Virus record (IMG/VR): IMGVR_UViG_3300042400_001381
Location: 1-30,772 of that record
DNA length: 30,772 nucleotides
Direction: 5' to 3' (one strand)
Source: a virus
This document shows positions 1 through 30,772 of the stretch, one piece after another. How positions within the stretch are numbered: position 1 is the stretch's first letter; each line of letters begins with the position of its first letter. The position numbers and the translations under genes were made by a program. The notes beneath the pieces were generated by a model. It was not told the DNA's origin. It ran no database searches and was given only the letters and a program-made list of their open reading frames with translations.

Positions 1-1
1 C

Positions 2-724
2 AAGAGTGAATTAGAAGATTTACTCAGCTCATATTCAGGCAATCCAAACGCCGCTCACGAAGACATTGTTGATGATCAGCTACATGAAATTCAACAGGCA
101 CCGCCGATTGATTTTGCTGAGATGAATGCAAAGTTTGAATCTCAAGCTAAGTCAATAACCGACTCATTATTTAAATTCTATGTTGATCTTGGTGTAATTG
201 ATCGCCACGAGTATTTCAAACATAAGCAGGCACTCGATAATGCCAATATCTCAAATATCTTTTTTCAACTCAATACGATTAAGATGGCAATTGAAAAGAT
301 TGCCGAAGAGATCAATCAGGGTAACACTCACCCAAGACTGTTTGAGGTCTTTGGGCAATTACAGGATAAGTTATCAGCTGTTGTTAAAACTCAAGCCAAT
401 TATCTGCTCTTCTTAGAAGACACATATAAAAAGGCAAAACAGGAAGTTGAACTTAAAGAAGGCGGCACTCAAGGTAATGGTACTGCTCAACTTGGCAATG
501 GCCGTGCCCAATCCGGTGAATACTTTGTTACAGCCGGCACAAAAAATTTAGTCAAAGCAATAGACGTCGAACCGCTCGAAATAGAAGAGCATGAAGTTCG
601 ACACCTAACTCACCCAGCTAAAAAGATACAGGTGATGCAGGAAAGAGGCCTCGACAATTTAATCTCTGCTGAAAGCGAAGAGGACGAGACCTTGTCTACT
701 GATGACATCGACGATTTAATATGA
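2..724 (+). CDS. Terminase small subunit (gp16-like), 5' end outside the window
   Basis: The frame is open from base 2, well before the first ATG at 122, so the gene very likely starts upstream of the window and 240 residues are visible. The middle is strongly helical, with two long amphipathic stretches around the segment HPRLFEVFGQLQDKL, which resembles the helical core of T4 gp16-type small terminases. The C-terminus is acidic and low in complexity. It overlaps the large terminase by four bases (ATGA), the classical arrangement for this pair. In the family this subunit recognises DNA and regulates the packaging motor. The assignment rests mainly on gene order and helical character; no catalytic motif exists to check. 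Confidence 0.7.
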   Translation, partial: KSELEDLLSSYSGNPNAAHEDIVDDQLHEIQQAPPIDFAEMNAKFESQAKSITDSLFKFYVDLGVIDRHEYFKHKQALDNANISNIFFQLNTIKMAIEKIAEEINQGNTHPRLFEVFGQLQDKLSAVVKTQANYLLFLEDTYKKAKQEVELKEGGTQGNGTAQLGNGRAQSGEYFVTAGTKNLVKAIDVEPLEIEEHEVRHLTHPAKKIQVMQERGLDNLISAESEEDETLSTDDIDDLI

Positions 725-2673
725 GAGATTTCATAACTTCGTCTGGTGGTTCAACCAGAACCAAAGTCTCAAATTTGGACGATGGCGCTGGGTCAAATGC
801 AATTTGGACCTCAGAGAAGGTTAATAAACTATTGGAAGATTTTGAGAATGGACTAATTGACATTAAAACTGTCAAAAACTCGCCATTTAAAGATAACGAT
901 CCAGCTTGGAAAAAGGCTAACCTCGTTTTTGAGTACACGCCTGAAGAGATGGACGAAATTGCAAAGTGTAAGGCTGATCCAGTCTACTTTGCAAACAAAT
1001 ACTGTCAAGTCATGACCGAAAATGGCATTGACATTATTGAACTAAGAGACTATCAGGAAGAAATTATCGGTTCTTTCAAGGCCAATCGATTCAATATCCT
1101 AATGGCATCTCGTCAGATTGGTAAAACTGTAATGTCCGGAGTATTCATTGCCTGGTTCCTAACTTTCCATGCAGATAAAAACGTGTTGGCAGTTGCTAAC
1201 GTTGCATCAACAACAAAAGAGGTTGTCGATAAGATCAAATCAATTTTTGAAAACTTGCCGTTCTTCCTCAAGCCAGGCTGTGTATCAAATAACGTCTTGT
1301 CAATGAAGTTCGATAATGGCTGTCGTTTGATTGGTAGAACTACCACCAAAAATACAGGTATTGGTTTTACAATTCACCTGCTCTATATTGACGAGTTTGC
1401 TCACATCAATCCAGCATATTTAGATTTCTTTTATCGAGCGATCTATCCGACTATTTCATCGATGTCAAATTCAAAAGTCATCATAACCTCGACACCAAAC
1501 GGAATGAACCGTTTCTATGAAATTTACATGGATGCAGTTGAGGGCAAAAATGCTTATGTGCCATTGCGTGTGGACTGGTGGCAAGTACCAGGTAGAGATG
1601 ATGAATGGAAGAAGATGACAATTGCAAACTTGGGTTCAGAGGAAGACTTTAACCAGGAATATGGTCTACAATTCTTCTCTTCTGATAAGTTATTGCTATC
1701 ATCAAAGGATCTTAAAAAGATATTCAATCTAAGGACCCAATACGTTCAACCTGAATGGTGCCAGGATCCCTCAGTTAATGAGTTGTTTGATGAGTTTATG
1801 GCACATCCTAACTTTGCAAAGCTCACACCAGATGATATTAGAAATGATGGTAACTATTATATCTTTTCAGTTGATACGGCAGACGGCGTGGGTAAAGACT
1901 ATTCAGTAATAAATGTCTTTAAATTCACCACATTACCGATTAAAATGTTAATGGGCGTGAAGGACTTTGTGAAAGATGAAACAGACATATTTGGCCTCAT
2001 TCAAGTAGCGGCTCTTCGAACCAATACTAAGGACATTAATGAGTTCTGTAATTCACTTGAAAAATTAACGTATTCGGTGTTTAATCCAGATAAAGTTAGA
2101 CTCTTGATTGAGTTAAACCACAAAGGCGAATATGTATTAGATCGAATCACAAATACCGAGCAATATTGGCCTGGTCAGTTAATTCATTCTAAGCATACTG
2201 AAGCAATGAAAGGTTTTAAACCTGGACTAAAGCTAACTATAACTAACAAATCAAAGTATTGTGAGCGCTACAAATACATTTCTGGCACAAACCGAATTCT
2301 ACCGAACGAATTCCGAACAGTCCATGAACTGGGCTCATTCGGTAAATCGACTAACGGTACTTATCGCAGCCAGAGCGGTAATGACGACTTGGCAATAACT
2401 TGCGTAAACACCTCAGCCTTCTTTGAATCACCTAACTTTTGGGAAATTGCAAACGAAGAATTGGAGAGAGTAGATCCGGCTTTTTTGAAAGAAGTTCACG
2501 AAAAAATACTAGATCAAGCATATTTGACGTTGGATACAGGCTTTGATTTTGGCGAGCTGCGAGCACTAAACTCCACACCATCGGTTGGGCAGCCTAAAGT
2601 TAAAACTGCATTAGATCCAGATTCAGTTTCTGAGTATAAGAGAATGTTGGGATATTTTTACGGAAATTCATAA
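721..2673 (+). CDS. Terminase large subunit (T4 gp17-like packaging motor)
   Basis: This 650-aa protein is an ATPase-nuclease that pumps DNA into the prohead and cuts the concatemer. The ATPase domain shows a Walker A variant SRQIGKT at residues 130-136, Walker B LLYIDEF at 220-226 with Asp224 and Glu225, and a coupling motif TSTPNG just downstream. The RNase H-like nuclease domain shows its three acidic sites: FSVDTADG (Asp385), IELN (Glu464) and NDDLA (Asp555/Asp556). Length and motif order match T4 gp17 (about 610 aa). The start is the ATG inside the ATGA overlap with the small subunit. It has no visible SD. The family assignment is firm. Confidence 0.96.
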   Translation: MRDFITSSGGSTRTKVSNLDDGAGSNAIWTSEKVNKLLEDFENGLIDIKTVKNSPFKDNDPAWKKANLVFEYTPEEMDEIAKCKADPVYFANKYCQVMTENGIDIIELRDYQEEIIGSFKANRFNILMASRQIGKTVMSGVFIAWFLTFHADKNVLAVANVASTTKEVVDKIKSIFENLPFFLKPGCVSNNVLSMKFDNGCRLIGRTTTKNTGIGFTIHLLYIDEFAHINPAYLDFFYRAIYPTISSMSNSKVIITSTPNGMNRFYEIYMDAVEGKNAYVPLRVDWWQVPGRDDEWKKMTIANLGSEEDFNQEYGLQFFSSDKLLLSSKDLKKIFNLRTQYVQPEWCQDPSVNELFDEFMAHPNFAKLTPDDIRNDGNYYIFSVDTADGVGKDYSVINVFKFTTLPIKMLMGVKDFVKDETDIFGLIQVAALRTNTKDINEFCNSLEKLTYSVFNPDKVRLLIELNHKGEYVLDRITNTEQYWPGQLIHSKHTEAMKGFKPGLKLTITNKSKYCERYKYISGTNRILPNEFRTVHELGSFGKSTNGTYRSQSGNDDLAITCVNTSAFFESPNFWEIANEELERVDPAFLKEVHEKILDQAYLTLDTGFDFGELRALNSTPSVGQPKVKTALDPDSVSEYKRMLGYFYGNS

Positions 2674-2680
2674 ACCGCGA

Positions 2681-2959
2681 ATGAAGTTTGATTTAGTTGA
2701 CGATAAAATCAGAATTTTTAATACTCTAATACTTGGTATTGAAACTGCTATTGAGCAAAAATCCGCTAGACTTTTTATAAAAGACATAGTCGTTCTTGGC
2801 GATAAATTAGATGTCGTCGTAGAACGGGCCGATTGGCCATTCACCTTGAAAAAGGCTCAGGACTTTTTTGAGAGCCTTGAAAATTATGAGAAGTGCGCAA
2901 AGTGCAAAACTCTCTCAGATTACCTAAAAAATAACGACTTAAATATCGATGCCGACTAG
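2681..2959 (+). CDS. Hypothetical 92-aa protein
   Basis: A small acidic protein without a family I recognise. It starts seven bases after the terminase stop and overlaps the following PhoH gene by 11 bases, so it is part of the same transcription unit. The N-terminal half looks like alternating strand and helix (IRIFNTLILGIETAIEQ), and a CAKC pair sits near residues 74-77; a single CxxC is not enough to argue for zinc binding. Codon use matches its neighbours. It may be a packaging or DNA-metabolism accessory factor, judged only by position. Confidence 0.75.
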   Translation: MKFDLVDDKIRIFNTLILGIETAIEQKSARLFIKDIVVLGDKLDVVVERADWPFTLKKAQDFFESLENYEKCAKCKTLSDYLKNNDLNIDAD

Positions 2960-3677
2960 ACCAAAGAAACAACCGCCAAGACGTAATTCAAAAACGCTCG
3001 AACTATCACAATCTGACCTGAGACAGGTCGTTCTAAATGAAAGCCAAAAGCAATATTTTGATACAATTCTAAATAGTGAAATTGCCTTTTGTTTTGGCCC
3101 AGCTGGCACCAGTAAAACATTCACCGCGTGTTATGCGGCTCTACGACTGTATTTGAGCGGATCAATCTCAAAAATTATCCTGTCCAAGCCTATCCAAGAA
3201 TCTGGCGAAAAGCTCGGTTTTTTACCTGGAGAAATTAAGGATAAAATTGATCCATTTATGGAAAGTTATCGCTCGAATATGGTAAAATTATTACATGACG
3301 AAAACGTCGTTGACTGGTTAGAAGGAACCGGTATCATAGAATTTAGACCATTAGCGTACATGAGAGGTGCAACTTTTGATAATGCCTTTATGATTTTAGA
3401 CGAGGCTCAGAATGCTGATTTTAAGCAACTGATGCTCTTTTTGACTAGACTGGGTAAGGACTCTAAAGTTCTCATTTGTGGCGATGTCAGCCAATATGAT
3501 ATTTCAAAAAATAAGGTAGCTTTACCTGATTTTATCAAACTTGTTTCCGGAGTAAAAGGCGTTGGAGTTCACCAATTTAAGGATTCCGATATTGTTCGAA
3601 ATAAAATTTTAGTTGAAATCACCGAAAGATATGAACAATGGAAAAATGAGAATCCAAATCATACATTTCTTAGGTAA
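2949..3677 (+). CDS. phoH: PhoH-like P-loop ATPase
   Basis: 242 aa, matching the single-domain PhoH-like proteins common in T4-like and marine phages. Walker A is GPAGTSKT at residues 50-57, where the family usually has GPAGTGKT; the lysine and threonine are kept. Walker B is MILDEAQNA at 148-156, a hallmark of the family. Between them are the typical segments ILSKP and GFLPGE. PhoH-like proteins are RNA/DNA-linked ATPases of uncertain role; in phages they are often associated with phosphate stress or RNA handling, but that is not established. It overlaps the preceding small gene by 11 bases. Confidence 0.92.
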   Translation: MPTRPKKQPPRRNSKTLELSQSDLRQVVLNESQKQYFDTILNSEIAFCFGPAGTSKTFTACYAALRLYLSGSISKIILSKPIQESGEKLGFLPGEIKDKIDPFMESYRSNMVKLLHDENVVDWLEGTGIIEFRPLAYMRGATFDNAFMILDEAQNADFKQLMLFLTRLGKDSKVLICGDVSQYDISKNKVALPDFIKLVSGVKGVGVHQFKDSDIVRNKILVEITERYEQWKNENPNHTFLR

Positions 3678-3686
3678 ATTAACTAA

Positions 3687-4313
3687 ATGAGCACTTACGA
3701 CCAATTAAACCGCCAATTAAATGATGAGATGCAGTCGCTTGCTGAGAAAATCAAAAGCGGCGATTACTCCGAGAGAGATAGAAATAGACTAGCGTCAATC
3801 ATGTACCCGAAGTTAAAGTACTTTATTTGGAAGTTCTTTAACGATACTGAACCTACTGAAGAGGTTCTGCACAACACACTGTACAAAATATTCAAGAGCA
3901 TTGAATCATACAGTGATAAATTTAGATTTACTACGTGGATCTATACGATTGCCAAGAACGAGTCCCTGTTGCATCAGCACAAAATGAGAACTCAATTTGC
4001 AGTCAGATTGGATGACGTTGAAAATAAAGTAGATCGACCTGACGACTCAGGCTTTGTCCTAGAAAAGGAAACTTACATTGAATCTCTCTATGTTGAGACT
4101 CTACGTATGATGACCACTCTACCTGACTGTATTGAAAAGTCAATCCTAATTGACAAAGAACTCAATCACATGAAAGGTAATGATCTGGCTGAAAAATACG
4201 ATATGAATCTGAACACTGTCAAGACTAAAATTCGTAAGGCCAGAAAAATGCTTAGAGATCAAGTCCTAGAAAAGAATCCAGAATTCAAGGACAGACTAAA
4301 AGAATTTCTATAA
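3687..4313 (+). CDS. Sigma-70 family factor, ECF-like; candidate late sigma (gp55 role)
   Basis: 208 aa with two sigma domains. Region 2 spans about residues 32-100 and contains EEVLHNTLYKIFKSI followed by FRFTTWIYTIAKNE, the usual ECF signature around the -10 recognition helix. Region 4 spans about 134-190, with a helix-turn-helix NDLAEKYDMNLNTVKTKIRK at 165-184. There is no region 1 or 3. In T4 the late sigma gp55 recognises only a TATAAATA -10 box; several such boxes occur in this window before virion-type genes, so this protein is the natural candidate reader. That link is inference. A host-derived ECF factor used for another gene set is the alternative. Confidence 0.88.
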   Translation: MSTYDQLNRQLNDEMQSLAEKIKSGDYSERDRNRLASIMYPKLKYFIWKFFNDTEPTEEVLHNTLYKIFKSIESYSDKFRFTTWIYTIAKNESLLHQHKMRTQFAVRLDDVENKVDRPDDSGFVLEKETYIESLYVETLRMMTTLPDCIEKSILIDKELNHMKGNDLAEKYDMNLNTVKTKIRKARKMLRDQVLEKNPEFKDRLKEFL

Positions 4314-4315
4314 TA

Positions 4316-4822
4316 ATGCTAAATTCGATATTAGATTTCTTAAATCCAGTTTCATTTTGGAAAAATGTAAGTCAATGCTATAAAGACGTAATAAACTATC
4401 GTTTCTATCGCAAGACTATTACTAAATTAACAGCAGATGGCTCCCTTAAAGAAAAGGGCATGCGAGCCGATACTCTCAAACGAGTATATTTTGTCATAAA
4501 TCTATTGCCAGAAACTCTACTCGCAGGGTCAGACGTTGAGCTGTTAGAACGAAGCCGAGTTACTGAAGCGATTGCTGAACGAAATCAAGTCTTTATGAAA
4601 GACGGCCTTCTTGAGATAATTGAAGCTGATTATCGTCGAATCAAAACTGCTGAATATTATGCGTATTTAGTGTGGATCAAGTACCGCTGGGAGTCAAAAA
4701 TTTCAACCTGGCTCAAGACCATTTTGTGGATTTCATTGCTGGTAACAATCGCGGTGAACTATCAAATTGGAGTAACTGCTGCCAAGTCTATCTGGATGTG
4801 GTACCAGCAGATAAATAACTAA
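4316..4822 (+). CDS. Hypothetical 168-aa protein with C-terminal membrane segment
   Basis: I do not recognise a family. The first 125 residues are mixed helical and charged. One strong hydrophobic segment lies near residues 134-152 (TILWISLLVTIAV), followed by a short aromatic tail ending WMWYQQINN, so it is probably a tail-anchored inner-membrane protein. It starts three bases after the sigma-factor stop, consistent with the same operon. A late-type promoter for the next gene lies inside its last codons. Confidence 0.75.
   Translation: MLNSILDFLNPVSFWKNVSQCYKDVINYRFYRKTITKLTADGSLKEKGMRADTLKRVYFVINLLPETLLAGSDVELLERSRVTEAIAERNQVFMKDGLLEIIEADYRRIKTAEYYAYLVWIKYRWESKISTWLKTILWISLLVTIAVNYQIGVTAAKSIWMWYQQINN
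4810..4818 (+). promoter_or_regulatory. Late-type promoter (GATAAATAA)
   Basis: GATAAATAA matches the T4-like late -10 box in seven of eight positions (GATAAATA against TATAAATA). By T4 spacing, transcription would start near 4823, giving a leader of about 13 bases before the ATG at 4836. It overlaps the end of the preceding gene. Confidence 0.55.
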
Positions 4823-4835
4823 AAATTTTTAAGTG

Positions 4836-5117
4836 ATGCAATTCATTGAAAAATATTTTAAGCAGATTGTACTAGGTTTTCTTTTTATCCTGTTTGTTCA
4901 ACAGTGCAGTGTATCTAGAAAAGCGGACAATGCTTATAAGCAAGCCAAATTATCAACTGCAACAGTTGATTCGTTAGTTAAAACTGGCCCAGTAACTGCT
5001 GAGCAAGTTAAACACATCAGTCAGCAGACAATGTTTGAGTTTTTGATTTACGAAGAGGACGTCGATAAGGGTAAAACAAGTCTATCTGATATCAAAAATA
5101 AGATAGAGACTAAATGA
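4836..5117 (+). CDS. Small membrane-anchored protein (93 aa)
   Basis: The start is taken as ATG 4836; a GTG one codon earlier is possible. Residues 10-22 form a hydrophobic anchor (IVLGFLFILF), followed directly by VQQCS and then a soluble charged region. Cys24 sits where a lipoprotein cysteine could lie, but the preceding residues do not fit a classical lipobox. The protein at 9365 has the same layout with KQCS after its anchor. It has its own late-type promoter and overlaps the next gene by four bases. The role is unknown; an envelope or lysis accessory is possible. Confidence 0.75.
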   Translation: MQFIEKYFKQIVLGFLFILFVQQCSVSRKADNAYKQAKLSTATVDSLVKTGPVTAEQVKHISQQTMFEFLIYEEDVDKGKTSLSDIKNKIETK

Positions 5118-5659
5118 CCCTTGACCGCAACAAAGCGGTGAACGTCTTTATTATCGGAACCTTTGTTACTCTCTATTTTCTAGTTTCGATTATCTCGACG
5201 ATTCACGTAATAGATTTCTTTAAGATGTCCAACCCGACCTGGTTGGCCGTTAGCTTGGCAATTGCCTTTGAAATAGGAGCAGCAGCCTCTTTAGCATCAA
5301 TCATTGCGCTAGAGAAAATGAATAAGACTATTGTTTGGTTGCTATTCATTATCTTAACAGCAATGCAGGCAATGGGTAATACCTATTATGCTTATACTCA
5401 CCTTGAAAATTTCCAAGGTTGGATTGAGCTGTTTGGCCTAAACGAAGAGGAGCTAATCTATCAAAAACGAATGTTGTCGATCGTGTCTGGTGCAATCCTA
5501 CCAATCGTAGCGCTAGGCTTCATCAAATCGTTAGTTGATTACATAAAGCCTGAACCAAAAGTTTTGGAAGAGCCCATTATAGATAATAAAAAGGAGCCTG
5601 TCCAAACCACAAAGAAGGTAAATCCGGATGAGATTTTATCTAGGGGCGGCCGGGTTTAA
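5114..5659 (+). CDS. Polytopic membrane protein, four predicted TM segments
   Basis: 181 aa. Hydrophobic segments lie near residues 10-30, 42-65, 72-92 and 121-140, followed by a soluble C-terminal tail rich in Pro, Glu and Lys (about 145-181). The second segment is small-residue rich (AFEIGAAASLASIIA). It begins in an ATGA overlap with the preceding anchored protein, so the two are translationally coupled and may act together at the inner membrane. I cannot name a family. A holin is possible from the membrane topology, but holins are usually smaller and this is not a confident call. Confidence 0.8.
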   Translation: MTLDRNKAVNVFIIGTFVTLYFLVSIISTIHVIDFFKMSNPTWLAVSLAIAFEIGAAASLASIIALEKMNKTIVWLLFIILTAMQAMGNTYYAYTHLENFQGWIELFGLNEEELIYQKRMLSIVSGAILPIVALGFIKSLVDYIKPEPKVLEEPIIDNKKEPVQTTKKVNPDEILSRGGRV

Positions 5660-5676
5660 AAAAGTAGCCGGCAAGA

Positions 5677-6258
5677 ATGTACATTAAATACGTAGATGAT
5701 CCAGTTAAAAGACGCGTAAACTCCGCATTTGGCAGTTTGTGTGACGGAGACCCTATTAAGAATACTCTAAAATTGGTTGATGGCTGTTTCTCGATATTCG
5801 AAAGAGAAAAATTGCTTGCCTCTTTTTGCGAATTCAAACACCTAAGTTTTCCAGTTGATGGCTTTTCGCTAATTGATCTATCAGTTTGTGCAAATTCAAC
5901 TGAAACTCTGTTTGATAATAATCTACAATCAATTGCGGCAGTTAATGGAGAATATCCACTAGACGCCGATGAAACCTACGTTAGAGGAATCTTATTAGCA
6001 ATAATCTATCCAGCAAGCAATGCGATTGAAGCTACTACTTATTCTTCAAATTTAACGATATTCGATAGACCTGCAACTGGTTCGTTTGTTCTACCAGTTG
6101 GCGAAATGTTCTCTCATTTTGCAAATGCCGATGCTGATGATGCTCGTCAATTGCTAAATAAAGTTACGATAACTAATCCGAATGCAGATTACAGCATTCG
6201 AGTTAAAGGTTTATTAATCTCGTCGAAAACAAATCCAGATCCAAATAGTTTTTGCTAA
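5677..6258 (+). CDS. Hypothetical protein, possible virion component (193 aa)
   Basis: A soluble protein of 193 aa without a recognised family. The C-terminal half looks beta-rich (VRGILLAIIYPAS, NLTIFDRP, GSFVLPVGEMFS, YSIRVKGLLISS), as in many virion proteins. Its stop codon shares one base with the next start (TAATG), and the gp26-like baseplate gene follows after that, so a role in tail or baseplate is suggested by position only. Confidence 0.7.
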   Translation: MYIKYVDDPVKRRVNSAFGSLCDGDPIKNTLKLVDGCFSIFEREKLLASFCEFKHLSFPVDGFSLIDLSVCANSTETLFDNNLQSIAAVNGEYPLDADETYVRGILLAIIYPASNAIEATTYSSNLTIFDRPATGSFVLPVGEMFSHFANADADDARQLLNKVTITNPNADYSIRVKGLLISSKTNPDPNSFC

Positions 6259-6716
6259 TGGGACCAGTTTTAACATATAGTCAGCGTCAAAATGCAATGT
6301 CAGGCTTACCGTTTTATGGTAAGGGCGATTTTAATTTCGTTGCGTCAAGGGGTAATTTTACGCCAGGTATTGCAATTAAGATTTTACCACTAGCTGATTT
6401 ATCTAAACCCAATACTGACGTTGAACCTTCTGATTTCGAAAAAGAAGTAAAGGCGTTAACTAGTCAATTTAAAGCAGGCGGCCGAATTAAGGGAGTTAAA
6501 GTTAATTCTGTCCATACCGATAAAAATCCAAAAGCAATTGTCGGTAAATTTGATTCATTTAAGGTTGATAAAAATACTAAAACAATTAGAGCATTTATCA
6601 CCGATCCAAACACTCTAGAAAAGCACGAAGTTTATCCAGAGACACTAATTAGGCTAAACGAGTCAGTCCAGCACAATACCGCTAAAGCAAAAACTTTCTT
6701 GGAATTTTTAATATAA
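6258..6716 (+). CDS. Hypothetical protein with SH3-like C-terminal pattern (152 aa)
   Basis: The start is set at ATG 6258, which overlaps the previous stop by one base; an upstream in-frame TTG is less likely. The N-terminus (LTYSQRQNAMSGLPFYGKG) resembles the start of small phage structural proteins. The second half has a strand-turn pattern around GGRIKGVKV, IVGKFDSFKV, KTIRAFI and HEVYPETLIRL that looks like a small SH3/KOW-type barrel; this is read by eye only. It lies directly before the gp26-like gene, so it is probably a tail or baseplate protein. Confidence 0.7.
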   Translation: MGPVLTYSQRQNAMSGLPFYGKGDFNFVASRGNFTPGIAIKILPLADLSKPNTDVEPSDFEKEVKALTSQFKAGGRIKGVKVNSVHTDKNPKAIVGKFDSFKVDKNTKTIRAFITDPNTLEKHEVYPETLIRLNESVQHNTAKAKTFLEFLI

Positions 6717-6737
6717 AATTCTAAAAAAGTCAACAAT

Positions 6738-7742
6738 ATGAGCGAAAATACTGGTTATATTCCAGAAGATGCTCAATCCTTCCTCGAACAAACTGATAGA
6801 GCGTACGGTAAGAATACTGTGGAGTCTGAAAAGCCCGCTAATTCTTTAGGTACTGCAGCTATTGCCGAGCAACCGATTGCATCAACTATTTCTGGAGCAA
6901 ATGATTCATTTTGGAAGAATATTCCAATTCAAAACCTGCCTTCTGGCGGAATTTTTTATCCAGACGACACAGAAATTACAGTTAGAGCAGCATCAGTTGG
7001 CGAAATTAGGCACTGGTCTACAATTGACGAAAGCGATGCGCTAAACATTGACGATATGCTCAATTTTATTCTTGAAAAATGTTTAAGAATAAAAACAAAG
7101 GATAATGCTGCCTGGTTATCATGGAGAGATATTTGTGATGTTGACCGCATGTATCTGATCTTTGCGATCCACGAGCAAACTTTTCCAAATAAAGAAAATA
7201 TCTTGTGGACTCGTTTTGAGTGCAATGAGACGTGTTCAACTGACAGTAAATTCTCAACTGAGGTTAGAACTACGAGCTCGCTATTACAAAATTACGAGCT
7301 TGATGGAGAGTTAAGGCCATATTTTAGAGCTGACTATAAGTGCTTTGAAGTCGTGTCTGAAAAGTTGAATGAAACCTTTTACTTATATGCACCGACTCTT
7401 GGTGTAATTGAAAGAATTAAGGCAAAGATTACAGCCGACCGCAAAAAGGGTAAAACTGTTGATAAAGCATTTATTAAAGCCTTGCCATACCTCATCCAAG
7501 ATTGGAGCTCATTTGACGATGCCGAATACACTAAGCTCAAATCAGATTCACTGTCTTGGCACATCAATAAATTTTCATTCATTGATCGATTTGCAAATCT
7601 CTTCCAAGAAGGCAAATCGCTAAGCGTTACGATGGCTTGCCCAAAGTGCGGTTCCAAAATGACGTCTCCACTTTTTTTGGGATCAAGCTTCACTATTAAA
7701 AGTCTTTTCCTTATTTCAGGTAGACTTGATGAACTTGTTTGA
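6738..7742 (+). CDS. T4 gp26-like baseplate protein
   Basis: 334 aa. After a hydrophilic N-terminal tail of about 60 residues comes NLPSGGIFYPDDTEITVRAA, the start pattern of the T4 baseplate (gp26-type) family: a Pro-Ser-Gly-Gly-x-Phe-Tyr-Pro turn, then a strand with an Arg. The following helical region (MLNFILEKCLRI, DRMYLIFAIHEQTF) also fits. It carries cysteine pairs, RFECNETC and CPKCGSKM, that could bind one zinc ion, as seen in some members. In T4, gp26 belongs to the central baseplate hub assembly pathway. The nearby peptidoglycan-binding protein supports a baseplate context. The family call is from memory of the pattern. Confidence 0.65.
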   Translation: MSENTGYIPEDAQSFLEQTDRAYGKNTVESEKPANSLGTAAIAEQPIASTISGANDSFWKNIPIQNLPSGGIFYPDDTEITVRAASVGEIRHWSTIDESDALNIDDMLNFILEKCLRIKTKDNAAWLSWRDICDVDRMYLIFAIHEQTFPNKENILWTRFECNETCSTDSKFSTEVRTTSSLLQNYELDGELRPYFRADYKCFEVVSEKLNETFYLYAPTLGVIERIKAKITADRKKGKTVDKAFIKALPYLIQDWSSFDDAEYTKLKSDSLSWHINKFSFIDRFANLFQEGKSLSVTMACPKCGSKMTSPLFLGSSFTIKSLFLISGRLDELV

Positions 7743-7941
7743 GGCAAACAGGGTATTATCAGTGAAGCTTAATCAACCGCTTGAAAGCCTCTATCGATTA
7801 CCGTTTTACGAATATTCAATCTACAAAAAGATCATTGTTAAGGAGATTGAATCAGCTGGCGATGGCTCGACTAGTACAATTTCACAAGAGTCCTTTGAAA
7901 TAGAAAGGGCTCGCCCGAAATTTCCGGCAGCAGATTCATAA
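7729..7941 (+). CDS. Small protein after the baseplate gene, possible assembly chaperone (70 aa)
   Basis: The start is ATG 7729, overlapping the gp26-like gene by 14 bases; a TTG one codon upstream is the alternative. The sequence NQPLESLYRLPFYEYSIYKK resembles the short helical segments of small tail or baseplate assembly chaperones, which often read PL-x-x-LY-x-LP-[FW]-YE. The C-terminal third is probably disordered. The position directly behind gp26 is where a gp51-like or chaperone gene could sit. Function is unproven. Confidence 0.65.
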   Translation: MNLFEANRVLSVKLNQPLESLYRLPFYEYSIYKKIIVKEIESAGDGSTSTISQESFEIERARPKFPAADS

Positions 7942-7945
7942 TTCG

Positions 7946-7954
7946 GATAAATAA
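7946..7954 (+). promoter_or_regulatory. Late-type promoter (GATAAATAA)
   Basis: GATAAATAA lies in the short gap before the peptidoglycan-binding protein gene. By T4 spacing, transcription starts near 7959, giving a leader of about 20 bases without a Shine-Dalgarno sequence. Confidence 0.65.
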
Positions 7955-7978
7955 TCTTAGTAAATAATTCATTCTTAA

Positions 7979-9139
7979 ATGCCAGACTTAAAACGCGGAT
8001 CAACCGGCTCATCAGTTAAACGACTACAGCAGTATTTGGGAGTAGATCCAGCGACTGGTACGTTTGGGCCAGTTACCGAAGATGCGCTGAAAGCCTGGCA
8101 AACAAAGAATGGTCAAGCTGAAACTGGCATTGCAACTCCACAGATTGTATCAACTCTTGCTCTAGAATTTGCACAAAAGGTTAGCGTGGCAACAGTTGAG
8201 GCTACGGCCGAAGAATTAGGTATTAATTCTACTGCGCCGATTGAAGACTATACTGCGAATTTTAATGCACTCGCAAATAATCAGTTTCAACAATTATCTC
8301 AGCCATTTAGACTTGAGAGTGGAGAGATTTATGATAATGCATTAGCTGCTCAGTCAAATGAAGGTTCCTTTGAATCTGGAATGTATACGTTCGATTCTCT
8401 GCTTGCTAATCTAGCAGCTAGACCTCAAACTGAAGCTTCACAAACTGTATCTACTGTGCAGTCGACAACGACAAATATCAATAATGCACAGACTACTCTA
8501 AATACTGCAAACAATACAACCAATAATTTAAATCAGGCGGTTGACCGATCTAGAGTTGAAACTTCAAAAATGATCGAACAGACTAGCATGAATCAAAATA
8601 ACTCGATCCAAAAAGTCGATAATTTTAATTCGCTATTAACTGGGCCAGAGATACAAAATATTCAAAATAAAACTGAGCAAGCTCAGAATTTAACTACTAC
8701 TTTAACTGGAACAAACACAGTTAATCAAACTCAAACCAATCAAGCGACAACTAACACAAACGAAGCGGCTAGAGTTGAAAACACCCAGTTAATTACAAAG
8801 ACTGAAGCGTCACAGATCATAAATCCACCGAATCCAATAGTCGGAGCAGTTGAAACGATGGGAACTGGTGTTAAAAAGGAAATTCAGAATATGAGTACTG
8901 ATTTAAGTACAAATATTTCGAATATGAAAACTGGCGATAATGTGTCAACTTCACAAGTAACGCAAGTCGATCAAAGCTCAATTTACAATACCGCTGGCGA
9001 AAAAGGCAGCCCTGCTCAAGTTGAGCTAGCTAAAGGCAAAGCTGAAGAGCCTAGTAGCGAACTAAACCTAAATGAAGTGTATTTGTCAGCAATCTATGAA
9101 ACCTTGGTTGCTGGAATTAAAGTTAAAATATCATCATGA
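7979..9139 (+). CDS. Peptidoglycan-binding domain protein, tail or baseplate candidate
   Basis: 386 aa. Residues 1-62 form a peptidoglycan-binding domain of the PG_binding_1 type: LKRGSTGSSVKRLQQYLG, then GTFGPVTEDALKAWQ, matching the family's G-x-x-V-x-x-LQ and FG-x-x-T-x-x-A-x-x-x-[FW]Q pattern. No lytic catalytic domain follows. Residues from about 140 to 290 are rich in Thr, Asn and Gln, probably a long flexible or coiled-coil linker. It has its own late-type promoter and overlaps the next gene by ATGA. It most likely anchors the tail tip or an ejected protein to the cell wall. The domain call is strong, the role is inferred. Confidence 0.85.
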   Translation: MPDLKRGSTGSSVKRLQQYLGVDPATGTFGPVTEDALKAWQTKNGQAETGIATPQIVSTLALEFAQKVSVATVEATAEELGINSTAPIEDYTANFNALANNQFQQLSQPFRLESGEIYDNALAAQSNEGSFESGMYTFDSLLANLAARPQTEASQTVSTVQSTTTNINNAQTTLNTANNTTNNLNQAVDRSRVETSKMIEQTSMNQNNSIQKVDNFNSLLTGPEIQNIQNKTEQAQNLTTTLTGTNTVNQTQTNQATTNTNEAARVENTQLITKTEASQIINPPNPIVGAVETMGTGVKKEIQNMSTDLSTNISNMKTGDNVSTSQVTQVDQSSIYNTAGEKGSPAQVELAKGKAEEPSSELNLNEVYLSAIYETLVAGIKVKISS

Positions 9140-9378
9140 TAGAAAAGTATCTACCACAAGTAAAGGAAATTATTTCCGAATATCATTTAATCAGCAACGA
9201 GCTGGACGGAATAAAGGCTAGAATTGAAACTCTTGAGATCCTGCGCAATAATTCAATGCTGAAGATCGAACAGAATAGAGAAAAGGAAAGGCGTCTAATA
9301 GATAAAATAGAGAAGGAAATTGGCGAGCCAGTTGACTTCAGAAAAATACTGGAACTAATACAAAATGAAAATCATTGA
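9136..9378 (+). CDS. Small coiled-coil protein (80 aa)
   Basis: An almost entirely helical, highly charged protein with a heptad-like pattern from residue 5 to 65 (EIISEYHLISNELDGIKARI and the following segment). It has no recognised family. It is linked by ATGA to the peptidoglycan-binding gene and overlaps the next gene by 14 bases, so all three are probably co-translated. It might be an assembly chaperone or a partner of the anchored coiled-coil protein that follows. Confidence 0.75.
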   Translation: MIEKYLPQVKEIISEYHLISNELDGIKARIETLEILRNNSMLKIEQNREKERRLIDKIEKEIGEPVDFRKILELIQNENH

Positions 9379-10183
9379 GCTCCTTACTGCCAATCTCAAG
9401 TGGGTGATCATTGCGGTACTTGGAATCTTTATCTTAATGGCTCTAAAACAGTGTTCAGATAAAGATACTTTAAAGCAACAACTTGCGATTCTTGCACAAA
9501 AGGAAAAGACTGCACAAAACAACCTAAAGGTTTTACAGGACACCATGGAATACTGGCAAGACGAAGCTGGTAATTTCAAGTCTGAAATCAGCATCTTGAC
9601 TGGCGACAAAGAAACAATTGAAGAAAGCTTATCAAAGTACAAGGATAAGTATGAAGATGTACTTGGCGACAGAGCAAAGGGTCAAGAAATGATTGCTTAT
9701 CTAGAAAATCAAATTAAATTTAAGGATCAAGTTATTTCAGGATTAGGAGCTCCAGGTAGTATCGCTTCACTATCTTCGGACTCATCAATTTCAATCAATA
9801 TTGACAAGCAATTTGGTGATGGTAATTATTACAAAATACTGGGTGAAGTTACGACCAAATTAAGAGATAATAAAATAGAAGACGGTAAAGTTGAAATTAA
9901 TCCAGAGTTTGGGTTAAGTTTAGCTCTTGCAATGTCTAAAGACAAAGAGGGAATTTTCCATATTACATCAAGCACTAAATTTCCAGCACAAGTTCAAATG
10001 TCAGGAATCAACATGATAGAGAGACAATTGAATCAAAAATACAGCAGTTATTTAGGCTTGGGAATCCATGCAGGTTACGGACTATCAATGCAACAGCAGC
10101 CGACGTTCTTTCCATATATCGGAGTCGGTCTTAGTTACACACCATCATGGTTAACACTTAAATTAGGCAAAAAGTACAAATGA
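9365..10183 (+). CDS. Membrane-anchored coiled-coil protein with beta C-terminus
   Basis: 272 aa. Residues 12-28 are a membrane anchor (KWVIIAVLGIFILMALK) followed by QCS. Residues 31-125 form a coiled coil. The last 45 residues are aromatic and glycine rich (YLGLGIHAGYGLS, FFPYIGVGLSYTP) and end WLTLKLGKKYK, resembling beta-hairpins of outer-membrane-type proteins. Proteins with this order (anchor, coiled coil, GVG-rich C-terminus) are common in phages of Bacteroidota and could span the periplasm, as spanins do; this is inference. It shares the anchor-QCS layout with the small protein at 4836. Confidence 0.8.
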   Translation: MKIIELLTANLKWVIIAVLGIFILMALKQCSDKDTLKQQLAILAQKEKTAQNNLKVLQDTMEYWQDEAGNFKSEISILTGDKETIEESLSKYKDKYEDVLGDRAKGQEMIAYLENQIKFKDQVISGLGAPGSIASLSSDSSISINIDKQFGDGNYYKILGEVTTKLRDNKIEDGKVEINPEFGLSLALAMSKDKEGIFHITSSTKFPAQVQMSGINMIERQLNQKYSSYLGLGIHAGYGLSMQQQPTFFPYIGVGLSYTPSWLTLKLGKKYK

Positions 10184-12267
10184 TTTCAACGTACGTTACA
10201 TTATCTGATTATTGTGTGCTAGAATTTATGGCACATCCACTTGGCGATCCGTCGCCAGAGTTGGTTACTTCGACTTTTTATAAGTTGAGTAATACCACTA
10301 TGGACCTAATTCAGATCTATAACGACGATGGAGATTTTGCAACGACTCGCAACGTTAAGGATATTACGGTTGCGCCAATCGGGGGCTCAAGACTAGCTTT
10401 ACTAGATAGCGATATTGCCCCAGAATATCAAGACTATGATCCAGCCCTGTCACAATCACCAATTGATCCAACTTACTCTGCTAATTTAGTATTTGATACC
10501 GTTAGATTTCACTTTGCTGCCGGCTTTAATTTTAGCGAAGTCGGTTCGTTAATCGTTGGTGTAAAACATAAGCTAAATGATCTTAGAAACTTTATCTTTG
10601 CAAATATCGTACTTGATGATATTACAGCCGAGGCAATCCTATCATTTAATGTGCGACCGCTTTATCTAGGTGATGCAATTTATGATAAGTATATTGACAT
10701 TAAGATCCCATCGATAAAATACCTGGATGATAACTTTGATCAATTTGGACCTAACTCGTTTGAGTACTTGGCAACTGATGGCATTGGCTTTATTAAAAAT
10801 GCACCAGTTACAGTCTTTATTCAGGAAGCAAATACTCAATCTCTTTACGGAACAAACAATATTGAATACACAGGTTACTTAGTTACTGAAAATTTTGAAA
10901 CTGCGATTGCTCAAACTAATGAGTTTGATAATCTTGGTGCAGTAATTCAAGAGGCACCAGACGGAGACTATATTGAATATTATGCAACTTGGAATGGAGC
11001 ATTTCCAGAAGACTTAATTTCAATCTTAAATCGTCGAGGCAGCAATCAGAACTGGATTCTAATTCACCAATTACAAGTGTATGAACAAGTCGGCACAGCG
11101 TATTTGCCAGCCGGAAATATCGTAATTTATCAAGAAGATAATTTTGGAGAACCTCTTGCTTATCGACCTATCTTAAAGAACGCAAGCGTTGCAGTTTCAA
11201 TGACGATTGATTACACTCTTAGATTATTCAATAAGGGCACTAGTGAGAATATAATTAGAACTGGGTCAATGACTCTGTTTAATCCAAACAAATACGGCAA
11301 GTCTTTAGCTAAAATTGAATTAGTTGGCGGTCCTCAATCGAATATCGTCTATAATAAAATTCAACAGACAACATTTGATGCGTCTGGAGCATTTAATGTA
11401 GTATTAGGCAATTCGAATTCTCAAATTCAAATCAAAGAGACAAAGGTTGCGGCACCAGTATTCTTCCACAAGTCTAATGTGATGATGAGCTCAAGAAATG
11501 CTCTAATTACCTCAACTGAACTCGGTAATGAAGTTGTATATGGTCAAGGCAAAATGATTTTACCAATTGACCCGACTGATAATTTTATCAGATTTAATAT
11601 CTACAAACAGATTGCAACATCAACTAGCCCAACTCCACTTTCTTTAAATCTAAATTCATCGTTTAAATTAACGTTTGGTAAAAACTCATCTGCTGAATTT
11701 ACTAATATGAAAGATGCAGCCTATGAAAATTTACAGTATGGACAGATTGCGTTTAAAATTAATAAAGCGGAAGCTCTAAAGATCTTAGACTCAAAAGACG
11801 ATCTATTCATAATTACTGTAATTTCAGAAGACGGTACTGAATCTATGCTGTACACTGGCAAATGGAGAGCCTCGACTGACTATCAAACAATTATACAAAA
11901 CGAATTGGCCGAGGCCGCTGCGATGCTTGAAGCTTCACAGAGCGCCGAATTAATAAAATCATTAACTGATAAAGTTAGTTCTCTCGAATCGGAAGTTGAT
12001 AAGTGGAAAAAAGCAGCAGCAGCTAGATCAATTAAGATCGGTACTCAAATCGTTGAGCCAGCTGCTACTATTAATGCAATTAGCTCAATTCCAGTAAGAA
12101 GCGCTGCAACCACATCTGCTTCCACTAATTTAGCAAATCAGACTGCGCAGAATTCAACAGGATCCTCAACTAATACACCAAGATCAGCTATCATAAAAAA
12201 TCAGTTATCTAGCGAATTTGGTGAATTTGGTGGAAACTCATCTAACCCAGGACAGGTTATGTTTTAA
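10180..12267 (+). CDS. Large virion protein candidate (695 aa)
   Basis: It begins in an ATGA overlap with the anchored coiled-coil gene. The bulk (about 1-560) is beta-rich with acidic loops, typical of tail or baseplate proteins. Around 575-622 lies a coiled coil (MLEASQSAELIKSLTDKV), followed by a Ser/Thr/Asn-rich low-complexity tail and a conserved-looking end, FGEFGGNSSNPGQVMF. I do not recognise the family. It is the last gene before two tandem late promoters. A baseplate wedge or tail-associated structural role is the best guess; homology is not shown. Confidence 0.8.
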   Translation: MISTYVTLSDYCVLEFMAHPLGDPSPELVTSTFYKLSNTTMDLIQIYNDDGDFATTRNVKDITVAPIGGSRLALLDSDIAPEYQDYDPALSQSPIDPTYSANLVFDTVRFHFAAGFNFSEVGSLIVGVKHKLNDLRNFIFANIVLDDITAEAILSFNVRPLYLGDAIYDKYIDIKIPSIKYLDDNFDQFGPNSFEYLATDGIGFIKNAPVTVFIQEANTQSLYGTNNIEYTGYLVTENFETAIAQTNEFDNLGAVIQEAPDGDYIEYYATWNGAFPEDLISILNRRGSNQNWILIHQLQVYEQVGTAYLPAGNIVIYQEDNFGEPLAYRPILKNASVAVSMTIDYTLRLFNKGTSENIIRTGSMTLFNPNKYGKSLAKIELVGGPQSNIVYNKIQQTTFDASGAFNVVLGNSNSQIQIKETKVAAPVFFHKSNVMMSSRNALITSTELGNEVVYGQGKMILPIDPTDNFIRFNIYKQIATSTSPTPLSLNLNSSFKLTFGKNSSAEFTNMKDAAYENLQYGQIAFKINKAEALKILDSKDDLFIITVISEDGTESMLYTGKWRASTDYQTIIQNELAEAAAMLEASQSAELIKSLTDKVSSLESEVDKWKKAAAARSIKIGTQIVEPAATINAISSIPVRSAATTSASTNLANQTAQNSTGSSTNTPRSAIIKNQLSSEFGEFGGNSSNPGQVMF

Positions 12268-12285
12268 GATGTATGCAGGTTTGCG

Positions 12286-12294
12286 TATAAATAA
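12286..12294 (+). promoter_or_regulatory. Late promoter, exact TATAAATA
   Basis: TATAAATAA is identical to the T4 late -10 consensus and lies in intergenic DNA. Predicted start is near 12299. It is the upstream one of two boxes 25 bases apart before the 512-aa gene. The bases after the box (ACATAGTCAACTGAC) resemble those after the box at 18244. Confidence 0.75.
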
Positions 12295-12310
12295 ACATAG
12301 TCAACTGACA

Positions 12311-12319
12311 GATAAATAA
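12311..12319 (+). promoter_or_regulatory. Second tandem late-type promoter (GATAAATAA)
   Basis: GATAAATAA lies 25 bases after the first box. Predicted start is near 12324, which leaves a 17-base leader that contains the Shine-Dalgarno sequence of the 512-aa gene. Confidence 0.65.
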
Positions 12320-12327
12320 CAAAAAAA

Positions 12328-12334
12328 AGAAGGA
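12328..12334 (+). promoter_or_regulatory. Strong Shine-Dalgarno sequence (AGAAGGA)
   Basis: AGAAGGA lies six bases before the ATG at 12341. It stands out because almost no other start in the window has a recognisable SD. Together with the two late promoters it suggests especially high expression of this gene. Confidence 0.7.
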
Positions 12335-12340
12335 CTATTA

Positions 12341-13879
12341 ATGAACGGCCTTATCCAAGAACTAGTAAACGAGCTAAACTCTAATGTGAGTGTAAAGGAT
12401 GCAATTACCACTAAAATGGTAGTTGAATCAATTAACAACTCTATTCTATTGGGAGTATCTCCAGCGGAGGTATTCGAAAATGCTCTAAATACATTAACTC
12501 AGCTTTCTGAATCAACTGCTAACGAATCTCTAAAAGAAGTCGTTGCTAAATTCAAGAGCTTAGCTAATACGCCTGCTAAAAAATTAAAGGACATGTCTGG
12601 ATCAGCTGACCTTGCAACAAAGGTTAAAGCCTTGCAAGAAAGTGCTCTAGCGACTGACCCAGTATTCAGACACACTCTAGCTATTTTAGAGAGCGGTCTA
12701 AATACTCAGCCAGAATTCAGAATGATTTCTCACTTTATTTCAGGTCTATCTAAATACGCATATGATCCAGCAGTTTCTGAAGCATTAGCTGATGTATCTT
12801 CTCATCTCGAACAAAACCGTTCTAAGTTTGAGATTATGAATGCTGTTCACGAAATGCGTCAAGCTAGTCCAGTAATTTACAAAGAAGCTTGTTCAATCTT
12901 GGAAGAGTGCCTATTGGAAGGAACGATTACGTCTGATTCATTAAAGATGAAGCTTCGTGGTAAGGTAAACATGCCAATCGTTAACCGTCTAGTTAATACT
13001 CTAAGCATGGTTGAAGCACGTTCAGCTGGCACATTCAACATCGGTATCGGTAATGGAGACGCTCAAGTTAATTCAGTAGTTCTACCGTATTTAGCAATTT
13101 CTGAGAATGAAGTGGTAACAGTAGTTGATAATAGCTTTGTTAAACTATCAACTGAAGAAGCACCAGTTCAAATCGAATCAGAAAAAGTTGAAGCTGAGTA
13201 TCCAGAATTCTTTGAAATGTATGAAGCTCTCAATGCTCTAGGCTTCTCTCACACAGGTAATAACTATACTGCCAAATTAAAGACAATGACTGTCGGATTT
13301 GAGCTACACGAAAATAGTTTACAGTTTACAGTAAACGGTAAATCGATTGAAGATGCAGCTTCTGCAAATGTATCCGAAATCTTTGTAATGGAATCAGTTG
13401 AAACTCGCACAAATATCGCTAAAGTCCTATCTAACCTTGAAAACATTGCACACTTAGATTTTGCAAAAAGATTAATCAATGAAAGACTTGGAAACGACGC
13501 ATACGTATTCACAGTAAACGAATCACTATTCGTATTTGAGAAACTTGGTCAAACTAGAACAATCAAAAAGATGGAAGGTACAACATTTCATAATTATGTA
13601 ATGGAAAACTTCCAGTATGATGTGACTGAATTATACTCAATCCAACTTGAAGAAAGCGCAGAATTTAATAAGAACGTTGATTCAGAAAAAGCTAGAATCG
13701 AAAAGAACATTGAAAAACTTGAAAGTTCTATCAAATCAATTGATGAGGCTTTAGCAACTGCATCAGTTAACGAAGACTATTCTGACAAACTTGGAGAATT
13801 GAAACTAGCTCTAGAAAAGAATGTAAATTCGTTAAAGAGCCAGTATATCACGCTTGATCAGTCTAAAAAAAAGGCCTAA
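12341..13879 (+). CDS. Abundant late protein candidate (512 aa), with -1 frameshift signal at its end
   Basis: No family is recognised. The first 230 residues are helical, with regular Leu/Ala-rich repeats (LATKVKALQESALA, TLAILESGLNTQ). The middle (about 235-420) is mixed, and residues 440-507 form a coiled coil. Two late promoters and the only strong SD in the window precede it, so it should be made in large amounts; a virion or internal head protein is likely. In frame it ends SKKKA-stop on a run of eight A. The heptamer A AAA AAG immediately before the stop lies in the correct frame for -1 slippage into an open 87-codon extension, giving a 598-aa product. Confidence 0.85.
   Translation: MNGLIQELVNELNSNVSVKDAITTKMVVESINNSILLGVSPAEVFENALNTLTQLSESTANESLKEVVAKFKSLANTPAKKLKDMSGSADLATKVKALQESALATDPVFRHTLAILESGLNTQPEFRMISHFISGLSKYAYDPAVSEALADVSSHLEQNRSKFEIMNAVHEMRQASPVIYKEACSILEECLLEGTITSDSLKMKLRGKVNMPIVNRLVNTLSMVEARSAGTFNIGIGNGDAQVNSVVLPYLAISENEVVTVVDNSFVKLSTEEAPVQIESEKVEAEYPEFFEMYEALNALGFSHTGNNYTAKLKTMTVGFELHENSLQFTVNGKSIEDAASANVSEIFVMESVETRTNIAKVLSNLENIAHLDFAKRLINERLGNDAYVFTVNESLFVFEKLGQTRTIKKMEGTTFHNYVMENFQYDVTELYSIQLEESAEFNKNVDSEKARIEKNIEKLESSIKSIDEALATASVNEDYSDKLGELKLALEKNVNSLKSQYITLDQSKKKA
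13867..13873 (+). promoter_or_regulatory. Slippery site A AAA AAG for -1 ribosomal frameshifting
   Basis: In the zero frame the codons are TCT AAA AAA AAG GCC TAA. The heptamer A AAA AAG fits the X XXY YYZ rule and equals the bacterial dnaX-type slippery sequence. The -1 frame is open to 14136. Flanking inverted repeats TGATCAG (13855-13861) and CTGATCA (13897-13903) could fold around it. There is no clear upstream SD-like stimulator and no strong hairpin 5-9 bases downstream. Confidence 0.65.
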
Positions 13880-14136
13880 CTGAATCCGAAGAGCTTCTGA
13901 TCACAACTGGTAAGAAATTTAATGTTGGAACCAGAGTAATTTTAAAGGACGGTAAGCTTGGAAAGATTACAGCAGTTAACCTAGACACATATTTAATATT
14001 ATTTGACGACGGTACTTCTTCTGAGGTACCGTTTTCTTTTGTTAAAAAGTCGGCAGCTGATTTACAGTTTCAACCGAAATTGCAGCATGTTACATTAAAA
14101 GATTCTAGTCCAATTTTAAACCAGAAAGACAAATAA
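13873..14136 (+). CDS. C-terminal extension of the 12341 gene in the -1 frame (87 aa), SH3/KOW-like
   Basis: This stretch would otherwise be the longest gap without a gene in the window. Read in the -1 frame it is open and protein-like: after the slippery run it gives GLTESEELLITTGKKF, then NVGTRVILKDGKLGKITAVN, then DTYLILFDDGTSSEVPFSF, ending NQKDK. It has no ATG and no RBS of its own, so it can only be expressed by frameshifting, or the gene is really continuous and the A-run is one base short in this assembly. The strand pattern with G-x-R-V, G-K-I and DDGT looks like a small SH3/KOW-type barrel. Codon use matches neighbouring genes. Confidence 0.75.
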   Translation, partial: GLTESEELLITTGKKFNVGTRVILKDGKLGKITAVNLDTYLILFDDGTSSEVPFSFVKKSAADLQFQPKLQHVTLKDSSPILNQKDK

Positions 14137-14140
14137 GTAG

Positions 14141-14146
14141 TATAAT
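14141..14146 (+). promoter_or_regulatory. TATAAT-type promoter for the methyltransferase
   Basis: TATAAT lies in the context GTAGTATAATAG, the same twelve bases that precede the UV endonuclease gene at 25320-25331. It is five bases after the frameshift-extension stop. The start near 14153 gives a leader of about 19 bases. No convincing -35 box is seen. Confidence 0.6.
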
Positions 14147-14171
14147 AGCAATAAACTATATTACTTAGATT

Positions 14172-14975
14172 ATGTCAAATGTCCTGTCTTCATATGATGA
14201 AGCCCTAGCTTCTGGAGAATTACGAACTTTTAAGAAGAAAACCAAATATCATGAATATGAATTCGTAGTTCGCTCCGAAGACGAGATCAAATTCAATGTT
14301 TCTCAAAATATCTCGATTAAGCCAACCGGTGGCGAGTATTTTAAACCGCTATTTACTCCGCATTTTGCAGCAGATGGTAACATCCTAACCTTGGACGATC
14401 TTAATCAAGAGGACGTTTGGTTAGATGCCGGTGGTCACATTGGAATCTTTGCAACTAGATTACTGACTCAGTTTCCAAAAGTAAAAAAAGTATATAGTTA
14501 CGAACCTTTTAGAAATAATGTTGATTTTGCTCAGCGTAATATTGAGTTGAATGGAGTAGCTGATCGTTGCGAAATAATCGAAAAAGCACTAGTACATGAC
14601 GATCAGGAATCAGTTGATTTCTTTTTATCACAGGACTCAGGCAAACACTCTGTCCATCCAATCAAAGGTCGAGCAACAACGTCTGTGCCTGCAATCAATA
14701 TTAATGATGCGTTACGTGGAGTAACTGCAATCAAGATGGATATCGAAGGCATGGAGTATGATATGGTCAAAGCAATCACAGATTGGTCCAACATCAGATT
14801 AGCAATAATCGAATATCATTTTCACTATTCATGGTTAACGGGTAAGGATCGCGAAAGCAAATTTGCCGAAATGATGGAAATCTTTCACGCAAATTTTGAT
14901 AAAGTATTTGTAAATAAGAATGCTGCTTCAGGCAAGCATTTTATTACGCACTTTGCCGGCTTTAAAAACATTTAA
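14172..14975 (+). CDS. FkbM-family methyltransferase
   Basis: 267 aa. The SAM-binding motif is LDAGGHIGIFA at residues 84-94, followed by the acidic residue of motif II in VYSYEPFRNN (Glu111) and the FkbM hallmark IKMDIEGMEYDM at 187-198. A later segment, LAIIEYHFHYS, also fits. FkbM enzymes methylate hydroxyl groups, commonly on sugars. It is followed after four bases by a glycosyltransferase-like gene, so the pair probably makes or modifies a glycan. It sits among virion genes but has a TATAAT-type promoter, unlike the flanking late genes. The substrate is unknown. Confidence 0.88.
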   Translation: MSNVLSSYDEALASGELRTFKKKTKYHEYEFVVRSEDEIKFNVSQNISIKPTGGEYFKPLFTPHFAADGNILTLDDLNQEDVWLDAGGHIGIFATRLLTQFPKVKKVYSYEPFRNNVDFAQRNIELNGVADRCEIIEKALVHDDQESVDFFLSQDSGKHSVHPIKGRATTSVPAININDALRGVTAIKMDIEGMEYDMVKAITDWSNIRLAIIEYHFHYSWLTGKDRESKFAEMMEIFHANFDKVFVNKNAASGKHFITHFAGFKNI

Positions 14976-14979
14976 CTCC

Positions 14980-16023
14980 ATGAAGAAGATCCTATATGCA
15001 TACTTTGGTAAACTTGGACTATTTGACGAAGATATTCCAGGCCATTCTTTTTATCAAATTGGGCTATTGGATGCAATTCGTGATATTGAAGGAGATTGTA
15101 AAATAGATTTCTATTCGTATCTACCTACAGCTAATACAACTCTAGTCTTTCCGGACGATGACTTAGGTAGATTAAATATCTCATACTTTAAAGAGCTAGT
15201 CGAAGACTATGATATTCCTTTTCATGAAGTCACGAATCGAATTATTTCAAAAGAGTATGACGTAATCTATTTAAAGGCAAGATTTAGGAATTTATCAACG
15301 TTAGCAAAAGGCCTATTTGATGCACAGGAATTTGAAGATCTTATTCGAATTGCAGCTTCAATTGGAGTACCAGTTTACATATTAGATACTGATCTATCTC
15401 TACCTGCTTCTTTTATGGAATCAACTCGATATCCATTTACAATAAAGGTTCCATCAATCGATATGCCAGGAATCGGTAAGCGTTTTGCTGAAGATTGTTT
15501 ATCAATAAACACCGAAAGAATTCGTAAGAGACCCAAATTACCAACTGTCCTATACTATGGCAATTTGGATTTTAAGAATTACAAAGTCGGCCACTCAAAA
15601 AATCCAATTATCGTTGAGCTATTGAATATGCTGGACGAGTATTCACTATTCGATGGCAGTCAATTTATGGTAACTCATGCCGGCAAGCCAGTATCTGAGG
15701 TTAAAGTCTACAAGCAGATTCCAAGGACTAATCGTCTCAGTATTTGGCATAGTTTTGCTGAAGCTGCTGCGAGTATCAATATTAGTAAAGATCTGTATAT
15801 TGAACGTGGCTTTTTACCGGCAAGAACCTATGAAGCTGCAATGTTTGGCACAGTAACTGTGTCATATTTAGATAAAAATCTGCACCCAGCTATGAGCTTT
15901 ACGAGTGTAGAACAAGCAATTCAGCAACTTGTGTATTTGACTGAAGTATCAGTTGATGACTATCTATCACTATATTCGCATCAGGTTAATCAACTTATCA
16001 ATAAAGGCAGATCTCATGAATAA
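14980..16023 (+). CDS. Glycosyltransferase-like protein (GT-B, CgeB-like C-terminus)
   Basis: The start is set at ATG 14980 (MKKILYAYFGKLG), four bases after the methyltransferase stop; longer in-frame starts would overlap that gene. 347 aa. The N-terminus begins with a Rossmann-like strand. Residues 265-290 read SINISKDLYIERGFLPARTY then EAAMFGT, like the C-terminal donor-binding region of GT-B enzymes of the CgeB / Glyco_trans_1_2 type (N-[IV]-x-K, then R-x-[FY]-E-x-x-x-x-G). It may glycosylate DNA, a virion protein or a host surface glycan. Family membership is moderately supported, substrate not at all. Confidence 0.65.
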   Translation: MKKILYAYFGKLGLFDEDIPGHSFYQIGLLDAIRDIEGDCKIDFYSYLPTANTTLVFPDDDLGRLNISYFKELVEDYDIPFHEVTNRIISKEYDVIYLKARFRNLSTLAKGLFDAQEFEDLIRIAASIGVPVYILDTDLSLPASFMESTRYPFTIKVPSIDMPGIGKRFAEDCLSINTERIRKRPKLPTVLYYGNLDFKNYKVGHSKNPIIVELLNMLDEYSLFDGSQFMVTHAGKPVSEVKVYKQIPRTNRLSIWHSFAEAAASINISKDLYIERGFLPARTYEAAMFGTVTVSYLDKNLHPAMSFTSVEQAIQQLVYLTEVSVDDYLSLYSHQVNQLINKGRSHE

Positions 16024-16027
16024 ATAA
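16019..16027 (+). promoter_or_regulatory. Late-type promoter (AATAAATAA)
   Basis: AATAAATAA overlaps the stop codon of the glycosyltransferase-like gene. Predicted start is near 16032, leaving a 14-base leader with AAAGG about nine bases before the ATG at 16046, a weak SD. Confidence 0.55.
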
Positions 16028-16045
16028 CCAAAAAGGTTTTTATCC

Positions 16046-18301
16046 ATGAAATATGTGCTAACTGCACAAGATTACCAATACTGGAATAGCAACGAGTCTC
16101 TACAATTAAGAAACTTAGTCGAATCTATTCCAACCAAGTTTTGGGAATCTTTAGATTCAATACAATTAACTTTCCAAGAAGCAACTTCTGAGACTCAAAG
16201 CTATCAACAGGTTCTATTAGAATCATTTGATGAAATTGAAGAAATTAATGATTCTCAACGTGCCCTATTTTTTGCAGGCATTGTTGAGGCCGGCCTAATT
16301 TCAGCCGAATCATACAAAAACGCAGTAAACGAAGCCTTCGCTGTATACGAAGGATTATGGGACACAGTTAAGAGTTTCCTATCTGCAATAACCGAAGGCG
16401 GATCAGCAATCGGGATTTTACACCTAATTTTAGATATTATAGGTTTAGTACCGGGTAGCTGGGTTGGTTTCCCAATCGACGTTGTCGCAAATATTCTAAA
16501 CGCTCTAATCTATGGAGCTAGAGGAATGTGGTTTCTTGCAATCATATCTGCGATTGCAGCGATTCCAGCAAACTACGTATTTAAAGGACTTAAATTAAGT
16601 CTTACTCCGTTTGCAAAAATTCTAGATAAACTAGGTATTGCAATCTTTAAAGCAGACACAGCCGCCGTTAAAATCGCATCAGCTGAATTAAAAGCAGCAG
16701 CCGGTGTAGACAAAGCAGCTTCGCTATCTGGCGCTTTACAGGGATTTATTGGTTTTATAAAGGGTTCGCTGGTTACGATTCTAAAAGCAGTCGGCGCGCT
16801 ATTGGGCAAAGTAGTTAGTATTGCAACATTTGGCATGGTAAAAGGCGAGAGAATTGTTAAATTCATTGAAGCTAATATCGAAGTGCCATTAATGAAAGCA
16901 GTTAAAGGTTCTGAAGAAGCAGTTATCGCTCTAAAAGAGGGAGATGCAGCACTAGCAACTGCTACTAGAACTGACGTGGCGGCAGCTGCTCGAGGTTTAG
17001 CAGCAGACGAAGTTGATTTATTGGTTAGCAAATTTAAGAAATTAGGAGTAGGCGATGGTGATCTAGTCGCAAAGGCAACAAATAGCCGAGCATTTAAAGA
17101 AATGGTCGAGGCTGGAGCACCAAAAGCTGCACAAGAAGCCTACGTAAACGCAGCAGTTGCTCGTATGGCATTTGACGATGCGATTAAGGCAACTGATAAA
17201 ATCTTAGCAAATCCACAAGCCACTAGAATTCTACAGAGAGCTGGTTGGCGAGCAGATTCCAATCTAGTTAAGAAAGCAATTAATGCCGGAGACGATGCTT
17301 CACTTGAGATAATCTTTAAAGAAATGACTGAAAATCCAGCAATTCTAAAGACATTAACTGAAGGCGAAGCTAATGTATTACGAGTATATTCAAAATACCC
17401 AAAGGACTTTATTAAGCATGGTAGACATTTTGACGATTATCTGACAACTTTGACAAAAATCGGTACGAGATTTGCATATCGCGAAAGAATAGGCAGACGC
17501 TTGCTTATATTCTTCTTAAAACAGACAGCTAAAGCCATCATGCAACATGAATGTTACAAAGAGTGGACTAAAGCAATCTCTGACGTAAATTCGGCTGATG
17601 AGTTAAAGACGCTTGCTGCGACTAAAGTCATCAATGAAGCGATTGACAAACGTAGAGATGAAGTTAGAGCACAAATTTGTAAAGAATACGGCATCAAGCA
17701 GGAAGACCTAAATGAATCAGGTAAAGCTGAATTAGAAGCATTGGTTGATTCTGCGCTAGGTAAAGCCGATCAAGCTAAATCAGATTGCGGTCTTGGTTCA
17801 GAGGCAACAAATGCAGTAACTGGTGCAAATATGTACAATCCAGGTCTATATGGCGACGATAACATGTTTGGAGAAAAGGATTTAACTGAAGAAGATTATG
17901 ACAAGTTGATGCAAACGCAGAAAACAATGTTAAAATCGTTAGGCATGGATCCAGATATCGATCCCCAACATGATATGACAAATGCTGATCCAATCGTTAA
18001 ACTCTATTTCTCAGACGTTTATGATCCTAAAGGAAAAGTTCTTAATATCAACGTCAAGGATGAATCTAGACTTGAAAAAACAGGTAGCTACTTATTGGAA
18101 AGAGGCCAAATTCGTTCGGCTGAAGAGCTTAATGATTATATGGAAAAGATTAAAAAGAGCTGGGATTCTGGCGAAGAGCTACCTGAAGTAACTAAAGCAC
18201 TTAGTGCCGCCGAAGATTCAACTAAGATTAATGAATCTGGAGATATAAATAAACAAAGTCAGTTCATGACATTTGAACAATTCAAAAACGCTAAAAAGTG
18301 A
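16046..18301 (+). CDS. Large late protein with hydrophobic hairpin (751 aa), ejected internal protein candidate
   Basis: No family is recognised firmly. Residues 118-180 are strongly hydrophobic, with a motif LILDIIGLVPGSW then a helix and GARGMWFLAIISAIAAIPA. This resembles the membrane-passing segment seen before toxin domains of polymorphic toxins (LD-x-x-G-x-[IV]PG ... ARG-x-x-x-A). A long Ala-rich helical region follows (200-450), then a charged C-terminal part that ends FMTFEQFKNAKK. It has its own late-type promoter. A protein packaged in the virion and inserted into the host membrane during ejection is a reasonable hypothesis. No enzymatic motif is seen. Confidence 0.8.
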   Translation: MKYVLTAQDYQYWNSNESLQLRNLVESIPTKFWESLDSIQLTFQEATSETQSYQQVLLESFDEIEEINDSQRALFFAGIVEAGLISAESYKNAVNEAFAVYEGLWDTVKSFLSAITEGGSAIGILHLILDIIGLVPGSWVGFPIDVVANILNALIYGARGMWFLAIISAIAAIPANYVFKGLKLSLTPFAKILDKLGIAIFKADTAAVKIASAELKAAAGVDKAASLSGALQGFIGFIKGSLVTILKAVGALLGKVVSIATFGMVKGERIVKFIEANIEVPLMKAVKGSEEAVIALKEGDAALATATRTDVAAAARGLAADEVDLLVSKFKKLGVGDGDLVAKATNSRAFKEMVEAGAPKAAQEAYVNAAVARMAFDDAIKATDKILANPQATRILQRAGWRADSNLVKKAINAGDDASLEIIFKEMTENPAILKTLTEGEANVLRVYSKYPKDFIKHGRHFDDYLTTLTKIGTRFAYRERIGRRLLIFFLKQTAKAIMQHECYKEWTKAISDVNSADELKTLAATKVINEAIDKRRDEVRAQICKEYGIKQEDLNESGKAELEALVDSALGKADQAKSDCGLGSEATNAVTGANMYNPGLYGDDNMFGEKDLTEEDYDKLMQTQKTMLKSLGMDPDIDPQHDMTNADPIVKLYFSDVYDPKGKVLNINVKDESRLEKTGSYLLERGQIRSAEELNDYMEKIKKSWDSGEELPEVTKALSAAEDSTKINESGDINKQSQFMTFEQFKNAKK
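18244..18252 (+). promoter_or_regulatory. Late promoter, exact TATAAATA, inside the upstream gene
   Basis: TATAAATAA lies within the last 60 bases of the 751-aa gene. Predicted start is near 18257, giving a leader of about 46 bases to ATG 18303. The bases after the box (ACAAAGTCAGTTCATGAC) resemble those after the box at 12286. Confidence 0.6.
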
Positions 18302-18302
18302 A

Positions 18303-19292
18303 ATGAAAGTATTTAAATCATTCGATGAGTTTATTAACGAATCAATCGTAAACGAGGAAGTTGCTGATAAGTTTAAACTTAAAGTCGATACTCCAAATGC
18401 AAACGCTGGAGAAATCGCTGTCTTTAAGGTCGTATTACGAGAGCTCGATCCACAGGCCAGCATGCCTCAATTAGTTGCAAACTCTGCAATGGCAAAGCCA
18501 GAATTTAAGAAATTCGCAGACGACGCAACATTAATTGCGTTTATGATGATTAACAAGGAGAGAGATCCTGGATTTTTAACACCACGAGACCTACTTAAAG
18601 GTTCAATTATCTTTAAGAAAGCAGACGGTTATGACAAAACTAAAGCTCAGCCTATCGCAAAAGTTGGCGATTTCGCTATTTACGATGCAAATTCTGCAGA
18701 GTTGATGAAAGCTGGAGACAAGCAAACTGCTGAAGAAATCAAAAAGGATATCGAGGAAATTAAAAAGGATCCAGTCCTAGTTCCAAAACCTGAAGAGAAA
18801 AAACCAGGCAACCCAGAATACGTTGATGTTGAAAACATTGAAGCGGATGCTGACGTAATCGCGTTCTTAAAATCAAAGTTACTTAATGGCGAAGCTGTTA
18901 AGTTTAGCAAGTCTAGCACAAAGATCGTTGAGATAAAAGCAACTCAGACTTTGGTTACTAAGTTCAAAAGAGCTGATAAAAAGACCGAATGTGGAGCTTC
19001 AGTTAAAGTAAGAAATTCAGGAGTTGACGGCATTTACGGTAATGGTACAGCAGACGGTCTTGGTTTATTGACTAAGAGCGGTGCTTCACAAAACAGCATC
19101 ACAGCAGATCTAATTGTTGATATTGCAAAATGGTGTAAATTAAATGGCCTAGATAAAGCAGCAGTTAAGAAGATCTTTGACGAAACTAAGCTAGACGATA
19201 ACAAACCTACTCCAGCGCCAGCAGGAGAAGTTAAATACTACTTTGTAAATAAGGGCTGGACATACACACCGGAAACAGATCCATACAAATAA
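18303..19292 (+). CDS. Late protein with capsid-targeting-like leader (329 aa)
   Basis: The start is set at ATG 18303, one base after the previous stop; an upstream in-frame start would overlap that gene. The N-terminus MKVFKSFDEFINES looks like the capsid-targeting leader of T4 internal proteins, which carry an EFIAEA-type end and are cut there by the prohead protease; FINE|S fits the [LI]-x-E|[AGS] rule. The C-terminal half contains VDGIYGNGTADGLGLL, which faintly resembles the DG-[IF]-[FY]-G-x-x-T turn of peptidoglycan-binding domains. A packaged head protein is the working idea. The rest is unrecognised, with a Lys/Glu-rich linker in the middle. Confidence 0.8.
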   Translation: MKVFKSFDEFINESIVNEEVADKFKLKVDTPNANAGEIAVFKVVLRELDPQASMPQLVANSAMAKPEFKKFADDATLIAFMMINKERDPGFLTPRDLLKGSIIFKKADGYDKTKAQPIAKVGDFAIYDANSAELMKAGDKQTAEEIKKDIEEIKKDPVLVPKPEEKKPGNPEYVDVENIEADADVIAFLKSKLLNGEAVKFSKSSTKIVEIKATQTLVTKFKRADKKTECGASVKVRNSGVDGIYGNGTADGLGLLTKSGASQNSITADLIVDIAKWCKLNGLDKAAVKKIFDETKLDDNKPTPAPAGEVKYYFVNKGWTYTPETDPYK

Positions 19293-19315
19293 AAACTAAC
19301 AAAATTTGATTCCTA

Positions 19316-20728
19316 ATGAAAAAATTAGATCTTTCAAAATACGCATTGATGCTTGAGAATAATGCATTCGTCGTTGAAGCGACTCCATCCGCTGCTACAA
19401 AAGCGGCTGCAAAGTCTCTTGCTACCCCAGTTGATACTGATACTGCTGGTTTAAAAGCGATCAAGGCAATTATCAACGATCCGACGGGCAAAAAGCAACA
19501 ATATGATTCAATCATTGGTCAATTGGAGCCATTTATTCTAAGCCAAGACGTAAACTTGAAAACTACTCCGCTAAAATTTAAAGAAGGCGAAATTGATTAC
19601 GAAGTAATCGTTAACAGAGCAGTTGACCCAAAGGGTAATTACATGGTATGGTTCGATGAAGACGGCACTAAAATTCTAATTGACGGCCTCGATATGAACT
19701 TCTTAGCGACTCAATTTAGAAGAGGAGTTGAAGGAACCTCAGTGTTTGGTCTAAATTTTGGAACAGATGAAGATAAATTAGCAGCGATTGCTGGAGCAAT
19801 TCATTCAACTGCCGCAGGTGCTAATGCAAATCCAACTGTAATTTTCGATGCTTTAAATAAAGCATACACAGCTGCATATCAAGAAGACATGTATGCTGCA
19901 CTCGATGGAGAATTTACCGGTAGCCCGGACGCTTTTGCTAGAGCACTATATGGTCAAGAAATTACCGAAAAAGACATTCAAACTGCACTAGGCGTTGATT
20001 TCCTTCAATCACTAGCATTAGATGTAGTTATCGGAGTTGCAACCTTCGGAGTCGGAGCTGCAGCTAAAGGATTATTTACTGGAGCTAGAGCAATTAGAGC
20101 AGCAGGTGCAGTAAATAAAATCAGCGGAACGGCCAAAGCATTTAGATCAGGTTTAGCAGGTAATGCGACTGGTGTTGGAATTAGAGGAGGCGCAAACGTT
20201 GCAACTCTTGCAGCTGGCGCAGCCGATGCAAATTTAGCAAAGAGCGGTTTTTCAGCAATCACAGCAGCAGGTAATGCCGCTAGAACTGGTGCAGCAATTG
20301 GAGCCGGAGTCGGTGCAGGTGTTGCAGCCGGTCAAGGAATTAGTGCAGCCACTTCTGACGTAAATACACAGGGTGGTCAAGCAATCGATGCTGAAGCTGC
20401 TGCTTATGCATACTGTACTCAAATTAGAGAAGTTGCAAAAGGTTATACTGATGGAGCCGATGAATTACAAATTGCGTTTATGATTTTAGCATTGAACGCT
20501 CAGTCTGCCCAATTAGTTACTTCTACTTGGAGCAAAAATTTTGGAGACGAAGGCGAATTCTATGAATATTGTGTTGCGTCAGAATTGAGCGGAGATTTAC
20601 TATCACTAGTTAATGGTTATTGGGCAGGTATTACTGGTACTGGTCCATTAGCTGATGAAGCTTCAAAAATCAAAACCAATATGAAGAAGGGAGCTGCTCC
20701 AGCCCAACCTGAAAAGAAAGAAGAATAA
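19316..20728 (+). CDS. Late protein with glycine-zipper membrane segment (470 aa)
   Basis: 470 aa, family unknown. The first 200 residues are soluble. From about 222 to 345 the sequence is Ala/Gly-rich and hydrophobic (LALDVVIGVATFGVGAAAKG) and ends in a glycine zipper at 325-341 (GAAIGAGVGAGVAAGQG), a pattern of membrane-inserting proteins. The C-terminal tail is charged. No exact late promoter precedes it (the gap has only ACAAATAAAAAC), so it may be read from the 18244 promoter. It is followed by an intrinsic terminator. Like the 751-aa protein, it could be an ejected, membrane-inserting virion protein. Confidence 0.8.
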   Translation: MKKLDLSKYALMLENNAFVVEATPSAATKAAAKSLATPVDTDTAGLKAIKAIINDPTGKKQQYDSIIGQLEPFILSQDVNLKTTPLKFKEGEIDYEVIVNRAVDPKGNYMVWFDEDGTKILIDGLDMNFLATQFRRGVEGTSVFGLNFGTDEDKLAAIAGAIHSTAAGANANPTVIFDALNKAYTAAYQEDMYAALDGEFTGSPDAFARALYGQEITEKDIQTALGVDFLQSLALDVVIGVATFGVGAAAKGLFTGARAIRAAGAVNKISGTAKAFRSGLAGNATGVGIRGGANVATLAAGAADANLAKSGFSAITAAGNAARTGAAIGAGVGAGVAAGQGISAATSDVNTQGGQAIDAEAAAYAYCTQIREVAKGYTDGADELQIAFMILALNAQSAQLVTSTWSKNFGDEGEFYEYCVASELSGDLLSLVNGYWAGITGTGPLADEASKIKTNMKKGAAPAQPEKKEE

Positions 20729-20749
20729 TATTACAAATTTCATAAATAG

Positions 20750-20780
20750 ACTAGAGGGAGCGATCTCTCTAGTTTTGTTT
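20750..20780 (+). terminator. Intrinsic terminator closing the late block
   Basis: Arm ACTAGAGGG (20750-20758), loop AGCGAT, arm CTCTCTAGT (20765-20773) with one G-U pair, then TTTTGTTT. It lies 22 bases after the 470-aa gene and just before the bS21 promoter. Confidence 0.8.
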
Positions 20781-20807
20781 TATGGGATCCGTATTCAAAA
20801 AATAGAG

Positions 20808-20813
20808 TATAAT
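20808..20813 (+). promoter_or_regulatory. TATAAT promoter, probably leaderless, for bS21
   Basis: TATAAT in the context AGAGTATAATATA ends seven bases before the ATG of the bS21 gene. With normal -10 spacing the transcript would begin at or next to the start codon. No SD is present. It is isolated from upstream by the terminator at 20750. Confidence 0.65.
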
Positions 20814-20820
20814 ATAAAAT

Positions 20821-21015
20821 ATGATTATTGTAGACATTTCGAAATTTAAAAACTTGGACCAAGCGCTTAAAGCCTATAAACGAAAGAGCGATAAAATGGG
20901 CACAGTTAGAGAACTTAGAAATCGTCAAGAATTTGTAAAGCCGAGTGTAAAGCGCCGCGAAGAAATCAAAAAGGCAAAGTACATTCAAGCAAATTATCGA
21001 AAGACTGATGATTGA
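20821..21015 (+). CDS. rpsU: Ribosomal protein bS21
   Basis: 64 aa, the usual size of bS21. The family pattern is clear: LDQALKAYKRKSDKMG at residues 12-27, then VRELRNRQEFVKPSVKRREE at 29-48, matching the ALK-x-[FY]KRK-x-x-K-x-G and ELR-x-R-x-x-F-x-KPS-x-x-[RK]RE core. The end KAKYIQ is like that of Bacteroidota bS21, including a tyrosine at residue 54. bS21 sits beside the 16S rRNA 3' end on the 30S platform and affects start-site choice. Phage-encoded bS21 has been described in other large aquatic phages. It overlaps the Nudix gene by eight bases and is transcribed from a probably leaderless promoter. Confidence 0.93.
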   Translation: MIIVDISKFKNLDQALKAYKRKSDKMGTVRELRNRQEFVKPSVKRREEIKKAKYIQANYRKTDD

Positions 21016-21484
21016 GAACTTTGAAAATTTTATTGCAGAAAACAAGCGCTCTAAATTTGGAGCAGCTGGCATTGCGATTATTTGGGGAACCAAAATACTA
21101 TTAGTTCATCCAACTGGCGGTAGCTGGCAAAAACGAACATTAGGTATTCCCAAGGGATCAATTGAAGAGGGCGAAACCGAGTTGGAAGCAGCTCTGCGTG
21201 AGACGTTTGAAGAAACTGGAATTCAGTTAAGAGCAGATCAACTCGAACCAACAATCCATTCAGTAATTGTTTACAGTCACAAAGATAAAAAACCAGTCGG
21301 CACCATCTTCTATGCAATCTGTCGAATTGAAGATCCGGCTGAGATTGGATTGCCTGGCGACCGTGTACCTAAGACTCAATTGCAACTCGAAGAAGTCGAT
21401 TGGGCCGGCTTTATGGAAATTTCCGAAGCCTATGAGAAGATGATATATTCTCAATTAATTATTTTAGATAGAGTTAAAGGCTAA
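21008..21484 (+). CDS. Nudix hydrolase
   Basis: 158 aa with a full Nudix box at residues 50-72: Gly50, Glu56, Arg64-Glu65, Glu68-Glu69, Gly71, so it should be active. Nudix enzymes cleave nucleoside diphosphates linked to another group, such as oxidised dNTPs, ADP-ribose, Ap4A or the 5' end of RNA. The segment LGIPKGSIEEGE (KG before the box) resembles diadenosine or (di)phosphoinositol-polyphosphate Nudix enzymes. It overlaps bS21 by eight bases, so the two are co-expressed. Its N-terminus MIENFENFIAEN resembles the leader of the late protein at 18303, but this may be chance. Confidence 0.93.
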   Translation: MIENFENFIAENKRSKFGAAGIAIIWGTKILLVHPTGGSWQKRTLGIPKGSIEEGETELEAALRETFEETGIQLRADQLEPTIHSVIVYSHKDKKPVGTIFYAICRIEDPAEIGLPGDRVPKTQLQLEEVDWAGFMEISEAYEKMIYSQLIILDRVKG

Positions 21485-21511
21485 ACCTTTTGCCAATCCG
21501 TAGTAAAATCT

Positions 21512-21519
21512 TATAAATC
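21512..21519 (+). promoter_or_regulatory. Possible late-type promoter variant (TATAAATC)
   Basis: TATAAATC differs by one base from the late consensus and would start transcription about five bases before ATG 21530. It lies in the 45-base gap after the Nudix gene. Single and degenerate, so weak. Confidence 0.35.
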
Positions 21520-21529
21520 ATTTCAAAAT

Positions 21530-22036
21530 ATGGACAATACACTAGAGTCACAAGTTCTTGACGAGCAAACTGTACAAAATGAAACTGTTGCTGGCGAAGC
21601 ATCAGAACCGATCGAAGATCCAAAAGCTGAGCTAGATAAACTCATTGAGTTAAGAACTGGCCTCTTTGATGTTAATTTGGATGCAGAAGACCTAAAATGG
21701 CTTAAGAATTCTTGCAATTCTAAGTTCTCATTCAAAGGTCCAAACGATGCATTTATGCTAATTAATGCATACCTTGGACTAGATGCAGCTTTGCAGAATA
21801 TGCCAAAGGGCAAAGAAGCAACTAGCGTTAAATTAACCGCAGCGACGGTTGAGGCACTCGCAGTATTGGTAAATCGTTACGAAGGTTCAGGCATCGGGCC
21901 TGCACAAAAGATCTTTAAAGTTGCAGTATCTCTGCAGCAAGTTATCTCGGTTATGAGAGAGCTTGACCAGCAAATCAATGCAATTGAACAGGCACTGCAT
22001 GCACAAAACGAGCCACAAACTGATCAGGAAGGCTAA
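21530..22036 (+). CDS. Hypothetical protein (168 aa)
   Basis: No recognised family. The N-terminal 35 residues are acidic and likely disordered; the rest is helical (DKLIELRTGLFDVNLD, VEALAVLVNRYEGSGIG, FKVAVSLQQVISVMRELDQQ). It stands alone between the Nudix gene and a strong intrinsic terminator. The acidic tail and helical body would suit a small regulatory or virion protein, without further support. Confidence 0.75.
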   Translation: MDNTLESQVLDEQTVQNETVAGEASEPIEDPKAELDKLIELRTGLFDVNLDAEDLKWLKNSCNSKFSFKGPNDAFMLINAYLGLDAALQNMPKGKEATSVKLTAATVEALAVLVNRYEGSGIGPAQKIFKVAVSLQQVISVMRELDQQINAIEQALHAQNEPQTDQEG

Positions 22037-22058
22037 AGATTATTGAATTTTTATTCTT

Positions 22059-22088
22059 AAGAGGGCAGACTATCTGCCCTCTTTTTTT
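22059..22088 (+). terminator. Strong intrinsic terminator
   Basis: Perfect ten-base arms AAGAGGGCAG (22059-22068) and CTGCCCTCTT (22074-22083) with loop ACTAT, followed by T through 22088. It closes the bS21-Nudix unit and insulates the ligase operon. Confidence 0.92.
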
Positions 22089-22102
22089 GTATATTAACCT
22101 GA

Positions 22103-22108
22103 TATAAT
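22103..22108 (+). promoter_or_regulatory. TATAAT promoter, probably leaderless, for the ligase operon
   Basis: TATAAT in TGATATAATATTC has a TG two bases upstream of the box and ends eight bases before the ligase ATG. The predicted start lies within about two bases of the ATG. No SD is present. Confidence 0.6.
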
Positions 22109-22116
22109 ATTCAACT

Positions 22117-23409
22117 ATGGATAATTTTGAATTAATCGCGCAGTTTATCGATGAAATGAAGGCTACTTCATCGACCAACGACAAGAAAGAAATCATCAAA
22201 AAGTATGATTCTCAATACTTTAGACAAATCCTAAAGTATACATATCATCCTTTCAAAAAATACTATGTAACTTCAGACAATCTGAAAAAGCATCCGGAAC
22301 TAGTATTTGATTGTTACGATACTCTATTCCAATTATTAGATGGTCTGAATGAACGCCGGATCACTGGCAATCATGCAATTGCCGCTGTGAATGGTTTTAT
22401 TGCAAAAAATCAAAATCACGCAGATATCATCTATGATGTGATTGACCGCAACCTAAAAACTAGGGCAACAACGACTTTAATCAATGCTGTCCTGCCCAAT
22501 ACGATTCCAACGTTTGACGTTGCTTTAGCCATGCCATACGACGAAAAGACAAAGAAGAAAGTCGATTTCGAAAAGGATACTTGGTTTATGAGTCGTAAAC
22601 TTGATGGAATTCGTTGTATTTCAATTTTTGACGAGGCTGGCAAAGTCAAATTCTATTCAAGAGCCGGCAATGAATTTTTAACTCTGGGAGTCTTAGCGGC
22701 AGAACTTGAAACGCTAAATTTAGTAAATACTGTCATCGATGGTGAGATCTGTCTAGTTGACGATAATGGCAAAGAGGATTTTCAAGGCATCATTAAACAA
22801 ATCGGTAGAAAGGACCACATTATCCAAAATCCAATGTACTTGGCATTTGATATGCTTTCACTAGAAGATTTTCTAGATGGAACTTCAACTGAAACTTTTG
22901 GAATTCGAAATGGTAGATTGTTGTGGACTTTGACTGGCAAGGGACTAATTAGAGTTTCTCACCTAGATCAATTTAAGGTTGCCAGCGAAGACGATGTTAT
23001 TAAGTCAATGGTAACTGTTAGGCAGGAGGGTTGGGAAGGCCTGATGTTACGAAAGGACTCAACGTATCTCGGCAAGCGCTCAAATGAAATCCTAAAGATC
23101 AAAGAGATGCATGATGCTGAATATACAGTCATTGACCTTGAAACGGCGGTTCAGCGAGTTATCATTGATGGAGCTGAGGTTGAAGAATTAATGCTTAAGA
23201 ATGCAATCGTTGAACATCGAGGCAATCGAGTACAAGTCGGCTCAGGCTTTTCGTTGGAACAGCGTCGATTCTTTAGAGATAATCCAGCTGAGCTGCTCGG
23301 TAAAACGATTACTGTTCAATACTTTGAAGAAACTCAAGATCAGCATGGAAATCACTCACTAAGATTTCCAGTATTTAAAGTTTTACATGGCGACACTAGA
23401 ACTTATTGA
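22117..23409 (+). CDS. ATP-dependent DNA ligase
   Basis: 430 aa, close to T4 gp30 (487 aa). Nucleotidyltransferase motifs are all present: motif I SRKLDGIR with catalytic Lys161, motif III VIDGE (Glu210), motif IV EGLMLR (307-312) and motif V ILKIK (325-329). The C-terminal part (about 345-430) fits an OB-fold domain. It seals nicks during replication and repair. It heads an operon with guanylate kinase, an SSB-like protein and an exonuclease. The first 140 residues are a helical extension that may bind DNA. Confidence 0.95.
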   Translation: MDNFELIAQFIDEMKATSSTNDKKEIIKKYDSQYFRQILKYTYHPFKKYYVTSDNLKKHPELVFDCYDTLFQLLDGLNERRITGNHAIAAVNGFIAKNQNHADIIYDVIDRNLKTRATTTLINAVLPNTIPTFDVALAMPYDEKTKKKVDFEKDTWFMSRKLDGIRCISIFDEAGKVKFYSRAGNEFLTLGVLAAELETLNLVNTVIDGEICLVDDNGKEDFQGIIKQIGRKDHIIQNPMYLAFDMLSLEDFLDGTSTETFGIRNGRLLWTLTGKGLIRVSHLDQFKVASEDDVIKSMVTVRQEGWEGLMLRKDSTYLGKRSNEILKIKEMHDAEYTVIDLETAVQRVIIDGAEVEELMLKNAIVEHRGNRVQVGSGFSLEQRRFFRDNPAELLGKTITVQYFEETQDQHGNHSLRFPVFKVLHGDTRTY

Positions 23410-23430
23410 GTCAAATTGATAAAAGAAGAT

Positions 23431-23910
23431 ATGCATAAACGAATAATATTAGCCGGTCCTGGTGCATCAGGCAAGGACCATATGAGAAAATTACTTGAAA
23501 GTCGAGGCTTTAAATACGCAGTCAGCTATACAACTAGACCACCAAGACCTGGAGAAATAGACGCTAAAGACTATTACTTCATAACTGAAACTGAGTGTCA
23601 ATTAATGAAGGACAATAATGCCTTCTATGAGATAATTGATTTTAATGGTTGGTCTTATGGTACGTCAAATCTCCAATTCCATCGAGATGACGTCTTTATC
23701 ATGACACCGAGCGGAATTGCCCATCTCAAACCAGAAGACAGAGCTAATAGTTTCATTATGTATTTTGATATAGATGAGTCTATTCGCAGAGATCGTCTCT
23801 CAGCTCGTGTTATGCCTGGGCATTCAGTTGAGGCTAGGCTGCAAGCCGACCGAGAGCTATTCGAAGGCTTCACCGACTTTGACATAAAAATAACTGATCC
23901 TAATTTTTAA
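23431..23910 (+). CDS. gmk: Guanylate kinase
   Basis: The start is ATG 23431 (an upstream in-frame TTG is less likely); AGAAG lies just before it. 159 aa, shorter than cellular enzymes of about 205 aa. The P-loop is GPGASGKD (residues 9-16), followed by the family signature SYTTRPPRPGE (32-42), the GMP-binding residues, and DYYFIT and YGT further on. It converts GMP or dGMP to the diphosphate, feeding dGTP synthesis. T4 encodes its own dNMP kinase for the same purpose. The last position of the P-loop is Asp instead of Ser/Thr, which could affect magnesium binding. Confidence 0.9.
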   Translation: MHKRIILAGPGASGKDHMRKLLESRGFKYAVSYTTRPPRPGEIDAKDYYFITETECQLMKDNNAFYEIIDFNGWSYGTSNLQFHRDDVFIMTPSGIAHLKPEDRANSFIMYFDIDESIRRDRLSARVMPGHSVEARLQADRELFEGFTDFDIKITDPNF

Positions 23911-23912
23911 TT

Positions 23913-24338
23913 ATGAATTACGAAATAACTGGCACAATCATTGACGTATTGTCAACTCAAACATTCAATAAAGGCTTTCGAAAAAGAGAATTTGTTATTG
24001 AAACTGACGAAAAATATTCTCAAAAAGTAGTATTGCAGCTTGTTCAAGACAAATGTGATATGATAGACTCTTATGGTATTGGCGATACGGTAACCGTGTC
24101 GTTTAACGTTAAGGGTCGAGATTGGGTTGACAATTCCGGTACTGTAAAATATTTCAATACCCTAGAGGCTTGGCGAATTGTAGCTAAGGGCCGTGCGCAG
24201 TTGTCTGAACCGACTGCCGATATGGGCGGAGGATTTGACGATGACGATGATTTCTTTGGAGATATCGATAATGGCCCAAAGAAACCTAGCAAACCAGCCG
24301 ATACTAGTTTTGACTTAGACGACGACTTTCCATTCTAA
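23913..24338 (+). CDS. DUF3127-like OB-fold protein with SSB-type acidic tail
   Basis: 141 aa. Residues 1-95 match the pattern I know from DUF3127, a family found mostly in Bacteroidota: YEITGTIIDVLSTQTFNKGF, KREFVIET, DSYGIGDTVTVSFNVKGRDW, VKYFNTLEAWRI. The layout suggests an OB fold. Residues 96-133 are a Gly/Asp-rich linker, and the protein ends DLDDDFPF, nearly identical to the acidic C-terminal tip of bacterial SSB (DDDIPF) that recruits replication partners. It lies among ligase, kinase and exonuclease. No classical SSB is seen in this window. A phage SSB role is a strong inference, not proof. Confidence 0.85.
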   Translation: MNYEITGTIIDVLSTQTFNKGFRKREFVIETDEKYSQKVVLQLVQDKCDMIDSYGIGDTVTVSFNVKGRDWVDNSGTVKYFNTLEAWRIVAKGRAQLSEPTADMGGGFDDDDDFFGDIDNGPKKPSKPADTSFDLDDDFPF

Positions 24339-24712
24339 TGACTAAAAAGCCGGACAATATTGCAGATAATCCAGGTCTACTGCCGTATGCTAGCAATGTT
24401 GGGGCGCCTGCAATAAAGCCAGACAATATTGAAGATTGGAAGCTACGCGGAGTCAATAAAGTAAATCGACAGCTTGCAACAAAGTTTGATGAGCTTAGGG
24501 AAGAATACCTTAAGCTGGTTAAGGAATATGAGTGGAATGAATTGGTTTATCAAGCAAAATTCTCATATGAACCAGTAATTGGAGATACCTATCATCTCTA
24601 TGTCGGTAAGGACGGTCGGCCTTTCTTATCACTAATTGCACCAGACGAATGGAATAAGGAGTATATTGGATCCTTTAAATTAAATAGCGAACATAAGTGG
24701 ATTAAAATATGA
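24338..24712 (+). CDS. DUF2452-like protein
   Basis: 124 aa. The pattern NPGLLPYASNVGAPAIKPDN near the start and FSYEPVIGDTYHLY with a following WxxxYIGSFKL are, from memory, those of DUF2452, a small family common in Bacteroidota. Function is unknown. Its start shares one base with the SSB-like gene stop (TAATG) and its end overlaps the exonuclease gene by ATGA, so it is co-translated with DNA metabolism genes. Confidence 0.75.
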   Translation: MTKKPDNIADNPGLLPYASNVGAPAIKPDNIEDWKLRGVNKVNRQLATKFDELREEYLKLVKEYEWNELVYQAKFSYEPVIGDTYHLYVGKDGRPFLSLIAPDEWNKEYIGSFKLNSEHKWIKI

Positions 24713-25323
24713 AATATGTATCAATCGATATCGAAACAACTGGATTAGACCCAGAAACCTGTCAGATTTTACAAGTCGGTGCAGTTATTGAAGACACTCA
24801 AAACTTGTTGCCTCTTGAGGAATTGCCTAAGTTCAACTGCATAGTTGAGCATCCCGCATATACTGGGTCACCATATGCATTGTGGTTAAATTCCAATTTA
24901 CTTAAAATATTGGGTAACATGGAGAGTCTCAAAAAGGACGAGAGACTTGACTATAGAAAGTCTCACAATATCCTACCAGTTGGGACAGTTGCTGCCTCTT
25001 TTAATATGTGGCTCAGTCATAATGGATTTGAGCAATCTGAGACCGGTGGAATTGTGATCAATGTTGCTGGCAAAAACTTTGCATCATTCGATAAACACTT
25101 CCTGGTCAAATTGCCAAATTGGCCAGCACGCATTCAAATGCGACAACGTATCATGGATCCAGCAATCTTGTTTATGAATTGGCAGAAAGACGAGTCATTA
25201 CCTAATCTCAATAAGTGTATTGAGAGAGCTGGCCTTACTGGCGAAGTCTCTCACGATGCAGTAGACGACGCAATTGACGTGGTTCGAGTAATTCGAGCAG
25301 CGACTAATAATTATTCAAAGTAG
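24709..25323 (+). CDS. DnaQ-like 3'-5' exonuclease (DEDDh)
   Basis: 204 aa. All five catalytic residues are present: Asp7 and Glu9 in SIDIETTGL, Asp128 in NFASFDKHFL, His182 and Asp187 in SHDAVDDAID. The His spaced five before the Asp marks the DEDDh type. It probably trims or proofreads DNA 3' ends, or recycles nucleotides; there is no attached polymerase. It overlaps the DUF2452-like gene by ATGA, and its stop codon overlaps the promoter of the UV endonuclease gene. Confidence 0.93.
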   Translation: MKYVSIDIETTGLDPETCQILQVGAVIEDTQNLLPLEELPKFNCIVEHPAYTGSPYALWLNSNLLKILGNMESLKKDERLDYRKSHNILPVGTVAASFNMWLSHNGFEQSETGGIVINVAGKNFASFDKHFLVKLPNWPARIQMRQRIMDPAILFMNWQKDESLPNLNKCIERAGLTGEVSHDAVDDAIDVVRVIRAATNNYSK

Positions 25324-25329
25324 TATAAT
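25324..25329 (+). promoter_or_regulatory. TATAAT promoter, probably leaderless, for the UV endonuclease
   Basis: TATAAT in GTAGTATAATAG ends six bases before the ATG, so the transcript would start at the start codon. The same twelve bases occur before the methyltransferase gene (14137-14148). No SD is present. Confidence 0.65.
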
Positions 25330-25335
25330 AGTTAA

Positions 25336-26298
25336 ATGAATCCAAAAACTAGATTAGGATATTGCTGCATTAACTTATCGCTAGCTGATCAAAAAGTATC
25401 AGCTAACCGTGGCATGATAAAAAAGACCTTTGAGGCTAAGGGCAAGGATTATGCAGCCGATTTAGCATATCTTAATCTATGCGATTTACTTACTATTATT
25501 AAATGGAATGTTGACAACGAAATCATGGTATATCGTATGTCAAGCGATATTTTTCCATGGATGTCCGAATATGAAATTACTGAGCTGTATAACTTTTCTC
25601 AAATCAGCGCAAAGCTGACTGAGATTGGTAATTTCGTAATAGAGTCTGGTATCCGAGTTTCAATGCATCCAGGCCAATTTGACGTATTGTGTTCACCAAA
25701 TCCAGCAGTTGTCAAAAAGACAATCAAAGATCTAAATCAACACGCTCAAATTATGGATTTAATGGGCTTACCGATCAATCATCGGTTCCCAGTAAATATC
25801 CATCTTGGCGGCACATACGGCGATAAAGAATCAGCCGCTCAGCGTTTTTGTGAAAACTTTACAAAATTAGCGGAGTCTACACAAAAACGATTAGTTGTCG
25901 AAAATGACGATAAAGCTGCCCAATATTCAGTTCGCGATCTGTACCTAATGGTATACAAAAAGATCGGTACACCAATCACATTTGATTATCACCATCATCG
26001 ATTTAACACTGGTGATTTAACTGAAGAGCAGGCATTTAGTCTGGCATATTCAACTTGGGATTGCACTCCTCTTTATCATTATTCAAGTTGCAAAAAGACC
26101 TTTGAAGATTCGTCAGTTATTGCGCGATCTCATGCAGATCACGTTTACGAAAAAATACGAACTTACGATCATAATATTGATATTGAAGTTGAGGCTAAAT
26201 CCAAAGACCTTGCTGTGATACAATATTTAAAAAACTGGCCAACACTGCTTGATTCATATCTGGAATTTACAGATTCGTCTCAGTTAATAAAAAGTTGA
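25336..26298 (+). CDS. uvsE: UV damage endonuclease (UVDE/UvsE family)
   Basis: 320 aa TIM-barrel repair enzyme that nicks 5' of UV photoproducts and some other lesions. Family motifs: RLGYCCINL at the N-terminus, YRMSSDIFPW (66-75), SMHPGQFDVL with His111, NIHLGG (His156), VENDD (Glu189), TFDYHHHRFN (Asp217, His220), and SHADHVYEKI with His266, followed by IDIEVEAKSKD, with Glu and Lys metal/active-site residues. All expected metal ligands appear present. A phage carrying its own UV repair fits a sunlit aquatic habitat. Its promoter seems to make a leaderless mRNA. Confidence 0.95.
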   Translation: MNPKTRLGYCCINLSLADQKVSANRGMIKKTFEAKGKDYAADLAYLNLCDLLTIIKWNVDNEIMVYRMSSDIFPWMSEYEITELYNFSQISAKLTEIGNFVIESGIRVSMHPGQFDVLCSPNPAVVKKTIKDLNQHAQIMDLMGLPINHRFPVNIHLGGTYGDKESAAQRFCENFTKLAESTQKRLVVENDDKAAQYSVRDLYLMVYKKIGTPITFDYHHHRFNTGDLTEEQAFSLAYSTWDCTPLYHYSSCKKTFEDSSVIARSHADHVYEKIRTYDHNIDIEVEAKSKDLAVIQYLKNWPTLLDSYLEFTDSSQLIKS

Positions 26299-26305
26299 TA
26301 AATAA
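26297..26305 (+). promoter_or_regulatory. Late-type promoter (GATAAATAA), predicted leaderless
   Basis: GATAAATAA overlaps the UV endonuclease stop codon. By T4 late spacing the transcript would begin at 26310, which is the A of the next ATG. Confidence 0.5.
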
Positions 26306-26309
26306 TATC

Positions 26310-26579
26310 ATGAGTACTGAAGAAACAAATAGCCCAGCTGGCGGCTGTGGATGCGGGGCAAATTCGCAACCTCAAGTGACTACACAGTCCAGCCTAATTT
26401 CAAAAGTCTTTGTCTCCAAAGAAGTCCAACAGACCCGAATGAGTCTGTGCAGAGAATGCGAACATTTCGATTCGCTATTAGCCCGTTGTAAAATATGCGG
26501 CTGTTTCTTGGAAGCAAAAACCAGACTTGCAGGATTTCACTGCGCACTAGATCAAATCGGGGAAACCCCAAAGTGGTAA
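26310..26579 (+). CDS. Small cysteine-rich zinc-binding protein (89 aa)
   Basis: The start is ATG 26310. The N-terminus has GGCGCGAN. The C-terminal half, MSLCRECEHFDSLLARCKIC then GCFLEAKTRLAGFHC, carries two CxxC-type knuckles plus a late Cys, as in small zinc-binding proteins common in T4-like phages. Role unknown; such proteins may bind nucleic acid or another protein. It is preceded by a late-type promoter. Confidence 0.85.
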   Translation: MSTEETNSPAGGCGCGANSQPQVTTQSSLISKVFVSKEVQQTRMSLCRECEHFDSLLARCKICGCFLEAKTRLAGFHCALDQIGETPKW

Positions 26580-26586
26580 TAAATAA
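26579..26586 (+). promoter_or_regulatory. Possible late-type promoter (ATAAATAA)
   Basis: ATAAATAA overlaps the stop of the cysteine-rich gene, in the context TAATAAATAAG. The predicted start is about 13 bases before ATG 26605. Confidence 0.4.
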
Positions 26587-26604
26587 GTTGTGAAAGGAAT
26601 TTCC

Positions 26605-26853
26605 ATGCAGTCTTTAAGATTCATGAAAAATAGCAAAAATATGGAAGGTGAGCCTAGTCGAATTGAAGAAAAAACAGAAGAAGATAGTTACGACCAGTTT
26701 GTTAATACTGGCAACATTCTTCAATCCACTTGGCTTCGATGTGCTGTTCGCGCTCGTGATGAAATGGACAGGTTCCTATTGGGTAACCGACGCCATCTTC
26801 TATTCCATTTCAATCCTGTTCTTTACGTTGTACTTTTATTTCTCAAAAGATGA
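26605..26853 (+). CDS. Doubtful ORF overlapping the membrane protein gene (82 aa)
   Basis: The frame is open from ATG 26605. Its first 30 residues are hydrophilic (MQSLRFMKNSKNMEGE) with normal codon use, and its stop forms an ATGA overlap with the next gene. However, from about residue 40 it reads as an Arg-rich shadow of the membrane protein in the +1 frame. Either only the N-terminal part is real and a frameshift (biological or assembly error) joins it to the membrane protein, or this ORF is spurious. Confidence 0.3.
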   Translation: MQSLRFMKNSKNMEGEPSRIEEKTEEDSYDQFVNTGNILQSTWLRCAVRARDEMDRFLLGNRRHLLFHFNPVLYVVLLFLKR

Positions 26854-26875
26854 GAGACGCAAAACAAATAACTGA
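26648..26875 (+). CDS. Small membrane protein with two TM segments (75 aa)
   Basis: The protein has a Lys-rich start (ELKKKQKK), TM segments near residues 13-38 and 44-66 (TSLLILATFFNPLGFDVLFA and AIFYSISILFFTLYFYF), and a charged end KDERRKTNN. This pattern is too regular to be a shadow. The start is uncertain: GTG 26648 is used, TTG 26660 is possible, and no ATG is in frame. It overlaps the next gene by 26 bases. An alternative is that the true N-terminus comes from the overlapping frame that begins at 26605. Confidence 0.6.
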   Translation: MSLVELKKKQKKIVTTSLLILATFFNPLGFDVLFALVMKWTGSYWVTDAIFYSISILFFTLYFYFSKDERRKTNN

Positions 26876-27113
26876 CTTTACACTAGCTAATGCTAAAGGC
26901 CAAGCCTTTGAAATTATTGGGACCTACTTAACCGCAAATGGTCACGTCTATCTCAAAGTAAAATACACAGATACTCAGATCTTTGTAAATCATCGAATCG
27001 CAGATTTTAAAACGTTTTTAACCGATACTGGTTTAAGAATTGAGGTTGCTCCAACTGACACCTTTGAAAATAAAAATTTTGCGGCAAACATAAACCAAAA
27101 GATAGAGGTTTAA
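26850..27113 (+). CDS. Hypothetical protein (87 aa)
   Basis: Small, beta-rich protein (FEIIGTYLTANGHVYLKVKY, IFVNHRIADFKTFL) without a recognised family. It overlaps the membrane protein gene. The strand-turn-strand start followed by an Asp-Phe-Lys helix could be a small nucleic acid or protein binding domain. No regulatory site is obvious before it. Confidence 0.7.
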   Translation: MRDAKQITDFTLANAKGQAFEIIGTYLTANGHVYLKVKYTDTQIFVNHRIADFKTFLTDTGLRIEVAPTDTFENKNFAANINQKIEV

Positions 27114-27114
27114 G

Positions 27115-27120
27115 TATAAG
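27115..27120 (+). promoter_or_regulatory. Possible TATAAT-type promoter (TATAAG) for the KTSC gene
   Basis: AAGTATAAGAG resembles AGTATAATAG used before other genes and ends eight bases before ATG 27129. It has one mismatch at the most conserved T, so the call is weak. Confidence 0.35.
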
Positions 27121-27128
27121 AGTTTACT

Positions 27129-27341
27129 ATGAGCATGAATCCAGTAAACTCGTCAACAATTGATTCGATCGGATACGATCAGAATTCTAACAAACTTACA
27201 GTCAAATTTAAGACTGGTGCAATTTACGAATATCTTAATGTGCCACATTATGTGTATGATGCAGTAATGTCAGCGGATTCAGTTGGCAAGGCTCTAAACT
27301 CTGAAGTTAAGGGAATTTACGATTACTCTAAAATACAATAA
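27129..27341 (+). CDS. KTSC-domain protein (70 aa)
   Basis: The whole protein is a KTSC domain: VNSSTIDSIGYD, LTVKFKTGAIYEYLNVPHYV, then ADSVGKALNSEVKGIYDYSK. The domain is named after a similar segment at the C-terminus of some lysyl-tRNA synthetases and is frequent in phages as a stand-alone protein of unknown role. The start could be ATG 27129 or ATG 27135. Confidence 0.9.
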   Translation: MSMNPVNSSTIDSIGYDQNSNKLTVKFKTGAIYEYLNVPHYVYDAVMSADSVGKALNSEVKGIYDYSKIQ

Positions 27342-27342
27342 T

Positions 27343-27576
27343 ATGGGATTTAACAAGTACTTTGTACCAGAGCCAAATGATCTAGTTGAAATGCTAAATC
27401 GAGTTGGAGTCAGAAGTTTCTTTAACCGAAAGATCGATGCAATGATAGGCAGTTCCACGTCTATGCGAATTCTCGACGATGCGTATGAATTAGTTAAAGA
27501 AAATATAGCTGACTCTGAAATATTAACGATTATTCAGACAAAACATGCAGCGCACCTCAAACCATCTACGAACTGA
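27343..27576 (+). CDS. Hypothetical protein (77 aa)
   Basis: Small helical protein (PNDLVEMLNRVGVRSFFNRK, ILDDAYELVKENIA) with no family I know. It begins one base after the KTSC stop and overlaps the next gene by 32 bases. Confidence 0.65.
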   Translation: MGFNKYFVPEPNDLVEMLNRVGVRSFFNRKIDAMIGSSTSMRILDDAYELVKENIADSEILTIIQTKHAAHLKPSTN

Positions 27577-27823
27577 ATTAGTTTTATGCGAGTGCGCATC
27601 AATTGAGCACCAGATCGTTTTTGTTAAAATCGACAATGACGATCCTGAAATCTATATGGAAGTTCATCTGCGAACTGGTCGAAATTTTTGGCAAAGACTT
27701 GCCCATGGTATTGCGTATGCATTTGGTAAAAAATCTAGATATGGAGCTTGGGACGAATTCGTATTAGGTCCAGATCAGCTCTCACAAATTAAAAATTTTA
27801 TAGAAAATGAAAGCAACTCTTGA
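27545..27823 (+). CDS. Conserved phage protein with CxC-SxEH motif (92 aa)
   Basis: The pattern LCECASIEHQIVF, then YMEVHLRTGRNFWQRLAHGI and AFGKKSRYGAWDEFVL, is one I recognise from small conserved proteins of many large phages, though without a known function. The CEC plus EH could bind a metal. ATG 27545 overlaps the previous gene by 32 bases. The next gene starts inside its last codons. Confidence 0.8.
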   Translation: MQRTSNHLRTELVLCECASIEHQIVFVKIDNDDPEIYMEVHLRTGRNFWQRLAHGIAYAFGKKSRYGAWDEFVLGPDQLSQIKNFIENESNS

Positions 27824-28049
27824 ATTTAATTTAGACGAACTTGACGATAGAGTCGCTCATCTTAGAGCAACTCTTGCAACCGACTTAGCCCTATGTCTAT
27901 ACGCAATAAAGGATGAATTGCGAACAAGGGTCAAATACGCGCCAGATTCCATTTCTGAAGATGAGTATGCGACTTGGGTTAAAGCTCAAAAAATGGTATT
28001 TGAGCAATTATCGATACACAATATAGATTTAGATAAAATACTATTATAA
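27807..28049 (+). CDS. Small conserved-type phage protein (80 aa)
   Basis: The N-terminus ATLEFNLDELDDRVAHLRA and the centre AIKDELRTRVKYAP fit a family of short helical phage proteins (LR-x-x-x-KY core) frequently found next to the CxC-SxEH protein. Function unknown. It overlaps the previous gene by 17 bases and is followed two bases later by a bidirectional terminator. Confidence 0.75.
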   Translation: MKATLEFNLDELDDRVAHLRATLATDLALCLYAIKDELRTRVKYAPDSISEDEYATWVKAQKMVFEQLSIHNIDLDKILL

Positions 28050-28050
28050 A

Positions 28051-28076
28051 AAAAAGGGAGCAGTTGCTCCCTTTTT
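28051..28076. terminator. Bidirectional terminator between converging genes
   Basis: Perfect arms AAAAAGGGAGCA (28051-28062) and TGCTCCCTTTTT (28065-28076). Read either way it gives a GC stem followed by T, so it ends plus-strand genes from the left and minus-strand genes from the right. Confidence 0.9.
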
Positions 28077-28094
28077 AAATTTAAATCCAGTCGA

Positions 28095-28280
28095 TTATGC
28101 AAACTGGGCTTTAAATGCTTTTGCTGCTTTTAGCGAGGAGGTAGTCTGAGAATACAATTCTCCGCCTGATCCTACTCTTACTCTGTAAGAAACTGTACCA
28201 GATGGGAAAGTAATCTTTTGGATGTTTCTCATCACTGTTTCGTAAACAGGTTTTCTAGTGGCGTTTGCTGTACGTGCCAT
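28095..28280 (-). CDS. Small protein resembling an arm-type DNA-binding domain (61 aa)
   Basis: The sequence IQKITFPSGTVSYRVRVGSG then SSLKAAKAFKAQFA resembles the three-strand-plus-helix N-terminal arm domain of tyrosine recombinases (PSG-x-x-x-YRVRV ... K-x-A-K-x-F). Such small proteins occur alone in phages. It might bind DNA as a regulator. First of the three minus-strand genes, next to the shared terminator. Confidence 0.7.
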   Translation of the reverse strand: MARTANATRKPVYETVMRNIQKITFPSGTVSYRVRVGSGGELYSQTTSSLKAAKAFKAQFA

Positions 28281-28320
28281 AACGTTAGCGGTTAACCCTA
28301 TATCACCGGCAGGTTTCTAT

Positions 28321-28359
28321 TTGGTTAGGCTGCTTGTTAATGGAGAGCCTAATATCCAA
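28321..28359 (-). terminator. Hairpin after the DUF4494-like gene, possible terminator
   Basis: TTAGGCT (28325-28331) pairs with AGCCTAA (28346-28352), extended by TTGG (28321-28324) and CCAA (28356-28359). It begins six bases after the minus-strand stop. There is no T-tract, so termination is uncertain; an mRNA-end stabiliser is an alternative. Confidence 0.4.
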
Positions 28360-28364
28360 CTGGC

Positions 28365-28562
28365 TTATTCAATCAAGCCGAGTATCTTAGACTCCTGAAC
28401 GGCTTCCAATTGACATGGAGAAACGCCTTCACCGAATCTTTTTAATAGTTTTTCTTCAGCTTCACCAACTGTGTTGGCTTCAACTAAATACTGTTCTCTA
28501 ACCTTTTTGATTTTACCGTTGTCCTCTTCGGACTCAAATCGTAGTTTTGCTAAATAGTACAT
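28365..28562 (-). CDS. DUF4494-like protein (65 aa)
   Basis: The pattern YLAKLRFESEEDNGKIKKVR then EQYLVEANTVGEAEEKLL matches the start of DUF4494, a small family I associate with Bacteroidota and their phages, shortened at the C-terminus (family usually longer than 100 aa). Function unknown. Confidence 0.7.
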   Translation of the reverse strand: MYYLAKLRFESEEDNGKIKKVREQYLVEANTVGEAEEKLLKRFGEGVSPCQLEAVQESKILGLIE

Positions 28563-28580
28563 TGCTTGAATCTTTAGCCT

Positions 28581-28586
28581 GTTATA
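28581..28586 (-). promoter_or_regulatory. Possible TATAAT-type promoter (TATAAC) for the DUF4494-like gene
   Basis: Read on the minus strand, ATAGTATAACAG resembles GTAGTATAATAG seen at 14137 and 25320. It ends 18 bases before the ATG. Confidence 0.4.
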
Positions 28587-28637
28587 CTATGAACTGGATC
28601 GCGGTTCTATTGATATTGTACTAAAAGACTAAAAACC

Positions 28638-28994
28638 TTAGTTCGATTCAGTGTCGTCAGCCGCTTTCATTTCTTCAGAGTGAGCTTTACATGCATCGCA
28701 TGGTTCCATCATCTCTTCGCAAGTTGGACAAGATTCTTCAGCAATAAAGCTCTGTGAAATTCCCATTGCTGATTCCATAAAGTCGGCAGCAGCATCTTCA
28801 CCCTTTTCATTTTTGATTTGGGCATACAGAGTATCAGTTAATCCTTTGAGCTGGTCAGGTGAAGAATAATCCTTTTCCGAGTAGCCTTCTACGTCAATCA
28901 TTTTAGATGCAATATTCAACAAACTAGCAGCAGCTGACATTGCTTCAGCATTTTCATTTAAAAAAGTTGCGTAAGAATATACATATTTTCCCAT
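28638..28994 (-). CDS. Late-promoter protein with C-terminal cysteine knuckles (118 aa)
   Basis: The N-terminus MGKYVYSYATFLNENAEAMS resembles the F-x-x-F-[IL]-x-E leader of the protein at 18303. The body is helical. The C-terminus holds CPTCEEMMEPCDACKAH, two CxxC pairs that could bind zinc. It has a minus-strand GATAAATAA promoter about 22 bases upstream, so it is probably a late, perhaps virion, protein despite its orientation. No family recognised. Confidence 0.75.
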   Translation of the reverse strand: MGKYVYSYATFLNENAEAMSAAASLLNIASKMIDVEGYSEKDYSSPDQLKGLTDTLYAQIKNEKGEDAAADFMESAMGISQSFIAEESCPTCEEMMEPCDACKAHSEEMKAADDTESN

Positions 28995-29016
28995 CAGGTA
29001 ATCAATTTATTTGGTA

Positions 29017-29025
29017 TTATTTATC
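29017..29025 (-). promoter_or_regulatory. Minus-strand late-type promoter (GATAAATAA)
   Basis: TTATTTATC on the plus strand reads GATAAATAA on the minus strand. The predicted start near 29012 leaves a leader of about 17 bases before the 118-aa gene. Confidence 0.55.
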
Positions 29026-29039
29026 CAAAGGATAATACT

Positions 29040-29840
29040 ATGCCAGAAGGACCAGAATGCAGACGTGTTTATGAGGGATTGCGCCAAGCAACTGACTGTA
29101 AGATTTTAACAGAAGTCAAGGTATTGGGCGGTCGATTTTTGAAAAAACCGCCAGTCGGATTAACTGACTTAGTTTTACCGACTCAAGTAGTTGGTGGCGG
29201 GGTGCACGGCAAATTCATATGGCTTGAATTTGAAGAAAATCAGACCATTTGGATAACTCTTGGTATGTCCGGTAGATGGAGTAAAATCAAGCTACCTCAC
29301 TCCCACTTGGCATTAACCTTTTCAGACGGTACTGAACTTTATTTCGTTGATCAGCGTAGATTCGGCACGATCAAGTTTGCGAATAAAATTGAACTTGATA
29401 AAAAGCTGCAATCGCTAGGCATTGATCCACTAAACGACCGAACGTTGAGTATGTTTAACGCGCTTCGCCAATTTGAAAAGGTGCCAAATAAAACAATTGC
29501 GGAGGCGCTGATGAATCAATCACTTTTTGCGGGCATAGGCAATTATATTAAATGCGAAGTTTTATATCGAAGCCGAATATCTCCGCATCGATTAGTTAGT
29601 TCACTTTCTGGGCAAGATATTTCTCAGCTATGGACTTGGACCAAATTAATAATTGATTCATCATATTCACAAGGCGGTGCAAGTATTAGAAATTATCGAC
29701 AGATTGATGAATCGACTGGAGATTTCATCTTTGAATTCGAAGTATACAGTAAAAAAGAAGATCCATTCGGTAACGACGTAGTAAAAGAAATTACAAAAGA
29801 CGGGAGAACCACGCATTGGGTTCCACAATTACAGGTATGA
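29040..29840 (+). CDS. Fpg/Nei-type DNA glycosylase with zincless finger
   Basis: 266 aa base-excision repair glycosylase and AP lyase. It starts MPEGPE, giving the catalytic Pro2 and Glu3. HGKFIW supplies the active-site Lys58. LGMSGRW (74-80) and the helix-two-turn-helix SLFAGIGNYIKCEVLYRSRI (161-180, Asn169) are typical. In place of the usual four-Cys zinc finger, the C-terminus reads DPFGNDVVKEITKDGRTTHW then VPQLQ, so the Cys positions are lost while the finger Arg (Arg256) remains, as in the zincless finger of NEIL1 and mimivirus Nei1. AAAGGA lies seven bases before the ATG. It overlaps the next gene by ATGA. Confidence 0.93.
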   Translation: MPEGPECRRVYEGLRQATDCKILTEVKVLGGRFLKKPPVGLTDLVLPTQVVGGGVHGKFIWLEFEENQTIWITLGMSGRWSKIKLPHSHLALTFSDGTELYFVDQRRFGTIKFANKIELDKKLQSLGIDPLNDRTLSMFNALRQFEKVPNKTIAEALMNQSLFAGIGNYIKCEVLYRSRISPHRLVSSLSGQDISQLWTWTKLIIDSSYSQGGASIRNYRQIDESTGDFIFEFEVYSKKEDPFGNDVVKEITKDGRTTHWVPQLQV

Positions 29841-30463
29841 GACATATTGATCCAACTAAAATTTATGATCCACAAAAGACGTGGTTTATCAGCGATACTC
29901 ATTTCGATCATGCGAATGTGCTAAGGTTCGAGGAAGGATTTCACCAATTTGAAACAATCGAAGAACACGATCAGCAAATAATTGAACGCTGGAATTCAGT
30001 AGTTCAAGAGGATGATGTTGTCTTTTTTCTTGGCGATGCAGCATTACACCGAGTAAAACTATCGTATTTAGTCCACATATTTAGCCAATTGAAAGGCCAA
30101 ATTATTTGGCTTAGAGGAAATCACTGCGACCATATTAATTTTGAATGGCAACGTCAACTAAAAGAAGCTGCGAGTAGTATTGAGTTTAAAGATTACGAAG
30201 AAATTTTCTTTAAAGATACAAGTTCGCCAGCTGGTATTAGGAGAGTATGCCTATTTCATTATCCAATTTTAGAGTTTAATGGTAAATATCGTGGAGCCTA
30301 TCACTTATATGGGCATTCACACACAGTAGTTCATGATATTTATGGAGCGTATAGCGTGTGCGCATGTATAACCGATTATAGACCAGTAAACTTTGATTGG
30401 GTACAGAGTAAAATAACAGAACACAATGAAAGACTTAATAGACTTAGGGAACAGAGTATTTGA
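29837..30463 (+). CDS. Metallophosphoesterase (calcineurin-like)
   Basis: The start is ATG 29837 in an ATGA overlap with the glycosylase gene. 208 aa. Metal-binding motifs in order: ISDTHFDH (Asp20, His22), LGDAA (Asp67), RGNHCDH (Asn95, His96), LFHYP (His141) and YGHSH (His160, His162). The usual GNHD/E is GNHC here. It is like the stand-alone phage phosphoesterases of the YfcE-like group, which cleave phosphodiesters or small nucleotides. Substrate unknown. Confidence 0.92.
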   Translation: MRHIDPTKIYDPQKTWFISDTHFDHANVLRFEEGFHQFETIEEHDQQIIERWNSVVQEDDVVFFLGDAALHRVKLSYLVHIFSQLKGQIIWLRGNHCDHINFEWQRQLKEAASSIEFKDYEEIFFKDTSSPAGIRRVCLFHYPILEFNGKYRGAYHLYGHSHTVVHDIYGAYSVCACITDYRPVNFDWVQSKITEHNERLNRLREQSI

Positions 30464-30772
30464 CGTTTTAATCAAAGATCACGGTGAGGATCCAACTAGT
30501 CGTGCGCTGTTTCTTTATGCGATATCAATAGATAGTCCTCAGCCTTGGTATGTATTAGGGTCAGACAAACGAGTTATGATTACTCAGTCTGGAGTTTCAA
30601 TTAGCTTTCAAGACGATGCAATCTCTAGTCTAAATTTAGAATGGACTAAGCTGATTGAGGATAAAAAGTCGGAGCATGCAAATCGAGTATTATCAAAAAT
30701 AAAATCTCAAAACTTTTCACCGAAAGACGGCGACACTTTTAATTTTTGGGAAAATGAAGGCCCATGGAAAGA
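30426..30772 (+). CDS. Hypothetical protein, cut by the right edge
   Basis: The frame is open from ATG 30426 (MKDLIDLGNRVFDVLIKDHG) to the window end, 115 codons. It overlaps the phosphoesterase gene by 38 bases. The readable part has a strand pattern with YVLGSDKRVMITQSGVSISF and later FWENEGPWK, without a recognised family. Codon use matches neighbours. Confidence 0.65.
   Translation, partial: MKDLIDLGNRVFDVLIKDHGEDPTSRALFLYAISIDSPQPWYVLGSDKRVMITQSGVSISFQDDAISSLNLEWTKLIEDKKSEHANRVLSKIKSQNFSPKDGDTFNFWENEGPWK

Follow-up and report, generated by a model that had tools for sequence, protein, structure and literature searches.

Does a phage protein that joins a domain of unknown function to the C terminus of a bacterial single-stranded DNA (ssDNA)-binding protein (SSB) act as an SSB itself, and would it be the only one that its phage has? 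The question is posed by a DUF3127 gene at 23913..24338 (plus strand) of the window, the whole stretch of DNA analyzed here, which is an entire virus record of 30,772 bp (a 30.8-kb contig). The open reading frame (ORF) starts with ATG at 23913, stops with TAA at 24336-24338, and encodes 141 amino acids (aa). Pfam DUF3127 (PF11325) matches residues 4 to 89 with 98.3 bits against a gathering cutoff of 27, and PHROG 4932, "single strand DNA binding protein," matches residues 3 to 104 with 112 bits (profile positions 1 to 103 of 117). An initial annotation had described a DUF3127 core, a Gly/Asp-rich linker, and a terminal DLDDDFPF at this locus, and that description holds, the C terminus reading FDLDDDFPF.

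The same annotation presented an SSB function as newly assigned to DUF3127, which it is not. The SSB label already stands in PHROG 4932, a family built by remote homology, and in RefSeq phage records, relatives of the window protein among them, while Pfam keeps "unknown function"; one paper also names a DUF3127-annotated phage SSB (PMC8004638). That paper is the only mention of DUF3127, and PF11325 is mentioned nowhere, in the 5.39 million nonsubscription papers searched. Within that same literature, we found no description of the near-universal host-type tip of DUF3127 proteins or of their occurrence together with gp32 in large phages and together with a canonical SSB in hosts; the PHROG label likewise does not mention a coresident gp32.

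Gene neighborhood and family assignment

The gene sits in a tight, codirectional cluster on the plus strand. Upstream are a NUDIX gene (start at 21008), an ORF (start at 21530), an ATP-dependent DNA ligase (22117..23409), and, directly before DUF3127, a guanylate kinase (23416..23910). Downstream are a 124-aa DUF2452 protein (24338..24712; Pfam), the start of which shares 1 base with the DUF3127 stop codon, a DnaQ-type 3'-5' exonuclease (24709..25323; RNase_T, PHROG 192), and the UV endonuclease UvdE (25336..26298). Ligase, guanylate kinase, and UvdE were assigned by Pfam and PHROG matches and by synteny, and the exonuclease is a conserved neighbor of DUF3127. The order ligase-guanylate kinase-DUF3127-exonuclease-UvdE is kept in about 20 relatives, a synteny that led us to reject an artifact or annotation error. 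The initial annotation had correctly named ligase, kinase, and exonuclease as neighbors, although DUF2452 lies between DUF3127 and the exonuclease; in the synteny comparison, DUF2452 occurs in the DUF3127 neighborhood only in the window and in one relative, L007. Elsewhere in the window, a sigma-70-like protein (3687-4313; region 2, 35.5 bits), possibly a late sigma factor, adjoins PhoH, and an FkbM-type methyltransferase followed by a 367-aa protein occupies 14172-16023.

Searches against named families place the protein outside the canonical SSBs. In Pfam, it is not listed for PF00436 (SSB) at an E value of 0.1, and because it misses the gathering cutoff, identification as a PF00436-type SSB was rejected; nor does it match the gp32 family PF08804 at an E value of 0.1. 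Its only NCBIfam matches are to SSB or RPA families, all below threshold. A PDB search with the single sequence returned only chance matches to unrelated coiled-coil chains (E values of 0.036 and 0.24). PF00436 does match 12 of 86 DUF3127 relatives, weakly, with a best E value of 0.014.

The predicted OB-fold core

The AlphaFold2 model, built from 86 sequences, has a pLDDT of about 93 to 95 over residues 1 to 90, and its core (residues 1 to 95; 23913..24197, plus strand) follows the secondary-structure order E-E-E-E-H-E-E. In a Foldseek comparison with the PDB, the model matched Coxiella SSB with an E value of 8e-7 and a TM score of 0.72 (target length), and among the best 50 matches nearly all were SSBs, with bacterial and mitochondrial proteins among the best, the others being PriB. 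VIA, in which models lacking a clear match usually score a Z of 7 to 8 and which compares folds against the families that it lists, aligned 92 residues with Salinibacter SSB (Z of 12.7, root mean square deviation of 2.4) and gave PriB a Z of 12.5. Among viral structure models, the top named matches were DUF3127 and phage SSB entries. Structure prediction, which the initial annotation had put forward as a check, therefore returned the OB fold and, together with the linker and tip described below, an SSB-like architecture.

Profile comparisons point the same way. Searched against the PDB, the family profile A2 found SSBs in 13 of 14 matches (best E value of 3.7e-4). A trivial explanation for this result could be similarity of the acidic tip. 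With linker and tail removed from the profile, SSBs still accounted for 16 of 18 matches (best E value of 2.9e-4), so the tail does not drive the profile match. An alignment of the full family with 16 host SSBs by hhalign reached 94% probability (E value of 1e-7), and the tail-free alignment reached a modest 55% (E value of 1e-4), against 0.2% for reversed SSBs. The tail-free control thus retains the SSBs but lowers the hhalign probability from 94% to 55%.

Conservation of the core extends to individual residues, Trp71, Tyr35, and Lys24 among them. Trp71 (codon 24123..24125, plus strand) is invariant in alignments A1 and A2 and falls on E. coli SSB Trp88 in the hmmsearch alignment; the invariant Tyr35 falls on Trp54 by hmmsearch and on the Trp40 site by hhalign, its placement being method dependent. 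In E. coli SSB, the residues that stack on ssDNA are W40, W54, F60, and W88 (PMC3991886). The core of the window protein has a net charge of 0, with no net positive charge, and the family median is -1; several host SSB cores are similar. These models and alignments lead us to predict an SSB-type OB fold for the DUF3127 core and to regard the window protein as divergent and SSB-like, with an OB core that probably binds ssDNA; this binding, like the oligomeric state in which it would occur, is inferred.

The linker and the C-terminal tip

The core is followed by a linker rich in Gly, Asp, Lys, and Pro (residues about 96 to 132; 24198..24308, plus strand) that is predicted to be disordered, with a pLDDT of about 49 to 55, and that varies in length and sequence among relatives. 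Linker and tail together carry a net charge of -11. The protein then ends in the SSB-like tip FDLDDDFPF (residues 133 to 141; 24309..24335, plus strand).

A survey of DUF3127 members for this acidic end had also been suggested initially. Relatives were drawn from viral contigs, bacterial genomes, and a 296-genome sample of Bacteroidota, giving 156 nonredundant phage and cellular proteins. About 97% of them end in an acidic stretch followed by P-F or P-W: position -1 holds F in 96% and W in 2%, position -2 holds P in 97%, and an acidic residue occupies position -4 in 90% and position -5 in 85%. Positions -10 to -20 display no comparable conservation, and the distance from Trp87 to the C terminus ranges from 20 to 59 residues. 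A slightly loose rule detects the tip in every cellular member (115 of 115) and in 38 of the 41 phage proteins. The same end was found in 10 of 1,352 other ORFs of at least 150 aa; since 5 of these 10 are DUF3127 or SSB proteins missed by the exclusion, the background is about 5 of 1,347, or roughly 0.4%. Judged by this conservation, the tip is under strong selection and not a product of chance, while the linker varies freely.

Individual members illustrate both the persistence and the loss of the tip. The DUF3127 protein of L007 (3763-4725) carries an insert of ∼180 aa within its linker and retains an intact tip, DFDNDFPF. The insert itself recurs in large multidomain proteins of L287 and L288 and in L289, and it has no Pfam match. 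Two phage members have lost the tip (L062:7998-8327 and L065:578-922); their ends, DPLDE[LI]FG, more closely resemble the tails that gp32 has in the large relatives described below.

Coexistence with other SSBs and the probable role of DUF3127

The 115 phage records with a DUF3127 relative are named mostly as phages of Bacteroidota, so the host of the window phage, presumably a large phage, probably belongs to this phylum. DUF3127 is also widespread in cells: it occurs in 171 of 296 sampled Bacteroidota genomes (58%), nearly always as a single copy; a single one of the 14 control genomes, Bacteroides, also has it. Of 61 flavobacterial DUF3127 loci, 47 to 48 have the same chromosomal neighbors (aat-like, greA-like, HIT-like, and others, names assigned by eye), and we therefore rejected the possibility that all cellular DUF3127 genes are prophage copies. 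A canonical SSB accompanied DUF3127 in all six DUF3127-bearing genomes tested. Those host SSBs examined that are longer and tailed terminate in EDDDLPF, SEDLPF, ENDMPF, and the like, which makes the phage DUF3127 tip one of the host SSB kind; the SSB of Flavobacterium psychrophilum, FpsSSB, is reported to end in DLPF (PMC3991886).

In a tree of 156 DUF3127 proteins (124 columns), in which many forks are without resolution, 15 changes between phage and host labels are required, and at least 10 are forced by well-supported branches, indicating that the gene has been swapped repeatedly between phages and hosts. The window protein falls within an all-phage clade of 11 rows (support of 100/99), and its lineage appears to have held its own copy for long.

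Six large relatives of the same lineage, four with records 270 to 271 kb long and two with records of about 253 kb, are syntenic with the window over the DUF3127 cluster. Their kinship is also seen in TerL, which is 73 to 74% identical to that of the window in the three large relatives tested (72 to 73% in two shorter records). All six encode a gp32 homolog (PF08804 above cutoff; PHROG 224 at 87 to 91 bits in both records scanned), and these gp32 proteins are 80 to 81% identical to each other; a PF00436 SSB was not found in any of the six. In the record of 271,290 bp, roughly 95 kb separate gp32 from DUF3127. Because the window is a 30.8-kb contig, a gp32 gene in its own phage is deduced from these relatives. 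The initial annotation had counted a gp32 or SSB elsewhere in the genome, together with a lack of DNA binding, against its proposal, and the first of these, a gp32, is what all six near-genome-size relatives contain. Fold, linker, and tip support its candidate phage SSB, but this protein is unlikely to be "the" SSB of the window phage.

Compared with known proteins, DUF3127 is closest to bacterial SSBs (PF00436; E. coli SSB and FpsSSB), with which it shares an OB core, a disordered linker, an acidic D-x-P-F tip, and a tryptophan aligned with the DNA-stacking Trp88. It differs from them in its score below the PF00436 cutoff, in its shorter core, and in occurring alongside a canonical SSB in hosts and alongside gp32 in the window lineage. 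T4-type gp32 (PF08804, PHROG 224), the ssDNA-binding protein of phage replication, also has an acidic C-terminal tail; however, DUF3127 has no sequence match to it, and gp32 is a separate gene in the same phage lineage. The gp32 tail in the large relatives, DDLDDLF[KA][DN]L, lacks the host-type P-F tip.

The explanation that we favor, and consider fairly likely, is that, in this phage, DUF3127 binds ssDNA as a divergent SSB-like protein, working alongside gp32 and serving as a dock for host enzymes that interact with SSB. Its OB fold would bind ssDNA, either that of the phage or recombination and repair intermediates, and its disordered acidic linker would carry a terminal peptide of the host-SSB kind. 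Bulk coating of ssDNA would most likely fall to a T4-type gp32, the gene for which would lie elsewhere in the genome and the tail of which would end without a host-type P-F tip. Beside such a gp32, the DUF3127 tip would recruit host SSB-interacting enzymes and give the phage access to them. The neighboring DnaQ-type exonuclease may also be recruited in this way; E. coli ExoI, which has the same DnaQ-type fold, binds the SSB tip, and this makes the phage exonuclease a candidate partner. In known bacteria, the SSB tip is a docking site for enzymes of replication, recombination, and repair. For E. coli SSB, at least 17 proteins are recruited through the tip (PMC10018359).

The closest rival holds that DUF3127 is the main replicative ssDNA-binding protein of the phage. 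Its SSB-type fold and tip fit such a role, and in three complete small DUF3127-bearing phages, phi18:3, Gundel_1, and tooticki6-1, neither PF00436 nor gp32 was detected, so that in those phages, which are siphophages, this role may well hold. For the window phage we regard it as unlikely, since its own lineage encodes gp32, the main replicative SSB of T4. A helper that brings in host repair and replication enzymes is the more likely role there than that of the phage's only SSB. The contrast between tips is not general, though: L284 and L285, phage records from a different lineage that measure 274 and 369 kb, encode both DUF3127 and gp32, and their gp32 (PF08804, 1357-2268) ends in DEVDDLPF, so that an SSB of the T4 type bears the tip of a bacterial one, and the absence of a tip from gp32 cannot serve as an argument everywhere.

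Still less probable is that DUF3127 acts as a decoy or host takeover factor, its free tip occupying host SSB-interacting proteins and keeping them away from phage DNA. The match between DUF3127 and host SSB tips and the repeated exchange between phages and hosts would suit such a factor, but it would need little DNA binding, at odds with an OB core conserved down to Trp71, Tyr35, and Lys24, and it leaves the housekeeping-like chromosomal DUF3127 of many Bacteroidota without explanation. Least probable of all is an OB protein of the PriB kind, active in replication restart or RNA binding, that gained an SSB tip as an anchor, since PriB, although it has an SSB-like OB fold and is among the best fold matches, is not retrieved by the sequence profiles, which find SSB, and lacks the SSB C-terminal tail (PMC8509808).

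Extending the favored explanation, an SSB-like binder working beside gp32, to other genomes is possible but tentative. In large Bacteroidota phages, gp32 would coat DNA, and DUF3127, from a family shared with hosts, would be an adaptor presenting a host-type tip; in the hosts, DUF3127 would be a widespread second, divergent SSB with partners of its own. If DUF3127 is a second SSB-like hub of this kind, replication and repair in the whole phylum Bacteroidota involve a component that has gone unstudied, and the phage protein would show how a gp32-bearing phage still reaches host SSB-docking enzymes.

Tips of this kind also occur on other phage proteins. The primase/helicase of tooticki6-1 (L084:6444-8270) ends in DDNSDVPF, and similar ends are found on a 611-aa ORF (L187) and a 505-aa ORF (L068), placing an SSB-like tip on what may be helicases of small phages.
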